From an uncultured Lacinutrix sp. (GTDB taxonomy: Bacteria; Bacteroidota; Bacteroidia; Flavobacteriales; Flavobacteriaceae), in the NCBI RefSeq assembly GCF_947500325.1, contig NZ_CANMRQ010000010.1:1-64000 (forward strand): a stretch of 64,000 nucleotides of DNA, read 5' to 3'. Positions 1-64,000 of this stretch are shown here, in pieces. How positions within the stretch are numbered: position 1 is the stretch's first letter; the number at the start of each line of letters is the position of its first letter. A program made the position numbers and the translations under genes. Below the pieces are notes generated by a model. The model was not told where the DNA came from. It saw only the letters and a list, made by a program, of their open reading frames with translations, and made no database searches.

Positions 1-82
1 GTTCGTTTAACTCTTTTGTTCTCTTTACTTTTCATTAATAAGTCGATTTTTTGTCAACTTATTTCAGGACGGGACAACCGAA

Positions 83-120
83 TAAAAAAAGGCTTCAGAA
101 GTATCTGAAGCCTTTTTTTA
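83..120. terminator. Bidirectional rho-independent terminator
   Basis: A 9-bp perfect stem (GGCTTCAGA at 91-99 with TCTGAAGCC at 104-112, loop AGTA) is flanked by an A-run on the left and a T-run on the right, so it can end transcripts on either strand. It lies just past the stop of the minus-strand peptidase gene that begins at 1775. Confidence 0.85.
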
Positions 121-134
121 TTTATGATTTTATT

Positions 135-1775
135 TTACAAACCTAATACTGAAGTACCTTGTTCGAAGACAACATCTACAGGAATACTAGCAGCACTTAA
201 TCTATCTAGGTCTTTCTGAAGTTCTTCTTCTATACCACCGTAGTTGGCAACAAATTTACCAACACCATCGTAGTTTCCTTCACCTTGATATTCTAAAATA
301 ACTTGTGATAACATTTCCATAGCTAATTCCATTTTAGAGAAATTTACTTTATAAGTTCCATTTGCATTTCTAGTAAAAGCTCCCATTTGATTAAAGAAAT
401 TAAAGCGTATCATATTTGCTTTTCCATGCGCACTAGAAGCTCCAAAACGTACCGATCTAAATATTCCTGCCATAAACGTGACCATGTTATCTTTTAAATC
501 GTTAGTTAACTCTCCTTTTTTGTGTAATTGCTGTACCATGTATAATCCTAAAACATCTGCCTTTCCTTCTTCTAAAGCACTTGCATATTCTTTTAACGAT
601 GTTCTTACTGTACCTTTACCGTTAATAGTATTTTTAACTCCTAAACCATGAGCCACTTCATGAAACATAGTATTCTCAAAAAAGGCATCGAAAGTAATAT
701 GTTTACGCTGGCTTTCTTCTATTAATACTCCAGAAATAGGGACTAATATCTTATCAAATTTTGCTTGCATAGCATTTTTAAGTTGTAATCGCCTAGTTCC
801 TTTTTTTAATTGTACCTCTTCATCATTTGGTAAATTAATAGCTATTGTTTTACTTCCAGAATTACAATCACCAGCATAAAATACCACATCGTATGCATTT
901 AAATCACTATCTGTCCCCGGTTTTTCTTGTTTGTATTTATCACCAACCGGTAATCCTTTTTGTAATTCTGGCAAAAAGCTACTAAATTTTTCTAATCGCT
1001 TGCTCCATCCTTGGTCTTTTATCAATACATAACCTTCATGTGCTGCTTTATTACCAAACAATTGATCTTCGTAGGTTTCTATTGGGCCAATTACAACATC
1101 TAATGTGTTTGTTTTCATATCCATCCAAGCAAGATCACTTTTTTGATACTCATCATTTAATAAAGCTGCCGCTCTTAATTCTAAATATTTTTTTAACCCT
1201 TTATCTTCCGCTAATTTAGATGCTTCTAATAATAAAGCAGATACTTCTTTTACTTCGGTTTCAAATTGTTTGTGATATGGCACTGTAAATAATTTACCAT
1301 CGTCATCACGTCTTACAAAATTATAAAGGCTTGCTTTATTAGTTATCTCTGCTTTTTCAAACTCTTCTTTAGTCATATCCGCAGGATAATAATTTGCGCC
1401 TTTTGGCTTCTCTCCTACACCATCAATAAATGGCTTGTTGTTAGCCAATCTATCCCAAGGCCCATAATTTATCTTTGCATATTGCTTAGTATCAAGATCT
1501 GTAATTTTACTTAACAAAGCTTCACGATCTCCATAGGCTTCATACCAAAACAAATCATTCATTTTATTAGCAGCCTTAATTAAAATAGGCAGCATTTGCT
1601 TTTCCTTTTCTGTTAAAACACTTAAATCGCTTGTTAGTTTGACACTAACATATTTATCTAAATTGGTTTGCATTTCTGTTTTTGGAGTTTCTGTTTTAAT
1701 GGTTTCTACTGGCTTTACATCTTCTTTACAAGATAATAGGCAAGCAAACACTAAAAAGTATATCGCTTTTTTCAT
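135..1775 (-). CDS. M49-family (dipeptidyl peptidase III-like) zinc peptidase lipoprotein
   Basis: A 546-residue protein with a lipoprotein signal (hydrophobic residues 4-14, lipobox ending LLSC at Cys16), so it is probably anchored in the cell envelope facing the periplasm. The metal site reads HEVAH at 372-376 with a downstream EEGKAD at 402-407, the HExxH plus E..D arrangement of M49-like peptidases. Classical DPP III has HExxGH; this shorter form resembles the peptidase-like domain fused to Nudix hydrolase 3 in plants, and flavobacterial relatives are often labelled Zn-dependent hydrolase. The function would be removal of dipeptides from peptides, but the substrate is inferred. The gene is monocistronic, with a terminator directly after its stop. 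Confidence 0.75.
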   Translation of the reverse strand: MKKAIYFLVFACLLSCKEDVKPVETIKTETPKTEMQTNLDKYVSVKLTSDLSVLTEKEKQMLPILIKAANKMNDLFWYEAYGDREALLSKITDLDTKQYAKINYGPWDRLANNKPFIDGVGEKPKGANYYPADMTKEEFEKAEITNKASLYNFVRRDDDGKLFTVPYHKQFETEVKEVSALLLEASKLAEDKGLKKYLELRAAALLNDEYQKSDLAWMDMKTNTLDVVIGPIETYEDQLFGNKAAHEGYVLIKDQGWSKRLEKFSSFLPELQKGLPVGDKYKQEKPGTDSDLNAYDVVFYAGDCNSGSKTIAINLPNDEEVQLKKGTRRLQLKNAMQAKFDKILVPISGVLIEESQRKHITFDAFFENTMFHEVAHGLGVKNTINGKGTVRTSLKEYASALEEGKADVLGLYMVQQLHKKGELTNDLKDNMVTFMAGIFRSVRFGASSAHGKANMIRFNFFNQMGAFTRNANGTYKVNFSKMELAMEMLSQVILEYQGEGNYDGVGKFVANYGGIEEELQKDLDRLSAASIPVDVVFEQGTSVLGL

Positions 1776-1795
1776 TAGTATTATAGAATTTAATA

Positions 1796-1823
1796 TTGGT
1801 TTTGGTAAAGTTAGTTAATTTTG
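1796..1823 (+). promoter_or_regulatory. Candidate Bacteroidota-type promoter
   Basis: TTG at 1796-1798 is followed 17 bases later by TAATTTTG at 1816-1823. This fits the flavobacterial pattern of a -33 TTG and a -7 TAnnTTTG box. It would start a transcript about 125 bases upstream of the small gene at 1963. The motif is short, so chance occurrence cannot be excluded. Confidence 0.35.
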
Positions 1824-1962
1824 GATACTCTGCGTTAAACACATATACAGCAGATAAACCATCACGTAGTTACACCTATTTTCCAGTAACAGTATTACCA
1901 CGCTTAATCAAACAAATCTATAAGTATACTTTTACAGTTCTATTAATCTTAAAATATTTATT

Positions 1963-2250
1963 ATGAAGTACACATTTAACATGGAAAACACACTAGACGA
2001 AGAAGTTACTGTAGGATGGTTTGATTGGAACGACGGTAAAGAAAGCCCAATATATGCTAAGAAATATAAAATATCAGCAAAAGGCCATCAACAAATTGAT
2101 GCTTACGAAAATGTTGTTATACAAATTAGCGTTTTTGATGCAAAAAACAATCCTTTACTTAACGGTAGATGGAGAAATTTTTATGCTACTAAAAGAAACA
2201 TGAAAATTGTTCAAAATAATGGTGCTACGTCAATTGTATACACCAATTAA
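1963..2250 (+). CDS. Small hypothetical protein, 95 residues
   Basis: I do not recognise a family. The protein has no signal peptide or membrane segment, is rich in aromatic and charged residues, and appears to be a small beta-rich soluble protein: alternating hydrophobic strands with WFDWNDGKE near residue 19 and GRWRNFYATKR near 68. An overlapping frame at 2021-2203 is a shadow. The gene is bounded by a candidate promoter upstream and a strong terminator 35 bases downstream, which supports it being a real single-gene transcript. A weak resemblance to beta-sandwich proteins is only an impression. Confidence 0.6.
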   Translation: MKYTFNMENTLDEEVTVGWFDWNDGKESPIYAKKYKISAKGHQQIDAYENVVIQISVFDAKNNPLLNGRWRNFYATKRNMKIVQNNGATSIVYTN

Positions 2251-2284
2251 AATTAAGCACTTGAAATGAAGTGTTTATAAAAAA

Positions 2285-2317
2285 GAAGATTGAAAATATT
2301 ATCAATCTTCTTTTTTT
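2285..2317. terminator. Bidirectional rho-independent terminator
   Basis: A 9-bp perfect stem (GAAGATTGA at 2285-2293 with TCAATCTTC at 2302-2310) is followed by a T-run to 2317 and preceded by an A-run. It separates the convergent genes ending at 2250 (+) and 2334 (-). Confidence 0.85.
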
Positions 2318-2333
2318 ATGTTTAATATATTAA

Positions 2334-2900
2334 CTACTCCTCAATATAATCTGCAATAGACATATCATTTATTAAAACATCTTTTAAAACTGCTTCTCCA
2401 TCTTTTATATAAACCAAACCATAGGTATTATTTGGTAAGGAATCTCGTTGTGCTATTCTAAACGCATCTTCAGCTGGTTTTGCTTTCGTTTCTTCCATAT
2501 AAAAACGATTAAAAGGTAAATTAAAATTTAGCTTTTTAGAATTTCTATTATACCAACTCGTTTCAGCTAAAACATAATCATTATCTATTGCTAAAGGCGT
2601 TTTACTAACTTCTACTAATTCAGCAAAACCTAAACTATCTTTTTTTAAATACACATAAACCTCTTCCTTTCGTTCCCAAAGTGTATCTTTTGTGTTTGCA
2701 GTATTTATATCGTATCTCAAAGTGATGTATTTCCCTCTATAAGGATCACTTGGGTCTATTGGTCTTGTTTTAAACTTATAGACTTCTCCTTCATTTAGAA
2801 CTTTTTCTTGACCAAGAATCATTTGTATTGGCACAAATAATTGTGCTATAGCTACTAGTATAAATAGCATAAATGCGTATTGTAATTTCTTTTTTTTCAT
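2334..2900 (-). CDS. GDYXXLXY-domain membrane-anchored protein
   Basis: A 188-residue protein with one N-terminal membrane segment (about 8-28) and the family signature GKYITLRY at 56-63, a variant of GDYXXLXY with Lys in place of Asp. The domain's function is unknown. It is the usual partner of DUF2157 membrane proteins: here it starts 2 bases after the stop of the DUF2157 gene, so the two are almost certainly co-transcribed and probably act together in the inner membrane. The remainder is predicted extracytoplasmic. Confidence 0.8.
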   Translation of the reverse strand: MKKKKLQYAFMLFILVAIAQLFVPIQMILGQEKVLNEGEVYKFKTRPIDPSDPYRGKYITLRYDINTANTKDTLWERKEEVYVYLKKDSLGFAELVEVSKTPLAIDNDYVLAETSWYNRNSKKLNFNLPFNRFYMEETKAKPAEDAFRIAQRDSLPNNTYGLVYIKDGEAVLKDVLINDMSIADYIEE

Positions 2901-2902
2901 AG

Positions 2903-4192
2903 CTATTTTTTTAATGTTTTTTGGGCTTTAGATTTTTGCTTCTTTAGCATAACATAATTTGTTGCAAAAAAACCAACACCTACAACTACAAATAGTAAAC
3001 CTCTAATAACAAAACTCATATTGGTATCAAAAAATCTACTAAATATTAAAGCTGTAATAATTACTAGTCCATAATTTAAAATTCCAAAATGCATTTTATC
3101 TACACCTATTTTAATTGCATTTATTCCTAGAATTAATAACAATACATTTGTAACTATTGTTGGTGTAATATCATTTGTTAAACCAACAAAAAACAAGAGA
3201 GTCATGATTATAAATATAAAATGAAATAGATTTAATTTATTGACTCGTTTTTTTAGGAATAAGTAGGTTAAAACAAATGCAGTTGTAATAAATAATACAG
3301 CTACTAATGTAGTTTCTGTAGTTGCAAATGAAGATATTCTTAATACGTCTTTCCAAATCCATCGAAAACTAGCTATCAATAATAAAATAACTGTTCCTAA
3401 AGAGCCTAATACTAAATAGCCGTTTTGTCTTAATTTTAAATTATCGAATCGAGGGCCTTTTCCTAAGTTATAAAACAAGCCAAACAAAATAATATAGGAT
3501 AAGAAAATTAACTCATCGAACTTTGTTATAAATGCACCTAAAACAATAATAAAACTTAAAGGCAATAACCAATTAATAACAGAGGTTATATTTGCTTTAG
3601 ACCTATTTTGTATTAATTTAATGTAATAAGGTATTATTAATATAATTAACACTAAATACATCCAAGGTGTTTTGCTACCAAAAGCATAACCATATTCGCA
3701 AGCATAAATAGTAGTGAATATTATATGTAATAGCACTAACGCATGAGATTTTAAAAGATATATTAGAGGAGAACACAATATAATCCATGTTAACATATAG
3801 CTATTAAAATTTCCAGGAATATTGTATATCTGACTTACAATTGCCATAGATGCACCAACAGCAAAAAACAAAAATGTTCCTGAAGCTTCTTTCCATGTTG
3901 CACTTTTCTTTTTTAATAGAGAGAAACCAACTAATACTTGCCCAATTACTAATGGAGCAAAGGCAAAAATTGTTTTTATTACTTTCGAGAAGTTATCCCA
4001 ATTGTGAGCTAATATTAAAATTATACCCAATCCAACTAAAACAGAGCCTAAAACACCAAAAACAGTAAATAATCTATTAGGGTTTTCGTTGCTTTTAGAT
4101 TGATAATAACGTTCTATTTTTAAAGCAACATCTTGAGATATCACTCCGTTTTCAACCAATTCTGGTAATTCTTTTGTGAGTTTTGAGTTCAT
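2903..4192 (-). CDS. DUF2157 polytopic membrane protein
   Basis: A 429-residue protein with a soluble N-terminal 45 residues (helical, containing ENGVISQDVALKIERYY, typical of DUF2157) followed by about twelve closely spaced hydrophobic segments and a basic C-terminus. It sits in the inner membrane. The function of the family is unknown. It is the upstream gene of a two-gene unit with the GDYXXLXY protein, and a third small membrane protein lies 22 bases upstream on the same strand, so the three may form one operon. Confidence 0.8.
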   Translation of the reverse strand: MNSKLTKELPELVENGVISQDVALKIERYYQSKSNENPNRLFTVFGVLGSVLVGLGIILILAHNWDNFSKVIKTIFAFAPLVIGQVLVGFSLLKKKSATWKEASGTFLFFAVGASMAIVSQIYNIPGNFNSYMLTWIILCSPLIYLLKSHALVLLHIIFTTIYACEYGYAFGSKTPWMYLVLIILIIPYYIKLIQNRSKANITSVINWLLPLSFIIVLGAFITKFDELIFLSYIILFGLFYNLGKGPRFDNLKLRQNGYLVLGSLGTVILLLIASFRWIWKDVLRISSFATTETTLVAVLFITTAFVLTYLFLKKRVNKLNLFHFIFIIMTLLFFVGLTNDITPTIVTNVLLLILGINAIKIGVDKMHFGILNYGLVIITALIFSRFFDTNMSFVIRGLLFVVVGVGFFATNYVMLKKQKSKAQKTLKK

Positions 4193-4214
4193 ATAACTTA
4201 GATATTTAAATTGG

Positions 4215-4520
4215 TTAAGAAGTAATAAACATAGTCACAGAAAAACTTATTCCTATAATAAGCAATGCGATAGCAGCATATACATATTTTTTTTCTCTGA
4301 ATCTATTATTATAAATACCTCTTGCTGCAAAAAATAATAAAAGAGGTTGGCCTAATATACAAGGTATTGTTAACATTTCTTGTAACACACCAATTAATAC
4401 AAAACTGAAATGAAAAATAGTATTATTTAAATATAATAAGACTAAAAACAAAGCAGTAAATATGCTTAAAGTTAAAATTATTTTTTCTGATGATATGGTT
4501 CTTAAATTCATATTAGTCAT
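4215..4520 (-). CDS. Small hypothetical inner-membrane protein
   Basis: A 101-residue protein with three predicted membrane helices (about 12-31, 35-65 and 80-99) and a short basic loop NNRFREKK between the last two. I do not recognise a family. Met4 is an alternative start. It lies upstream of and in the same direction as the DUF2157/GDYXXLXY pair with a 22-base gap, and is probably co-transcribed with them. Confidence 0.65.
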   Translation of the reverse strand: MTNMNLRTISSEKIILTLSIFTALFLVLLYLNNTIFHFSFVLIGVLQEMLTIPCILGQPLLLFFAARGIYNNRFREKKYVYAAIALLIIGISFSVTMFITS

Positions 4521-4532
4521 TTAAAATTATTT

Positions 4533-4581
4533 TAAAATGGCGCAAAATAATTACGCCATTTTATGGTTAACCCTGTTAACC
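4533..4581 (-). terminator. Two adjacent hairpins after yiaA-like gene
   Basis: The first hairpin is a 10-bp perfect stem (TAAAATGGCG at 4533-4542 with CGCCATTTTA at 4554-4563). The second is a 7-bp stem (GGTTAAC at 4565-4571 with GTTAACC at 4575-4581). On the minus strand they follow the stop of the gene ending at 4600. The run of T after the larger stem is weak, so termination is likely but may be partial. Confidence 0.5.
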
Positions 4582-4599
4582 TTTCATCAAAACAAACCT

Positions 4600-5082
4600 T
4601 TAAAGGTTTTCTGTTTTGTTGTTATCAATAAATGTAATATCCCTAGTATTCTTTTGTACTGCAATAGCAGCAAATAAGCTTAATGTAAAAGACATACCGT
4701 AAAAGCCTTTTTCGCTTAATTCAAGATCTGCATTCCATAAACCTATAACAAGTAAAACTATTGCGGCAATACTCGTAAACCAGCTTATACCATAGTACAT
4801 TTCGGTTACTTGAATATTCTCCATTTTATCTCTTACTGCTTTTTGAACAGAGATAACGGAGAATAACCCAAACAATAAAATGGTAAAATAATATCCTTTT
4901 TCGTTTAACGCCATTGTAGCATTCCATAATCCAATACAATAAGCGGTCATTCCAATTAATAAAGCGGTCCAAGATGCACCAACAAAGGCTGCTGTGGGTT
5001 TTTGATCAAAAACGTTTTCTAGTTTTTTACTTTTTTTTGTTTTCTCGGCTTCTTTTAAAGAAACAGTTGTTTGATAATCCAT
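4600..5082 (-). CDS. YiaA/YiaB-family inner membrane protein
   Basis: A 160-residue protein made of two copies of the two-helix YiaA/B unit: helices at about 30-70 and 90-140, each pair containing IGLWNA (CIGLWNATMALNEKGYY and VIGLWNADLELSEKGFY). The duplicated unit is the hallmark of the family; its function is unknown. The frame is open further upstream to 5184, but the chosen Met (codon 5080-5082) gives a normal cytoplasmic N-terminus MDYQTTVSLKE, whereas the longer form would add an unrelated hydrophobic stretch. It is divergent from the gene at 5233. Confidence 0.75.
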   Translation of the reverse strand: MDYQTTVSLKEAEKTKKSKKLENVFDQKPTAAFVGASWTALLIGMTAYCIGLWNATMALNEKGYYFTILLFGLFSVISVQKAVRDKMENIQVTEMYYGISWFTSIAAIVLLVIGLWNADLELSEKGFYGMSFTLSLFAAIAVQKNTRDITFIDNNKTENL

Positions 5083-5232
5083 ATTTTTTGTTTTAATGAT
5101 TACAATGCAAAAATGTAATATGATACTGTATTCAGAAAAACAATATTTAATAAAAACTGACGATATTTTATATTTTAATAACACAAATAATACTATATTT
5201 AAAGTATTAGTAATAAAAATACTGACGACTAA

Positions 5233-6744
5233 ATGAACAATTTAAAAGAAATCGTTTCTACATTTAATACAGATGAACAACAACAATTCATTAATTATCT
5301 TGAAAAAAAGAACAAAAGAAACGACACCAAAAACATTGCTCTTTTTAAATTACTAACCAGAGATGAATTAGATATAAAGGAAATTCAACAAAAATTATAT
5401 AAGTCAACTCAAAGAGATGCTTACCATGCTTTAAGAAAACGCTTATACCAATCTTTAATAGACTTTATAGCAAACACAAATTTAGAAGAAGAAAACTCTA
5501 TAGATATGCAGATTATTAAATACATTCTAGCATCAAGAACCTTCTTAGCTCATAAACAATATAAAGTAGCCTATAAAATTTTAGACAAAGCAGAAGCTAT
5601 AGCTAGCGAACATTTCATGTTCGCAATTTTAAATGAAATCTACCATACAAAAATTCAATACGCTTACACAAACCAAGCTATCTCTATAGATCAATTAATT
5701 AAAAAGTATAAAATCAATCAAAAAAATTATCTCTTAGAAGACCAACTTAATATTGTATATGCAAAAATTAGACAAACCATTAAAAACGAGACATTCACAA
5801 GTGATGGTTTAGATTTTGAACAATTTTTAAAAAACACATTTAAAACATATAACGTTAGTATTAACGATTCTATGTCATTTAAATCTCTGTATCAACTTAT
5901 TACAATTGTAAGTCTTTCTGCTTTTATAACTAGTAACTACTTAAAAATAGAGCCTTTTTTAATTAATACTTATCAAAAACTACAAGCTCGAAAAGATAAA
6001 AACAAACAATTATACTACCACATTCAAGTATTATACTTAGTAGCAAACACATTTTTTAGGAATAAAAAATTTAAAAAATCCATACAGCATTTAGAGTTAA
6101 TGCACATACATATGCTAGAAAAGAACAAAAAGTACTATTCTACATTCAAATTAAAATACAACTTATTATTAGCTTTAAATTACAACTATTCTAATCAGCA
6201 AGAAAAAGCAATTTCCTTGTTAGAAACACTTCTATTAAAAAAACATAAAGACATAGAATCTTTACTAGACATTCATTTAAGTTTAGTCATGTATTATATT
6301 CAATCTAAAGACTACAAAAAGGCACACAATCTTTTCAAGTCATTTTACCACACTGACCGTTATTACGAAACTAAATCAAGTAAAGAATGGGTTATTAAAA
6401 AAAACTTAATCGAAATTATTCTGCACATTGAACTGCAAAATATAAACTTAGTAGAGTCTCGCTTATTAAGTTTTAAAAGAAACCATTTTAATTATTTAAA
6501 AAGCATAAAACAAGAACGTGTTATTACGTATTTACAATTAATAGAATCATACTATAAAACCCCAGAGATTATAAATACTATGGCTTTTTATAATAAAGTA
6601 GAAAATTCATTTACCTGGATAGAAGCTAAACAAGAAGATATATTTGTAATGAGTTATTTTGCTTGGCTAAAAAGTAAAATGGAAAACAAACCACTATACG
6701 CAACTACTCTTGAATTAATTGCTAAAGCTCAAACTGTTAATTAG
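5233..6744 (+). CDS. Helical-repeat (TPR-like) cytoplasmic protein
   Basis: A 503-residue, lysine- and tyrosine-rich protein with no signal peptide, predicted almost entirely alpha-helical. Paired helices with TPR-like spacing are visible at about 95-150 and 255-370 (for example YYIQSKDYKKAHNLFKSFY). I recognise no catalytic motif. Similar long helical proteins of unknown role are common in flavobacteria. It is transcribed divergently from the YiaA-like gene across a 150-base gap that could hold both promoters. A scaffold or protein-binding role is inference only. Confidence 0.65.
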   Translation: MNNLKEIVSTFNTDEQQQFINYLEKKNKRNDTKNIALFKLLTRDELDIKEIQQKLYKSTQRDAYHALRKRLYQSLIDFIANTNLEEENSIDMQIIKYILASRTFLAHKQYKVAYKILDKAEAIASEHFMFAILNEIYHTKIQYAYTNQAISIDQLIKKYKINQKNYLLEDQLNIVYAKIRQTIKNETFTSDGLDFEQFLKNTFKTYNVSINDSMSFKSLYQLITIVSLSAFITSNYLKIEPFLINTYQKLQARKDKNKQLYYHIQVLYLVANTFFRNKKFKKSIQHLELMHIHMLEKNKKYYSTFKLKYNLLLALNYNYSNQQEKAISLLETLLLKKHKDIESLLDIHLSLVMYYIQSKDYKKAHNLFKSFYHTDRYYETKSSKEWVIKKNLIEIILHIELQNINLVESRLLSFKRNHFNYLKSIKQERVITYLQLIESYYKTPEIINTMAFYNKVENSFTWIEAKQEDIFVMSYFAWLKSKMENKPLYATTLELIAKAQTVN

Positions 6745-6822
6745 AAGTTAAAAACAAAAGACATTTAAACCTTTTATATTTTCTCGTGTCATAAAAGTGT
6801 TCAATAATTAAAAAAACATACA

Positions 6823-7302
6823 ATGAGAAATTTATTATTTATAGCTGTAGCTCTTATAACATTCCAAGTTACTGCTCAAAAAAAAGAAAAGCGAGCTGAA
6901 TTAAAAAAAGAAAAGCTAGAAAAGATAACTAGTATTAGCGCAAAAGAAAGAGCTCAACTTGAAACAAAAAAAATGACATTGCATTTAGATTTAACCGATG
7001 CTCAACAGCAAAAAGTTAATGCAATCAACTTAAAAAATGCTGAAATGCGTTTAGCAAAAGCAAAAGAACGATTAAAGAATATTGATAAGACAGAAAAACC
7101 TTCTCAAGAAGAACGCTTAAAGTTAATGAATGAAAGATTAGATGCACAAATTGCAACAAAAAGAGAAATGAAAGCCATTTTGAATGCAGAACAGATGGAA
7201 AAATGGGAAAAATTACAACGAAAAAGAGGTATGCATAAAAAACGCGGAAAAAAGAAACGTAAAAAAACTATGCGAAAAGAAAAAAACATTGAGAAAAATT
7301 AA
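6823..7302 (+). CDS. Secreted Spy/CpxP-like small basic protein
   Basis: A 159-residue protein with a signal peptide (residues 1-18, cleavage around TAQ), then a long charged helix with LDLTDAQQQKVNAINLKNAEMR at about 55-76. The spacing and the L(T/D)xxQ core resemble the LTxxQ motif of Spy/CpxP periplasmic chaperone-like proteins. The last 30 residues are extremely Lys/Arg-rich (RKRGMHKKRGKKKRKK), which is unusual and might bind nucleic acid, lipopolysaccharide or acidic polymers. A terminator follows at 7351, so it is separated from the similar small secreted protein at 7443. Confidence 0.65.
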   Translation: MRNLLFIAVALITFQVTAQKKEKRAELKKEKLEKITSISAKERAQLETKKMTLHLDLTDAQQQKVNAINLKNAEMRLAKAKERLKNIDKTEKPSQEERLKLMNERLDAQIATKREMKAILNAEQMEKWEKLQRKRGMHKKRGKKKRKKTMRKEKNIEKN

Positions 7303-7348
7303 GAAGTAAAATATAACGTATTTTTTTTGGATTGGTAGTTAGTAGTTT

Positions 7349-7380
7349 AAAAGTGTAGGTTATCTAATCTACACTTTTTT
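7349..7380 (+). terminator. Rho-independent terminator
   Basis: An 8-bp stem (AAGTGTAG at 7351-7358 with CTACACTT at 7369-7376) is followed by TTTT, 50 bases after the stop of the gene at 6823. Confidence 0.75.
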
Positions 7381-7382
7381 AT

Positions 7383-7413
7383 TTGCTATTTTTATGTAAA
7401 TAGCTTTACTTTG
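7383..7413 (+). promoter_or_regulatory. Candidate promoter for the 122-residue secreted protein
   Basis: TTG at 7383-7385 is followed after 20 bases by TTACTTTG at 7406-7413, a 7-of-8 match to the flavobacterial -7 box TAnnTTTG. The predicted transcript would start about 20 bases before the ATG at 7443. Confidence 0.35.
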
Positions 7414-7442
7414 AGAGAATTAACATTATAACAACATAAACT

Positions 7443-7811
7443 ATGAAAAAAGTATTTACACTTTGTTTATTCGCTTTTGCTTTACTTATAGGAACGCAAA
7501 CAGCTTTTGCTCAAGACAAAGTTAGCATTAACGAAATAGCGGCTAATAAAACAAAAGAATTACGCTCACAGCTAAAATTTGAAGACAGTGCTTTAGATGA
7601 CGTCTATAATGCTTTTAGAGATCATGAATTAAAAACGTTATCTATAAAAGAAAATTTAAAACCTGGAACTAGAGCATATAAAGACGCTATTGATTTAACA
7701 GATTTAAAGCTACAAAAATCTATTAAAGGCGCTATGAGTCCTGAGCTTTTTGCTAGATATTTAATTCTTACTAATCAAGAAGAGATAATAGAACTTAAAA
7801 CAAAACAATAG
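7443..7811 (+). CDS. Small secreted hypothetical protein (Spy-like helical)
   Basis: A 122-residue protein with a clear signal peptide (1-23, cleavage after TAFA), followed by a helical domain of about 98 residues. The sequence shows repeated amphipathic helices (ELRSQLKFEDSALDDVYNAF, DLTDLKLQKSIKGAMSPELF) as in small periplasmic helical proteins such as Spy/CpxP, but no clear LTxxQ motif. It is an independent transcript, with a candidate promoter upstream and a strong terminator at 7845. Its function is unknown; a periplasmic stress or folding role is a guess from architecture. Confidence 0.6.
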   Translation: MKKVFTLCLFAFALLIGTQTAFAQDKVSINEIAANKTKELRSQLKFEDSALDDVYNAFRDHELKTLSIKENLKPGTRAYKDAIDLTDLKLQKSIKGAMSPELFARYLILTNQEEIIELKTKQ

Positions 7812-7835
7812 TAATTATATCACTATTCTAAATCA

Positions 7836-7870
7836 TAAAAAAAGCGGCTTACTAATAAGCCGTTTTTTTT
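7836..7870. terminator. Bidirectional rho-independent terminator
   Basis: A 7-bp stem (CGGCTTA at 7845-7851 with TAAGCCG at 7856-7862, loop CTAA) has an A-run upstream and an 8-T run downstream. It serves the convergent genes ending at 7811 (+) and 7884 (-, hemL). Confidence 0.85.
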
Positions 7871-7883
7871 ATACATTCATTTA

Positions 7884-9173
7884 TTAATTATGTTTAGCAA
7901 AAAAGGTATCACATGCCGTAATAGTTTTATCTAAATCTGCATAACTTAATGCATCGGTAATAAACCACGTTTCAAAAGCACTAGGAGCAATATAAACACC
8001 TTCTTTTAGCATACCATGGAAGAACTGTTTAAAAACTTCATTATTTGCTTCAGCAGCCGTCTCAAAATCTACAACTTCTGTTTTACTAAAATGCACAGAA
8101 ATCATTGAGCCCACCCTATTTATTGTATGTGAGATATTATATTTAGATAATACTTGCTCAATACCCTTATGCAGATATTCAGTTTTTTTAGCTAAACGAT
8201 TATAAATATCCGCATCATTATTTAAAGCTTTTAACATAGCTAATCCAGCAGCCATTGCTAACGGATTCCCGCTTAATGTTCCTGCTTGGTATACTGGACC
8301 TAATGGCGCTAAATAATTCATAATCTCATTTCTAGCAGCAAATGCTCCAACTGGCAATCCTCCACCTATAACTTTTCCAAAACAAACAATATCTGCTTTT
8401 ACATTATATAATTCTTGTACACCACCTTTAGCCAACCTAAAACCAGTCATAACCTCATCAAAAATTAATAAAATGTTATTTGCGTCACATAATTTTCTTA
8501 GCCCCTGCAAAAAATTATCTTTTGGAGGTATGCATCCCATATTCCCTGCTACAGGTTCAACAATAATACATGCAATCTCATTTTTATTAGCAGCAATTAG
8601 TTCTTCAACATTTTCTAGGTCATTATACCTAGCAAGTAATGTATCTTTTGCAGTTCCAGCTGTAACACCAGGACTATTAGGAGTACCAAATGTTACTGCT
8701 CCACTTCCTGCTTGGATTAAAAAAGAATCACTATGCCCATGATAACAACCAGCAAACTTTATAATTTTATCTTTTTTAGTAAAACCCCTTGCTAATCTTA
8801 CTGCGCTCATACAAGCTTCTGTTCCAGAATTTACAAAACGAATTTTATCTATATTTGGAACCATTGAGACTGCTAGTTCTGCTATTTGAGTTTCAATTTC
8901 TGTTGGCATTCCAAAAGAGGTACCTTTTTTAGCCTTATCAATAACTGCTTTTACAACAGGTTCATAAGCATGACCTAATATCATTGGCCCCCAAGAATTA
9001 ATATAATCTATTAATTGGTTTCCATCTTCGTCATACAAATAAGCTCCTTTAGCTTCTTTTACAAAAATTGGAGTCCCTCCAACAGCTTTAAAAGCTCTAA
9101 CCGGTGAATTTACACCACCAGGAATTACTGTTTCTGCTTGCGCGAACAAAGCACTACTACGTTTATATATCAT
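7884..9173 (-). CDS. hemL: Glutamate-1-semialdehyde 2,1-aminomutase
   Basis: Converts glutamate-1-semialdehyde to 5-aminolevulinate in the C5 branch of tetrapyrrole (heme) biosynthesis, in the cytoplasm with PLP. The 429-residue length is normal for HemL. Family motifs are present in order: [11 protein letters not shown] at 18-28, NSGTEA at 115-120, YHGHSDSF at 144-151, FDEVMTGFR at 238-246 and the PLP-lysine loop [14 protein letters not shown] with Lys267. It is the last gene of a tight operon: 7 bases after the glucosaminidase gene, which itself follows a PLP deaminase gene. Confidence 0.95.
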
Positions 9174-9180
9174 TAATTAA

Positions 9181-9993
9181 TTAATCTTTTGGTAAGGGTT
9201 TTATGTATAATATTTGGCCTATATATAACGAATTACTTTCTAAGCCATTTAGTTCTTTTAAAGTTTGAACGGACACATCATACTTTCTTGACAATGAATA
9301 CAAAGTATCACCAGCAACTACAGTGTGCTTATCGTTCACTCCAGTATCAACACCCAAAACTTCATTATCAAAACGATATAATTGATAACGCTCTATTAAA
9401 CTAATCAATTTTTGTGGGTATTTCCTATCTGTAGCATAGCCCGCTTTTTTTAATCCTTTTGCCCAACCTTTATAATCCCCTTTAGACAGATTAAATAAAG
9501 CTGAATAACGTTTTCTTTCTTTTAAAAATAATGAATGATCTCTAAAAGAGTATTTTGAATTTTTATACTTGCGAAAACACTCTTGACTAGCATCATCATC
9601 ATGGTAAATCTTACCTCCGGTCCATCCACTATGACATTTAATTCCAAAATGATTATTAGCTTCAGATGCTAATCGCCCTCTTCCTGAAGCAGATTCTAAA
9701 ATACCTTGCGCTAAAGTAATACTTGCCGGCACACCATAACTAGCCATCTCATCCTTAGCAATATCACTATAAATTGCAATATACTCGTCTGTAGGACTAG
9801 CATAAACTTCTGGAGTGTCTTTTATAGTTACTTCTACTTTAGGCGCCTCTTTTTTTGTTTCAACAGGTTTAGATTTTGATGGCTTAGAAACTCTTACCGT
9901 TTTATCTTTCGTTTTTTTTGTCACTACTTTTTTAGAAGAACCGCAACTAAATAAAAGTGTCACTATGCAAAATATTGTAAAAATATGTTTCAT
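9181..9993 (-). CDS. Glucosaminidase-LysM peptidoglycan hydrolase lipoprotein
   Basis: A 270-residue protein with lipobox LFSC (Cys17), a Lys/Thr/Pro-rich linker (about 18-60), a GH73-type glucosaminidase domain (about 70-205) and one C-terminal LysM (about 222-266, HTVVAGDTLYSLSRKY). The catalytic Glu is probably Glu100 in QGILESASGRGRLA, followed by the NNHFGIKC motif at 113-120. It should cleave the glycan strands of peptidoglycan from an envelope-anchored position. It is the middle gene of a three-gene operon with spacers of 7 bases on both sides (PLP deaminase upstream, hemL downstream). Confidence 0.88.
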   Translation of the reverse strand: MKHIFTIFCIVTLLFSCGSSKKVVTKKTKDKTVRVSKPSKSKPVETKKEAPKVEVTIKDTPEVYASPTDEYIAIYSDIAKDEMASYGVPASITLAQGILESASGRGRLASEANNHFGIKCHSGWTGGKIYHDDDASQECFRKYKNSKYSFRDHSLFLKERKRYSALFNLSKGDYKGWAKGLKKAGYATDRKYPQKLISLIERYQLYRFDNEVLGVDTGVNDKHTVVAGDTLYSLSRKYDVSVQTLKELNGLESNSLYIGQILYIKPLPKD

Positions 9994-10000
9994 TAATTAT

Positions 10001-10921
10001 TTATTGTATTAATGGTAATTGCCTTTTTTTTAATAAAGTATTCATTCCCTGAATACCTTGAATACCTCCAGTATGAATTGCTAAAATTTTTGATCCCTTA
10101 GGAAAAAATCCTTTTTTAATGAGATCAAAGATACCAAACATCATCTTCCCTGTATATACTGGATCTAGCTGAATATTATTTTGTTTTTTAAACTGATTAA
10201 TAAACGTTATTAATTCACTATTTATTTTTGCATAACCACCAAAATGGTAATCAGTTATTAATTCCCAATTATTCTTAATTGCAAATTTACTAATATCTTG
10301 TTTTAAAAAGTCTCCTTTTAAAGCCGAAAATCCTAAAACTTGTTGACTAGGTTTTGAACAATTTATTAACCCGGCTAATGTTCCTCCTGTTCCAACAGGT
10401 GCGCATACATAATTAAAATCACTATCCCCTTCTGTTAAAATTTCTTCACAACCTTTTATTGCTAATGCATTTGTACCTCCTTCTGGGATGAGGTAAAAAT
10501 CACCAAACTCATTTTTTAGTGTTTCAATAAAATAAGAATCACCCTTCTTTTTAAAATCTGTTCTTGAAATAAATTTAAAAGTCATACCACATTGCTTAGC
10601 ATAACTCAAAGTAGAATTTCCTTCAATTTTATCTTTCAACTCTTCTCCTCTAATAATACCTATCGTTTTAAAACCAAAAGCTTTTCCTACTGATGCAGTA
10701 GCCGCTATATGATTAGAAAATGCTCCTCCAAATGTGAGCAGCACATTTTTTTCTTCATTTTTTGCAGCAATTAAATTGTATTTAAGTTTTCTATATTTAT
10801 TACCTGAGATAATCGAATGAATCTCATCTTCCCTTTTAATCTCTAACTCTATCAAATAAGAATTACCAACAACAATAACTTGTTGATTAATAACTGACTG
10901 CTGTAAAACGAAAGGTTTCAA
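10001..10921 (-). CDS. ACC deaminase / D-cysteine desulfhydrase-family PLP enzyme
   Basis: A 306-residue fold-type II PLP enzyme. The PLP lysine is in GNKYRKLKYNL (about 41-51), followed by GGAFSNHIAATA (65-76) and a glycine-rich phosphate loop APVGTGGTLAGL near 175. The family splits into 1-aminocyclopropane-1-carboxylate deaminase, D-cysteine desulfhydrase and enzymes of unknown substrate; sequence alone does not decide. In Bacteroidota the D-amino-acid desulfhydrase role is as likely as ACC deamination. It is first in the operon with the glucosaminidase lipoprotein and hemL, and this linkage does not explain the substrate. Confidence 0.8.
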   Translation of the reverse strand: MKPFVLQQSVINQQVIVVGNSYLIELEIKREDEIHSIISGNKYRKLKYNLIAAKNEEKNVLLTFGGAFSNHIAATASVGKAFGFKTIGIIRGEELKDKIEGNSTLSYAKQCGMTFKFISRTDFKKKGDSYFIETLKNEFGDFYLIPEGGTNALAIKGCEEILTEGDSDFNYVCAPVGTGGTLAGLINCSKPSQQVLGFSALKGDFLKQDISKFAIKNNWELITDYHFGGYAKINSELITFINQFKKQNNIQLDPVYTGKMMFGIFDLIKKGFFPKGSKILAIHTGGIQGIQGMNTLLKKRQLPLIQ

Positions 10922-11203
10922 GTTAAAAAATGTTTTATTTACGAAAGAAAAAAACTACAAGTGTTAAAAAATAATGTATTTCATCTAAAAAATATACCTT
11001 TCACGTGTATTTATTGGTTATTTTTCTAATTTTACATTAAAAAATTATAATAGCCTCAAATCTATTAATATTTATTTTGACTATTAAAACCTACAATTTA
11101 AGCTAAAGTAATATTCAAAAAGACATTACTCATTACCTCTATCTAAATAGGCTTTTTTAGACATACTAATATGTATCCCTTATAAACGTTAAACTACATA
11201 GCT
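10922..11203 (+). other. AT-rich divergent intergenic region, 282 bases
   Basis: This region must carry promoters for the minus-strand operon starting at 10921 and for the long secreted-protein gene at 11204. I find no exact TAnnTTTG box with a well-placed TTG, no tRNA, and no strong hairpin. A short run around 11149-11162 (AATAGGCTTTTTTAGAC) is not a convincing terminator. Confidence 0.4.
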
Positions 11204-14200
11204 ATGGTTAAAAAATTACGCTTTAAACTAAACCCATCTAAAAAGTTCTCTTTAAAAGCTTTTATCTTTTATTCTATAATATCACTCTTCACATTATTTG
11301 TAACAAGTAGTAATGCTCAGAACAAAGTTAACAATTTAAAAAGAGGAGTAGACATTTCCATTCAAAATAATAAAATTCAAAAAATTGAATCCAATCATAA
11401 AACAAATAACAAATCTGTTAAAACAGTAAAATCAACTAATGTATTAACACCTTTAAGGAGTACAAATAATAAAAGTACAAAATCTTTTAAAACCGCTAAT
11501 AAACATAATACTAATAGCTCTTCTTCTAGCGTATCAAACAATAATGCCAAAAGCTCAGCTATGACATATTGTATACCTGTTTCGGATGGCCATCCCCAAT
11601 TTTACATAGATGATTTCAGTACTACAGGAGGCTCAACAAACATTACTAATAATGGTTCAGGTCTTTCTACTGCAGGCTATGGTGATTTTACTAGCTTAGC
11701 TGTAACTCAAATCCCAGGTGGTACAGTTAATTTTAGTGGAACATTTAATGGAGCTGGAGTTTTTAATGATTTTGGAGTTAATATCTGGGTAGATTGGAAT
11801 AATGATTTAGATTTCTCAGATTTGGGAGAACAAGTATATGGATCTGGTAGTTATGTAACAAATATTAATGACAGTTTTGTTATTCCTGGAACAACTCCAA
11901 CTGGTAGTTATAGAATGCGCATTTTAATAGATAACTATGATACAAATCCAGACTCTTGCTTCTTTAATATTGGTGATCGTGGTGAAGCTGAAGATTATAC
12001 ATTAATTGTTGGATCACCTCCAGTTTGTGCAACTCCAATAGCACAACCAACAGCTTTAACTTTTGATACTATCACAAGTAGTACAATTGCTGGTACTTTT
12101 ACAGCCGCAAGTCCAACACCAGACAATTATTTAATTGTTATAAATACAACAGGTATAACTCCAGTTCCAGTGAATGCCACAAACTACAATATAGGCGATA
12201 CTATTGGAGCAGGCAATACAGTTATAGATAATGATAATAATTTAGTTTTTTCTACTTCTGGTCTTAGCATAACAACAACTTATCATTTTTTCATCTTTTC
12301 ATATAACAATATAGCCTGTACTGGAGGACCTGTATACAATGGGGCAACTCCATTAACCAGCAGTGCAACAACCTCTAACATTGGAACTTATTGCGAGCCT
12401 GAATCTACAAATAATGAGGCTAGTCTTTATATAGATGATGTAGAATTTATAGGAACATTAAATGATGTTTCTAACTTAAATAACGGCTACTCATCTGTTG
12501 CTACAATTGGATATCAGGACTTCTCAGGTCTAACAAACAGTATACAAGCTCAAGGACAAGGTATTAATGTCTTTTTAGAATCGCAATCATATAGAGGTCA
12601 TATCAAAGCATGGGTAGATTGGGATTTAGATGGTCTTTTTGAAGAAACCGCATCAGAATTAGTATATGATACTGGTTTTATAGCAACTTCAAGTACTACT
12701 TTTGGTTTTATTATACCAGAAAATCAAGCCGTTGGAGAATATAGAATACGTATAAAAATATACAATAGCTTTAATAATTTTGGTACTGAATCTTACGGTT
12801 ATGATTTTGATTCATGTGAAGATTTTCAAAACAATGGTTCTTATAGAGAATATGGAGAGACTGAAGACTATACTTTTACAGTAATACAAAGTTGTGATGC
12901 CACTATAGACTCTATTACTGAAGGAGCAAATTGTGGAGATGGGACAGTAAACTTATCTGTAACAGGAAGTCCTGGTACAATACAGTACAATTGGTATGCA
13001 AGTGATGTCGCAGTTACGCCATTAGCTACAACACTCACCGGGGATTGGATTACGCCAAGTATAACAACAACTACCGCTTATTATGTTACAGCAGACAATG
13101 GTTCTTGTGAATCTTTAGTAAGGACAAAAATTATAGCAAATATAAGGCCAACCACCACATTAACATTTACTCCATCTGTACCAGAAGTATGTGGAGAAGG
13201 AGATATTATTGAGGTTTCTGCAACTGGAAGCAGTGAAATTGCGCACTTAATTGATGAAGATTTTGAAGGCTCTGGTTTAGGTTCTTTTACAAATAATAAC
13301 ATCCGTAGCTATAGTGCAGCTGAGGATGCTATAACAATGTGGCAACAACGCACAAGTACATTTGTCCCATCTGAACAAGTATGGTTTCCTGCTATTTCTT
13401 CTGGTTTTGGAAATAACAAATTTGTTATGGCCACATCAGATGCTGGGACATTTAATATCACAGAAAATGCATTAGAATCAGGAACATTAGACACCTCTGA
13501 TTTTACAGATTTAACCCTAAGTTTTGATATGTATTTTTCGCGCTATTTATATAATGCTCTTATTCCTGAAAATGTAAATATAGAAGTAACTACAGATGGC
13601 GGTTTAAACTGGACTACTATACAAACTTATGATAATGATGTTGGATATGGCACAAATATGGCTAATCTATCCTTTAATTTAGATACTTATGTCAATGAAA
13701 ATGATTTTAAAGTTAGAATACGTTATTTTGCTGATGTCTGGTGTGATGGTGTAGCTATAGATAATATAGAACTGTATGGCTCAAGACCTATAACATCATC
13801 TTTTGCTTGGACTAGCCCTACAACGATTGATGCTTATACTGATGCAGCGGCGACTATACCATACACCCCAGGATCCACTGTAAGTACCGTATTCATAAAA
13901 CCTACATTAACTCAACTACAACAAGACACCTTTTCTTTTGTAGCTACCGCAACATTAACCAATGGTTGTGATGTTAGCATAGATGTAGACATTACAAATA
14001 AGACAAAATATTGGACAGGTGCCACATCCACAGATTGGAATGACTCTTCAAACTGGTTACCAGTTGGAGTTCCAACCGCTCTCAATTGTGTAATTATACC
14101 AGATCAAACTATAATATCTGGAACTGGATATGATGCTTACGCTAAAAATATAATTATAAACTCTACTGGTGATTTAGAGTTACAATCTGGCAACAATCTT

Positions 14201-15754
14201 ATTGTTACAGAATGGATTGACGTCAATACAAATGGCAACTTTGATATAAGAAACACTGCAAGCTTGGTTCAAATAGATAATGATGCAAATAGTGGAATAG
14301 TAAAAATTGAAAAAGATAGCCAAGCTATGTTTAGATTGGATTATACGTATTGGAGCTCTCCATTAACTACAGCTTCAGGATATCTTTTAGGCGATTTATC
14401 ACCTAATACTCCTGGAGGTGGAAATTTCTATAGTTGGACACCAACAGTAGCCAATGGGAATGGGAATTGGGCATACGAAAACCCTACATCTTCTGTAATG
14501 ACTTCAGGTATAGGTTACGCTGTTAGAGCGCCAAGCACTTTTAGTCCAGATCCATCGATAAAGACCATATTTAATGCGGTTTTTGAAGGCACACCAACCA
14601 ATGGAGATGTAAATATCCCTGTTTCAATTGGGACTGATGCTAATATTGGAGTATTTCTAGGAGATACAGCTGTAGCTGCAGATGATGACCAATGGAATTT
14701 AATAGGTAATCCATATCCATCTGCTATCGATATTATAAGTTTCCTTAATGATGCTGGAAATGCAACTTTATTAGATGGTACTGCTTATTTATGGACGCAT
14801 AATACAGCTCCAAGCACTAGTATTCCAGATCCATTTTATGCAAATTTTGTAGCAAATTACACTTCTAATGATTATGCTTCTGTAAATTCTCTAGGAGCAA
14901 CAAACACTGCTGCTACTGGTGGTCAAACACCAACACAACACATTGCTTCTGGCCAAGGATTCTTTGTATTAGGTATAGGCAATGGTACTGCTACTTTTGA
15001 CAATACTATGCGTGTAAAAAACGACAATAACAATTTCTTTAGAACTGCAAACAGTTCAAACCCTAGTAGTTCTAATACAGAATTTGAAAAACACAGGTTT
15101 TGGTTAAATTTAAGTAATAACAATGGTGCATTTAGTCAAATACTAGTTGGCTATGCAGAAGGCGCTACATTAGGCTGGGATCGTGGTATAGATGCGCTGT
15201 CTTTTGGAGGGAATGATGTTAAGTTTTATTTTGTAACTCCAGACAACAACCTTACAATTCAAGGTAAACCTCTGCCTTTCGAGGTTACAGATATAGTACC
15301 ATTAGGTTTTAAAGCTGTAAATCAAGGAGAATATAGAATAGGGATTGATCATGTTGATCCATTATTTACTAATCAAGATATCTTTTTAAAAGATAAAGAT
15401 TTAAATATTGTACATGATATAAAATCTTCACCTTATATTTTTAACACTAACGAAGGTACATTTGACAATAGATTTGAAATTGTATATACAAATAATACAT
15501 TATCTGTTGATGATTATCTTGCAGATGATAATTCAATAAAAGTAATTTCTAAAGATAAATTAACCGTTATATCAAATTCAAAAACAATACAAAGTATTCA
15601 AGTGTTTGATATTTTAGGAAGAAACCTAATAAATTATGATAATATAGAAGCTAACACTATAGAATTAAATGGTGTAGAAAAAGGAAATAGAGGTTTATTA
15701 CTAAAAATAGTATTTACGGACGACACATTCTTACACAAGAAAGCACTCTATTAA
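11204..15754 (+). CDS. Large T9SS-secreted GEVED-domain protein
   Basis: A 1516-residue protein exported by Sec (signal peptide about 1-38, SSNA-Q) and then by type IX secretion. A Ser/Asn/Lys-rich low-complexity linker fills about 40-120. Two GEVED domains follow, ending in GEAEDYT near 260 and GETEDYT near 551, each with the IWVDWN / AWVDWD core. After that come Ig-like segments, a jelly-roll-like region (about 680-860, with ITMWQQRTS and VAIDNIELYG) and a segment opening WTGATSTDWNDSSNW near 945 that is typical of flavobacterial surface proteins. The last 80 residues form a type A sorting domain, ending in KKALY rather than the commoner basic end. It is a probable surface adhesin or matrix protein; no catalytic site is recognised. 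It is monocistronic, with a very strong terminator. Confidence 0.85.
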   Translation: MVKKLRFKLNPSKKFSLKAFIFYSIISLFTLFVTSSNAQNKVNNLKRGVDISIQNNKIQKIESNHKTNNKSVKTVKSTNVLTPLRSTNNKSTKSFKTANKHNTNSSSSSVSNNNAKSSAMTYCIPVSDGHPQFYIDDFSTTGGSTNITNNGSGLSTAGYGDFTSLAVTQIPGGTVNFSGTFNGAGVFNDFGVNIWVDWNNDLDFSDLGEQVYGSGSYVTNINDSFVIPGTTPTGSYRMRILIDNYDTNPDSCFFNIGDRGEAEDYTLIVGSPPVCATPIAQPTALTFDTITSSTIAGTFTAASPTPDNYLIVINTTGITPVPVNATNYNIGDTIGAGNTVIDNDNNLVFSTSGLSITTTYHFFIFSYNNIACTGGPVYNGATPLTSSATTSNIGTYCEPESTNNEASLYIDDVEFIGTLNDVSNLNNGYSSVATIGYQDFSGLTNSIQAQGQGINVFLESQSYRGHIKAWVDWDLDGLFEETASELVYDTGFIATSSTTFGFIIPENQAVGEYRIRIKIYNSFNNFGTESYGYDFDSCEDFQNNGSYREYGETEDYTFTVIQSCDATIDSITEGANCGDGTVNLSVTGSPGTIQYNWYASDVAVTPLATTLTGDWITPSITTTTAYYVTADNGSCESLVRTKIIANIRPTTTLTFTPSVPEVCGEGDIIEVSATGSSEIAHLIDEDFEGSGLGSFTNNNIRSYSAAEDAITMWQQRTSTFVPSEQVWFPAISSGFGNNKFVMATSDAGTFNITENALESGTLDTSDFTDLTLSFDMYFSRYLYNALIPENVNIEVTTDGGLNWTTIQTYDNDVGYGTNMANLSFNLDTYVNENDFKVRIRYFADVWCDGVAIDNIELYGSRPITSSFAWTSPTTIDAYTDAAATIPYTPGSTVSTVFIKPTLTQLQQDTFSFVATATLTNGCDVSIDVDITNKTKYWTGATSTDWNDSSNWLPVGVPTALNCVIIPDQTIISGTGYDAYAKNIIINSTGDLELQSGNNLIVTEWIDVNTNGNFDIRNTASLVQIDNDANSGIVKIEKDSQAMFRLDYTYWSSPLTTASGYLLGDLSPNTPGGGNFYSWTPTVANGNGNWAYENPTSSVMTSGIGYAVRAPSTFSPDPSIKTIFNAVFEGTPTNGDVNIPVSIGTDANIGVFLGDTAVAADDDQWNLIGNPYPSAIDIISFLNDAGNATLLDGTAYLWTHNTAPSTSIPDPFYANFVANYTSNDYASVNSLGATNTAATGGQTPTQHIASGQGFFVLGIGNGTATFDNTMRVKNDNNNFFRTANSSNPSSSNTEFEKHRFWLNLSNNNGAFSQILVGYAEGATLGWDRGIDALSFGGNDVKFYFVTPDNNLTIQGKPLPFEVTDIVPLGFKAVNQGEYRIGIDHVDPLFTNQDIFLKDKDLNIVHDIKSSPYIFNTNEGTFDNRFEIVYTNNTLSVDDYLADDNSIKVISKDKLTVISNSKTIQSIQVFDILGRNLINYDNIEANTIELNGVEKGNRGLLLKIVFTDDTFLHKKALY

Positions 15755-15773
15755 TAATTAATCAAAGCTTTAC

Positions 15774-15815
15774 AAAAACAAAACCCATAATAATCATATT
15801 ATGGGTTTTGTTTTT
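15774..15815. terminator. Very strong bidirectional terminator
   Basis: An 18-bp perfect inverted repeat (15774-15791 with 15798-15815, core AAACCCATAAT / ATTATGGGTTT, loop AATCAT) is A-rich on the left and T-rich on the right. It separates the convergent genes ending at 15754 (+) and 15853 (-). Confidence 0.9.
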
Positions 15816-15852
15816 CTACTACTATCAATTATATAAAATAAATTTCTAACTA

Positions 15853-16182
15853 TTAATTAAACATATAAGAATAAAACCCCCAATACGGTCTTGATTTTAT
15901 ATAATTAAGATTACATTGATTCCTATAGGCTTCACGCTCAAAAGAAATATTTCTATAAGCCATATACCAATTTTTATATATAACTAGTCTAATGAGAAAT
16001 TCTATACCATAGAACATATAAAATGGAAAAATAAAAAGCTCCAATTGTTGTCTTAAATGAATTTTTTCATGGTTAACTAAAACGACATCTGCTTTTAAAG
16101 CTTTATTTCTTAAAAACACAAATGGAAAAATAGTAATTCCTGTGTACCCTTTTGGAACGATATATTTAGATATTAAAATCAT
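15853..16182 (-). CDS. Minimal HExxH membrane protein, M56/M48-like core
   Basis: A 109-residue protein with VNHEKIHLRQQLE at about 36-48 (HEKIH fits HExxH), then a hydrophobic helix pair (about 49-70) and SFEREAYRN at about 83-91, where the Glu could be the third zinc ligand. This is the bare core of M56 (BlaR1/MecR1) or M48-type membrane metallopeptidases, without sensor or extra helices. Whether it is catalytic is unknown. The 5' end lies close to the divergent DUF5522 gene: only 49 bases separate the two start codons, so they share a promoter region. Confidence 0.6.
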   Translation of the reverse strand: MILISKYIVPKGYTGITIFPFVFLRNKALKADVVLVNHEKIHLRQQLELFIFPFYMFYGIEFLIRLVIYKNWYMAYRNISFEREAYRNQCNLNYIKSRPYWGFYSYMFN

Positions 16183-16231
16183 AAAATACTACTTTCAAAA
16201 ATCACTCCAATTTACATTATCTTTGTCATTA

Positions 16232-16384
16232 ATGAAGAAATATATTCCAATAGAAGAAGGAGACTATTATCTTACACCTGAAGGATACAAATGTTTCACC
16301 GAGCAATATCATTTAAAAAGAGGGTATTGTTGTGAAAGTGGCTGTAGACATTGCCCTTATGGCTTTAACAAAAAAAAGAAATAA
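16232..16384 (+). CDS. DUF5522 small cysteine-rich protein
   Basis: A 50-residue protein with a C-terminal cysteine cluster: GYKCFTEQYHLKRGYCCES followed by GCRHCPYGF, giving five Cys and two His suited to metal binding. This matches DUF5522, a short family of unknown function common in flavobacteria, possibly involved in metal or redox handling. The frame is open upstream to 16142, but that version would overlap the divergent gene; the Met at 16232 gives the standard family N-terminus. TATCTTTG at 16218-16225 fits a -7 box, which would leave almost no leader, so either the mRNA is nearly leaderless or the match is chance. Confidence 0.75.
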   Translation: MKKYIPIEEGDYYLTPEGYKCFTEQYHLKRGYCCESGCRHCPYGFNKKKK

Positions 16385-16462
16385 ACTTTGGACACTTATT
16401 TTAAAACATACAAAGTACTAATCGCGACAACATATCATCGCGCAGACATTCGCTATCCATAG

Positions 16463-16495
16463 TTAATATTTAGTCCTGAACAACTAAAATATTAA
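16463..16495 (+). promoter_or_regulatory. Inverted repeat in the hutU leader
   Basis: TTAATATTTAGT (16463-16474) pairs with 16483-16495 with a single bulged base, loop of 8. It lies 17 bases before the hutU start. It could be an operator for a regulator of histidine use or an mRNA hairpin near the start codon. No trans factor is identifiable here. Confidence 0.4.
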
Positions 16496-16511
16496 TCTTA
16501 AAAGCAAAATA

Positions 16512-18497
16512 ATGTCATTTAAAAAACAAATATTAGAGGGTATTCCTTCAAAACTACCTGTTATTAAACCTTACGATACAAGTATTAACCATGCTCCAAA
16601 ACGCAAGGCTATATTAACAATTACCGAAGAAAAATTAGCACTTAAAAATGCGCTTCGCTACTTCGACAAAAAACACCATAGCACTTTAATAAAAGAGTTT
16701 AAAGAAGAATTAGACAACTATGGAAGAATTTACATGTATCGTTTTAGACCAGATTACAGAATGTATGCTAGGCCAATAGATGAATATCCTTCAAAATCTA
16801 AACAGGCAGCAGCAATCATGTTAATGATTCAAAACAACCTAGATTATGCAGTAGCTCAACATCCTCATGAATTAATTACTTATGGAGGCAATGGAGCTGT
16901 ATTTTCAAATTGGGCTCAATATAGATTGACTATGAAATATTTAGCAGAAATGAACGACGAGCAAACACTTGTTATGTATTCTGGTCACCCAATGGGATTA
17001 TTCCCTTCTCATAAAGAAGCGCCAAGAGTAGTAGTCACAAATGGTATGATGATACCTAATTATTCTAAACCTGATGATTGGGAAAAATTCAATGCATTAG
17101 GTGTAACCCAGTATGGGCAAATGACAGCAGGGAGTTATATGTATATTGGACCTCAAGGCATTGTACATGGAACAACTATTACTGTATTAAATGGTTTTAG
17201 AAAAATAGGAAAAACACCTAAAGGGCATTTATTTGTAACTTCTGGATTAGGTGGTATGTCTGGAGCGCAACCAAAAGCAGGAAATATTGCAGGTTGCATT
17301 ACTGTTTGCGCAGAAGTAAATCCAAAAATAACACAAGTCCGTTTAGATCAAGGATGGATAAATGAGAAAATCACAGATTTAAATGCACTAGTTACTAGAG
17401 TAAAAAAAGCTCAAGAAAATAAAGAAATAGTTTCTATTGCATATTTAGGAAATATTGTTGATGTATGGGAGAAATTTGATCAAGAAAATATTCATATAGA
17501 TCTAGGTAGTGATCAAACATCGCTTCATAATCCATGGGCTGGTGGATATTACCCGGCAGATATTTCTTTTGAAGACGCCAATGAAATGATGGCAAATAAT
17601 CCTGAATTATTTAAAACTAAAGTGCAAGAGACGCTTCGTCGTCATGCCAAGGCTATAAATAAACATACTGCAAAAGGCACTTATTTTTTTGATTATGGAA
17701 ATGCTTTTCTTTTAGAGGCCTCAAGAGCAGGAGCAGATATTATGGCTAAAAATGGGATAGACTTTAAATACCCAAGCTATGTTCAAGATATTATGGGGCC
17801 AATGTGTTTCGATTATGGGTTTGGTCCTTTTAGATGGGTGTGTGCTTCAGGAAAACCTGAAGATTTAGAAAAAACAGATGCTATAGCTTGTCAAGTTTTA
17901 GAGGAAATGAAAAAGAATTCTCCTAAAGAAATTCAGCAGCAGATGGCTGATAATATTCAATGGATAAAAGGCGCCCAAGACAATAAATTAGTAGTAGGAT
18001 CACAGGCTAGAATATTATATGCAGATGCAGAAGGAAGAGCAAAAATAGCTGAAGCTTTTAATCAAGCAATAGCAAAAGGAGACATAGAAACGGTTATATT
18101 AGGTCGAGATCATCATGATGTTTCTGGTACAGATTCGCCTTATAGAGAAACAAGTAATATATATGATGGTTCGCGTTTTACAGCCGATATGGCTATTCAC
18201 AATGTAATTGGTGATAGTTTTCGTGGTGCCACTTGGGTTAGTATTCACAACGGTGGTGGCGTTGGTTGGGGCGAAGTAATAAATGGTGGATTTGGTATGG
18301 TTCTTGATGGTAGTAAAGAAGCATCAAAACGCTTAAAATCAATGTTATTCTGGGATGTTAATAACGGTATTTCTAGAAGAAGTTGGGCTCGAAATGAAGG
18401 CGCTATTTTCGCTATAAAACGCGCCATGGATATTGAACCAAATTTAAAAGTAACATTGCCAAATACTGTAGATGATGCTTTAATAGACTCGTTATAA
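16512..18497 (+). CDS. hutU: Urocanate hydratase
   Basis: Converts urocanate to imidazolone propionate, the second step of histidine degradation, using bound NAD. The 661-residue length matches the longer form seen in Bacteroidota and eukaryotes, not the roughly 555-residue proteobacterial form. Conserved blocks include ITYGGNGAVFSNWAQY at about 122-137, YSGHPMGLFPS at 156-166, GPQGIVHGTTITVLN near 213, TSGLGGMSGAQPKAG near 243, and CASGKPEDL plus GRDHHDVSG in the C-terminal half. No other hut gene (hutH, hutI, hutG) is in the window. The DUF4136 gene begins 18 bases after the stop and is probably co-transcribed. Confidence 0.96.
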   Translation: MSFKKQILEGIPSKLPVIKPYDTSINHAPKRKAILTITEEKLALKNALRYFDKKHHSTLIKEFKEELDNYGRIYMYRFRPDYRMYARPIDEYPSKSKQAAAIMLMIQNNLDYAVAQHPHELITYGGNGAVFSNWAQYRLTMKYLAEMNDEQTLVMYSGHPMGLFPSHKEAPRVVVTNGMMIPNYSKPDDWEKFNALGVTQYGQMTAGSYMYIGPQGIVHGTTITVLNGFRKIGKTPKGHLFVTSGLGGMSGAQPKAGNIAGCITVCAEVNPKITQVRLDQGWINEKITDLNALVTRVKKAQENKEIVSIAYLGNIVDVWEKFDQENIHIDLGSDQTSLHNPWAGGYYPADISFEDANEMMANNPELFKTKVQETLRRHAKAINKHTAKGTYFFDYGNAFLLEASRAGADIMAKNGIDFKYPSYVQDIMGPMCFDYGFGPFRWVCASGKPEDLEKTDAIACQVLEEMKKNSPKEIQQQMADNIQWIKGAQDNKLVVGSQARILYADAEGRAKIAEAFNQAIAKGDIETVILGRDHHDVSGTDSPYRETSNIYDGSRFTADMAIHNVIGDSFRGATWVSIHNGGGVGWGEVINGGFGMVLDGSKEASKRLKSMLFWDVNNGISRRSWARNEGAIFAIKRAMDIEPNLKVTLPNTVDDALIDSL

Positions 18498-18515
18498 CTA
18501 TAAAAAAACATTGCA

Positions 18516-19061
18516 ATGAAAAGACTATTTAAAACATTACCCATTTTACTATTATTTATAATAGCTAGCTCATGTACTTCTGTACGTGTTGCTTCAGACT
18601 ATGATAGAGACGCTAATTTTGATTCATACAAAACATTTGCTTTTTTTAAAACAGGAATAGATAAAGCTAAGATTAGTGATTTAGACAAACGAAGAATTCT
18701 TCGTGCTATAGAAGCTGAAATGCTAGCAAAAGGCTTTACTAAATCTGAAAATCCAGATGTTCTTGTTAGTATATTTACTAAATCTCGAGAACAGGTAAAT
18801 ATTTATAATAATAATGGCTGGAATGGTTTTGGATATGGCTGGGGATGGAGTCCATGGTACTGGGGAAACAGAAGTAACGTAAGCACATCTACCCAAGGCT
18901 CTTTATATATAGATTTAATAGATGCTAAAAAGAAAGAGTTAGTATGGCAAGGAAAAGGAGAAGGCTACTTAAGCTCTTCTAGTAATATAGATAAAAAAGA
19001 AGCTAGAATTAAAGAGTTTGTTACCGAGATAATGACTAAATATCCTCCAGAACAAAAATAA
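18516..19061 (+). CDS. DUF4136 lipoprotein
   Basis: A 181-residue protein with lipobox ASSC (Cys20) and the DUF4136 pattern: SVRVASDYDRDANFDSYKTFAFF at the N-terminus, RRILRAIEAEMLAKGF at about 62-77 and a C-terminal LVWQGKGEGYL segment. A Trp/Gly/Asn-rich insert (about 92-115) is typical of the family. Its role is unknown; it is anchored to the membrane facing the periplasm. It follows hutU closely, but a functional link is not evident. Confidence 0.82.
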   Translation: MKRLFKTLPILLLFIIASSCTSVRVASDYDRDANFDSYKTFAFFKTGIDKAKISDLDKRRILRAIEAEMLAKGFTKSENPDVLVSIFTKSREQVNIYNNNGWNGFGYGWGWSPWYWGNRSNVSTSTQGSLYIDLIDAKKKELVWQGKGEGYLSSSSNIDKKEARIKEFVTEIMTKYPPEQK

Positions 19062-19076
19062 AATACATCACAAAAA

Positions 19077-19103
19077 AAGGCGACTTCATTAAGTCGCCTT
19101 TTC
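19077..19103. terminator. Rho-independent terminator
   Basis: A 10-bp perfect stem (AAGGCGACTT at 19077-19086 with AAGTCGCCTT at 19091-19100, loop CATT) is A-rich before and T-rich after. It ends the hutU-DUF4136 transcript and can also end the bestrophin transcript from the other strand. Confidence 0.85.
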
Positions 19104-19120
19104 TTTTATAATAAATACAG

Positions 19121-20224
19121 CTACATTACTATGTCATTTCTCCAAACATAAGGATCTGGAATATCTGTATCATCAATTAGTTCTCTAATATCTATTTCAA
19201 TACCTCTACTTAAATCTGTAATTGGCACATCGTTTGGTCCGCCTTCAAAAGGATTCTCTGTATTTTCCCCTATTTTCTCCATTGTATGAAATACCCATGA
19301 TAGCAAAGCACTAAATGGGATTGAGAACCATACAAAATGTCTTGCAATAAATTCCTGCACACGATGCATTACATCTGTTTGTACTTCATGCAAAGCAAGC
19401 TCTTCTAAAACACGGTCTCCAATAACTTCAAATCCTTCCATAACACCGTATGGCAATAATAGAATAAAACTCCAAACAAAAAGATAATTTAATGTAGCAT
19501 ATTGCCTAGGGTAAGGAAAATTCTTAATACGTTCAGATTTTCCTTGTAACCCATAAAACTCTACAAGAACATTCGCCATCTCCATATGTCTAAAATCTTC
19601 GATCAGCCCTTGATCCATAAGTTCTTTTAAACGTCTCGACTGAATTCCAAGAATTTGTGATGCTTTATTTCCTTTAGGAAGAATCTCATTATAATCGTCT
19701 TTAGATAAATATGGTTCTATTGCCTCTTTAAAAGGTATTGTATCTTCACAAACTAAGTAAAAATTCTCTCTAAATTCTGCATTAGATTTAGCACTTTTAT
19801 TGTGCATTTCCCATGGTTTATCTACACGCATTTGATAACGTAGCGCTGTTAACCAAGCCACGTGACGATGGACTAATTCTCGTTTTATTAACCTCAAATT
19901 TTCATCTGCTACAACTTCTTTAGCATGAGTATTAGTAATAAAATCTTTTACCATAATGGTCCAAGAACGCGATGTGTTTACAATACCTCCCCAAATTTTA
20001 CGTGCTTCCCATAATCTATCATAAGACGCATTATTCTTAAAACTTACTAAAAAAGCTACAGCAGTACCTAAAACACCCATTGGTAACCATGGAATATGCA
20101 ACCATTTCCAATGCAAAACATCAAATAAAATTACAGGAATTGTAGCAAGTATAAAAAATAATAGAATATGACGGCGTGTCCATTTTAAAACACCCGAAAC
20201 TGGAAATATGCGTTTTATATACAT
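19121..20224 (-). CDS. Bestrophin-family ion channel
   Basis: A 367-residue polytopic protein of the bestrophin family (pentameric anion or, in some bacteria, cation channels in the inner membrane). Visible features are the N-terminal amphipathic RIFPVSGVLKWTRRHILLFF, helix pairs at about 21-60 and 230-310, SFKNNASYDRLWEARKIWGG at about 66-85 (the conserved N-x-x-x-Y-x-R-x-W-E block), and FPYPRQYATLNYLFVW near 227. Many bacterial homologues are about 300 residues; the extra length here is a C-terminal tail ending in acidic residues. It lies 31 bases downstream of the E1 gene on the same strand. Confidence 0.88.
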   Translation of the reverse strand: MYIKRIFPVSGVLKWTRRHILLFFILATIPVILFDVLHWKWLHIPWLPMGVLGTAVAFLVSFKNNASYDRLWEARKIWGGIVNTSRSWTIMVKDFITNTHAKEVVADENLRLIKRELVHRHVAWLTALRYQMRVDKPWEMHNKSAKSNAEFRENFYLVCEDTIPFKEAIEPYLSKDDYNEILPKGNKASQILGIQSRRLKELMDQGLIEDFRHMEMANVLVEFYGLQGKSERIKNFPYPRQYATLNYLFVWSFILLLPYGVMEGFEVIGDRVLEELALHEVQTDVMHRVQEFIARHFVWFSIPFSALLSWVFHTMEKIGENTENPFEGGPNDVPITDLSRGIEIDIRELIDDTDIPDPYVWRNDIVM

Positions 20225-20255
20225 TAGTTTAAATTATTAATGAAATATACGAAAA

Positions 20256-22307
20256 CTAATAATTAAGCAATGTCTCTATTTTATTTTTCACTTTTTCAGT
20301 AGAAGGAATCATGGTTTGCTCTAAAGTTGAGTTTAGTGGAATAGCTGGCATATTCTCACTACCAATTGTCATAATAGGTGCATCTAAATACCTAAAACAC
20401 TCCTCTTGAATTTTTCCAGACAATGCTCTTGCAAAACTATTATTAGAAGGTTCTTCTGTAACCACTAAACATTTCCCAGTTTTCTTAACAGATTTCATAA
20501 TAGCATCCTCATCCAAAGGAAATAAAGTACGCAAATCTATCACTTCAATTTGATCTTTCATTCCTAACTCTTCAGACGCATTCATAGCCCAATGTACTCC
20601 CATTCCATAGGTAACAATAGTTAATGTTTCTACATTTTCTTGTTTCCATATTTCTTGCAATATCCAAGCTTTTCCAAAAGGTAGCACATAATCTTCGCTT
20701 GGCTCGACTGATGTTGCTCCCTGAGTTCCTGGAACTTTAGACCAATACAACCCTTTATGTTCTAAAATAACAACTGGATTAGGATCGTGATAAGCAGCTT
20801 TCATTAAACCTTTTAAATCGGCGCCATTACTTGGATACGCTATTTTAATTCCTCTAATATTTGTAATAACACTTTCTACAGAAGATGAATGATATGGTCC
20901 GCCACTGCCATATGCACCAATTGGCACTCTAAGAATCATGCTTACAGGCCATTTACCATTACTTAAATAACAACTTCTACTTACTTCTGTAAACAATTGA
21001 TTTAAACCTGGCCAAATATAATCTGCAAACTGTACCTCAACAATAGGTTTTAAACCAACAGCACTCATACCTACAGTAGACCCAACAATAAAGGCTTCTT
21101 GAATAGGTGTATTAAACACACGATCGTCTCCAAATTTCTGAGCTAAAGTTGCTGCTTCTCTAAATACACCTCCTAACCTACCTCCTACATCTTGTCCATA
21201 TAGCAAACATTCTTTATGTTGTTTCATTAGTTCTTCGACTGCAAATAATGCGCAATCAACCATAACTACTTTTTCAGCACCTTTTGGTGAACGTTCTCCT
21301 TTTTCTTCCGTTATTGGAGTAGGCACAAAATCATGTGTGAATAAATCTTTAGGTGTTGGATCTTCTGCTTTTAATGCTTTTTCAAAATCAGATTGCACTT
21401 TACTTTTTGCAGAATCTTCTATAGCATCCACTTCCTTTTCTGAAAAACCCGCAGCTATTAATTGTTGTTTTAAAACTGGATATGGATCTCTAGACCTTGC
21501 TTCATCTAAATCATCACGATACCATTCCATTCGCACACCAGATGTGTGATGATTCAATAATGGTACTTTAGCATGAACTAAAAAAGGTCTACGTTCTGTA
21601 CGTATTGTTTCTATTACTTTTTCTAGAGCATTATAACTTTCGGTAAAATTAGCGCCATCAATTGAAATAGCATCTAATCCTTTAAATCCTTCTGCATATT
21701 CAAAAGCATTTTGCGCCCTAGTCTCTGCTGCATTTGCAGAGATATCCCAGCCATTATCTTGTACTAGATATAAAATTGGCATTTGCTTTAAAGCGGCCAT
21801 TTGAAATGCTTCTGCTATTTCTCCTTCGGTAACTGAAGCATCTCCTAATGAGCACACTACAAAAGGTAACTCCTTAAGCGTTTTATCATCTAGACCTTGT
21901 AGTTCTTTATATTGCATTCCCATAGCAACTCCTGTTGCTGGAATTGCTTGCATACCAGTTGCAGATGATTGATGTGGAATTTTTGGCTTGTCATCATCTT
22001 TCAAGCTAGGATGAGAATAATAAGTACGCCCACCCGAAAATGGATCTTCTTTTTTTGCTAATAACTGCAACATTAAATCATACGGCTCTAAGCCAAATGA
22101 TAATAACATAGCATCATCTCTATAATATGGAAAAGCATAATCTTGAGGCAATAATTGTAATCCTAAAGCTATTTGAATCGCTTCATGTCCTCTAGATGTT
22201 GCATGGACATATTTCGAAACTTGTTTAAAATTAGCTTCATATAATTCTGCCATTGCTTTCGCAGTACAGAGCTTTGAAAATCCTTTTTCTAAAATACTTT
22301 TTTTCAT
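20256..22307 (-). CDS. Branched-chain 2-oxoacid dehydrogenase E1, alpha and beta fused
   Basis: A 683-residue fusion of the two E1 subunits. The N-terminal half (about 1-310) is the ThDP-binding alpha part with GDASVTEGEIAEAFQMAAL near 153 and the NGWDISANAAE loop. The C-terminal half (about 345-683) is the beta part with YGQDVGGRLGGVFREA and QFADYIWPG. It decarboxylates 2-oxoacids from Val, Leu and Ile and passes the acyl group to the E2 lipoyl arm. ilvE and E2 lie upstream on the same strand, supporting the branched-chain assignment. Fusion of E1 alpha and beta is common in Bacteroidota. No E3 gene is nearby. The 218-base spacer upstream carries two repeats. Confidence 0.9.
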   Translation of the reverse strand: MKKSILEKGFSKLCTAKAMAELYEANFKQVSKYVHATSRGHEAIQIALGLQLLPQDYAFPYYRDDAMLLSFGLEPYDLMLQLLAKKEDPFSGGRTYYSHPSLKDDDKPKIPHQSSATGMQAIPATGVAMGMQYKELQGLDDKTLKELPFVVCSLGDASVTEGEIAEAFQMAALKQMPILYLVQDNGWDISANAAETRAQNAFEYAEGFKGLDAISIDGANFTESYNALEKVIETIRTERRPFLVHAKVPLLNHHTSGVRMEWYRDDLDEARSRDPYPVLKQQLIAAGFSEKEVDAIEDSAKSKVQSDFEKALKAEDPTPKDLFTHDFVPTPITEEKGERSPKGAEKVVMVDCALFAVEELMKQHKECLLYGQDVGGRLGGVFREAATLAQKFGDDRVFNTPIQEAFIVGSTVGMSAVGLKPIVEVQFADYIWPGLNQLFTEVSRSCYLSNGKWPVSMILRVPIGAYGSGGPYHSSSVESVITNIRGIKIAYPSNGADLKGLMKAAYHDPNPVVILEHKGLYWSKVPGTQGATSVEPSEDYVLPFGKAWILQEIWKQENVETLTIVTYGMGVHWAMNASEELGMKDQIEVIDLRTLFPLDEDAIMKSVKKTGKCLVVTEEPSNNSFARALSGKIQEECFRYLDAPIMTIGSENMPAIPLNSTLEQTMIPSTEKVKNKIETLLNY

Positions 22308-22320
22308 CTTTATATTTATG

Positions 22321-22420
22321 CGTCAGTTCGAGTGAAATTACTTTTTGTAATTTTGTATCGAGAACCTTTTAAAAGACTTCTCGATACAATTCTCCTTTCG
22401 TCGAATCACTCGAAGTGACG
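22321..22420. repeat. REP-like nested palindrome
   Basis: Three nested inverted repeats share one centre. The outer arms are 22321-22335 and 22406-22420 (CGTCAGTTCGAGTGA / TCACTCGAAGTGACG, one mismatch). The middle arms are 22353-22364 and 22378-22389 (12 bp perfect, GTATCGAGAA core). CTTTTAAAAG sits at the centre (22366-22375). It occupies the spacer between ilvE and the E1 gene and looks like a dispersed intergenic palindromic element rather than a terminator, since no T-run follows. Confidence 0.7.
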
Positions 22421-22440
22421 TTTTTTAATGGTTTTCTTTA

Positions 22441-22516
22441 AGCGTTAGGGATTAAACGGTCTGCTTGAGCTCCTCGCAGAGAGCGAGTAGTGAAAGCCCG
22501 ACCTTTAGGTAACGCC
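22441..22516. repeat. Structured intergenic element, possible RNA
   Basis: This stretch is richer in G+C than its surroundings. It has nested pairings: GCGTTA (22442-22447) with TAACGC (22510-22515), GGTC (22458-22461) with GACC (22500-22503), and CTCGC (22473-22477) with GCGAG (22483-22487). From memory it resembles a recurrent intergenic sequence of marine flavobacteria, but I could not check this. It lies just after the ilvE stop. Confidence 0.5.
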
Positions 22517-22525
22517 CAAATTATA

Positions 22526-23593
22526 TTAAGCTAATTCTTTTTCTACTTTTATCATCCAACCAAACTTATCTTCTACTTTTCCAGTCTTTATAGCATTTAA
22601 AGTATTATTAACATCTAATCCTACTGGACTTTCATTAGAGACATGTATAGTTTTACCTTCTACTCCAATCTCTTGAATGTAAGCTATACCAACCGCAGTT
22701 CCAGTACCGAAAGCTTCTTCTAAAACACCATTTTCACTAGCTTCTTTTATCTCATCTAAGGTTATAGCTTTTTCAATAACTTCATAGCCTTTATCTCTTA
22801 ACACATCTATCACACTCATTCGGGTAATACCATCTAATATAGAACCATCACGTTTTGGTGTTATCATTTTTCCATCAATTTTGAAGAAAATATTCATAGT
22901 ACCAACTTCTTGAATGTATTTATGTTCTATTGCATCTAACCATAATACTTGATCGTATCCTTTTGCTTTCGCTAATTCTGTTGGACGAATAGCTGCAGCA
23001 TAATTCCCAGCAGCTTTTGCTTCTCCAGTACCTCCATTAGCAGCTCTTATGTATTTTTTTTCTGCCCATAATTTAATACGATTACTAAAAAATGGTCCCG
23101 CTGGTGAAGCCATAATAATAAATTTATAATGTGTAGCTGCACGCATACCTATAAATGGTTCATCTGCATACATAAACGGTCTTAAATACAAAGCGCTCCC
23201 ATCTGCAGGAGGAATCCAACTTCGTTCTATATCTACTAATTGTTTTAAACCTTCTACAAATAAATCCTCAGGAAAATCAGGCATTCCCATTCTATCTGCA
23301 CTTGTGTTTAATCTAGTAGCATTTTTATTAGCTCTAAATAACATTGGATTACCTTCTCCATCTACTGTAGCCTTCATCCCTTCAAAAATTGCTTGCCCAT
23401 AATGCAATGCCATTGCTGCTGGGTGTGTAGGAATTAATGCTAAAGGTTCTATTCTTGGGTTTATCCACTCTCCATTATCATAATCACATATAAACATATG
23501 ATCTGTAAAAGTGGTTCCTAATGGGATGTTATTAAAATCTAAAGTATCAACTTTAGATTGTGTGACTCTACTTATTGATATATTATGTGACAT
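22526..23593 (-). CDS. ilvE: Branched-chain amino acid aminotransferase
   Basis: Transaminates Val, Leu and Ile to their 2-oxoacids (or the reverse) with PLP, in the cytoplasm. The 355-residue length and motifs fit the class II BCAT: HYGQAIFEGMKA at about 64-75, LYLRPFMYADEP at about 135-146, GEAKAAGNYAAAIRP near 190, DAIEHKYIQEVGTMNIFF near 217 and GTGTAVGIAYIQ near 296. It lies between the E2 gene (12 bases upstream) and the E1 gene, giving a transaminase plus dehydrogenase set for branched-chain amino acid degradation or supply of branched acyl-CoA primers for iso-fatty acids, which are abundant in this phylum. Confidence 0.93.
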   Translation of the reverse strand: MSHNISISRVTQSKVDTLDFNNIPLGTTFTDHMFICDYDNGEWINPRIEPLALIPTHPAAMALHYGQAIFEGMKATVDGEGNPMLFRANKNATRLNTSADRMGMPDFPEDLFVEGLKQLVDIERSWIPPADGSALYLRPFMYADEPFIGMRAATHYKFIIMASPAGPFFSNRIKLWAEKKYIRAANGGTGEAKAAGNYAAAIRPTELAKAKGYDQVLWLDAIEHKYIQEVGTMNIFFKIDGKMITPKRDGSILDGITRMSVIDVLRDKGYEVIEKAITLDEIKEASENGVLEEAFGTGTAVGIAYIQEIGVEGKTIHVSNESPVGLDVNNTLNAIKTGKVEDKFGWMIKVEKELA

Positions 23594-23605
23594 AACTATG
23601 TTATA

Positions 23606-24940
23606 TTATATTTTTCTATTAGTATCAAATTGCTCAAAATAATCTGCAACGCGACGTACAAAACTTCCTCCTAAAAAACCATCTACGACTCTATGATCGA
23701 ATGACAATGATAAATACATCATACTTCGAATCGCAATTTCATCTCCTTTCTCTGTCTCTATAACTTCTGGTCTTTTCTTTATAATTCCTAAAGCTAGTAT
23801 AGCAACTTCTGGTTGGTTAATAATTGGGGTTCCCATAACGCTTCCAAAAGTACCTACATTAGAAATAGTAAACGTACTCCCTTTAATATCATCGCCTCCT
23901 AATTTATTTTCTCTGGCTTTTCCAGCCAATTCGTTTACATTAGCAGCAATTGTTTTTAAATCTTTAGTATCCGCATTTTTTACCACAGGAACAATTAAAT
24001 TTCCACTTGGTAATGCTGTAGCCATACCTATATTTACATCTTCTTTTACGATAATATTATTACCATCAACAGATGCATTTATATTTGGAAAATCTTTAAC
24101 TGCTTTTGCTACGGCTTCAACAAATAATGGTGTAAAGGTTAAACGTTGTCCATATTTTTCTTGAAAAGGGACTTTATTAGCATTTCTCCAATTAACCATA
24201 TTAGTTAAATCTGCTTCAACATATGCTGTAACGTGTGGTGATGTATGCTTAGAATACACCATATGATCTGCAATCATTTGGCGCATTCTGTCCATTTCTA
24301 TTACTTTGCCTTTTCCTTTATCAAAACTCAATTGAGGAATTCGATATGCTGTTGGATCTTTTTCTGCAATTGGCTGTGCAAACTTAAATGGCCGTCCTTC
24401 TTCTATATACTGAAATACATCGCTTTTACGTAAACGTCCTTCGTTTCCTGTTGCTGGAATACGTGCTAGCTCTTCAAAACTAATATGATGTTCCCGAGCA
24501 ATTTTTATAATTAATGGCGAAAAAAAAGTATTAGAATTTGAAACACTAAATGCCTTAGATGCTTCATTTGAATTTGAAACAGGTTTTGGTCTTTTAATAG
24601 CTTTCTTCTTTTTCTGAGATTCTTGGCTACCACTCTTATTGACATCTTGTTTTTTTGATGCTTTCACTTCTTCCGTAACCTCAAGAATTGCCATTATTTC
24701 TCCAACAGGAACAACATCTTTAGCTTGAAATAATGTTTTAACCAACGTTCCTGAAGCTGGTGCTGGGACTTCATTATCCACTTTATCTGTTGCAACTTCA
24801 AGAATAATATCGCCTTCATTGAAGCTATCGCCTTCTGAAATTAACCAATTGATGATGGTTCCTTCTGTTATACTTTCGCCCATCTTGGGCATTTTAAGTT
24901 CATAATTTCCTGCGAAAGCAGGAATCTCTTTTTCACTCAT
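23606..24940 (-). CDS. Branched-chain 2-oxoacid dehydrogenase E2 (acyltransferase)
   Basis: A 444-residue dihydrolipoyl acyltransferase. It has a lipoyl domain (about 13-88, lipoyl-lysine Lys53 in EVATDKVDNE), a basic/Ser linker, a peripheral subunit-binding domain (about 140-178) and a catalytic domain with DHRVVDG (His416, Asp420). It transfers the acyl group from E1 to CoA. The N-terminus is odd: the first 12 residues include IPAFAG, which is the translation of a hairpin that flanks the upstream GIY-YIG gene. The natural E2 start (MAEF-like) survives only as a relic at 25287-25327. The start codon overlaps the end of the GIY-YIG gene by 8 bases, suggesting translational coupling. Confidence 0.93.
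   Translation of the reverse strand: MSEKEIPAFAGNYELKMPKMGESITEGTIINWLISEGDSFNEGDIILEVATDKVDNEVPAPASGTLVKTLFQAKDVVPVGEIMAILEVTEEVKASKKQDVNKSGSQESQKKKKAIKRPKPVSNSNEASKAFSVSNSNTFFSPLIIKIAREHHISFEELARIPATGNEGRLRKSDVFQYIEEGRPFKFAQPIAEKDPTAYRIPQLSFDKGKGKVIEMDRMRQMIADHMVYSKHTSPHVTAYVEADLTNMVNWRNANKVPFQEKYGQRLTFTPLFVEAVAKAVKDFPNINASVDGNNIIVKEDVNIGMATALPSGNLIVPVVKNADTKDLKTIAANVNELAGKARENKLGGDDIKGSTFTISNVGTFGSVMGTPIINQPEVAILALGIIKKRPEVIETEKGDEIAIRSMMYLSLSFDHRVVDGFLGGSFVRRVADYFEQFDTNRKI
24907..24924. repeat. GAAA-loop hairpin, copy 1 (inside E2 coding sequence)
   Basis: A 7-bp stem (TTCCTGC at 24907-24913 with GCAGGAA at 24918-24924) has a GAAA loop on the plus strand. On the minus strand it is translated as part of the E2 N-terminus (IPAFAG). 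The copy at 25267 is the mate on the other side of the GIY-YIG gene. Confidence 0.85.
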
Positions 24941-25250
24941 TTCTAAACTTTTTTAAGTTTAAATTCCAATTCATACTAATATCAATCCAACTAGGGTTCA
25001 TATCTTCAATTAACTCGATTTTCCAATCTCGTTTCCACTTTTTGAATCTTTTCTCTCTAATATTTGCTTCATCATCATTTTCAAACTCTTCAAAATACAC
25101 TAGTTTATCACAATTATATTTAGCTGTAAATGATTTGGGGTATATTTTCAACTTATGCTCTTTTACTCTTTCTTCAATATTATCTGTTACTCCAATATAA
25201 ATCGTTCCATTTGGTTTATTTGCCATTATATAGACATACCAGTGTTTCAT
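24933..25250 (-). CDS. GIY-YIG nuclease-family protein, copy 1
   Basis: A 105-residue single-domain GIY-YIG protein. YVYIMANKPNGTIYIG (4-20) supplies the GIY and YIG strands, Arg28 fits the catalytic arginine and Glu66 in REKRFKKW the metal-binding glutamate, so it is probably an active DNA nuclease. The family is the small UPF0213/YhbQ-like group, multi-copy in Bacteroidota. A second copy at 27710 is clearly homologous along its whole length. It is flanked on both sides by the same hairpin, and its stop overlaps the E2 start by 8 bases. The last 15 residues differ from copy 2, as if the 3' end was reshaped where it meets E2. Confidence 0.85.
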   Translation of the reverse strand: MKHWYVYIMANKPNGTIYIGVTDNIEERVKEHKLKIYPKSFTAKYNCDKLVYFEEFENDDEANIREKRFKKWKRDWKIELIEDMNPSWIDISMNWNLNLKKFRNE

Positions 25251-25266
25251 TTTTATTTATTTAGAG

Positions 25267-25286
25267 ATTCCTGCGAAAGCAGGAAT
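25267..25286. repeat. GAAA-loop hairpin, copy 2
   Basis: An 8-bp perfect stem (ATTCCTGC at 25267-25274 with GCAGGAAT at 25279-25286) has a GAAA loop on the plus strand. It sits 16 bases upstream of the GIY-YIG start, next to the relic of the E2 start. Confidence 0.85.
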
Positions 25287-25327
25287 GTTTCTCCCATCTT
25301 GGGCATTTAAAGTTGAAATTCTGCCAA
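25287..25327 (-). pseudogene. Relic of the original E2 gene start
   Basis: Read on the minus strand from 25327, the codons TTG GCA GAA TTT CAA CTT TAA ATG CCC AAG ATG GGA GAA spell (M/L)AEFQL-stop-MPKMGE. Intact E2 proteins typically begin MAEF.LK.PKMGES, and the live E2 gene has ELKMPKMGES at residues 14-23. Two point changes (ATG to TTG, AAA to TAA) would explain the loss of function. The copy ends where the hairpin begins. I infer this is the displaced 5' end of the E2 gene, no longer under selection. Confidence 0.65.
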
Positions 25328-25377
25328 TATTTTTAATTTTAAAGAATTAAAATTAATCAATTTTAGCTTTTAAATAC

Positions 25378-25397
25378 GTTAATATCTTCATATTAAC
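25378..25397. promoter_or_regulatory. Inverted repeat in the Lrp/E2 intergenic region
   Basis: GTTAATAT (25378-25385) and ATATTAAC (25390-25397) form a perfect 8-bp palindrome around CTTC. It lies between the divergent Lrp-type regulator gene and the GIY-YIG/E2/ilvE/E1 transcript, where an Lrp or other dimeric regulator would bind. The surrounding 25328-25490 is very AT-rich and must hold both promoters; I see no clear -7 box. Confidence 0.4.
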
Positions 25398-25490
25398 CTA
25401 TATATAGAATATTATTCTTACAAATTACTTTAATTAAGTTTTTAATTCTTTTTTACATACATTTACAGCCATATAAATAACTATTTTCTT

Positions 25491-25964
25491 ATGCAGCATA
25501 ATCTTGATAAAATAGACACAAAAATCCTATCTCTACTTCAACAGAATAGCAATAGGACAACAAAGAGTATTGCTACTGAATTAGGAATGACAACAACTCC
25601 AGTTTTTGAGCGTATTAAAAAATTGGAAAAACAAGGTTATATTAAAAAGTACGTAGCGGTATTAAACAATAAAAAAATAGGTTTAAAACAAACTGTTTTT
25701 ATTGGTATAACACTACAGGGTCATACAAGAAGTTATCTTGAGAAATTTGTTAAGCAAATTAATAACTTCCCTGAAGTAATTGAATGCCACAGAGTAAGTG
25801 GCAACTTTGATTATTTACTAAAATTAGTTGTTGAAGATATTGAAGCTTATGAAACTTTTATTATTTCAAAATTAACACTATTACCTTATTTAGGGAATGT
25901 GCAAAGTTTAATTGCTTTATCTACCGGAAAAGAAACTAATGAAATTGATTTGAGCCGGGTTTAA
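25491..25964 (+). CDS. Lrp/AsnC-family transcriptional regulator
   Basis: A 157-residue protein with an N-terminal winged helix-turn-helix (about 5-65: LDKIDTKILSLLQQNSNRTTKSIATELGMTTTPVFERIKKLE, the standard Lrp opening) and a C-terminal RAM ligand-binding domain (about 70-150, with VSGNFDYLLKLVV). It likely senses an amino acid and controls catabolic or biosynthetic genes. It is divergent from the branched-chain ketoacid dehydrogenase/ilvE transcript, which is the most probable target along with itself. Its 3' end is 3 bases from the convergent paaY-like gene. Confidence 0.9.
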   Translation: MQHNLDKIDTKILSLLQQNSNRTTKSIATELGMTTTPVFERIKKLEKQGYIKKYVAVLNNKKIGLKQTVFIGITLQGHTRSYLEKFVKQINNFPEVIECHRVSGNFDYLLKLVVEDIEAYETFIISKLTLLPYLGNVQSLIALSTGKETNEIDLSRV

Positions 25965-25967
25965 GCA

Positions 25968-26564
25968 CTACTTTTTAAAAGTATCCCTCAAAGTTTTATA
26001 AGCTTCTTCTTGAGTAGGTAAATTAGCTGGCACTTCTCTTAAGGGTTCAACTTCTTTTAATGTTTCATGGCAATCTGTTGGCAATTGCTGATATAACTCT
26101 GTGCCTTTCGTTTTCCAAGTAATCATTTCATCACTCACTTGTTTAATAATCTTTGCTGGATTACCAACTACTAAACTTCTTTTAGGAATAATAGTTTCTG
26201 CTTTTACAAAAGCCATTGCACCTACTATGCTTTCATCTCCAATTTCAGCATCATCCATAATAACAGTATTCATCCCAATAAGGCAATTTCGACCTAAATT
26301 AGCACCATGAATTATTGCTCCATGACCAACGTGAGCACTTTCTTTAAGTGTTATCGATTTCCCAGGAAACATATGTACTGTACAGTTTTCTTGGACGTTA
26401 ACACCATCTTCTAAAATAATTTGTCCCCAATCTCCTCGAATTGCAGCACCCGGACCAATGTAACAGTTTTTACCAATAATAACATTACCTGTTACTGCAG
26501 CTAATGGATGTACAAAACTAGATTCGTGAACGACTGGTGTATAACCTTTAAAACTGTAAATCAT
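25968..26564 (-). CDS. paaY: Gamma-carbonic anhydrase-like hexapeptide protein (PaaY)
   Basis: A 198-residue left-handed beta-helix protein with hexapeptide repeats from about 12 to 150 (ITGNVIIGKNCYIGPGAAIRGDWG, NCTVHMFPG, HVGHGAIIHGANLGRNCLIGMNTVIMDD). The histidines at about 65, 78, 82 and 87 can bind zinc as in gamma-carbonic anhydrases. PaaY is a trimeric thioesterase of the phenylacetate pathway that hydrolyses stalled ring-hydroxylated CoA thioesters. It is the last gene of the paa operon here, 1 base from the gene upstream, which supports the PaaY call over a generic gamma-CA. Confidence 0.85.
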   Translation of the reverse strand: MIYSFKGYTPVVHESSFVHPLAAVTGNVIIGKNCYIGPGAAIRGDWGQIILEDGVNVQENCTVHMFPGKSITLKESAHVGHGAIIHGANLGRNCLIGMNTVIMDDAEIGDESIVGAMAFVKAETIIPKRSLVVGNPAKIIKQVSDEMITWKTKGTELYQQLPTDCHETLKEVEPLREVPANLPTQEEAYKTLRDTFKK

Positions 26565-26565
26565 A

Positions 26566-26904
26566 TTATAATTCTTCTATTATTGAATTGCCTTTACTTT
26601 TATCTCCAGATGTCCATTGCCATTCTTCATGTAATCTAATTTTTCCATTTTTTAATATTTCAGGAGTAGATTTACATATACCTGTCATTATATTACCTTG
26701 ATCATTTATCTGATGATATCTCATATCTATATCACCATTAGGTGAAACCAATCCTATAAGATGTCCTTCTACAATTCTCCCTCCTGAATATCTAGCTGTT
26801 AGTATATTTTCAGTTTGATTATAATGAAAAATAGTATCATCTGAAGTCTCACCATTACTAGTGTTTTTTACAGCTTTAAATTTTTTATCATTATAATTAA
26901 ACAT
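26566..26904 (-). CDS. Hypothetical protein of a family often mislabelled N-acetylglutamate synthase
   Basis: A 112-residue soluble protein with the conserved blocks NYNDKKFKAVKNTSNGE, ARYSGGRIVEGHLIGLV, DIDMRYHQIN and RLHEEWQWTSGDKSKG. I recognise these as a small beta-rich family found in Bacteroidota and Firmicutes that databases sometimes call N-acetylglutamate synthase without good reason, since it lacks a GNAT fold. Its function is unknown. It abuts the crotonase gene (26905) and lies one base from paaY, so it is carried within the paa transcript. Confidence 0.7.
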   Translation of the reverse strand: MFNYNDKKFKAVKNTSNGETSDDTIFHYNQTENILTARYSGGRIVEGHLIGLVSPNGDIDMRYHQINDQGNIMTGICKSTPEILKNGKIRLHEEWQWTSGDKSKGNSIIEEL

Positions 26905-27657
26905 TTATTTAAATCCTTTTAATTTTTCTTTAGTAAATTCTGAAAGCACTAATCGCCCACTAGTTTGAGCACGTTCGGCTAACAAGTCATCCCAGTCATC
27001 TGTGCCTTTCCAGAATACCTTTTTCATCTCTAACATTGCTTCTGTATTATAAGTACACAAATGTTCTGCTGTAGCCTTAACTGCTTCATCTAATTCCTCG
27101 TTACTTTCAAAAACTTTAGTAAACAGCCCTTTTTGCATTGCCCATTCTGCAGGATAAAAAGAATTCGCATCGATTGCAATTTGCGACATACCACTTAAAC
27201 CAATTTTACGTTCTATTGCAGGCCCAACTACAAATGGTCCAATTCCAATATTCAATTCACTTAGTTTTATTGCTGCATATTTAGAAGCCATACAGTAATC
27301 TGTTGCAGCTGCTAAACCTACGCCACCGCCAACTGTTTTTCCTTGAATGCGACCAATAATAAATTTTGGACATTTTCGCATCGCATTAATAACATTTGCA
27401 AAACCAGAAAAGAACACTTTCCCTGTTGCTGCATCATTTATATTAATCAACTCTTTAAAACTGGCTCCAGCACAAAATGTTCTATCTTTCCCGCTTTTTA
27501 AAACAATAACTTTAATACTATTATTATTTCCAGCATCAGTAATAGTCTGTGCTAATTTCGCCAATATATCTCCTGGCAAAGAGTTATGAGCAGGATGAAA
27601 AAACTCTATATATCCTACTTCGTTTTCTATATCTATTTTAACGTATGGGTCTGTCAT
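26905..27657 (-). CDS. Enoyl-CoA hydratase/isomerase (PaaF-like position)
   Basis: A 250-residue crotonase-fold protein. The oxyanion-hole segment FCAGASFKEL is at about 61-70 and GGGVGLAAATD at 110-120. The second acidic residue is present (Glu134 in KLSELNIGIG), but the position of the first (usually GGGxEL) is Gly114, so only one of the two standard hydratase glutamates remains. Position in the operon suggests the 2,3-dehydroadipyl-CoA hydratase step (PaaF), but the missing Glu argues for an isomerase or other crotonase activity. I chose the ATG at 27657; a GTG directly before it (27660) is in frame. Confidence 0.8.
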   Translation of the reverse strand: MTDPYVKIDIENEVGYIEFFHPAHNSLPGDILAKLAQTITDAGNNNSIKVIVLKSGKDRTFCAGASFKELININDAATGKVFFSGFANVINAMRKCPKFIIGRIQGKTVGGGVGLAAATDYCMASKYAAIKLSELNIGIGPFVVGPAIERKIGLSGMSQIAIDANSFYPAEWAMQKGLFTKVFESNEELDEAVKATAEHLCTYNTEAMLEMKKVFWKGTDDWDDLLAERAQTSGRLVLSEFTKEKLKGFK

Positions 27658-27669
27658 CACGTTTACGTG

Positions 27670-27687
27670 TTCCCGTGAAAACGGGAA
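27670..27687. repeat. GAAA-loop hairpin, copy 3
   Basis: TTCCCGT (27670-27676) pairs with ACGGGAA (27681-27687) around GAAA. It has the same design and close sequence to copies 1 and 2 and sits 22 bases past the stop of the second GIY-YIG gene, just upstream of the crotonase start. Confidence 0.75.
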
Positions 27688-27709
27688 GCTTTTTAATGTT
27701 AAACTTAAT

Positions 27710-27994
27710 TTATAATTCTTTATGCAAATCTATCCAATCTGGATTATTCTTTTCTATTAATTCAATTTTCCAACCTCTATTCCATTTCTTCATCTGTCGT
27801 TCTTTCAATCTAGCTTCCTTTTTAGTTTCAAATTCTTCAAAATAAATCAATTTATCTAAATTATATCTTGCTGAGAATGTAGTTGGATGCACTTTATTTT
27901 TATGTTGATATATTCTTCTTTTTAAATCTTTTGTTTCTCCAATATATAAAACACCGTCTTTTTTATTTGTTATTATATAGACGCAATGTTTCAT
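27710..27994 (-). CDS. GIY-YIG nuclease-family protein, copy 2
   Basis: A 94-residue single-domain GIY-YIG protein, homologous over its full length to the copy at 24933 (shared YFEEFE, KKW.R.WKIELIE and NP.WID blocks). Motifs are CVYIITNKKDGVLYIG (4-19), catalytic Arg27 or Arg26, and Glu65 in KERQMKKW. It is probably an active nuclease. It sits inside the paa operon between paaZ and the crotonase gene, where it has no evident metabolic role, and is bounded by hairpins at 27670 and 28053. This supports it being a passenger or mobile gene. Confidence 0.85.
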   Translation of the reverse strand: MKHCVYIITNKKDGVLYIGETKDLKRRIYQHKNKVHPTTFSARYNLDKLIYFEEFETKKEARLKERQMKKWNRGWKIELIEKNNPDWIDLHKEL

Positions 27995-28052
27995 ATTTGT
28001 TTTCCTCTAAAACAATAGAGTTAGCAATTTAGTTTTTCTTTCAATTTTTAAG

Positions 28053-28072
28053 ACTCCCGATTTCTCGGGAGT
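28053..28072. repeat. GAAA-loop hairpin, copy 4 (inverted)
   Basis: ACTCCCGA (28053-28060) pairs with TCGGGAGT (28065-28072). The loop is TTTC on plus, so GAAA on minus, opposite to copy 3. The two hairpins bracket the second GIY-YIG gene. The T-rich stretch at 28031-28049 lies downstream on the minus strand, so it might also terminate some paaZ transcripts. Confidence 0.75.
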
Positions 28073-28115
28073 TTCGAGCAGTTTGATTTACTGTAGTAAA
28101 TCAAACTGCTCGAAA
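28072..28115. repeat. Long palindrome spanning the paaZ stop codon
   Basis: TTTCGAGCAGTTTGATTTAC (28072-28091) is the exact reverse complement of 28096-28115, a 20-bp perfect stem with a 4-base centre. The right arm encodes the last PaaZ residues (FEQFDL); the stop codon (28088-28090) falls in the left arm. It therefore looks like an inverted copy of the last codons placed just after the gene. It directly abuts hairpin copy 4. Confidence 0.85.
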
Positions 28116-30634
28116 TGGTGATTCAAATGCTTGCGTTCCAACAAATACGATTCGTATTTATTTAACTCTCCAAAAACTAAATTCTTTAAAACCGCATCAG
28201 GATTGTCTTGAAAAAATGCTAAATATTTAAATCGTTGTTCTATAAATTTATCTTTTGCCGTTTGCAAATCTGGATACACCAAAGGTGCTAAGGTATCTTT
28301 CTCTAATAATGGGAAACTTGAATTTTGAGGGAATTTTTCAAAATTATACAAACTGTCATGTACTTTCTCTAATATCTTTTCAGGTGTAGCAATTTCGAAA
28401 TCTTGGATTTCTCCACCTGCTATTTTGTATGTATACTCTAGATGTTCTAGCATATGCTGCGGAGTCATGATGCCCCATTTAGGCTTACTATCGTCCGAGA
28501 GTTTATTTAAACAAGCTTCTATAACTTCTGAAGTCATTTCTGCAAACACCTCTTGTTTCTTTTCTACCATTGTTAATATAGTAGCTATACATACTAATGG
28601 ATCTTCTTTTTCTGCTCCAACTGGCAAAACAGCATTAGCTGCATCTACATTAGCATCAAAAATCTCTACATACCATTTTACAATTCCGCTAGGGTGTTCT
28701 TTACCTCTACTATCTCTATCTACCTTTTGTTTACATGTTAATCGTACATATAAAGTATCGTTATGATAAATAGGGCGTAAAAATCTTATTTCTTCTAAAC
28801 CATAATTTGCAGCAACTGGGCCTTTATTAGGGTACACAAATAAACCTGCTGCCATAGAAATAATAAAATACCCATGAGCTGTTCGCTTTTCAAAAATACT
28901 TCCGTCTAAACTAGTTATATCTGTGTGTGCATAAAAATGATCCCATGTAATATTTCCAAAGTTAACAATGTCTGTATCTGTAATTGTTCTATTATGCGTT
29001 TTTAAGGACATTCCTGGCTGAATATCTTCCCAATGGTAAGCAAAAGGATGTTTTGGAGATGCTTTGTATGCTGCTTTTGGCTGATACATTCCAGTTATTT
29101 CAGTCAAAGTCGTTGGTGACCCTTGAATAGCTGTACGTTGCAAATAGTGCTTAATACCACGCATTCCTCCCATTTCTTCGCCGCCGCCTGCGCGTCCTGG
29201 TCCACCATGTACTAAACTTGGTAATGGAGAACCATGTCCTGTACTTTCTTTTGCCATTTCACGGTTAATAACCATAATACGTCCATGGTGACTTGCTGCA
29301 TTTACAACATAATCTTTAGCTATTTTATCATCATTTGTTGCTATTGAAGACACTAATGATCCTTTACCCATTTGTGCCAATGTAATGGCTTCATCTAAGT
29401 TTTTATATGGCATTATGGTACTTACTGGACCAAAAGCTTCACGTTCATGAATAATAGTATTTTGAAAAGGATGATCTGCTCTTAATAATATTGGACTAAT
29501 AAAAGCTCCTTTTTTAGCATCGGCTCCAATAGTTTCTATTCTATCTAAACTACCATAAACAATTTGCGCTTCTTTAGCTAAGTCATTAACAGAATCTCTA
29601 ACTGCTTCAACTTGTTGTTTACTTACTAGAGATCCCATTCTTACTTCTTTTAGTCTTGGATCTCCAATAGTAACTTTATCTAATGCTTTTCCTAAAGCAA
29701 TTTGAACATCTTCTACTCTATCTTCAGGAACAATGATTCGTCTAATAGCAGTACATTTTTGCCCTGCTTTAACCGTCATCTCCTTTCTTACCTCTTTTAT
29801 AAACAAATCAAACTCTGGCGTTCCTGGCACTCCGTCTTCTCCTAAAATTGATGCATTTAAAGAATCGGCTTCCATTGTAAAAGGTACTGCTTCTTGAATA
29901 ATTCTAGGGTGTGCTTTTAATAAACGCCCTGTTGATGCTGAACCAGTAAAGGTAACAACATCTTGAGATTCTACTGTATCTAAAATATTACGAACGGTAC
30001 CATTTATAATTTGCAAAGCACCTTCAGGTAAAATTCCTGAGGCTATAATTTCTCTTGCTACAGCTTCTGCTAGATAAGACGAAGATGGTGCTGGTAGTAC
30101 AACTGCAGGCACTCCAGCCATCCAATTTACCGCACATTTTTCTAACATGCCCCAAACTGGAAAATTAAAAGCATTAATATGAACCGCAACTCCTTTTTTA
30201 GGTACCATTATATGATGTGCCATAAAGCGTCCGCCACGCGATAAATCTATAGCATCACCTTCTACATGATACGATTGATTAGGAAACAATTTTCTTAAAG
30301 AAGCATTAGCAAATAGGTTACCAAAACCACCTTCAATATCAATCCAACTATCTACTTTTGTTGCTCCTGTTCTATAACTTAATTCGTAAAAGTCTTTTTT
30401 ACGCTTTGTTAAGTACAGCGCCAAACTTTTAAGCATATTTCCACGCTCTTGGAAGGTCATTTTTCTAAGTACTTCTCCTCCTTTTGTTCTTCCGTAGTTT
30501 AAAATTTCCGGAATATCCAGACCTTCAATAGCTACACTTGTAAATGCATCTCCTGTTATAGCATCTAATACTGGAACACCTTCTTCTTTTCCTTCTGTCC
30601 ATTGTCCTTGGACGTAATGTTGTATTTTTTTCAT
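28088..30634 (-). CDS. paaZ: Bifunctional PaaZ (aldehyde dehydrogenase + MaoC hydratase) with extra C-terminal domain
   Basis: Opens the oxepin-CoA ring and oxidises the resulting semialdehyde in phenylacetate degradation. Residues 1-520 form the aldehyde dehydrogenase (Glu255 in FTMEADSLN, Cys294 in GQKCTAIRR). About 528-692 is the MaoC hotdog hydratase (Asp565 and His570 in WDHFYAH). Standard PaaZ is about 680 residues, but this one has 848. The added 695-848 segment looks like a DinB/DUF1569-type four-helix domain, with [15 protein letters not shown] at 720-734 and [12 protein letters not shown] at 833-844 supplying histidines for metal. It lies 7 bases after the SDR gene. The C-terminal codons are part of a perfect palindrome. 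Confidence 0.92.
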
Positions 30635-30641
30635 AATGTTA

Positions 30642-31244
30642 TTATGCCATTATTCTTATTATTCTTCCTGTAATTTTTCCTTCAATAGACTTTATATAAC
30701 CATCTACAATTTTATGCATTGGCACTGGTGTATTTCCAGGGAAATAATCTTTGTATTTTTCATAAGCATCTTCAACCAAATCTGAACTAACTGTGTTAAT
30801 TCTAATTCCATGTTCTAGCTCTAAAGCTACTGCTTTCACAAAACTATGAATACCTCCATTTACCATAGCAGCACTTGTAGTCATATCTACTGGGTCGTCT
30901 GCTAAAATGCCAGTAGATAATGTAATAGATCCATTATGATTAAGATAATCTTTACCAATACGTACAACATTAACTTGTCCCATTAATTTACTTTTAATGC
31001 CTATATAAAAATCATCTTCAGATAAATTATTGAATTTATCCCATTTAGCATCACCAGCAATAGAAACAATAGCATCAAGTATACCAACCTGATCAAACAT
31101 GGTCTTTAGAGATTTTGAGTCTGAAAAATCTACAGTAACATCTCCTGATGACCTTCCTGCAACAATAACTTGATGTTTTTGAGATAGTCTTTCGGTTACT
31201 TTTTTACCAATAGTTCCGTTTCCTCCTATTACTAATACCTTCAT
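30642..31244 (-). CDS. Short-chain dehydrogenase/reductase
   Basis: A 200-residue Rossmann-fold SDR. The cofactor loop is GGNGTIGKKV at 7-16 and Arg31 in AGRSSGD suggests NADP preference. The usual YxxxK is not obvious: the segment LSTGILADDP..MTTSAAMVNGGIHSFVKAVALELE has a Ser/Thr-rich stretch and Lys at about 138, but no clear catalytic Tyr before it, as in atypical SDRs. It sits between paaJ (2 bases upstream) and paaZ, so it is probably involved in, or accessory to, CoA-ester or aldehyde metabolism. It is not one of the classical paa genes. Confidence 0.78.
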   Translation of the reverse strand: MKVLVIGGNGTIGKKVTERLSQKHQVIVAGRSSGDVTVDFSDSKSLKTMFDQVGILDAIVSIAGDAKWDKFNNLSEDDFYIGIKSKLMGQVNVVRIGKDYLNHNGSITLSTGILADDPVDMTTSAAMVNGGIHSFVKAVALELEHGIRINTVSSDLVEDAYEKYKDYFPGNTPVPMHKIVDGYIKSIEGKITGRIIRIMA

Positions 31245-31246
31245 AT

Positions 31247-32452
31247 TTATACACGTTCAATTATTGCTGCATAACCTTGTCCTACGCCAATACACATAGT
31301 AATTAACGCATAACGCTTTTGTTGTTCTTGTAATTCTAATGCCGCAGAATAAGCTATTCTAGCTCCAGTAACCCCTAATGGATGACCAATAGCAATTGAA
31401 CCTCCATTTGGATTTAATCGCGCATCATTATCTGCTAATCCCCAAGCTCTAGTACAAGCCAATGCCTGAGCCGCAAAAGCCTCGTTTAACTCAATAACAT
31501 CCATGTCATCCATAGTTAAACCTGCTTTTTCTAAAGCTTTATTAGACGCTTGTACTGGACCAATTCCCATAATTCTTGGCTCTACACCAACCACTGCAGA
31601 ACTTACTATTCTAGCAATAGGCTTTAAATTATATTGTTTCACCGCTTTTTCTGAAGCAATAATTGTCGCAGCAGCACCATCATTTAATCCTGAAGAATTC
31701 CCAGCAGTTACACTACCACCTTCCTTTTTGAAGGCTGCTCTTAATTTACCTAAAACTTCTAAAGATGTTGTTGGTTTTACAAATTCGTCTTTAGAAAACT
31801 GTATTGGATCTTTTTTACGTTGCGGTATTTCAACTGTTACAATTTCTTTTGCCAAACGTCCATTCTCTTGTGCTTTAGACGCTTTCATTTGGCTCCAATG
31901 TGCAAATTTATCTTGATCTTCACGTGAAATATTATATTTCTCCACTAAATTCTCTGCGGTTACTCCCATTCCATCTGTTCCATATAACTTATGCATTTTA
32001 GAATTTACAAAGCGCCAACCAAATGTAGAGTCGTACATTTTAGAATCGCCACCAAATGCAGTAGATGGTTTTGCCATTACATACGGACCACGTGTCATGT
32101 TTTCAACTCCTCCTGAAATAAAAAGATCTCCATCTCCAGCTTTAATTGCTCGATTAGCATGAATGATTGCTGATAATCCTGAACTACATAAACGATTTAC
32201 TGTCTCACCAGGAACTGTAAATGGTAATCCAGCCAATAATGATGACATTCTTGCCACATTACGATTATCTTCTCCAGCTTGGTTAGCACACCCCATTATA
32301 ACATCGTCGTATGCTTCTTTTGGAATACTTGGATTACGTTTTACTATTTCTGAAATAACTAATGCTCCTAAATCATCTGTACGTACAGCTGATAAAGTTC
32401 CTTTGTAGTTTCCTATTGGCGTTCTGATGCCATCTATTATGTATGCTTCCAT
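31247..32452 (-). CDS. paaJ: 3-oxoadipyl-CoA/acetyl-CoA thiolase (PaaJ)
   Basis: A 401-residue thiolase that cleaves 3-oxoadipyl-CoA (and probably 3-oxo-5,6-dehydrosuberyl-CoA) with CoA to release acetyl-CoA. The nucleophile is Cys89 in NRLCSSGLSA. The C-terminal GGSIAIGHPLGVTGAR holds the catalytic His, and CIGVGQG near residue 385 carries the second active-site Cys. Both length and motifs are normal. It is cotranscribed with the SDR and paaZ downstream. A spacer of about 100 bases with GAA-type repeats separates it from the paaI gene. Confidence 0.92.
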   Translation of the reverse strand: MEAYIIDGIRTPIGNYKGTLSAVRTDDLGALVISEIVKRNPSIPKEAYDDVIMGCANQAGEDNRNVARMSSLLAGLPFTVPGETVNRLCSSGLSAIIHANRAIKAGDGDLFISGGVENMTRGPYVMAKPSTAFGGDSKMYDSTFGWRFVNSKMHKLYGTDGMGVTAENLVEKYNISREDQDKFAHWSQMKASKAQENGRLAKEIVTVEIPQRKKDPIQFSKDEFVKPTTSLEVLGKLRAAFKKEGGSVTAGNSSGLNDGAAATIIASEKAVKQYNLKPIARIVSSAVVGVEPRIMGIGPVQASNKALEKAGLTMDDMDVIELNEAFAAQALACTRAWGLADNDARLNPNGGSIAIGHPLGVTGARIAYSAALELQEQQKRYALITMCIGVGQGYAAIIERV

Positions 32453-32555
32453 TTTTAAAATTGAAACTGAAATTGAAGTCGAAAATCGAATCTTCTATTT
32501 CAAATTAATATTTTATTTTTTATTAATAATCAACGATTTTTGATTTCTAAAGTCG
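32453..32555. repeat. Operon spacer with GAA-type hexamer repeats (paaI-paaJ)
   Basis: On the plus strand 32460-32492 carries successive TTGAAACTGAAATTGAAG-like units (period about 6, GAA plus AYT/GTC), with TTTCAAATT of opposite sense at 32498-32506. The same kind of array occurs in other spacers of this operon and nowhere else obvious in the window. The rest is AT-rich without an identifiable gene. Confidence 0.55.
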
Positions 32556-32969
32556 CTAATCTTTATCTTCCCATTCTTTTTGAGTTCTATAAACCACACC
32601 TTTAAACAGTGCTACTAATTCTTCACCTCTTTTTACCTCTATAATATTAAAGCCTAGTTTATTATTTACTTTTTCAATGATGGATTCTGCTACTATATAA
32701 TCACCTTCATTTAATGCTTCAATATGGTTAATACTTGTTTCAATGGAAACCGCATATTTACCATGTGTATTTGCCGCAAAACCAAAAGCAGTATCTGCTA
32801 ACGAATAACTTATACCTCCATGCGCTTTATTCATACTATTGAGCATTTCTTTTCTAATAGTCATTGCGACTTTACAACGTCCTATTTCGCATTCAAGAAT
32901 TTCTATACCCAACCAAGAGCTATAAGCATCTTGTGATAACATTTTGTATGGAATTTGTTCTCCTTTCAA
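32556..32969 (-). CDS. paaI: Hydroxyphenylacetyl-CoA-type hotdog thioesterase (PaaI)
   Basis: A 137-residue single hotdog-fold thioesterase. NKAHGGISYSLADTAFGFA at about 47-65 matches the PaaI active-site helix (HGG, then the Asp of LADTAFG). PaaI hydrolyses ring-hydroxylated phenylacetyl-CoA to relieve CoA trapping. It lies 4 bases downstream of a small hypothetical gene and is followed by the repeat-bearing spacer before paaJ. Length and context both fit. Confidence 0.9.
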   Translation of the reverse strand: MKGEQIPYKMLSQDAYSSWLGIEILECEIGRCKVAMTIRKEMLNSMNKAHGGISYSLADTAFGFAANTHGKYAVSIETSINHIEALNEGDYIVAESIIEKVNNKLGFNIIEVKRGEELVALFKGVVYRTQKEWEDKD

Positions 32970-32973
32970 TTTT

Positions 32974-33288
32974 TTAATCTTTATAAATTTCAGCTACTTG
33001 TCTTAATGTTTTTGAATCTAAAATCCCTTTTAATTCTTTTTCATTCTCAAATTCAATAAGTAATCCAACATTTCTAGTTTTCACCTCATCAAGTGACAAA
33101 TAAAATGGGATTGTAAAATAATCTACACCAATGATTTTTCTTGTTATAACGTTTTCTTTAAAATTAAACTTAAGATAATTTCCAGATTCTATCTTTCCAT
33201 AGTATTTAGAATTTATGATTCCTGTAAGAACTAATTCTGTTTTAACTTTAAATTTATCTTCAATATTTATATCAAGAAACTTCTTCAC
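32974..33288 (-). CDS. Hypothetical beta-barrel protein (EF-Tu domain 2-like)
   Basis: A 104-residue protein. DINIEDKFKVKTELVLTGIINSKYYGKIESGNYLKF resembles domain 2 of translation GTPases (a small beta-barrel), without any GTPase part. Such short free-standing barrels occur in Bacteroidota with unknown function. The start at 33288 lies inside the paaH 3' end (17-base overlap), which suggests translational coupling. It sits between paaH and paaI. It is not a known paa gene and may be a passenger. Confidence 0.6.
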   Translation of the reverse strand: MKKFLDINIEDKFKVKTELVLTGIINSKYYGKIESGNYLKFNFKENVITRKIIGVDYFTIPFYLSLDEVKTRNVGLLIEFENEKELKGILDSKTLRQVAEIYKD

Positions 33289-34441
33289 TAAAAAATGTTT
33301 TATTTTCTCTATTTAGTTTACGCAATAATGGACTACAACGGTATCTATCTTCATGATACTCATTATATAACTCATCTAACTTAGACACGCACCAATCTAT
33401 TCCTTTTTCGTCTGCCCAAGCCAATAATCCCTTTGGGTAATTAACGCCTTTTGTCATAGCATTATCGATATCTTCTGCTGATGCTATATTTAAGAACAAA
33501 GCATCTGCTGCTTCATTTATTAGCATGACTAAAACACGATTAAATATTTGCTCTGCCAACTCACTATCTTTAGTTGGCTCTGGTTTTATAGCTCCTTCAG
33601 AATAATCATAATATCCTTTTCCTGATTTCCTTCCTAAATAACCAGCCTCAGAAAAACGTTTTTGTGTAAATGCTGGTTTATATCTTGGATCGAAATAGAA
33701 AGCAGTAAACACAGTTTCAGTCACAGTATAATTTACATCATTCCCTATAAAATCCATCAATTCAAATGGTCCCATACGGAAACCACCAATTGTTTTTAAG
33801 CTATAATCTATAGTTGCAAAATCTGCCAAACCTTCTTCATAAATACGTAAGGCTTCACCATAAAATGGCCTTGCCACTCTATTAACAATAAACCCTGGTG
33901 TATCCTTCGCTACTGCAACCACTTTTTTCCAATTAGAAATGGTTTCTATTGATTTGTCTAAAACACTTTGCGATGTTTGAATAGCAGGAATAACCTCTAC
34001 CAATTTCATTAATGGTGCCGGATTAAAAAAATGTATTCCTATACAACGCTCAGGTTTTTCTAAAGATGCAGCTATAGATGCTATTGATAAACTTGATGTA
34101 TTAGATGCTATAATACAATCCTCTGACACATAACTTTCCAATTCAGAAAACACTTTTTTCTTAATCTCAAGATTTTCTATAATAGCTTCAATAGTTAAAT
34201 TTGAATCTGCTAAATCTTTCAAGCTATCCACGTAAGATATATTGCCTTGAATTCTTAATTTTTCATCATTATCAATACGTCCTTTTACTATTAAACGCGA
34301 TAAGATTTTTTCTAAAGCCGCTTTGGCTTTATCTAATGCATCCTGATTAGTATCATATAACTTTACTTTACAACCAGAAGTTGCAGCTACTTGAGCTATA
34401 CCACTTCCCATTGTTCCGCCACCTATAATTCCTACGTTCAT
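33272..34441 (-). CDS. paaH: 3-hydroxyadipyl-CoA dehydrogenase (PaaH)
   Basis: A 389-residue 3-hydroxyacyl-CoA dehydrogenase that oxidises 3-hydroxyadipyl-CoA with NAD. The N-terminal Rossmann loop is GIIGGGTMGSGIAQ at 4-17. The catalytic region reads FFNPAPLMKLVEV near 140, with TPGFIVNRVARPF near 182 and a C-terminal helical domain (GGFRMGPFELMDFIGND near 233). The length is usual for the duplicated C-domain form. It lies 9 bases downstream of the PLP dehydratase gene and overlaps the small gene that follows. Confidence 0.92.
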   Translation of the reverse strand: MNVGIIGGGTMGSGIAQVAATSGCKVKLYDTNQDALDKAKAALEKILSRLIVKGRIDNDEKLRIQGNISYVDSLKDLADSNLTIEAIIENLEIKKKVFSELESYVSEDCIIASNTSSLSIASIAASLEKPERCIGIHFFNPAPLMKLVEVIPAIQTSQSVLDKSIETISNWKKVVAVAKDTPGFIVNRVARPFYGEALRIYEEGLADFATIDYSLKTIGGFRMGPFELMDFIGNDVNYTVTETVFTAFYFDPRYKPAFTQKRFSEAGYLGRKSGKGYYDYSEGAIKPEPTKDSELAEQIFNRVLVMLINEAADALFLNIASAEDIDNAMTKGVNYPKGLLAWADEKGIDWCVSKLDELYNEYHEDRYRCSPLLRKLNRENKTFFSEEVS

Positions 34442-34450
34442 ATTTTTTTA

Positions 34451-35386
34451 TTAAAATGGTAGATTTTTCACATCTACATTACCGCCAGATAAAATGATTC
34501 CAACGTTTTTATTTTTAAATTCTTCTTTATTTTTTAATACCGCAGCAAAAGGTACTGCACATGAAGGTTCAATAATAACCTTCATACGCTCCCAGATAAG
34601 TTGCATAGCATTTATTATCTCATCTTCTTCAACACGAATAATCTTATCTACATACTTTTGAATAATTGGAAAATTCCTATCACCTAAGTGAGTTCTTAAT
34701 CCGTCTGCAACAGTATGAAAACTATTATTAGTTTCTATTTTACCAGAAATTAAAGAACGGTAAGCATCATCTGCTTCCATTGGTTCGCCTCCTATGACTT
34801 TACATTTATTTGAAAAATAATGCGCAGCTAAAGCTGTTCCTGCAATTAATCCACCACCACCAACTGGTGTTAAAATCACATCTAATTCTGGATGCTCTTC
34901 TAGTAATTCTATAGCAACTGTACTATTACCATAAATAACCTCATCTTGATTTGATGGATGCAAAAATGAGGCTCCTTTTTCGTCCTTTATTTTATTAGCT
35001 GTTGCCTGCCTGGCTTGAGGTGTAGATTCGCATTCTATAATCTCGCCTTTGTATGTTTTTACAGCATCTTTTTTAACTTGAGGTGCATTTTCAGGCATAA
35101 CGATATAAGCTTTAGCATCAACTTTTTGCGCAGCTAGTGAAACAGCTTGAGCAAAATTACCTGAAGAATGCGTTACCACTCCACGTTTCTTCTCATCCTC
35201 AGAAAGTGATAAAATAGCATTGGCAGCTCCTCTCATTTTAAAAGCTCCCATTTTTTGAAAATTCTCACACTTAAATACAATATCTGCACCTATCATTTCA
35301 TTTAATAAGTTTGAACTTAACACAGGTGTTTTATGAATAAATGGCTTTATTCTATCATGAGCTTGTATTAGGGTGTTTTTATTCAA
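34451..35386 (-). CDS. Threonine/serine dehydratase or serine racemase-like PLP enzyme
   Basis: A 311-residue fold-type II PLP enzyme. PLP-lysine Lys50 lies in GAFKMRGA, SSGNFAQAVSLAA is at about 89-101, and the phosphate loop PVGGGGLIAGT is near 172. It lacks the C-terminal ACT-like regulatory domain of biosynthetic IlvA, so it belongs with catabolic threonine dehydratase/serine racemase types. Likely reaction: Thr or Ser to 2-oxoacid plus ammonia. It is embedded in the paa operon directly after paaG (adjacent bases) and 9 bases before paaH. It has no known role in phenylacetate degradation. Confidence 0.85.
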   Translation of the reverse strand: MNKNTLIQAHDRIKPFIHKTPVLSSNLLNEMIGADIVFKCENFQKMGAFKMRGAANAILSLSEDEKKRGVVTHSSGNFAQAVSLAAQKVDAKAYIVMPENAPQVKKDAVKTYKGEIIECESTPQARQATANKIKDEKGASFLHPSNQDEVIYGNSTVAIELLEEHPELDVILTPVGGGGLIAGTALAAHYFSNKCKVIGGEPMEADDAYRSLISGKIETNNSFHTVADGLRTHLGDRNFPIIQKYVDKIIRVEEDEIINAMQLIWERMKVIIEPSCAVPFAAVLKNKEEFKNKNVGIILSGGNVDVKNLPF

Positions 35387-36166
35387 TTAGTTCCCGTTGA
35401 AATTTGGTTTTCTTTTTTCTATAAATGCCGCAACGCCTTCAGCATAATCATTACTTTGCGCTGCTTCTATTTGTAATTTTGACTCTAGAGCTAATTGAGC
35501 TTCTAAATCGTTTGTCATAGATTGATTAAATAATTCTTTAATCAGTCCTAATGCTTTCGTAGGCATGTTTGCCATTTTTAAAGCCAATTTATTTATTGTT
35601 TCTTCAAATTCTTCTAAAGACACATATTTATATATCATACCTAGTCTTTCTGCCTCTTGAGCTGATATTTTATCTCCTAACATTGCTAAAGCAGATGCTT
35701 TTTGAAAACCAATTAATCGCGGTAAAAAGAATGTTCCTGCGCTATCCGGCACTAAACCAATTAAACTAAACGCTTGTATAAAACTCACTTTTTCATGGGC
35801 AACTACAACATCACAAGCTAATGCAATGTTTGCTCCTGCTCCTGCAGCCACTCCATTTACAGCTGCAATAACGGGTTTCTTAATAGAACGAATTCTAGTA
35901 ATTATTGGATTGTAATGCTCTTCTAATATTTTTTTAAATCCTGGATTTAAATCTGGATCTGTGACTTCTTTTAAATCTTGCCCTGCACAAAATGCTTTTC
36001 CATTTCCTGTTAAAACTATCGCTCTTACTTCATCATTTGTTTCACAATCATCAAATATATCTTGAAGTTTTAATGCCATTTCGCGATTGAAACTATTAAA
36101 AACTTCTGGTCTGTTTAATGTAATACGAGCGACTTTATTTTCTATTTTTAATTCAATTGAATTCAT
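35387..36166 (-). CDS. paaG: Ring 1,2-epoxyphenylacetyl-CoA isomerase (PaaG)
   Basis: A 259-residue crotonase-fold isomerase that converts the ring epoxide of phenylacetyl-CoA to oxepin-CoA. FCAGQDLKEVTD is at about 61-72. GAGANIALACD lacks the hydratase Glu, and LVPDSAGTFFLPRLIG holds the PaaG-type catalytic Asp near 140 (compare VPDSGG in known PaaG). These differences from hydratases support PaaG over PaaF. It sits between paaD (22 bases upstream) and the dehydratase gene. Confidence 0.9.
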   Translation of the reverse strand: MNSIELKIENKVARITLNRPEVFNSFNREMALKLQDIFDDCETNDEVRAIVLTGNGKAFCAGQDLKEVTDPDLNPGFKKILEEHYNPIITRIRSIKKPVIAAVNGVAAGAGANIALACDVVVAHEKVSFIQAFSLIGLVPDSAGTFFLPRLIGFQKASALAMLGDKISAQEAERLGMIYKYVSLEEFEETINKLALKMANMPTKALGLIKELFNQSMTNDLEAQLALESKLQIEAAQSNDYAEGVAAFIEKRKPNFNGN

Positions 36167-36188
36167 CTATATTATTTCTGTTAAATAA

Positions 36189-36689
36189 TTACTTTAAGCA
36201 TTTAAAATAATCGAACGGTTCTTGGCAGTCATCACACTGAAATTGTGCTTTACATGCTGTTGAGCCAAATTGACTAACTAATCGGGTGTTTTGGGAACTA
36301 CAATTTGTACATTTCACCATACGTTTTCCGTTTAACAACACAGCTTTATCTGCTTCAGTATCCAAAGGCGCAGCAATACCATAATCTTCAAGTGCTTTTC
36401 TACCTTTAGGTGTAATCCAATCTGTAGTCCAAGCTGGCGCTAATATTAACTCTACTTCTGAATTATATCCATTTTCTTTTAAAGCTTTTTTTATATCATC
36501 ACCAATAACATCCATTGCTGGGCATCCACTATAAGTTGGTGTAATTTGAACTTTTACAATGTTATTTTGAATAACCGCTGAACGCACAACACCCATTTCC
36601 ATTATTGATAAGACTGGAATTTCAGGGTCTGAAACTTGTTCCAAAATAGGAAAGAGTTTTTGGTCTATATTTTGTTCGGTTGTTGTCAT
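36189..36689 (-). CDS. paaD: PaaD, Fe-S assembly protein for the epoxidase
   Basis: A 166-residue protein with an N-terminal MIP18/DUF59 domain (about 10-105, with DPEIPVLSIMEMG and YSGCPAMD) and a C-terminal zinc ribbon-like cluster (Cys127, Cys130, Cys146, Cys152, Cys155, Cys164). PaaD (also called PaaJ in some schemes) is needed for the multicomponent phenylacetyl-CoA epoxidase, probably for cofactor maturation. The order paaA-B-C-D is conserved here except for a passenger gene between B and C. Confidence 0.92.
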   Translation of the reverse strand: MTTTEQNIDQKLFPILEQVSDPEIPVLSIMEMGVVRSAVIQNNIVKVQITPTYSGCPAMDVIGDDIKKALKENGYNSEVELILAPAWTTDWITPKGRKALEDYGIAAPLDTEADKAVLLNGKRMVKCTNCSSQNTRLVSQFGSTACKAQFQCDDCQEPFDYFKCLK

Positions 36690-36798
36690 GTTTTTTGAAA
36701 CTGAACTTGAAATTGAAACTGAATTTAAAAAGCTTAACCTGTAGTAAACTTTTATCTGTTGTTTCTAACTCCTAGTTTAAATTCGATTTCATTTTTAT
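36690..36798. repeat. Operon spacer with GAA-type hexamer repeats (paaC-paaD)
   Basis: The plus strand 36694-36725 reads as units of GAAACT, GAACTT, GAAATT, GAAACT and GAATTT, nearly perfect 6-base periodicity. Near the other end, 36779-36792 carries the opposite-sense AAATTCGATTTCAT, which can pair with it. No gene is seen in the 109 bases. Confidence 0.6.
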
Positions 36799-37551
36799 TT
36801 ACCAATCCATATTTGGATATGTACGTTGCATAAATTGCAAATCGCTTAATAAATATCCTAAATGTTCTGTATGAATACCTACTTTTCCTCCTTTTTGAAA
36901 CCATTTAGATTCTGGAACCTCTAAAGTAGATTCATTTAAAATCGTATTTACAACTTCATAATAACCTTCTTTTAATTTGGTAACGTCTACTCCAATACTT
37001 TGAGCAACCATTGCTTTATCTGCTTCCGTTTGGTGGAACAATTCATCGGTATACGTCCATAATCCATTAATTGCCTCTTGCATTTTAGCTTTACTAAGCT
37101 CAGTACCATCTCCTAAACGCTTAATCCAATCTGAAGAAAAACGTTGATGATAACTTACTTCTTTTATTGACTTTGTTGCAATAGCAGATAAAGTAACATC
37201 GTGACTTTTCTGTAACTCTGTTAAAAACATAAAATGGTACACATCAAATAAAAATTGACGTGCAATTATATATGCAAAATCTGTATTAGGCTGTTCTACT
37301 AGTAGTACATTAAGATATTCGCGTTCTTTACGTAGCATTGCAATATCGTCCTCTGTTCTATTATCTCCTGCTATTTTTGCTGCATATTGATAATAACTAC
37401 GTACTTGACCAAATAAATCTAATGAAATATTTGTGCATGCTATATCGGTTTCTAGGCTTGGCCCATGACCAGTTAACGATCCCATTCTTTGACCAAGAAT
37501 TAAAGAATTGTCTGCAATACCTAGAATGTATTTATATAAGTTGTTTTTCAT
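36799..37551 (-). CDS. paaC: Phenylacetyl-CoA epoxidase subunit PaaC
   Basis: A 250-residue ferritin-like helical subunit that forms the structural partner of PaaA in the phenylacetyl-CoA 1,2-epoxidase. Recognisable blocks are LADNSLILGQRMGSLTGHGP-like residues 11-31, LNVLLVEQPNTDFAYIIARQFLFD near 85, and KSIKEVSYHQRFSSDWIKRLGDGTELS near 127. The N-terminus is normal. It is separated from paaB by a four-helix-bundle gene, an unusual interruption of the ABC order. Confidence 0.92.
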   Translation of the reverse strand: MKNNLYKYILGIADNSLILGQRMGSLTGHGPSLETDIACTNISLDLFGQVRSYYQYAAKIAGDNRTEDDIAMLRKEREYLNVLLVEQPNTDFAYIIARQFLFDVYHFMFLTELQKSHDVTLSAIATKSIKEVSYHQRFSSDWIKRLGDGTELSKAKMQEAINGLWTYTDELFHQTEADKAMVAQSIGVDVTKLKEGYYEVVNTILNESTLEVPESKWFQKGGKVGIHTEHLGYLLSDLQFMQRTYPNMDW

Positions 37552-37612
37552 AAAATGAACTTGAACTTGAACTTGAAATCGAAGTTTAATACTCGTTTCA
37601 AATTATTAGTTC
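37552..37612. repeat. Operon spacer with TTGAAC repeats (before paaC)
   Basis: The plus strand 37556-37578 has three exact consecutive TGAACT units followed by TGAAATCGAA. An opposite-sense GTTTCAAAT lies at 37590-37598. The spacer separates the four-helix gene from paaC. Confidence 0.6.
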
Positions 37613-37963
37613 TTATTTTATATTTTTTATTCGTGTGACCATTATCCTAATCAATTGGTCATTTTCATCTTTTAAATTTAAAAGATCATCTTCTAAAAAC
37701 AATTGAGCTTTAGATTGTATGTTCAAATTTCTTTGACTCTCTCTTAATTCCTTTAATGAAATCCTCAATTTGTTTATTTTATCTCTATCCGTTCCTGCTC
37801 CTAATGCTTCTCCATAATTTAAAGCTGAAGAGCATGATGAACGTATTAATTGTTTTGCTAAATATTCTCCTGCAAATGACAATACTTTTTTATCATATAA
37901 TAAAATGATACCTGCTGCAAAGTCTTCTAATCTTTCACTTAAATCAAACTTTTTATCGTTCAT
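37613..37963 (-). CDS. Four helix bundle protein (23S rRNA IVS-type / S23 family)
   Basis: A 116-residue all-helical protein matching the four helix bundle family first seen in 23S rRNA intervening sequences (LSERLEDFAAGIILLYDK, AKQLIRSSCSSALNYGEAL, KLRISLKELRESQRNL, EDQLIRIMVTRIKNIK-like blocks). Its function is unknown; the family is often found in multiple copies and inserted at odd sites in Bacteroidota. Here it interrupts paaB and paaC, and both sides carry inverted TTGAACTTGAA-type repeats, as if inserted at or with them. Confidence 0.82.
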   Translation of the reverse strand: MNDKKFDLSERLEDFAAGIILLYDKKVLSFAGEYLAKQLIRSSCSSALNYGEALGAGTDRDKINKLRISLKELRESQRNLNIQSKAQLFLEDDLLNLKDENDQLIRIMVTRIKNIK

Positions 37964-37990
37964 TTTCCAAATTCAAGTTCAACTTTGTTC
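37964..37990. repeat. Inverted TTCAAGTTCAA repeat before the four-helix gene
   Basis: The plus strand AAATTCAAGTTCAACTTT (37969-37986) is the opposite sense of the TTGAACTTGAA array at 37556-37578 on the other side of the gene, so the two flank it as inverted repeats. Confidence 0.5.
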
Positions 37991-38281
37991 TTACATATGC
38001 TTTACTTCGTCTGGCAAGTCGTAAAATGTAGGATGACGATACACTTTATCTTGAGCCGGCTCAAATAATTCCCCATTATTTTCAGGGTTTGACGCTGTAA
38101 TATCTTTAGATTCTACAACCCAAATACTCACACCTTCATTTCTTCTTGTATATACATCTCTAGCATTTTCTAATGCCATTTCGGCATCTGCTGCATGGAG
38201 ACTTCCAAAGTGCCTATGTTCTAATCCGTTTTTACTTCTAACGAATACTTCCCAAAGTGGCCAGTTTTTTTTTGTTGACAT
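37991..38281 (-). CDS. paaB: Phenylacetyl-CoA epoxidase subunit PaaB
   Basis: A 96-residue protein of the expected size. NWPLWEVFVRSKNGLEHRHFGSLHA at about 6-30 and the block RNEGVSIWVVESKDIT are diagnostic of PaaB, the small bridging subunit that links PaaAC heterodimers in the multicomponent epoxidase. It lies 84 bases downstream of paaA across a repeat-bearing spacer. Confidence 0.94.
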   Translation of the reverse strand: MSTKKNWPLWEVFVRSKNGLEHRHFGSLHAADAEMALENARDVYTRRNEGVSIWVVESKDITASNPENNGELFEPAQDKVYRHPTFYDLPDEVKHM

Positions 38282-38365
38282 AATTTATTAATTAAATTGA
38301 AGTAGAAATCGAATTTAAAATTAAATCCACTTGGGTTTCAACTTCAAATTTAGTTTCAAGTTCAT
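38282..38365. repeat. Operon spacer with inverted GAA-type repeats (paaA-paaB)
   Basis: The plus strand ATTGAAGTAGAAATCGAATTT (38296-38316) is followed by opposite-sense GGTTTCAACTTCAAATTTAG and TTTCAAGTTC at 38335-38364. The arms could fold into a long imperfect hairpin in the operon mRNA. No gene is seen. Confidence 0.55.
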
Positions 38366-39322
38366 TTATATAGCTCGTTTTTCTTTTCTTGTTTGTTGTT
38401 TTTCTGCATAAGCCATTGCTGCATCTCGAACCCATTCTCCACGCTCCCAAGCACCTACTCTTGCTTTCATTCTTTCTTTATTACAAGGTCCATGACCTTT
38501 TACAACTTGCCAAAATTCATCCCAATTAATTTCGCCAAAATCATAACTCTGGCGCTCTTCATTCCACTTTAAATCTGGATCTGGAATAGTTAAACCTATT
38601 AACTCTGCTTGTGGCACTGTTTGGTCTATAAATTGCTGACGCAAATCGTCATTAGATTTACGTTTTAATTTCCATTTCATTGATTGCTCTGTATGCACAG
38701 ACTCTGAATCTGTTGGCCCTAGCATCATTAAACTTGGCCACCACCAACGATTTAAAGCATCTTGTGCCATTTCTTTTTGTTCCGATGTACCTTCAGCTAA
38801 CTTTATCATTATTTCAAAACCTTGACGCTGGTGAAAACTTTCTTCTTTACACACACGAATCATTGCTCTTGCATATGGTCCATAAGACGTACTACATAAT
38901 GGCACCTGATTAATAATAGCCGCTCCATCTACTAGCCAACCAATAGCACCCATATCTGCCCAAGTAACCGTTGGATAATTAAAAATACTTGAATATTTAG
39001 CTTTACCTGTATGTAATTGCTCATATAACTCGTCTCTAGAAATCCCTAAAGTTTCGGTTGCACTATATAAGTATAATCCATGGCCCGCTTCGTCTTGTAC
39101 TTTTGCTAATAAAGCGACTTTACGTCTTAATGAAGGTGCTCGTGTTATCCAATTCCCTTCAGGTAACATTCCAACAATTTCAGAATGTGCATGCTGCGAC
39201 ATCTGCCTAATGTGCGTTTTACGATATTTTTCTGGCATCCAATCTTTAGGCTCAATTTTTTCATCACGTGCTATACGTGCTTCGAATTGTGCTTCTAAAT
39301 TTTTTATCTGTTCTTCACTCAT
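38366..39322 (-). CDS. paaA: Phenylacetyl-CoA epoxidase catalytic subunit PaaA
   Basis: A 318-residue diiron oxygenase subunit that inserts oxygen across the ring of phenylacetyl-CoA. Diiron ligand motifs are visible as DEAGH (Glu78, His81) and EESFH (Glu161, His164), with [16 protein letters not shown] at about 43-58 and [12 protein letters not shown] near 193 typical of PaaA. It is followed by paaB and preceded by paaE with a 41-base gap. Confidence 0.95.
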
Positions 39323-39363
39323 AATTTATAGTATTTAGTGAATAGTAATTCGTTTTTAGTCAA

Positions 39364-40431
39364 TTATACATCAAAATCGACTACTACTTTTTCTGATGTT
39401 GGCACTGCTTGACAACTTAACACTAAGTTTCTTGCTACTTCCTTATCATCTAAAGCATAATTTATTTTCATTTCTACAGTTCCTTCTTTAACTTCACATT
39501 TACACGTACTACATACTCCTCCTTTACAAGCAAATGGTAAATCGGCTCCAGCTGCCAAAGCGCCATCTAAAATATTATCATATTCATCTTCCATAATAAA
39601 ATGAAATTCTTTTCCGCCATCAATAATTGTTACATCTGTACCATCAACTTTATGTTCTAAAACTTCTGCAATTTTATTATCATCTGCATCTCCTGAGAAA
39701 AACAACTCATAATGTATTTTTTCTTTAGCCAACCCTGCCTTTTCTAATTCATCACGAATTAAGAAAATCATATCTTGCGGACCACAAATAAAACAGCTAT
39801 TAGTATCTTCTATATCTATAAACGTTTTAGATAAAATTTGAAGTTTTTCACTATTAAATCTCCCATTTAATAATGGAATATCACGCTGCTCTTTTGTTAA
39901 AAAATAAAACACTTGAAAACGTCCAAAGAACTGGTTTTTAAGTTGTTCTATTTCCTCCTTAAAGATAATCGATTTTACAGTCCGATTCAAATAAAACAAT
40001 TTAAATGTACTATTAGGCTCCGCTATTAAATGCGTCTTTATTATAGACAACATTGGTGTAATACCACTTCCTGCTGCAAATGCAATATGATTTCTTGATG
40101 CATTAGCTTCTGTTTCTATATAAAAATGTCCTGTTGGCTCTGCTATCTCTATAGTGTCTCCAGCTTTTAATTCTGTGTTTGCATAGGTAGAAAAAACACC
40201 TCCAGGAATTTGTTTAATTGCTACTTTCCATTCTTTTTCAAGCGGACTAGAACATAACGAATAGGAACGACGAATATCTTCATTATTAATAAATTTTCTT
40301 AATGTTAGATGTTGTCCTTGCTTAAAACTGAATACGTCTTGAAGATTATCTGGAATATTAAAAGTGACTACAGAACAATCTTTAGTCTCTTTATAAATAT
40401 CTTTAACTTGTATATTATGAAATTCTGCCAT
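39364..40431 (-). CDS. paaE: Phenylacetyl-CoA epoxidase reductase PaaE
   Basis: A 355-residue electron-transfer subunit. It has a FAD-binding domain with RRSYSLCSS at 54-62, an NAD-binding domain with AAGSGITPMLS at 119-129 and a C-terminal plant-type [2Fe-2S] ferredoxin with Cys302, Cys307, Cys310 and Cys340. It moves electrons from NAD(P)H to the PaaA diiron centre. It is the first structural gene of the operon. An 18-bp palindrome 11 bases upstream of the start and a -7-like box place the operon promoter here. Having paaE first, before A-B-C-D, differs from the E. coli order A-B-C-D-E. Confidence 0.93.
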   Translation of the reverse strand: MAEFHNIQVKDIYKETKDCSVVTFNIPDNLQDVFSFKQGQHLTLRKFINNEDIRRSYSLCSSPLEKEWKVAIKQIPGGVFSTYANTELKAGDTIEIAEPTGHFYIETEANASRNHIAFAAGSGITPMLSIIKTHLIAEPNSTFKLFYLNRTVKSIIFKEEIEQLKNQFFGRFQVFYFLTKEQRDIPLLNGRFNSEKLQILSKTFIDIEDTNSCFICGPQDMIFLIRDELEKAGLAKEKIHYELFFSGDADDNKIAEVLEHKVDGTDVTIIDGGKEFHFIMEDEYDNILDGALAAGADLPFACKGGVCSTCKCEVKEGTVEMKINYALDDKEVARNLVLSCQAVPTSEKVVVDFDV

Positions 40432-40442
40432 TTGTATAATTT

Positions 40443-40475
40443 AACTAACAATTGTTAGTTTACTGTACAAATATA
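40443..40475 (-). promoter_or_regulatory. paa operon promoter with TetR-type operator
   Basis: AACTAACAATTGTTAGTT (40443-40460) is a perfect 18-bp palindrome. TATATTTG, a full match to the -7 box TAnnTTTG on the minus strand, lies directly upstream of it at 40475-40468, so the operator would cover the start of the transcript. No good -33 TTG is seen. The site is between the tetR gene and paaE, as expected for a repressor that blocks paaE-onward transcription. Confidence 0.65.
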
Positions 40476-40490
40476 CAAATTTTAAAAGAA

Positions 40491-41060
40491 TTATTTCTGT
40501 ACACCACTAATTAAAACTTGGCTTAAATTTTCTACTAATTCTTCTTGTTTTAAATCTTCTTTTTTAGGGATCCAAAGATATAGAGAACGCAAGGTAGATA
40601 ATATAGAAAACAGCATAACTTCAGGATTAACATCAATTATCTCTTTATTTTTTATCCCGTTAATAATTATACATCTAAAATTTTCTTCATAATCATCTCT
40701 TAGTTTCAAATAATAATCAAGTCGTTCTTCTAAATGCATCCAGTCGCTATTTAAAGACGACATACCAAAAGTATTAGATGTAGTAATACTTATGTGTAAT
40801 GAGATGATTTGTTTTAGTTTTTCAATACTATCAATTTGAGACGTTTTTATAACATCCATCCCATTAGTAAACTCCTCTGCTAGAGAAATAATTATAGTTG
40901 TTAAAATATCTTGTTTAGAACTAATATGATTATAAAGACTTGACGCTTTAATCCCCATCGATTTAGCAATATCTCTCATGGTTACCGCACTATATCCTTT
41001 TTCTTTAAAAAGGGTTGCTGCAGCATTTATAATTTGTTGTTTTCTTGTTTCTATCTTCAT
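40491..41060 (-). CDS. TetR-family regulator, probable phenylacetate-pathway repressor
   Basis: A 189-residue TetR protein: helix-turn-helix at about 20-50 (KGYSAVTMRDIAKSMGIKASSLYNHISSKQDIL), then an all-helical ligand domain. It is positioned at the head of the paa operon on the same strand, with a palindrome and -7 box between it and paaE, so it is very likely the pathway repressor, with phenylacetyl-CoA as the expected inducer (inference from PaaR-type repressors). It is divergent from the aromatic amino acid hydroxylase gene at 41186. Confidence 0.88.
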   Translation of the reverse strand: MKIETRKQQIINAAATLFKEKGYSAVTMRDIAKSMGIKASSLYNHISSKQDILTTIIISLAEEFTNGMDVIKTSQIDSIEKLKQIISLHISITTSNTFGMSSLNSDWMHLEERLDYYLKLRDDYEENFRCIIINGIKNKEIIDVNPEVMLFSILSTLRSLYLWIPKKEDLKQEELVENLSQVLISGVQK

Positions 41061-41140
41061 ACAAGTTACTAATATACAGATTCAATTTAGACTAGGAAAA
41101 ACATTATTTAAACTTACTAAGAGTTCATTTTATAAATTCA

Positions 41141-41148
41141 TAACTTTG
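41141..41148 (+). promoter_or_regulatory. Candidate -7 box for the aromatic hydroxylase gene
   Basis: TAACTTTG matches TAnnTTTG and lies 38 bases before the ATG at 41186. No TTG lies at the right distance upstream, so support is weak. Confidence 0.3.
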
Positions 41149-41185
41149 TTTACTAGGTTAATAAAAAAGAGTCTTATCTAAATAC

Positions 41186-42949
41186 ATGAATACATCTATA
41201 GAAACTAATCCACTAATTGATAGATTACCACCACATTTACAACAGTTTATTAAGCCGCAAAACTATAACGATTACTCTCCAATTAATCAAGCAGTTTGGC
41301 GCTATGTAATGCGCAAAAACGTTTCTTATTTAAGTAGAGTAGCACATGAATCTTACGTTAAAGGATTAGACAAAACGGGCATCTCTATTGACGCTATTCC
41401 AAGTATGTATGGAATGAATCGTATTTTAAAAGATATTGGATGGGCAGCAGTTGCTGTTGATGGCTTTATTCCTCCAAATGCCTTTATGGAATTTCAAGCT
41501 TATAAAGTTTTAGTTATTGCCAGTGATATTCGTCAATTAGAAAACATGGAGTATACACCTGCTCCAGATATTATTCATGAAGCAGCTGGCCATGCTCCAA
41601 TTATAGCAAATCCAGATTATGCAGAATATTTAAGACGTTTTGGAGAAATTGGAGCTAAAGCAATATTATCATCTCATGATAATGACATGTACGAAGCTGT
41701 TAGAAGTTTATCTATTTTAAAAGAGGCATCTAACTCTAAAAAAGAAGAGATACAAACTGCCGAAGATTTAGTAAATACCCTTCAAAACAAAAAAGTGCCA
41801 CTTTCTGAAATGGCAAAAATTAGAAATTTACATTGGTGGACTGTTGAATATGGAATGATTGGCACAGTTGAAAACCCAAAAATATATGGTGCGGGATTAT
41901 TATCTTCAATTGGAGAGAGTAAGTGGTGTATGACTGAAGAAGTTGAAAAAATACGCTACAGTATAGACGCCGCCGAGCAAGAATTTGACATCACAAAACC
42001 TCAACCCCAATTATATGTCACTCCCGATTTCTCATATTTAATGCAAGTTTTAGATGAGTTTTCTAATACCATGGCATTAAGAAAAGGTGGTTTTAGAGGG
42101 TTACAAAAATTAATTGATTCGAAAAAAATTGGAACTATAGAGTTAAATACTGGCTTACAAATTTCTGGAACTTTCACCGAAATGATTACTGACGAAGACA
42201 ACAATGTCGTTTTTTTTAAAACTGAAGGACCAACAGCATTAGCCAATAGAGAAAAAGAACTTATTGGTCATGGTACTAAAGCTAACCCTAATGGTATTAG
42301 CTCACCTATTGGAAAACTAAAAGGCATTAATTTAGCTATTGAAGATATGGGACCACGCGATTTAAAAGCTTATAATTTTTATGATGGCAAACGTATTGCT
42401 TTTGAATATGAAAGTGGAATAAATATAGAAGGTTTAAACATAACTGGTATAAGAAACATTTATGGCAAACTAATCCTTATTGAATTTGAAGACTGCACGG
42501 TAACATACAAAGATCGAGTGCTATTTTCTCCTGAACAAGGTATATTTCAATTAGCTGTTGGCTCTAATATTACATCTGCTTTTGCTGGTGCTGCAGACTA
42601 TAGATCTTTCAATAATTTGTATCATGTATCGTCTACAGAAACTATTAAACTAGAAAAAAGTAAAGGTCAAATAGAATTAGATCACCTTTATAGCCAAACC
42701 AGAAAACTGAGAGAAACTAAAAAAACTAATCCTAAAAAAGTAGCTCAACTTTTTGAATTAGTAAAAAATAATCATCCTAAAGATTGGCTACTATCTTTAG
42801 AACTTTATGAATTATCTTGTATTTTTAATGCAAACGAATTAAAAACATCTATTCTAAATCATTTAGAAAACATTAAATATGATAATAAAAAAATAGCACA
42901 TTTAATTAATGATGGATTAGCTTTAACAGAAGAACATATTTTAGCATAA
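41186..42949 (+). CDS. Aromatic amino acid (phenylalanine) hydroxylase with long C-terminal extension
   Basis: A 587-residue iron- and pterin-dependent hydroxylase. The Fe ligands are His131 and His136 in HEAAGHAP and Glu221 in HWWTVEYGMIG. The catalytic domain covers about 30-310. Most bacterial phenylalanine hydroxylases are under 300 residues; here about 275 extra residues form a beta-rich middle (about 310-480) and a helical tail (about 490-587). The likely reaction is Phe to Tyr, but Trp or another substrate is possible. It is divergent from the tetR/paa locus and 2 bases before the rhodanese gene, forming a two-gene operon. Confidence 0.88.
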   Translation: MNTSIETNPLIDRLPPHLQQFIKPQNYNDYSPINQAVWRYVMRKNVSYLSRVAHESYVKGLDKTGISIDAIPSMYGMNRILKDIGWAAVAVDGFIPPNAFMEFQAYKVLVIASDIRQLENMEYTPAPDIIHEAAGHAPIIANPDYAEYLRRFGEIGAKAILSSHDNDMYEAVRSLSILKEASNSKKEEIQTAEDLVNTLQNKKVPLSEMAKIRNLHWWTVEYGMIGTVENPKIYGAGLLSSIGESKWCMTEEVEKIRYSIDAAEQEFDITKPQPQLYVTPDFSYLMQVLDEFSNTMALRKGGFRGLQKLIDSKKIGTIELNTGLQISGTFTEMITDEDNNVVFFKTEGPTALANREKELIGHGTKANPNGISSPIGKLKGINLAIEDMGPRDLKAYNFYDGKRIAFEYESGINIEGLNITGIRNIYGKLILIEFEDCTVTYKDRVLFSPEQGIFQLAVGSNITSAFAGAADYRSFNNLYHVSSTETIKLEKSKGQIELDHLYSQTRKLRETKKTNPKKVAQLFELVKNNHPKDWLLSLELYELSCIFNANELKTSILNHLENIKYDNKKIAHLINDGLALTEEHILA

Positions 42950-42951
42950 CC

Positions 42952-43263
42952 ATGGGACTTTTAGACATTTTTTTTGGCAATAAAACAGAGAGGATTAAAG
43001 ATTTTGAATCAAGAGACGCCATTATTCTAGATGTAAGATCAAAAACCGAATATGATTCTGGAGCTATTCCAGGCTCAAAACATATTCCATTACAACAATT
43101 AACTCAAAAAATTGATACCGTAAAAAAACTCAACAAACCAATTATTACATGCTGTGCAAGTGGTGTTCGTTCTGCTAGCGCTGCAAGCATACTTAAAAGC
43201 AACAATATAGAAGCTATTAATGGCGGTGGCTGGTATAAATTAAGTAAAAAACTAAATCTTTAA
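42952..43263 (+). CDS. Rhodanese-like domain protein
   Basis: A 103-residue single rhodanese domain. ILDVRSKTEYDSGAIPGSKHIPL is typical of the first half, and the active-site loop CASGVRSASAA gives catalytic Cys68 with the CxxGxR pattern. It would transfer sulfane sulfur or act as a sulfur relay in the cytoplasm. It starts 2 bases after the hydroxylase stop, so the two are cotranscribed, but a joint function is not known. Confidence 0.88.
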   Translation: MGLLDIFFGNKTERIKDFESRDAIILDVRSKTEYDSGAIPGSKHIPLQQLTQKIDTVKKLNKPIITCCASGVRSASAASILKSNNIEAINGGGWYKLSKKLNL

Positions 43264-43320
43264 ACCTATAACTTAATTATTTAATAGCCTTTATAACACT
43301 AAAAACAACTCATTATAATA

Positions 43321-46071
43321 TTAAGCAGAATTCTTTCTTACCTTTATATACTTATAAAGTAAAAATATAGGAACCAACAAAAAGAACATTCTATAAATCT
43401 TTTTATCCTTTTTAAAAATTGCCTTATCATTACCCGTTAACGTAATTGCACTCCAATAATAAGGTGATACTTCACTTGTATATTTATATTTGTTTATATA
43501 GCCTAATTTTGCATTGTTTAATGCTTCGCTTTTTAATTGTCCTTCATTTAAATTTTTATAAAATTGATAAATTATTTCGTTATTAGATTTTTGATCTATA
43601 TCCCAAAGCGAAGCTAAAACACTTTGGGCTCCTGAATTAACAAACCCACGAGCAAGACTCATAACGCCTTCTCCTTTTTTTAATTCTCCTCGAGATGTTT
43701 TACAGGCACTAAGAACGACTAAATCCGTATATTGATTAGTAAAATACATTTCGTCTAACTCTAATTTATCATCATAAAATGCTAACCAAGGTTTTCCTTT
43801 TTCTGAACCCATACCATGAGTAGACACATGTATTACTTTATGATCTCCATAAGATTCTTTAAATTTTTGCTTTGTAGCTTTTTCATTTATTAACGCTTCC
43901 GTATATAGTTCTTTTTCTAACGATCTTACTTCATTTTTACTTATTATTAATGGCAACAAGCCTAGCTCTTTTTTAAAATATGTTGGACTCATTATCAAAT
44001 AATCATTAGCATATTTTCTTTTTATTTTACTAGAGCTTATTAAAGATGAAAATGAATAGGCATAACTTATTGTATTAAAGTTAAGCATAAACAATTCATT
44101 AATAGGCTGATTATTATTTTTCACTATTAAAGGCTCAAAAGGAATGTTTTGCAATATTCCATCTTGAATAATTAGCAATTGTTTATTTTCTATAATACTT
44201 GGATCATTCTCATCGAAAGGAAATAACTGCTTATATAATTCAAGAGCATTTTTTTTAAAATATTCTTGATCATCAAGGTTTAAAAATGGCTTTTTTAAAC
44301 ACTCTTGAAACCGCGCAATTCTACTCTTTAAAAGATTTGATTCTTCTATTTTATATACACTTATCTTCTTCTTAGAGATTAAAGAAACGTAGGATTGTTT
44401 TTCATCTATTTTATATTGTAATACTAATTGTTTTTCATTTAAATGCTTTTGAGTCATTTTGGCATCATAAATCTGAATTCCTTTTTTAAGATTATGATAT
44501 TTTGGAAAGACTAACTCTAAAGAATCAATAAATTTATTATAGTGGTTTTTTTTAGAAAAAAAAGTGTTTTCCAAACGCTTCTTCTCTTTAACATCAACTT
44601 TAGAAACTTGTATTATTTTTTGTCTACAACTATTTATTTCTTCTAATAATTTAGTTTCCTTTTCAACAATATCTCCAGGCAATCCTGCTAGTGTTTTAGC
44701 ATTTATATTGGTAACATTTTCAAGAAGTAATAGTGCTTTACTTTTTTCTGTAAAATAAAATACTCTTTCGGGTAAATCTAATAAGTAAGAGACCTCTATT
44801 GCTTTTTGATATAAATCTGCGCCTTTTTCTCTCCAAAAGAGCTTTGATATATCTGCTCTACTTTCAAAGTAAATCAAGTCAACAACTTTATCTGCCAATG
44901 CTATAGTTTTAAGAGCTTTTTTTAAATCTTCACTATTAAATTCTGTTTTATAAAGTTGAACCCAAGCATTCGCTTTATCTTTTAAATAATCTAATATGTC
45001 TATTTTTTTTGTTGACAATTCTATTTCCTTATAATTAGGCAAAGACTTATAATCTTCATTTGTACCATAAGTAATTAAGCAAATTGATTTATGATAAAGT
45101 TGCAATGCTTTTTTGTATTCTTTTTTTATGAGTTGAATATCTCCTATATTATCGTAAACTTTCGCTCTTTGAATAGATATACCTTTTGAATATTTTAATG
45201 CCGCTTTAAAAGAATTAGCAGCTTTATCTATATTATTCGTTTTTTTATATACTACTCCAACATTATTCAACCCTTTTGAAATAGATAAAGAATCCTCAAG
45301 TTCAAAACTTAATTCCAATGCCTCGTTATAGCTTTTCAAACTTAAATCATACTCCTTAAGTGTGTCGTAAAAATGACCAATATTAAGCTTTAATCCTATT
45401 ACTTGCTCCTTGGGTATAGAATATCTTTCTGCTAATACTTTTATCTTATTGTTATTATCAAAAAAAGCATTTTTATATTTTTCATCACTTAATATTGCGT
45501 AGATAGCCGAGATATTCTTATAAATACTTAATAGCTTCTTATAATTGCCATTGTTTTTATAAATCGCTTCACTTATGGCATAGCTATTTAATGCATTTTT
45601 AAAGTCGCCTTTAGCTTCATAAATTCTAGCTTTTAACCAATTTACTTTAGCTCTTCTCTCTTCAGTTTTACTACAAAACCCTAACAAGCTATCACAAGTT
45701 TTTAGAGCATCTAAATAATTCCCATTTTCATATTGAAATTTTGCATAATTATTAAAACTAGCTTTAAAAAAGGAAGGATATTCTTTATAATATTTTTTTC
45801 TTATAACTGAAGCATTTTTTGCATAAAGAATTGCCTTTTCTATATCTATTTTTTTTAAAAATAAATATTTAGATAAATCATGATATATGAATGAAAGTTC
45901 TATATCGTCATCTGCTACCTGATTTATTATCTCTTCTATAGCTCTAACTTTTTGAAGCTTAGTTAGTGAATTTAATTTTAATATTGAATCACATTTTGCA
46001 GAGCTAATTCCCTGAGCATAAATCAAACTATTAAAAAATATTAACAATAAAAAAAATATGCTTTTATACAT
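43321..46071 (-). CDS. TPR-CHAT domain protein (caspase-like protease), membrane-anchored
   Basis: A 916-residue protein with a signal peptide (1-20), a helical TPR region (about 50-345), a coiled/helical linker (about 370-540) and a C-terminal CHAT (caspase HetF-associated with TPR) domain at about 545-885. The caspase-like dyad is present: His752 in HVSTHGMG and Cys790 in LSACKTSRG, followed by GEGVMSLARGFVNSGAQSVLASLWDI. A single membrane helix (about 894-908) and a basic tail close the protein, placing the TPR and protease parts outside the cytoplasm. It is part of a locus with an S8 protease, a T9SS protein and a sigma/anti-sigma pair. Target unknown. Confidence 0.88.
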   Translation of the reverse strand: MYKSIFFLLLIFFNSLIYAQGISSAKCDSILKLNSLTKLQKVRAIEEIINQVADDDIELSFIYHDLSKYLFLKKIDIEKAILYAKNASVIRKKYYKEYPSFFKASFNNYAKFQYENGNYLDALKTCDSLLGFCSKTEERRAKVNWLKARIYEAKGDFKNALNSYAISEAIYKNNGNYKKLLSIYKNISAIYAILSDEKYKNAFFDNNNKIKVLAERYSIPKEQVIGLKLNIGHFYDTLKEYDLSLKSYNEALELSFELEDSLSISKGLNNVGVVYKKTNNIDKAANSFKAALKYSKGISIQRAKVYDNIGDIQLIKKEYKKALQLYHKSICLITYGTNEDYKSLPNYKEIELSTKKIDILDYLKDKANAWVQLYKTEFNSEDLKKALKTIALADKVVDLIYFESRADISKLFWREKGADLYQKAIEVSYLLDLPERVFYFTEKSKALLLLENVTNINAKTLAGLPGDIVEKETKLLEEINSCRQKIIQVSKVDVKEKKRLENTFFSKKNHYNKFIDSLELVFPKYHNLKKGIQIYDAKMTQKHLNEKQLVLQYKIDEKQSYVSLISKKKISVYKIEESNLLKSRIARFQECLKKPFLNLDDQEYFKKNALELYKQLFPFDENDPSIIENKQLLIIQDGILQNIPFEPLIVKNNNQPINELFMLNFNTISYAYSFSSLISSSKIKRKYANDYLIMSPTYFKKELGLLPLIISKNEVRSLEKELYTEALINEKATKQKFKESYGDHKVIHVSTHGMGSEKGKPWLAFYDDKLELDEMYFTNQYTDLVVLSACKTSRGELKKGEGVMSLARGFVNSGAQSVLASLWDIDQKSNNEIIYQFYKNLNEGQLKSEALNNAKLGYINKYKYTSEVSPYYWSAITLTGNDKAIFKKDKKIYRMFFLLVPIFLLYKYIKVRKNSA

Positions 46072-46249
46072 TGTTCAATTGATTTTAATACTACTTCATA
46101 GAATTTTAAAACAGATTAAGTATTCTATTTAAATTTAATTAAAATCTAATTACAAATTATATATTTTTTATAATTTAAAACAGAGAGCATATAACACACT
46201 CTCTGTTTACAGCTTAACAAAGTTACCTAAACCTAAATTAAACTAATAT
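46072..46249 (-). terminator. Spacer with terminator after the S8 protease gene
   Basis: A 10-bp perfect stem (AAACAGAGAG at 46178-46187 with CTCTCTGTTT at 46199-46208) follows the S8 gene stop on the minus strand, with a short T-run after it. The rest of the 178 bases is AT-rich and should hold the CHAT gene promoter; no clear box is seen. Confidence 0.6.
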
Positions 46250-47509
46250 TTAATCCAACAACGCAGATCTATATTTTATAGTTTCTAATCCTGAAGCAAA
46301 TACTACACTATTATTTATAACAATATTTTTTAATGTAATTGGATGCATATTATTAGTATATAACTCTGCACTTTTATACGTTGCAAATGCACTTGAAAAA
46401 GAAGTCCCTTGTGCAGTTAAATTTTGCCCATTTATAACAAATGAATAATTTTCGCTTGGCGCTGCAACATCTACGCTGTTTACACCATAATTAGAATACC
46501 AAGCTAAAAGATTTGCATTATTTTGGCTTTCTATATTTTCTTCTAAAATATCCTTAAGACCAGCAACGGCAAGTATATTTTCATGATCATAAGATGAAGG
46601 ATAATGTGGCAAAAAATCATTGTTATTTTCTTCATTACCTGCAGACGTAACTATTAATGTCTTATCAATAGAATCACCTAAAAACCTATCAAACAACTCT
46701 TGATATGAATAAATACCAAAGCTCATATTTATGATATCTACATCTGGCTTGCTCAAAATATATTTTAGTCCACATAAAATCGTAAACACATCGGTCTTAC
46801 CTTCTTCATCAAAAACTTTAACTATTAAAAGTTGATGAGGTATATTTTTTTCCTTTAAATTATCATTTATTATTCTTGCCATGTATGTCCCATGATTATT
46901 ATCATCATAAGGATCATTATCCCCATTAACAAAGTCCCATCCAAAAAAATCTTGAGAACCCATAGTTTCACATTGCTCATTCTTTCTATTATTATATAAA
47001 AATGGCTCAGTGAATCCACCTTCAATGTAATTAACTCCAGTATCTAAAATAGCAATTGTTACATTTTCATTTTGATCAACTTGCAAACTTAAAGCCTGGT
47101 TTAAATTACCATTTAAAAAATCTGCTCCAAAAATATTGTTCTGAACTTGTATTTGATCGTTATCACCTAAGCCGTCTAAATCTGGATCGTCACTAGCCGT
47201 ATTTTTTTTCTCCTCTATTACTGTTTGCTCTAAACTTTGAGCAAAATTCCACAATTCTAATTCCTCATCGAAGCAAGAACATTGCTTATATGTTTCTACA
47301 CCATACTCACTTCTTATTATTGTTTTCTCTTCATCTGTTGTCCCCACATTATATCTTATAATAAATCCTTTATTCTCTTTTAGACTTCCTTTATTTTGAA
47401 TCTCTTTTTTATTAGTCTCTTTTACCTCAATATCTGATAAAGAATCCTGACTGCAACAGACCATTAATAATGACATGAAACACATCATTATGTTATTTAG
47501 TTTTTTCAT
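46250..47509 (-). CDS. S8 (subtilisin-like) serine protease lipoprotein
   Basis: A 419-residue lipoprotein (lipobox MVCC, Cys18 or Cys19). The catalytic triad is Asp156 (ILDTGVN), His206 (NHGTYMA) and Ser370 (GTSFSSA), with oxyanion Asn292 (SAGNEEN). An N-terminal region (about 45-110) resembles an S8 pro-domain, and DPDLDGLGDNDQ at about 108-119 looks like a calcium-binding loop. The protease is short for a secreted subtilase and has no sorting domain, so it would be anchored at the membrane. It lies between the CHAT gene and the T9SS protein gene on the same strand, with terminators before and after. Confidence 0.9.
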   Translation of the reverse strand: MKKLNNIMMCFMSLLMVCCSQDSLSDIEVKETNKKEIQNKGSLKENKGFIIRYNVGTTDEEKTIIRSEYGVETYKQCSCFDEELELWNFAQSLEQTVIEEKKNTASDDPDLDGLGDNDQIQVQNNIFGADFLNGNLNQALSLQVDQNENVTIAILDTGVNYIEGGFTEPFLYNNRKNEQCETMGSQDFFGWDFVNGDNDPYDDNNHGTYMARIINDNLKEKNIPHQLLIVKVFDEEGKTDVFTILCGLKYILSKPDVDIINMSFGIYSYQELFDRFLGDSIDKTLIVTSAGNEENNNDFLPHYPSSYDHENILAVAGLKDILEENIESQNNANLLAWYSNYGVNSVDVAAPSENYSFVINGQNLTAQGTSFSSAFATYKSAELYTNNMHPITLKNIVINNSVVFASGLETIKYRSALLD

Positions 47510-47540
47510 AATATTTAATTTTAGGTTTAGGATTTTAAAA

Positions 47541-47579
47541 AAGTAGTTTCAATTAGGTTTAGCCTAATTGAAACTACTT
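47541..47579 (-). terminator. Strong terminator after the T9SS protein gene
   Basis: A 17-bp perfect stem (47541-47557 with 47563-47579, arms AAGTAGTTTCAATTAGG / CCTAATTGAAACTACTT, loop TTTAG) lies 8 bases after the stop of the gene at 47587 on the minus strand, followed there by a run of T. The S8 gene therefore probably has its own promoter or depends on read-through. Confidence 0.85.
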
Positions 47580-47586
47580 ATACTTT

Positions 47587-49959
47587 TTATTCTATCATAA
47601 CTTTTTTAGTTATTGTTTTATCTCCACTAGTAAAAGTGAAGAAATACAGTCCCTTTTGTAGTGATGATTTTAAATTTAGGTTTAAATTTAACTCCCCATT
47701 AGTTATTTTACTGTTTTCTATGGTTTTAACCAATGTACCATCAAATCTGTGAATACTTAAAGTCACTTCTTGACGCCCATCCATTTCTACTTTCACATCC
47801 ATAACACCATTATTAGGATTAGGATAAATAGACACTTTTTCTTTAACGTCTTTAATATCTCCATCGCCACCATAACATGCTTGGGATGACACAGGAGACA
47901 TTTCACCATTCTTGCACACAGCAGTTACTTGCCATACAAAACATCTGTCAGCTAGGTTTGCTGGTAAAGTATAGCTATTGGTATATATTGGAGATATTGG
48001 TGCAATCGACACACCAAACTTACATCCGCAATCAATTTGTGGAACATTACCAGCTGGCGAAGAGATAGTATAATATAAAGCACCAGGAACAGGATTCCAA
48101 GATAACGTACTTCCACTTACTTGCAAATTTGTTGGCGCAGTTGTTTCACAATCCTCCTTAACCTGAGGAGTGTAACATGCTTGTGAAGATATTGGTGATT
48201 GTGATTCATCTTCACAAATTGCAGTAACCTGCCACACAAAACATTTATCACTTAATGAAGCTGGTAAAGTGTAGCTATTTGTGCTAACTGTTACTGGAGC
48301 TATAGACACACCATTATTACCTCTACATCCGCAGTCTATCTGAGGTACATTACCTCCTGGCGAAGTAATTATATAACCAACAGCTCCAGGAACAGGATCC
48401 CAAGTTAAAGTATTACCTACTACCTGTAAATTTGTTGGCGCAGTTACTTCACACTCAGTTTCACACTCATATATAAACTCATAAGTATAAACACATTCAT
48501 GTCCTTCAGGATCTAATATTGTTACAGTTACTGTATATAATACATCTGTATAAACAAAGAATCCAGACATATTAATAGGTACTCCACCTGGATTCCCTGC
48601 CCAAGATAAGACTACTGATTGAAAACTAGTTATTGGCGCTCCATTTAATAACACATTAGTATAAACAACAGGCACATCTGCATCACATGGATCGCAATCT
48701 TCTCCATTTCCTGATACTTCATTATAAAAAGCTATCGCTTTTTCTATATCTGATTGACTAACTACATCATATTGACTTTCAGAATATTCTCTTAGATTAT
48801 TCACGTCTTGAGGACATTCTACAAACTCTACAGATACTTCATCTGTACAGCATTCTTTTAAATATGTTAACGTATACACACATCCATTAGGATAAGTTAT
48901 CGTAACTTCATATTCTTGTCCAGCTTGCACTCCAAACAAGGCATCTGATGTGCCTACCACATTACCATTTAAGGTCCATGAAAAAGTATATCCATCTAAT
49001 AATAATAATGGATTTCCTGCATCTAAAACACGAATTGGCCACTCATCTAATTCACACACATTATAACTATCGCAAAAATCCCAATATGGTTCTATATATG
49101 GTTCATCATTACAACAATCTTGCTCTATATTAATTGTAATATTCTCGTTGTAAGGATCTCCACACGAATCTGTACCAGTTATATTAGCAATAAAGGACGT
49201 TAAAGTCGAACCATTTGGCAAACAAAACAGCCCATTTAAATTTGTAAATACCGGACTAGATGTATTATATACTGCATTTTGAATATTGGTAGCATTAATA
49301 TTTATACAATTTGTATCACAAGGAATAGTATATGTTAAACTATCTGTAACATCCGTACCATCTACAGTAATTACTGTTGGTTGAGCAACACAAGGCTGAC
49401 AAATAGTTAAATTAGATATACGAACCTCAATTTGTGGATTTGGCGCAGATGGGTTACTAGGATAAAACCAAATGTTATTAAAGTTTTGACTTGCTGTAAA
49501 ATTAAAAGTATATGTTTGACTATTATTCCCATTAGCCCATATATTTTGCCCCATTATTGCTTGATTAGGATTTGGGGTTGGAGGAATTGTATTATTTACA
49601 TTGGTTCCTGTATTACCAATAACAGCATTTTGAGTTAAAACAACATTCATTGAAGAATTAGCATTGGGTATTTGTCCAGTATTAGTTGCTGCCGCTAAGT
49701 TAAATGAAACACAATATTGTTGACCTTGAACAAAATTGAAACCAGAATAATTTACTCCTTCACCAGTTATACCTTGCGCAAAATTTGAGAAGTAAGACCA
49801 CAACCATACAGATCCATTACTCCATGAAGGTGTTCCATGTGAATCGCTCCACTGTTGCCCATTTGCTACTTGAACATTTTGACAATCACCTTGATTACAT
49901 TGCGCATGAACTGTTACATAGCTTAACATAATCAAGAAAAATAATAATACTTTTTTCAT
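47587..49959 (-). CDS. T9SS-secreted protein with tandem FN3-like domains
   Basis: A 790-residue protein with a signal peptide (1-19, VHAQ), an N-terminal carbohydrate-binding-like region (about 20-190), Cys-rich Ig-like segments (about 190-500), two near-identical FN3-like repeats (about 502-595 and 603-696) and a C-terminal type A sorting domain (about 709-790: VSIYPNPNNG, GLYFFTFTSGDKTITKKVMIE). It is exported by type IX secretion and probably exposed at the surface. No catalytic site was recognised. It is divergent from the sigma factor gene, which may control it, and is followed by the S8 and CHAT genes. Confidence 0.88.
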   Translation of the reverse strand: MKKVLLFFLIMLSYVTVHAQCNQGDCQNVQVANGQQWSDSHGTPSWSNGSVWLWSYFSNFAQGITGEGVNYSGFNFVQGQQYCVSFNLAAATNTGQIPNANSSMNVVLTQNAVIGNTGTNVNNTIPPTPNPNQAIMGQNIWANGNNSQTYTFNFTASQNFNNIWFYPSNPSAPNPQIEVRISNLTICQPCVAQPTVITVDGTDVTDSLTYTIPCDTNCININATNIQNAVYNTSSPVFTNLNGLFCLPNGSTLTSFIANITGTDSCGDPYNENITINIEQDCCNDEPYIEPYWDFCDSYNVCELDEWPIRVLDAGNPLLLLDGYTFSWTLNGNVVGTSDALFGVQAGQEYEVTITYPNGCVYTLTYLKECCTDEVSVEFVECPQDVNNLREYSESQYDVVSQSDIEKAIAFYNEVSGNGEDCDPCDADVPVVYTNVLLNGAPITSFQSVVLSWAGNPGGVPINMSGFFVYTDVLYTVTVTILDPEGHECVYTYEFIYECETECEVTAPTNLQVVGNTLTWDPVPGAVGYIITSPGGNVPQIDCGCRGNNGVSIAPVTVSTNSYTLPASLSDKCFVWQVTAICEDESQSPISSQACYTPQVKEDCETTAPTNLQVSGSTLSWNPVPGALYYTISSPAGNVPQIDCGCKFGVSIAPISPIYTNSYTLPANLADRCFVWQVTAVCKNGEMSPVSSQACYGGDGDIKDVKEKVSIYPNPNNGVMDVKVEMDGRQEVTLSIHRFDGTLVKTIENSKITNGELNLNLNLKSSLQKGLYFFTFTSGDKTITKKVMIE
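47874..48455 (-). repeat. Tandem protein-coding repeat, two units of about 280 bp
   Basis: Two units at about 48175-48455 and 47874-48153 encode the FN3-like segments that both run from TAPTNLQV to SPxSSQACY. Most residues are shared, including APTNLQV, VPGA, NVPQIDCGC, SIAP, NSYTLPA and CFVWQVTA. It reflects recent or conserved domain duplication inside the gene. Confidence 0.8.
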
Positions 49960-50130
49960 AATTAAAGGGTTTAAATTGATTAATTAAATTCCTACTCTAT
50001 TTTATAAATAGGCTTTTCGGATACCGCCTTTTTTTTGAATTAATTCACAATTAAGAGGAGAATTAGCTTTTTTGTTACCCAGTTTTTTTGAACTATCTTA
50101 GATTTAAATTAAACACAGATTAAAATCTAT
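49960..50130. promoter_or_regulatory. Divergent control region between T9SS protein and sigma factor genes
   Basis: 171 bases must carry both promoters. No TAnnTTTG/TTG pair is evident, which fits promoters read by an alternative sigma factor. Notable tracts are CTTTTCGGATACCGCCTTTT (50012-50031) and GTTACCCAG followed by a T-run at 50076-50092. These are guesses at sigma-recognised sites. Confidence 0.35.
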
Positions 50131-50685
50131 ATGAAAAATGATGATTTTGTTCGTCAGTTTTTAGAAGGAAATACAGAGCTCTTAAATAACATATACAAGA
50201 ACTCTTTTAAATATGTTTCACATTATATTACTAGTAGAGATGGCTCTATAAAAGATGCAGAAGATATTTTTCACAATGCCTTACTACTTATTTACGTTAA
50301 ATTAAAAGAAGATTCAATTAACATTCAGTCGTTTGATAATTACCTATTTACAGTATGCAAAAATCTTTGGAAAAGAGAAAACACAAAATATAGGGTAACA
50401 AAAACTAACATAATCCCTCTAGTTAATGAAGAACTCGACAAAGCTGCATTTTATTTAGAACATAGTCAATGGGAATTGTATAAAGAAAAGTTCGAATTAC
50501 TTTCAAAACAATGTAAAGATATATTGAATATGGTTTTTGAAAAAAAACCATATACTGAAATTGTTTCTAAGTATTCTTATGCTTCTCAAACTGTAGCTAG
50601 ACAACGTGTTTTTAAATGTAAATCTAGGCTTGCCAAGCTAATAAAAGAAGATCTTAGGTTTTCTAAACTCAAGTTAGACAAATGA
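50131..50685 (+). CDS. Sigma-70 family (ECF-like) RNA polymerase sigma factor
   Basis: A 184-residue protein with a region 2 (about 10-80: FVRQFLEGNTELLNNIY, DAEDIFHNALLLIYVKL, SFDNYLFTVCKNLWKRE) and a region 4 helix-turn-helix (about 125-170: QCKDILNMVFEKKPYTEIVSKYSYASQTVARQRVFKCKSRL). Region 3 is absent, as in ECF factors. Its stop overlaps the next gene's ATG by 4 bases (ATGA), so translation is coupled with the partner anti-sigma/TPR protein. It likely directs transcription of the divergent T9SS/S8/CHAT genes and itself, by inference from position. Confidence 0.88.
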   Translation: MKNDDFVRQFLEGNTELLNNIYKNSFKYVSHYITSRDGSIKDAEDIFHNALLLIYVKLKEDSINIQSFDNYLFTVCKNLWKRENTKYRVTKTNIIPLVNEELDKAAFYLEHSQWELYKEKFELLSKQCKDILNMVFEKKPYTEIVSKYSYASQTVARQRVFKCKSRLAKLIKEDLRFSKLKLDK

Positions 50686-51491
50686 ATTTAGACGATAACA
50701 TATCTAAAAGAATCAGAGCTTATCTCGATAATGAAATGAGCAGTATTGAACGATTGAATTTTGAAAAAGAACTATCAAACAATCAAGAATTAATGGACAC
50801 TGTATCTATATTAAAAAAAATGGATACTGTTTATAGTGATACAGATTGGGATTTATACAGTGGTAATTTATCAGATTTAAAAGAAACTAGTAATTTATTT
50901 AAAGGAGAAGACATTACTGCTTTCTCTAACCAAGTTAAAACTGCAGAATCTAACTACTATCAACCGGATAGAAAAAAGTTTAAGAGTTTTATTAAATATG
51001 CTTCTTCTATTGCTGCTGCTGTTTTAATTCTTTTTTCAGGATATTACTTTCTTAATAAAGCACCTACTTCTCTCGATTTATATAATGACTATTATAACCT
51101 AAAAGACCTACCTTCTTTTACAACAAAAAGTAATACTGAAAATAGTTTATCTAAAGCAGAGAATTTATTCAAAACGAAACATTACAAAGAAGCTTTAGAA
51201 ATGTTTATAGCAATAGAAAGCAAAAATAAAAACACATATAACCCCAATTTAAATTTGTACATTGCTATTTGTTATTTAGAGCTTAATCATTATGATTTAG
51301 CTCTTAAAAAACTAGATGTATTATTACAAAGTAATACTCTAGATTTTCATAAAGCTTATTGGTTTAAAAGTCTAACTTACTTAAAAGAAGGTAATAAAAG
51401 TCAAGCTAGAGAAGTTTTACAATTACTTGTAAAAGATGAGAAGCATTTTAACTACAAAAATGCTAAAGAGTTATTAAAAAAACTAAACTAG
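50682..51491 (+). CDS. Membrane protein with anti-sigma-like N-terminus and TPR C-terminus
   Basis: A 269-residue protein. The N-terminal 50 residues (DDNISKRIRAYLDNEMSSIERLNFEKELSNNQELMDTV) resemble zinc-less anti-sigma domains (the YLDxEMSxxERxxFE pattern). A linker follows, a single membrane helix at about 106-125, and periplasmic TPR-like helices from about 150 to 268 (SKAENLFKTKHYKEALEMF, NLYIAICYLELNHYDLALKKL). It starts within the end of the sigma factor gene. This arrangement suggests that an envelope signal sensed by the TPR part controls release of the sigma factor, which is inference. Confidence 0.75.
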   Translation: MNLDDNISKRIRAYLDNEMSSIERLNFEKELSNNQELMDTVSILKKMDTVYSDTDWDLYSGNLSDLKETSNLFKGEDITAFSNQVKTAESNYYQPDRKKFKSFIKYASSIAAAVLILFSGYYFLNKAPTSLDLYNDYYNLKDLPSFTTKSNTENSLSKAENLFKTKHYKEALEMFIAIESKNKNTYNPNLNLYIAICYLELNHYDLALKKLDVLLQSNTLDFHKAYWFKSLTYLKEGNKSQAREVLQLLVKDEKHFNYKNAKELLKKLN

Positions 51492-51497
51492 AAATAG

Positions 51498-52103
51498 CTA
51501 TAATTTAATATCATCAAAATTAGAAATAGCTTGAGATTGATATTCTAAAGTCCAACCTAAAGAATTTGTTAGTATATAAAATTTAGACAATTCACTAATT
51601 AATCTGTTTTTTGCATTAGATTTTAATTGTGATGCTTCAATTTTAGCCATTAATGATTTGTTTACTGTTTCTTTTATAGCGTTATAGTCTTTAGCTTCAA
51701 AAGGATTTAAAAAATCTGCCTGAATATCATAATATTCAAAATCTGGGTTTATTTTTATTTCTTCTTTAGGAATACTAAAAATTGTTAACACTCTTTTCTC
51801 TTCATCTATTTTATATTCAATCTTACTTAAATCATAGGCAATAGTTACATCTGCATTAACAACGACTAACGCTTTTTTTTCAGCAGAAAAATAATCTGAA
51901 AAAATAGCTTTCGAGTTTTTATAGTTAAACACTTCGCTAAAATGCCCTTCTGTAACTACAAGTTTCCCTACATTTTTTAATGACTCTTGAATTAAAACAG
52001 AACTTTCTTTAAGTACTATTTCATCTTTCCTCTTGTCTCCACAATATTTATATGCAAACAAAATGACTAAAGTTATAATAACTCCAAATAGAATTTTTCT
52101 CAT
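51498..52103 (-). CDS. DUF4230 protein
   Basis: A 201-residue protein with one N-terminal membrane helix (about 4-20) and a DUF4230 domain (about 35-185: VGKLVVTEGHFSEVFNY, KKALVVVNADVTIAYDLSKIEYKID, NPFEAKDYNAIKETVNKSL). It is attached to the inner membrane and exposed outward. The family's function is unknown. Its 3' end is 6 bases from the convergent anti-sigma/TPR gene. Confidence 0.82.
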   Translation of the reverse strand: MRKILFGVIITLVILFAYKYCGDKRKDEIVLKESSVLIQESLKNVGKLVVTEGHFSEVFNYKNSKAIFSDYFSAEKKALVVVNADVTIAYDLSKIEYKIDEEKRVLTIFSIPKEEIKINPDFEYYDIQADFLNPFEAKDYNAIKETVNKSLMAKIEASQLKSNAKNRLISELSKFYILTNSLGWTLEYQSQAISNFDDIKL

Positions 52104-52373
52104 AATTCTAAGGTAAATAAAAACTAGATATTATTAATAAGTATAATAAAAAAAACATCAATCACCATAAAGCAGAATATCTTTATCGGTAACTGATGTT
52201 TAACAAATAGTATTGATTAATAGCATTATAAATATAGACATGAAATTCTATACTGCTATATATATTCGATTAAATTATTATTATATTAGACTAAGTGAAA
52301 ATTCAATTTTTTCATTTCACAAATTGGTAACCTTTTGAAAATCTTTCACTTAAGTCTAGTGACTTAGTAGAGA
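52104..52373 (-). other. Structured non-coding spacer, 270 bases
   Basis: Two structures are visible. AACATCA (52154-52160) with TGATGTT (52194-52200), enclosing ACCATAAAG/CTTTAT(C)GGT, makes a double-stem hairpin that on the minus strand is followed by a T-run and so can terminate transcripts from the GSCFA gene. AGACTAAGTGAAA (52288-52300) with 52344-52357 pairs over 12 positions with one bulge. No open frame or tRNA is seen. The region could encode a small RNA or be the 3' end of the GSCFA mRNA. Confidence 0.45.
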
Positions 52374-53339
52374 TTAAAATATAATTTGAGGGTACAGAGA
52401 TTGAATTACTTCTTTTTTTTGGTTTAACTTTTCGATAAATTTAAGATGAGCATGAGAACTCTTGTTTTTTGGAATATGTTTCAACCCTTTTTGAATTGTG
52501 TCTATATGATCCATTGTTTTATAAATCTCTTGTTTTACCCAAGTTTGTTTAAATTTTTCCCATATGTATTGAATTGCTATTTCACTAGGATGTAACATAT
52601 CATTTTTATAAAAACGGTAATCTCTTAATTCATCTAACATAATTTCATACGAAGGAAAATATGTTAATCCTTTCTTTTTGATTAATGATTGTTGCTTTAA
52701 CAACAAATGAATTGCAGCTATTAAATGTGATTTACTTAGAGTGTTCTCTATAAAACCATCTTTTATATGTCGAACTGGTGATACTGTAAAAGTTATAGAT
52801 ACTTTTTTATTTACAGATTGAATTAACTCAATACTCTTTTGCAAACTTTTTACTATTTCATCAATAGAAAGTAATGTTTTATTGAATTTTTTTTGTGGTA
52901 CTTTATGACAATTGGCAACAATAACATTGTTCTCAACTAAACTGTACACCCATGCTGTTCCCAAAGTAATTACTACGTGCGAAACATCTTTAAGATAATT
53001 ATTTACAGCCTCTAAATTAGCATTAAGCTCTTGAAGCAAATTTTCTTTTGAGATATTACTTAACTTTGAATGTGCATCATAACAATGCCATTGCTCATTA
53101 TAAAAAAAAACATCCTGTTCTAAATATTCTTTTTTAAAAACAGCACGCTCTATTACAACCTCTACTGCTTTAGGATGAAATAAAATTCCAAAAGGATTTG
53201 AAAAACGCTGAAATTTAAAATAATCTAATTTATCACCTATATTTTCTGAAAAACAAGACCCAAAAAGCAAGAGTTTTGAGTTATAATCTATTAAATTATC
53301 CTCTTGCTTCTTTAGTTTTATTTCTGTTTGTAATTTCAT
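52374..53339 (-). CDS. GSCFA-domain protein (SGNH-hydrolase-like)
   Basis: A 321-residue cytoplasmic protein. The family's name motif is present as FGSCFSENIGDKL at 26-38, with FQRFSNPFGILFHP at about 43-56 and TFTVSPVRHIKDGF near 184. GSCFA proteins belong to the SGNH/GDSL-like hydrolase group; the substrate is unknown. The Ser/Cys of GSC and His192 are candidate catalytic residues. It lies 33 bases downstream of alaS on the same strand and is probably cotranscribed, an arrangement I have seen in flavobacteria. Confidence 0.85.
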   Translation of the reverse strand: MKLQTEIKLKKQEDNLIDYNSKLLLFGSCFSENIGDKLDYFKFQRFSNPFGILFHPKAVEVVIERAVFKKEYLEQDVFFYNEQWHCYDAHSKLSNISKENLLQELNANLEAVNNYLKDVSHVVITLGTAWVYSLVENNVIVANCHKVPQKKFNKTLLSIDEIVKSLQKSIELIQSVNKKVSITFTVSPVRHIKDGFIENTLSKSHLIAAIHLLLKQQSLIKKKGLTYFPSYEIMLDELRDYRFYKNDMLHPSEIAIQYIWEKFKQTWVKQEIYKTMDHIDTIQKGLKHIPKNKSSHAHLKFIEKLNQKKEVIQSLYPQIIF

Positions 53340-53372
53340 ATCAGACGTAACATCAAGTATAAAAACACTTAT

Positions 53373-55988
53373 TTACTCTATATACTTTTTGGCTTCATTT
53401 AATGCTTGATCAATACCTGCAGGATTTTTACCACCAGCAGTAGCGTAAAATGGCTGTCCGCCGCCGCCGCCATGAATTAGTTTACCTAACTCTCTTACTA
53501 CTGTTCCAGCATTTAACCCTTTATCAGCCACTAATTCTTTAGATATGTAACACGTTAACATTGCTTTTTCACCAACTGCGGTTCCAAATAAAAGAAATAG
53601 GTTTTTGTGTTTACTACCAAGTTCGAATGCAACATCTTTTATTCCTCCAGCATCTAAATCTACTTTTTGTGCTAAAAACTGAACGCCATTAATCTCGGTT
53701 AAATTATTGGCCAATTCTCCCTTCATGTTTTTAGCTTTGTCTTTTAACAAACTTTCTATTTGCTTCTTTAAAGCTACATTTTCATCCTTTAAAGACACCA
53801 ATGCTTTTACTGGTTCTTTTGCATTATTCAATAAGTCTTTCATTTCAAAATATGCGCGGTTATTTTCAAAATAAAAATCTTTTACTGCATCATTTGTAAT
53901 GGCTTCTATACGACGAATACCTGCTGCTACTGCACCTTCAGATGTAATTTTAAAATGCCATATATCTGCAGTGTTTTTAACATGAGTTCCACCACAAAGC
54001 TCTATGGATTGACCAAAACGAATGGTTCTTACGGCATCTCCATATTTCTCTCCAAATAGAGCCATAGCTCCATCTTCTATTGCTTGCCCCATTGGAACAT
54101 TTCTATTTTCTTCTAAAGATAATTTGCCTTCAATTCTTGCATTTACAAAATTTTCAACATCACGTAATTGCTCTACAGTAACTTTAGAAAAATGTGAAAA
54201 ATCGAAACGCAAATATTTTGAATGCACTGCACTACCTTTTTGTTCTACATGTGTTCCTAAAACTTCTCGTAACGCTTGGTGTAATAAATGTGTTGCTGTA
54301 TGATTACATTCAGTTCTATAACGTTGTTTTTCATCTACTACAGCTTTTAAAGTTTCATTTAAATGCTTTGGTAAATTTTTAGCAAAGTGAATAATAACAT
54401 TATTCTCTTTTTTAGTATCTAAAATATAAACAACATCTCCATTAGGGACTTCTAAATAGCCTTTATCTCCTACTTGTCCACCACCTTCAGCATAAAAAGG
54501 TGTCATGTTAAATACTAGCTGGAACATTTCACCATCTTTCTTAGAGGTAACTTTTCTATAACGTGTTAATTTCACATCTGCTTCAAGTGAATCATAACCA
54601 ATAAATTCTTGTTCTTGATCTTCAACTAAAACAGTCCAGTCGTCAGACTTAAGCGCTGATGATTCTCGACCTCGACCTCTCTGCTTTTCAAGTTCTGTTT
54701 TAAATTCAGCTTCGTTATATACATATCCTCTTTCCCTTAAGATTAAGCCTGTTAAATCTTCAGGAAACCCATAAGTATCTTTTAATTCAAAAACTTTTAC
54801 ACCAGAAACTTCTTTACTTTTAGTAGTTTCTATAATCCTATCAAGTAATAATAAACCTTGGTCTAAAGTTCTTAAAAAAGAGGTTTCTTCTTCTTTGATT
54901 ACATTTTCTATTAATTGCTTTTGTGTTTTTAATTCAGGAAACGCTTTTCCCATTTTCTTAGCCAACACATCAACTAATCTATAGATAAAAGGCTCTTTTT
55001 TATCTAAAAAAGTAAATCCATAACGTACAGCACGGCGTAAAATTCTTCGTATTACATAACCAGCTGCATTATTACTTGGTAATTGCCCATCTGCGATAGA
55101 AAATGCTACAGCACGAACATGATCACTTATTACTCGAATAGCAACATCTATTTTTTCATTTTTACCATAATCCTTATCTGTTATAGTTTCTATCTCGCGA
55201 ATAATTGGTGTAAAAACATCAGTATCATAATTAGACTTTACATCTTGTAATACCATACATAAACGTTCAAAACCCATTCCTGTATCAATATGCTTATTAG
55301 GTAAATTTTCTAATGAGCCGTCTGCCTTACGATTATATTGCATAAATACAAGGTTCCATATTTCTACCACATGTGGATGATCCATGTTCACCAAATCTTT
55401 ACCAGGTACTTTTGCTTTCTCATCAGCAGAGCGTATATCTACATGTATTTCACTACATGGTCCACAAGGTCCTTGTGCTCCCATTTCCCAAAAATTATCT
55501 TTCTTATTCCCCATAAGAATACGATCTTCAGGAATAATATCTTTCCAGATATCGTATGCTTCTTGATCCATTTCAAGATTATCTTTATCATCACTTCCTT
55601 CAAAAACAGTAACATAAAGTATATCTGGATCTATACCGTAAACATCAACTAATAACTCCCAAGCCCAAGCAATCGCTTCCTTTTTAAAATAATCTCCAAA
55701 AGACCAATTACCCAACATTTCAAACAAAGTATGATGATAAGTATCATAACCAACTTCCTCTAAATCATTATGTTTTCCAGAGACACGTAAACATTTTTGA
55801 GAATCTGTTAACCTTGTGTTTTTAGGCGCTCCATTTCCTAAAAAATATTCTTTAAAAGGTGCCATTCCAGAATTAACAAACATTAATGTAGGATCATCTT
55901 TTAAAACCATTGGCGCAGAAGGCACAATTGAGTGTTTTTTACTTTCGAAAAAAGTTAAAAATTTAGAGCGAATATCTTGAGATTTCAT
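53373..55988 (-). CDS. alaS: Alanine-tRNA ligase
   Basis: An 871-residue class II aminoacyl-tRNA synthetase. The N-terminal catalytic core starts [37 protein letters not shown]-like (split here by description), with [15 protein letters not shown] near 168. The editing domain has [11 protein letters not shown] (HxxxH) near 563 and CGGTHV near 665 for zinc. A coiled C-Ala region (about 730-871) ends [15 protein letters not shown]. It charges tRNA-Ala and edits mischarged Ser/Gly. Length and motifs are normal. Confidence 0.97.
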
Positions 55989-56117
55989 ATAACTATGTTA
56001 ATCTTGTTTTGGTCTGCATAGGGCTTAACAAAACAATTTATATATTTGTTTTACGTTTTTATTAATGCAGTATGTTTTTATACTGTATTTAACTGCAAAA
56101 ATAGTATAAATTAGATA

Positions 56118-57089
56118 ATGAGTAAGGTAAAATATTATTATGATTCAGATACGCTGTCGTATCGCAAAATAACACGAAAAAAACGTCGTACTTTTAAGTA
56201 CGCTATGGCCTTTTTATTTTCTGCTGCTTTATTTGGCATCCTTACTTTCTTTCTTGCTAGCCAGTTTTTAGAATCTCCAAAGGAAAAAGCTTTAAAACGC
56301 GAGTTAACGAACATGCAATTTCAATTCGATTTACTTAATAAGAAAATGAATGAAGCTGAAACTGTTCTTGCCAATGTAGAAGAAAGAGATAATAATATAT
56401 ATCGTTTATATTTTGAATCTAACCCTATACCTGAAGAACAAAGAAAAGCTGGCTTTGGAGGTATTAATCGCTATAAGGTTTTTGAAGGTTTTGATAATTC
56501 AAAATTAATCAAGGAAAGTAATAAACGTATAGATATACTTCAAAAACGTATCGTGGTACAATCTAAATCTCTAGATGAAATAAAAATTTTAGCTGAAGAA
56601 AAAGAAAAATTTCTAGCTACAATTCCAGCTATTCAACCCGTTAACAATGAAGATTTAACTAGAATGGCTTCTGGTTTTGGAATGCGTACAGATCCATTTA
56701 CTAAAGCTAGAAAAAAACATTGGGGTATGGACTTTACTGCTCCAAGAGGCACACCAATTTATGCTGCAGGTGATGGTATTGTTACACGAGCAGACAGTAA
56801 CTCTTCTGGTTATGGAAACCATATTCGTATTGATCATGGTTATGGATACCAATCGTTATATGCCCATTTATATAAATATAATGTTGGTAAAAATCAAAAA
56901 GTAAAACGTGGAGACTTAATAGGTTTTGTTGGTAGTACAGGGCGCTCTGAAGCACCACATTTACACTATGAAATTTTTAAAGATGGAGAGCGCATAAACC
57001 CTATAAACTTCTATTATGGTAGTTTAACAGCTGAAGAATATAGTAAACTCTTAGAGCACGCTTCTCTAGAAAACCAATCTTTAGATTAA
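56118..57089 (+). CDS. M23 (LytM/peptidoglycan DD-endopeptidase) membrane protein
   Basis: A 323-residue protein with one N-terminal membrane helix (about 29-48), a coiled-coil (about 55-95 and 125-165) and a C-terminal M23 domain (about 185-300). The zinc site is complete: His201 and Asp205 (HWGMD), His250 (YAHL) and His281-Leu-His283. It should cleave peptide cross-bridges in peptidoglycan. TATATTTG at 56041-56048 is a possible -7 box, without a well-placed TTG. The stop overlaps the next start by one base (TAATG), so the MerR gene is translationally coupled. Confidence 0.92.
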   Translation: MSKVKYYYDSDTLSYRKITRKKRRTFKYAMAFLFSAALFGILTFFLASQFLESPKEKALKRELTNMQFQFDLLNKKMNEAETVLANVEERDNNIYRLYFESNPIPEEQRKAGFGGINRYKVFEGFDNSKLIKESNKRIDILQKRIVVQSKSLDEIKILAEEKEKFLATIPAIQPVNNEDLTRMASGFGMRTDPFTKARKKHWGMDFTAPRGTPIYAAGDGIVTRADSNSSGYGNHIRIDHGYGYQSLYAHLYKYNVGKNQKVKRGDLIGFVGSTGRSEAPHLHYEIFKDGERINPINFYYGSLTAEEYSKLLEHASLENQSLD

Positions 57090-57418
57090 TGCAAATTGAA
57101 CTTCCAGAAAAACGTTATTATGCTATTGGCGAAGTTGCAAAAGCCTTTGGTGTAAATACATCATTAATACGTTTTTGGGAAAAAGAATTTGATGTATTAA
57201 AACCAAAAAAGAATGCTAAAGGTAATCGTAAATTTACACCAGAAGACATAAAAAACCTTAAATTTATATACCATTTAGTTAAAGAACGTGGCTTTACATT
57301 AGAAGGCGCAAAGACACATTTAAAAGAAGAAAAAAAGAAAAGTCTCACTAATTTTGAAATTATTAGTAAATTAGAAGGTGTTAAATCACAACTTATCAAA
57401 CTAAAAAACCAACTTTAA
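57089..57418 (+). CDS. MerR-family transcriptional regulator
   Basis: A 109-residue protein with a MerR winged helix (about 8-78: YYAIGEVAKAFGVNTSLIRFWEKEF, FTPEDIKNLKFIYHLVKERGFTLEGAKTHL) and a short C-terminal coiled-coil, lacking any metal- or ligand-binding domain. It resembles the small MerR regulators commonly found beside M23 peptidase and LemA genes in Bacteroidota. Regulated target unknown; its own operon is the best guess. Confidence 0.9.
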   Translation: MQIELPEKRYYAIGEVAKAFGVNTSLIRFWEKEFDVLKPKKNAKGNRKFTPEDIKNLKFIYHLVKERGFTLEGAKTHLKEEKKKSLTNFEIISKLEGVKSQLIKLKNQL

Positions 57419-57429
57419 ACTATATCATT

Positions 57430-58020
57430 ATGAAAAAATGGATTGTACCAATAGTACTACTTGTACTAGTTGCTTTATGGGCAATGAATGTAAACAACTC
57501 TGCTGTAAGCTTAAAAGAAAGCGCGACTAAATCATGGGGAGATGTAGAAAGTAGCTATCAAAGACGAAGCGATCTTATAGGAAACCTAGTAAAAACAGTA
57601 AAAGGTGCTGCCGATTTTGAAAAAAGCACATTAGAAGCTGTAATAAATGCTAGAGCTAAAGCAACCTCTGTAAATATTGACCCAACAAATATTACCCCAG
57701 AACAATTAGAGCAATTCAATCAAGCTCAAAGCGGTATGAGCAGTGCTTTATCTCGTTTATTAGTAACTGTAGAAAGATATCCTGAGCTAAAAGCCAACCA
57801 AAATTTCTTAGAGTTACAATCTCAATTAGAAGGTACAGAGAACCGTATTAATGTAGCTAGAGACCGCTTTAATGAAAAAGTAGAACCATATAATAAAATG
57901 GTAAAAACATTTCCTAACAAATTTATAACTGGTCTATTAGGTTTTGATCCTATGGCTTACTTTAAATCTGAAAAAGGTGCGGAAAAAGCTCCAGATGTAG
58001 AGTTTGATTTTAGCAATTAA
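57430..58020 (+). CDS. LemA family protein
   Basis: A 196-residue protein with one N-terminal membrane helix (about 5-22) and a long helical bundle facing outward. Family blocks are VESSYQRRSDLIGNLVKTVKG at about 38-58, RLLVTVERYPELKANQNFLELQSQLEGTENRI-like residues 112-145 and ARDRFNEKVEPYNKMVKTFPN near 148. LemA proteins often pair with TPM-domain proteins, as here. Function uncertain (envelope integrity or stress). Confidence 0.92.
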   Translation: MKKWIVPIVLLVLVALWAMNVNNSAVSLKESATKSWGDVESSYQRRSDLIGNLVKTVKGAADFEKSTLEAVINARAKATSVNIDPTNITPEQLEQFNQAQSGMSSALSRLLVTVERYPELKANQNFLELQSQLEGTENRINVARDRFNEKVEPYNKMVKTFPNKFITGLLGFDPMAYFKSEKGAEKAPDVEFDFSN

Positions 58021-58040
58021 AATTGATTGAATCCTAACTT

Positions 58041-58481
58041 ATGCAAAATACTGTTGAAGCTTTTTTAACTACTATAGAAGAACAGGAGATTGTCGCAGCT
58101 ATTAGAGAAGCTGAACAAGAAACTTCTGGTGAGATTAGAGTACATATTGAAACAACTTCTAATGGCGACATAGATACGCGCTCATTAGAAGTTTTCTCTA
58201 TTTTAAAAATGCAAAATACTGAATTGCATAACGCTGTTTTAATATACGTGGCTGTTAAAGATCATGCATTTGCTATTTATGGAGACAAAGGTATAAATGA
58301 TGTCGTTTCTAAAACTTTTTGGGATGACACTAAAAATGTTATTCAAGAACATTTTAAAAATGGAAACTTTAAACAAGGTTTAGTTGATGGTATTTTATTA
58401 GCTGGACAACAGCTAAAAGCATATTTTCCATATACTACTCATGACTATAATGAATTGGATGATAGCATTTCAAAAGGTTAA
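58041..58481 (+). CDS. TPM-domain protein, soluble form
   Basis: A 146-residue protein consisting almost only of a TPM (TLP18.3/Psb32/MOLO-1) domain, with the blocks EQETSGEIRVHIET, NAVLIYVAVKDHAFAIYGDKGIN and FKQGLVDGILLAGQQL. There is no signal peptide or membrane helix, so it is cytoplasmic or relies on a partner. It is located between LemA and a second, secreted TPM protein, a common trio. Confidence 0.85.
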   Translation: MQNTVEAFLTTIEEQEIVAAIREAEQETSGEIRVHIETTSNGDIDTRSLEVFSILKMQNTELHNAVLIYVAVKDHAFAIYGDKGINDVVSKTFWDDTKNVIQEHFKNGNFKQGLVDGILLAGQQLKAYFPYTTHDYNELDDSISKG

Positions 58482-58482
58482 T

Positions 58483-59355
58483 ATGTTATACACCCTTAAA
58501 CATATATTTTTAAACATTGCCAAGCAAAGACTATTTCTATTAATAATAGTATGCTTTGGGCTTAATGCTTCTTATGCTCAATTTAATATCCCTCCAAAGC
58601 CTCCAATTGCGAATGGAGGACAAACGAGTGTTTATGATTATATTGGGTTACTCAAACCAAATCAAAAACGTACACTAGAGCAAAAGCTTATAAAATACTC
58701 TGATACAACGTCTACACAAATAGTTGTAGCTATTATTAGTTCTACTAAAGGAGAATATATTAACTATTTAGGTGCTCAATGGGCTCAAAAATGGGGTATT
58801 GGAGATAAAGATAAAGACAATGGTATTTTTATACTTTTAGCCAGAGACGATAGAAAAATAGGTATTAGTACAGGTTATGGCACAGAACACTTAATGACCG
58901 ATGCAATGTCTCGCCGTATTATTGAGCGAGACATCATCCCTTATTTTAAGCGTAATGATTATTATGGAGGACTTAATAAAGGTGCTGATTCTATTTTTGA
59001 AGTCATGCAAGGCGAATATCAAGGCACAAGACAACAAGGTAGCGGTAATGATTTTCCTTTTGGTATTCTTTTATTTCTATTTATAGTCTTCATCATTATT
59101 TTAATCTCCATTTCTAAAAATAGACGTGGTGGTGGAAATGGTGGCCGAGGTTTTAGAGACAACTCTACAGGACGTGATATCTTAGAGGCTATTATCTTGA
59201 GTAACTCTGGTCGCGGTGGTTACAGACGTGGATCTGGAGGATTTGGTGGCGGTTTTGGAGGTAGTAGCTCTGGCGGAAGTTTTGGTGGCGGCGGATTTGG
59301 TGGTGGATTTGGCGGCGGCGGTTTTGGCGGCGGTGGCGCATCTGGCGGTTGGTAA
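58483..59355 (+). CDS. TPM-domain membrane protein with glycine-rich tail
   Basis: A 290-residue protein with a signal peptide (about 1-34, ending YAQ), a TPM domain (about 50-180: SVYDYIGLLKPNQKRTLEQKL, STQIVVAIISSTKGEYINYL, WGIGDKDKDNGIFILLARDDRKIGI), one membrane helix (about 190-210) and a Gly/Ser-rich tail of about 50 residues (repeated GGGFGG). Glycine-rich tails are usual for this family. The Met at 58483 was chosen because it gives a proper signal peptide and follows the previous stop by one base; an in-frame Met at 58441 lies inside the upstream gene. Confidence 0.88.
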   Translation: MLYTLKHIFLNIAKQRLFLLIIVCFGLNASYAQFNIPPKPPIANGGQTSVYDYIGLLKPNQKRTLEQKLIKYSDTTSTQIVVAIISSTKGEYINYLGAQWAQKWGIGDKDKDNGIFILLARDDRKIGISTGYGTEHLMTDAMSRRIIERDIIPYFKRNDYYGGLNKGADSIFEVMQGEYQGTRQQGSGNDFPFGILLFLFIVFIIILISISKNRRGGGNGGRGFRDNSTGRDILEAIILSNSGRGGYRRGSGGFGGGFGGSSSGGSFGGGGFGGGFGGGGFGGGGASGGW

Positions 59356-59545
59356 ATCAACCACTATTAAAATTTCTTATTACAACTTTACTAAGAAGAA
59401 TTTAATATTTCTTTTAACATAGACAAATAGCAATTATAGGTTATATTAAAAGGAATTATAGAAAAAATAGCATCTACAAATTTAAAGAATCATATTATTA
59501 CTATTATATAAATACAGCATTATATTCCATTATTAAGAAATGGTA

Positions 59546-62329
59546 TTAGTTAAAAATGTGAAAACTATTTTTAGAGCTTTCTCCTTTAGAGCCTAAACTA
59601 TTAAATTTCCAACTAAAGCTTAACATAAAGTATTGTTGTAGCACAGTACTTTGAGAATCTTCAATATAATCCTGAGTAGCAGTTCGTCTAGCATTTGTAT
59701 TTTGATTTAATAAATCATAAACCTTTAATGTAACAGCTCCTTTATCTTTTAATACAGAATAAGCAAGCGTTGCATTCCAAAACCAAGCACTTTTTTGAAA
59801 ACCTTCAGCTACATCAGGATTATAATTAAAACTAATATCATTTCTCCATTCTAATTTTTTAGGTAAAAATGTTGCTGTTTTTATACCTGCAGAATGCCTA
59901 GTAAATTCTCTATCTTGAAAAGCATCTATATCAAAAGCATTATTAGTAAAAGTAATACGATAATATGGTTTAAATTCAAAAGTATTTTTCCAGATAAAAT
60001 CTAACCCAACATTAGGAGTTATAGCAGATACTGTACTTGAATATTTTATATCATTATTAAAATTAATGTTCTTAGAAAAACTAGACCAAGCTCCTACTCT
60101 TAATTTAATATTCCTTAATGAATCTAACTTAAAGTTCTTACTATAATTACCAGAAGCATTAAAATTATAATTACCATTTACATTTTCGTAAGTGGTTGTT
60201 CTTTTTAAAGTTTCAGGTTCTACAACAGTTTTAGAAATCACTTGGTTATTATTAACATTTGCACTAACATTAACATACATACCTGTTCTTTTTTGCCAAT
60301 CGAAACTATTATAACCTACATAAAGCCTATGAGTATTAGATGGCTCTAAATTTGGATTACCTATAATAGTATTTAATGGGTTTGAAACATCTGTGTAAGC
60401 TTGTAGTTGCCTTAATGCTGGTGGATTGTTATTCAATCTATATCCCATATATATAGATTCTTTTTCACTAAACCTGTAATCAATATTATAACGCAATTGT
60501 AAATTTTTAAAATCGCGTTCTACATTAAATTGAGGCCTTAATAAATCTTCATTTTTAAGTGTTCTTATATTGTAACTAGCATTAAATCGTGTAGACCATT
60601 TTTTCCCTCTATACGTCAAACCAACACCTGGAATACTTCTAGAATCTGTATATTCGAAATCCGTACTCAAATCTGTATTAAAAATAGAAAAAGATTGAGA
60701 AATGTCATCAAAATCAAAAGTACTTTCTCTATTTTCGTCTTTATCTCTTGAGTATTCATATTCAAAATTCAAGAATAATTTTTTTGCGACTATTGGCAAA
60801 CGATAAGTAAATTCTGCTGTTAAACCATTACTATTATTTTCACCATCTGTAAATTGATTTCTTATAATAGTTTCTGGACTAGCTCCAAAAATCTCTGTGT
60901 TAGAATTTATAAAATCATCACTCTCGTCTCTATTAATCCTATTCTCTAATTCGAAACGCACAAAAGCTCCTTTAGCTCCAAATCGTTTTGTTAATGTTAG
61001 CTGATTTGAAAACTGTTTTGCTAAACGCTCCACATCTGAATCTGTAGACGATTGGTTAGTTAACACTCGTTCTTCATTTAGTGTTTCATCTTCTCTTCCA
61101 AATATTGTTCTTGTTTTTGAATAACTAAATGATGGTACAATATTAATTTGAAATGTAGAATCAGTTTCAATTTCGAATTCTAAATTAGCTGTATGACTAT
61201 CTGTATCATTATCTGATCTTGAATTAGAATTTGTAAAAAATCGTGAATCTGATAAAATTGTTTCTCTTTGTGACGAAGACTCATTAACAGAACTACTAGA
61301 AGCATAAAAATAATCACTAGATACTTCTGTAGTTTCACCTATCTTATCGGCATAGTTAAGTCCTGCATTTTTTGAAGTTGTAATACCTTGTCCTCCTCCA
61401 AAAGAACGGCCTCCAATAGTAAAAGAGCCATTACCTCCAAAATTCATGCCTCCACCGCGACCGAACATTTTAGAAATTTCGCCAAAACTAAAACCTGGAG
61501 AATTAGTATTATTACCTCCAGCAAGTACACTTATACGTTGATCATTATCAAACACATTTAACATTCCTGCAAACTCATAACGTTCATCTGTTCCTCCACC
61601 TGCTGCGACACGACCAAAAACGCCTTTGTTATTTTCCTCTTTTATAGTGAGGTTTATTGTTTTATTTTCCTTACTTCCAGCTTCTCCAGTGAATGCTTCT
61701 GCTTTTGTTTTTGTATCTACAATTTGAATTTTCTCAACTATATCTTTAGTCAAATTCTTAGTTGTAATAGATGGGTCATTTCCAAAGAAAGGTTTTCCAT
61801 TAACTAAAATTTTATTCACTTCTTTTCCATTAACTTTAATCTTACCTTCTTCATCAATTTCCACGCCTGGTAATTGTTTTAATAAATCTTCGACATTAGC
61901 ATCTTTTTTTGTTTTAAATGATTTAACATTAAACTCTAAAGTATCCTGTTTAATGGTAACTGGGGCAGTAGATTTTATAATAACTTCATCCAATGTATTA
62001 GAATCCTCTTCTAAAAGAATAGTCTCTAAATCGATTATTTCTTTATCTATTTTTAATTTCTGAAGATATGTTTTGTAACCTACGTATGAAATGTAAAAGT
62101 TTAAATACTCATCTGATGTAGTATCTTCTAAAGAAAAAACACCATTTTTATCTGAAATTGTATAGGTAACCAAAGTACTATCCTTAACACGTTGCATATA
62201 CACTGTTGCAGCTTCTAATGGAGATTGATCATTTGCAGCTATAAGTTTACCTATAACTTTAAATTCTTTTGTTTGAGAAAATGACACTGTAGCAAATAGT
62301 AAAGAAGCAAGAAGTAATAACTTACGCAT
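59546..62329 (-). CDS. Outer-membrane beta-barrel protein (TonB-receptor-like)
   Basis: A 927-residue protein with a signal peptide (1-19, FSQ), a carboxypeptidase-regulatory-like domain (about 22-110), a plug-like domain (about 115-230, with DLLKQLPGVEIDEEGKIKVNGKEVNKILVNGKPFFG) and a large C-terminal beta-barrel with alternating aromatic strands. A Gly-rich segment lies near 285-315 (GRGGGMNFGGNGS). This is the flavobacterial outer membrane beta-barrel family. Its ligand is unknown. There is no adjacent SusD gene, so it is not a paired polysaccharide-uptake system. Confidence 0.88.
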   Translation of the reverse strand: MRKLLLLASLLFATVSFSQTKEFKVIGKLIAANDQSPLEAATVYMQRVKDSTLVTYTISDKNGVFSLEDTTSDEYLNFYISYVGYKTYLQKLKIDKEIIDLETILLEEDSNTLDEVIIKSTAPVTIKQDTLEFNVKSFKTKKDANVEDLLKQLPGVEIDEEGKIKVNGKEVNKILVNGKPFFGNDPSITTKNLTKDIVEKIQIVDTKTKAEAFTGEAGSKENKTINLTIKEENNKGVFGRVAAGGGTDERYEFAGMLNVFDNDQRISVLAGGNNTNSPGFSFGEISKMFGRGGGMNFGGNGSFTIGGRSFGGGQGITTSKNAGLNYADKIGETTEVSSDYFYASSSSVNESSSQRETILSDSRFFTNSNSRSDNDTDSHTANLEFEIETDSTFQINIVPSFSYSKTRTIFGREDETLNEERVLTNQSSTDSDVERLAKQFSNQLTLTKRFGAKGAFVRFELENRINRDESDDFINSNTEIFGASPETIIRNQFTDGENNSNGLTAEFTYRLPIVAKKLFLNFEYEYSRDKDENRESTFDFDDISQSFSIFNTDLSTDFEYTDSRSIPGVGLTYRGKKWSTRFNASYNIRTLKNEDLLRPQFNVERDFKNLQLRYNIDYRFSEKESIYMGYRLNNNPPALRQLQAYTDVSNPLNTIIGNPNLEPSNTHRLYVGYNSFDWQKRTGMYVNVSANVNNNQVISKTVVEPETLKRTTTYENVNGNYNFNASGNYSKNFKLDSLRNIKLRVGAWSSFSKNINFNNDIKYSSTVSAITPNVGLDFIWKNTFEFKPYYRITFTNNAFDIDAFQDREFTRHSAGIKTATFLPKKLEWRNDISFNYNPDVAEGFQKSAWFWNATLAYSVLKDKGAVTLKVYDLLNQNTNARRTATQDYIEDSQSTVLQQYFMLSFSWKFNSLGSKGESSKNSFHIFN

Positions 62330-62461
62330 AATTTAAGATTAGTTAGATTGGATATTGGTTACATAGCGTTTATTAAACAACGAAAGTAGTTTAGAAAACG
62401 TATGATTTTCTTAAAAGAATGATAAAATTTCTTAAATATTCTGTTCTTTTTATTTTATAAA

Positions 62462-64000
62462 TTAACGTTTTAAAGTAAAATGCCCTTTGAAGTTTTTTCC
62501 TCTACCCAAAAAGACCGTAAACCAATAATCTGAAGTTGGCATTTTCACCCCATTATAGGTGCCATCCCAGCTATCTTCTTTATCTTTTAATGTGTATAAA
62601 AGTTTACCATATCTATCATAGATATTTACTACAAAAACACCATTAAAACTATCTAAAAGTCCTTTTATACTCCATGTGTCATTTTTAGTATCATTATTGG
62701 GAGTAAAATAATTAGGATAGCCTATAACAGAAATATCTTGATTTACAATACCACAATTATTTAATACATCTCTAACATATACAGTATGAACGTTTGCAGT
62801 AACATTAGTAAATGTATTAGCATCTTGGTATGGTCCATTTATATCGTCTAAAGCATACTGATAATTACCTTCACCAGAAACAAAAATCGAAATTGTATTA
62901 TTTTGTGAAACATCTAGTATTTCTATTTCTTCAATAGTAGCTATATTAGAAGGTAGTACATTTATACTTCTAGAAATCGAACAATTAGTATTATTATCGG
63001 TAATTGTAACCACATATGTTCCAACAGTATTAATTACTATACTTTCAGAAACTTCACTTGTAGACCAGCTGTAAGAAAAATCATTAGAGTTACCTATAAC
63101 ACCACTTGTTAGAGAAACCGTATTAGGAAACTCATTTAAACAATAATATATTTCAGAATCTTCAATAACATCTGGTGCGCTGTTTACCTGTAACTCTACT
63201 TGAGCAATACCATAACAGTTATTATTTTGTTCTCCTCTAACATAAATTATTTGAGACTCAGGTATTACATTTATATAATCATTAGTTAATTGATTATTTT
63301 GAAGCAGCGCATCGTCTATAGATAAGTAAAACTCTAACATAATATCTTGAGGTAATCCTAAAAGTACCTGCGTATTCGCTTCTGAAAGATTAAAAGTTGC
63401 AAGCCCATCATTTGAAGAATCATCACATATTAATAAAAGCGCATTATTTAAAGCATCTGTTCCAACTTCTAATATAACTTCTGCTGTATTAGTACAATTA
63501 TTATTTGTGTCTGTCACCAACGCGTATATAGTTTGTGGATTAGATGTATTGGTATAATCGCTATCAATTTGATTAGTTAATGCTATATCACTATAAAAAC
63601 TTATAGAAAAATTAGTCGTAGAGCCATTAACTATTTCTGAAAAAACATTATTCAAATTAAAAGTTGTAATACCATCATTTACATCACCATCTTCGCATTG
63701 TCTTATGGATGTATTAAAAACTTCTGGCTGGGTATTTATGGTTACTATTATTTGTGTTCTTTCTCCAACAGTACAACCTGCAAAAACAGGTACCACCCAA
63801 TAAGTTGTTGTTGTAACTAATACAGGATTGTATGTAAACCCATTATGAATTGGAGTGATAGATGTTGCAGAATCATACCATAAAATAGTATCTGTATTAG
63901 AACTTATATTAAGAGTGATAGCATCATTTTCACAAAAGGCAGCATTATTAGCATCTATAATTCTTGGAGTTATTATTGAAGTACTAGCCGATAAGTTAAT
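62462..64000 (-). CDS. T9SS type B (gliding motility-associated C-terminal) surface protein, 5' truncated by the window edge
   Basis: The frame stays open from the stop at 62462 to the window edge at 64000 (at least 512 codons), so the true start lies outside. It shows repeated Ig-like segments, including CTNTAEVILEVG, CYGIAQVELQV and CSISRSINVLP, and upstream an Ig-like T9SS segment (ILWYDSATSITPIHNG). The C-terminal 85 residues are a type B sorting domain (YPNYFTPNNDTKNDTW, VNIYDRYGKLLYTL, YWFTVFLGRGKNFKGHFTLKR). It is likely a large surface adhesin exported by type IX secretion. A GTG at 63796 is only an internal codon, not the start. Confidence 0.88.
   Translation of the reverse strand: MNLSASTSIITPRIIDANNAAFCENDAITLNISSNTDTILWYDSATSITPIHNGFTYNPVLVTTTTYWVVPVFAGCTVGERTQIIVTINTQPEVFNTSIRQCEDGDVNDGITTFNLNNVFSEIVNGSTTNFSISFYSDIALTNQIDSDYTNTSNPQTIYALVTDTNNNCTNTAEVILEVGTDALNNALLLICDDSSNDGLATFNLSEANTQVLLGLPQDIMLEFYLSIDDALLQNNQLTNDYINVIPESQIIYVRGEQNNNCYGIAQVELQVNSAPDVIEDSEIYYCLNEFPNTVSLTSGVIGNSNDFSYSWSTSEVSESIVINTVGTYVVTITDNNTNCSISRSINVLPSNIATIEEIEILDVSQNNTISIFVSGEGNYQYALDDINGPYQDANTFTNVTANVHTVYVRDVLNNCGIVNQDISVIGYPNYFTPNNDTKNDTWSIKGLLDSFNGVFVVNIYDRYGKLLYTLKDKEDSWDGTYNGVKMPTSDYWFTVFLGRGKNFKGHFTLKR

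Follow-up and report, generated by a model that had tools for sequence, protein, structure and literature searches.

A hairpin-bounded GIY-YIG gene at the 5′ coding end of an E2 gene in an uncultured Lacinutrix: a recurrent unit with a possible link to CGTC-tagged REPs

The window, as the whole analysed stretch of 64,000 nucleotides from an uncultured Lacinutrix sp. is called here, contains on its minus strand a gene for E2 (dihydrolipoyl acyltransferase, 444 aa, 23606..24940) in which the lipoyl, E3-binding and catalytic domains are all present. The label "branched-chain" for this E2 was given by the initial annotation, and the family comparison does not settle the substrate. The 5′ end of the gene holds a parasite-like block of 380 bases, a tiny nuclease gene between two hairpins. 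Read along the minus strand, the order is a relic of the E2 start, a hairpin, the GIY-YIG gene, a new E2 start codon, a second hairpin and then the E2 start once more, followed by the remainder of the gene. The relic (TTGGCAGAATTTCAACTTTAAATGCCCAAGATGGGAGAAAC, 25287..25327, minus strand) contains one stop codon and is truncated by the left, or upstream, hairpin (25268..25285), which has a 7-bp stem, 8 bp with the flanking A/T, and a 4-nt loop. From the inner ATG of the relic, a leader frame on the same strand, MPKMGETFLLSQESLNK followed by a stop codon (25253..25306), runs through this hairpin and ends 2 nt before the nuclease start. The nuclease gene (24933..25250, minus strand) is intact and encodes 105 aa (PF01541, E 2e-18), and its stop overlaps the new E2 start codon (ATGAGTGA, 24938..24940, minus strand). 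The right, or downstream, hairpin (24907..24924) lies within the E2 reading frame, where it codes for IPAFAG, and is followed by the copy of the E2 5′ end that is still in use (24874..24906, minus strand), identified as the second member of the duplication by repeat comparison and congener alignment.

Both window hairpins are identical, with the same 7-bp stem and 4-nt loop, and the pattern CCYGCNNNNGCRGG matches only these two in the 64 kb, 0.04 matches being expected. The direct repeat (24874-24900 versus 25288-25314) is identical at 25 of 27 bases without a gap, while the best 27-base match among 2000 random pairs of 66-base pieces of the window at equal spacing was 20. The initial annotation had described direct repeats around a block containing hairpins and a GIY-YIG gene alone, and a live E2 beginning inside that block; both descriptions hold, with one gene lying between the hairpins and the 444-aa frame opening at 24940 across the nuclease stop. 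Its minus-strand codon reading of the relic, TTG GCA GAA TTT CAA CTT TAA ATG CCC AAG ATG GGA GAA, was reproduced, but the "two disabling changes" claimed for it are instead one stop codon (TAA, where relatives have AAA) together with the interruption by the hairpin.

The window nuclease matches the GIY-YIG family PF01541 at 66.9 bits against a cut-off of 22.6, while the overlapping T5orf172 model is barely above its threshold (20.9 against 20). It is likely to be active, since it combines the catalytic domain with an open frame. The profile of seven nuclease relatives matches the UPF0213 structures 1YWL (E 3.4e-4) and 1ZG2 (E 5.7e-4), which likewise represent GIY-YIG proteins with a single domain and little else (96 and 107 residues). 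UPF0213 proteins are not known to be mobile or hairpin-bounded. No transposase family was found among the Pfam and NCBIfam matches of the nuclease. According to one account, GIY-YIG homing endonucleases usually carry a DNA-binding domain of NUMOD type (PMC1564403), unlike the window nuclease, for which neither such a domain nor any other recognised DNA-binding domain is found among these matches. A recent import from a known phage was ruled out, as 50,697 phage records gave no match at E 1e-5.

The genus set comprised 13 genomes, the own genome and those of 12 congeners, which were compared by a protein search for E2. An E2 orthologue was found in 11 of the 12 congeners, split across two overlapping frames in one of them (G004), and a further congener (G009) gave paralogues only. 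All 11 orthologues align from residue 11 or 12 of the window E2, the hairpin/GIY-YIG unit is absent from E2 in all of them, and no hairpin was found at their undivided sites (0/11) in a stretch that took in 250 nt upstream and 60 nt downstream. The initial annotation had expected that relatives lacking the insert would start E2 directly and have the repeat only once, which is what the 11 aligned congeners display; a second copy of the repeat within ~1.5 kb and a SEKEIPAFAG start, both of which it had named as speaking against insertion, occur in 0/11. The nearest congeners are G006 and G004 (85 and 84% by Lrp, 77 and 77% by intergenic DNA). The relic equals their undivided E2 starts over the first 18 bases and agrees with them at 35 of 39 bases for G006 (L034) and 36 of 39 for G004 (L037). 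Because of the undivided sites and this match, the relic is, judged from the alignments, the old E2 start and the block an addition that the window lineage gained once it had separated from G006 and G004; the initial proposal of an insertion into an intact E2 is thus borne out. By E2 and Lrp-E2 layout, the nearest named loci belong to Winogradskyella (L123 and L177, 88%), with L169 (Flavobacteriaceae) also at 88%. A foreign E2 tract in the window was ruled out, none being visible in the identity along E2, and the 5′ half of the window E2 is no closer to other unit-bearing E2s than to those of the congeners.

When the units sited at E2 are compared with one another, the right junction is constant, directly before (T/C)GAATTAAAATGCCC or a similar sequence, and the left junction varies. 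In the window, L090 and L095 it follows the MGE codons, with ~30 bp duplicated; in L122, L123, L152, L169 and L177 it follows codon 15 or 16, with ~45-50 bp duplicated; in L129, L173 and L119 it lies in the upstream paaY or in non-coding DNA, with no duplication. The target duplication that was proposed from the window is therefore real, but it is not of the classical fixed-length kind. An older scar of like kind is present left of the current unit in L122, L123, L125 and L135, where the same spot appears to have been invaded again, and in L095 the E2 start is found in three copies. The relics resemble the E2 copy of their own genome: 7 differences were summed over 8 loci, against a mean of 31.9 for permuted pairings (2 of 40320 as low), and over 44 bases in five loci there were 9 differences against 21.8 (2 of 120 as low). 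This likeness agrees with a duplication made independently in every lineage, or with exchange between the two copies at a later time. No E2-like duplication was found at the nucleotidyltransferase sites.

The relic frame continues through the left hairpin, where it reads FLRRQES or similar. Relative to the nuclease start, the leader stop falls between -9 and +1 nt in six relic-bearing loci (L122, L123, L152, L169, L177, L090). The distance is -4 in L135, -2 in the window, where the leader is counted from the inner ATG because the stop closes the old start, and -13 in L095, whose nuclease start is unsure. The paaY frame behaves likewise in L129 (+4), and in L173 paaY enters the hairpin in frame; the exceptions are L125, whose leader frame is lost, and L119, which has no coding sequence there. 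At the other end, in the nine E2-sited loci with an intact nuclease, E2 starts within the last part of the nuclease gene, 8 to 14 nt ahead of its end, and then reads through the right hairpin. Comparison shows that the host gene is restarted from a codon within the unit. We infer that ribosomes use the chain from leader to nuclease to E2: translation begun at the old E2 start would pass through the left hairpin and stop at the nuclease start, and from the nuclease stop it would be handed to the overlapping new E2 start, which reads on through the right hairpin. Passed along in this manner, translation would make the insertion survivable.

The block is not unique and is, on the evidence of comparable loci, a member of a recurrent family with a few preferred target genes. 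Hairpin pairs 325-354 bases apart were found at 19 places in 14 of 397 family genomes, against 0 for a control pattern. Sixteen of these loci were retrieved, L085 and L097 being overlapping, and 14 of them have a GIY-YIG gene; it is bracketed by the hairpins at 11 of the 19 places. When seven such nucleases were used as queries, the scan yielded 79 loci, mostly labelled Flavobacteriaceae, from the best 80 of 363 relatives, a list biased to kin of the query since the query nucleases came from E2 and paa-operon units. In this list the downstream gene is a sugar nucleotidyltransferase at 40 loci, paaZ at 10, E2 at 10, paaB at 9 (L130 and L172 being assigned from the upstream gene), a thiolase (paaJ) at 3, paaY at 3, and an SDR gene, an aldehyde dehydrogenase, another gene and an unknown one at 1 each. 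Checked on genes of the window, the names PaaZ, PaaA, PaaB and 3-oxoadipyl-CoA thiolase are above the NCBIfam cut-off; PaaY and PaaI are best matches, yet below it, paaG is supported only as enoyl-CoA hydratase-like, and the nucleotidyltransferase is under all NCBIfam cut-offs. The units are placed between co-directional genes and occur at several different genes within one genome. Among these best relatives the nuclease frame is interrupted in 9 of the 79 loci, as expected once a parasite has settled. Hairpins were counted in the 70 of the 79 loci whose nuclease gene is at least 250 nt, with 230 other ORFs there as control. A G+C-rich hairpin within 100 nt was found upstream of 47, downstream of 60 and on both sides of 44 nuclease genes, compared with 19, 20 and 2 of the control ORFs. 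For CCYGC-type hairpins the corresponding numbers were 57/70, 60/70 and 48/70 within 130 nt of the nuclease genes, and 11/230, 11/230 and 2/230 within 100 nt of the control ORFs.

The nuclease tree has 76 rows, namely 7 further sequences and the 69 of the 79 loci whose nuclease reaches 95 aa, and many of its forks are not resolved because the protein is short. The target-site label changes 18 times on this tree against 37.9 when shuffled, with 0 of 200 shuffles as low. The window nuclease belongs to a clade of 11 rows (support 91), nine of them sited at E2, one at paaZ and one at an aldehyde dehydrogenase; 3 of the 12 E2-sited rows lie outside it. Nucleases found at different sites of the same genome are not grouped (L123/L131, L109/L139 and L113/L137, in three genomes). 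In 530 of 644 same-site pairs, identity is higher in the nuclease DNA than in the stretch 100-900 bases downstream, with means of 78.0 and 74.1, which is a sign of homing. Vertical descent would play a part too, since the two values correlate (r 0.69). The excess stems mainly from the nucleotidyltransferase (476/557) and paaB (9/9) sites, with 3/3 at paaJ, 3/3 at paaY and 21/36 at paaZ. No excess was found at E2, where the nuclease was the more alike in 18 of 36 pairs against downstream and in 4 of 16 against upstream DNA (means 75.6 and 75.8). The sign of horizontal transfer appears clear at other sites, is apparently missing on average at E2 and seems hardly present at paaZ. The case at E2 depends on the undivided sites, the repeated hits and the relics.

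Individual pairs were aligned as well. For instance, the paaB units of Winogradskyella sediminis and Oceanihabitans share 96.8% identity in the nuclease and 82.8% downstream, and the left edge is abrupt. In the base-by-base alignment of four pairs, an abrupt left edge was observed in L106/L116 only, with a long tract to the right, while in L134/L148 and L108/L109 identity peaks over the unit and drops on both sides, and L163/L165 has no clear pattern. For the 42 pairs with nuclease identity of at least 85%, a selection that favours the nuclease, the upstream mean identities from left to right are 69.9, 78.3, 82.2 and 78.5, the last bin being partly non-coding, followed by 89.8 in the nuclease and 86.0, 82.0, 79.2 and 76.7 downstream.

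In form, the hairpins recall the CGTC-tagged REPs, which are described as known from five phyla, include Neisseria dRS3 and Rickettsia RPE-6, and may sit inside genes (PMC3733652). The same account gives the tag as CGTC, often TGTC or CCTC, the tail as mostly CCA, the stem as 8-9 bp, nearly always with AT first, and the loop as 4-5; in it the class is apparently without a dedicated transposase (PMC3733652). The left hairpin of the window (ATTCCTGC/GCAGGAAT, loop 4 nt) has this form, like family 1 with its 8-bp stem, initial AT and 4-nt loop, and the right hairpin keeps 7 bp. Unlike the CGTC REPs, neither window hairpin has a CGTC, TGTC or CCTC tag or a CCA tail, and the pair encloses a nuclease gene. 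A TGTC tag with a CCA tail occurs at L083, L087, L088 and L098, which are loci from the hairpin-pair search in the family. With tag and tail missing, they may be taken as related to CGTC REPs in form, not as proven members.

Relatives of the window nuclease were found in 33 plasmid-collection records, and 14 of these loci, picked to avoid near-copies, were examined. CGTC-type REP hairpins lie on both sides within 260 nt in 10 of the 14, namely in Shinella (two), S. meliloti, Rhizobium CIAT894, Azospirillum, Novosphingobium, Sphingobium, Neorhizobium, N. gonorrhoeae and Aeromonas. Tags are present in most proteobacterial loci; variants are the downstream tag CGTT of Aeromonas and stems not beginning with AT in Novosphingobium and Sphingobium. 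Rhizobium K1/93 and Photobacterium have a REP hairpin on one side only, and no hairpin of the searched kind was found beside the nuclease relatives in the Planktothrix and Spirosoma loci. The nearest pair is inverted in Rhizobium CIAT894, Novosphingobium, Shinella PSBB067, Sphingobium and Neorhizobium and direct in Aeromonas, while several hairpins are present in Azospirillum, S. meliloti, N. gonorrhoeae and the rest of these ten loci. In most plasmid-collection loci the hairpin on the left shares its type with the one on the right, and this type varies between loci. The Azospirillum locus lies between sufB and sufC.

In three 40-kb control stretches, chosen because their nuclease had such hairpins, 3, 5 and 2 tagged REPs were counted, and 0 of 108 other annotated genes were flanked on both sides within 210 nt. 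Covariation is seen between the two arms of the right hairpin, with 218 of 245 cells paired, whereas 2000 shuffles gave a mean of 174 and at most 189; this result is partly circular because the candidates were chosen as hairpins. For the left hairpin, where nearly all arms are alike, covariation is uninformative (126 of 133 cells paired against a shuffled mean of 122.4). A clean empty site was found neither for the S. meliloti locus among the best 12 of 146 records nor for the Rhizobium CIAT894 locus in 10 of 10 records.

Comparison of the sequences shows undivided, hairpin-free sites, a duplicated E2 5′ end, the same target hit in several genera with differing left ends, and grouping by target. 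From these we consider it probable that the block represents a small selfish element, present here in one copy, that entered E2 by one-sided homing, with cleavage and movement as predicted steps. The nuclease would cut an uninvaded E2 start ~30-50 bp downstream of the right junction, and the E2 side of the break would invade a unit-carrying copy, with which homology is good in E2 and poor upstream. Copying would proceed leftwards through both hairpins, after which the new left end would be ligated to the opposite side of the break. On this course the right junction should be constant and the left one variable, and the duplication should be as long as the distance from junction to cut. A free-standing homing endonuclease would be expected to recur at one target by horizontal transfer and to convert its flanks; for the unit, recurrence at the same targets is observed, and the nuclease has excess identity at the sites of paaB, paaJ, paaY and the nucleotidyltransferase, hardly at paaZ and not at E2. 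The lack of a visible E2 donor tract, an abrupt left edge in only one of four pairs and the missing DNA-binding domain count against homing, and the nucleotidyltransferase sites without duplication and the lost leader of L125 likewise count against the favoured view. The E2 counts of 18/36 and 4/16 make homing somewhat less likely, and both transposition and inheritance as an operon gene somewhat more likely. A close parallel is provided by the Seg genes of T4-like phages, free-standing GIY-YIG homing endonuclease genes that convert flanking DNA alongside themselves. Like them, the unit has an intron-less nuclease gene between host genes at a recurring target; flank conversion is suggested for it by comparison only, and not at E2. 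Unlike them, it is bacterial, has hairpins at both ends and a target duplication, and gives a start codon to its target.

The main rival is transposition of the REP type, which appears unlikely: the nuclease, alone or with host enzymes, would take the hairpins as unit ends, excise or copy the unit like a REPtron and insert it at a staggered break, leaving a target duplication. A REPtron is described as a RAYT (REP-associated tyrosine transposase) between GTAG-tagged REPs (PMC3733652). Like it, the unit is a nuclease-type gene bracketed by REP hairpins that are inverted in many, not all, loci; unlike it and IS200-IS605, the unit has a GIY-YIG enzyme and no HUH/tyrosine enzyme, and the REPs concerned are of CGTC class. 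Hairpins at both ends, often of one type within a locus and inverted in five loci, agree with transposition, as does the partly circular covariation of the right arms, but the orientation is not constant, as the direct pair of Aeromonas and the several hairpins of Azospirillum, S. meliloti and N. gonorrhoeae demonstrate. Units at several genes of one genome would be expected from it, yet in three genomes such units are not nearest relatives. The absence of excess identity at E2 would follow if units arrive there separately; the duplication ranging from none to ~50 bp and a nuclease without transposase domain speak against it. A classical insertion sequence was ruled out, since there is no transposase and the duplication is not constant (none to ~50 bp).

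That the GIY-YIG gene is an ordinary host gene inherited with its operon, with the hairpins as terminators or RNA-processing signals, is highly improbable. Its position between co-directional genes and the correlation of r 0.69 between nuclease and downstream DNA, by which much of the within-site history may be vertical, are in its favour. Nevertheless, the relic tracks the gene of its own genome, the nuclease frame is interrupted in 9/79 loci, identity in the nuclease exceeds that in core genes at several sites, and similar nuclease genes lie between unrelated genes elsewhere. At E2, the undivided sites of 11 congeners rule out an ordinary operon gene with terminators. The least probable reading, that the nuclease invades REPs already present as harmless landing sites, can appeal to same-class hairpins without a nuclease in the same genomes, but is ruled out at E2, where the sites of the 11 congeners are hairpin-free (250 nt upstream, 60 nt downstream) and both hairpins came with the nuclease.

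One-sided homing remains our preferred account of the window block. Beyond it, we put forward tentatively, as a serious possibility, that such GIY-YIG nucleases are the missing mobilising partners of CGTC REPs in Proteobacteria and Bacteroidota and would form a second, independent type of REPtron, in which the hairpins serve both as ends of mobile DNA and as coding sequence in frame, through which translation of the invaded gene would pass to the nuclease and return. In a full-text literature search, outside which most subscription journals lie, no link of GIY-YIG genes with REPs, dRS3 or hairpin-bounded insertion was seen among the papers listed. The parts, a target-recurring nuclease gene and REP-like ends, are known, and their combination was not found described. 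A nuclease with such repeats on either side, in alpha-, beta- and gammaproteobacteria and, with a variant of them, in Flavobacteriaceae, is a candidate enzyme for the CGTC REPs and makes the question of their mobilisation testable. The arrangement also suggests how a parasite may enter the coding start of a metabolic gene non-lethally, by keeping the frame through its hairpins and giving the gene a new start codon.

In the window, a second GIY-YIG gene is encoded on the minus strand (27710-27994) and is bracketed by hairpins at 28054-28071 and 27670-27687. The whole unit (27660-28071) sits at the junction between paaZ and an enoyl-CoA hydratase gene. In the congener genomes G004, G005 and G006, a close relative precedes the same hydratase gene, a few kb away from the E2 gene (L056, L058 and L059). 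Further GIY-YIG genes of the genus (L057, L060 and L068) have bracketing hairpins that belong to another type (such as TCCTGAACTTGTTTCAGGA), indicating that the hairpin type varies with the nuclease.

A tandem pair of near-identical GIY-YIG genes was also observed elsewhere in the window's own genome (G000:C3:107343-108229; L009 and L010). Long CGTCATTGCGAGG... / ...GCAATCT repeats, which are a further CGTC-tagged form, are located between the two genes and on both flanks. The Neisseria repeat dRS3 is CGTC-1 in the classification of PMC3733652, and dRS3-form repeats flank a GIY-YIG gene in an N. gonorrhoeae record (L187).

At three paaZ sites (L114, L124 and L140), the end of the upstream gene is replaced by the left hairpin, the loop of which (GTAG) supplies the stop codon. 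In Winogradskyella SP247 (L139), the product of an aldehyde dehydrogenase gene starts with MKNNEIPAYAG..., and thus the in-frame new start occurs beyond E2.
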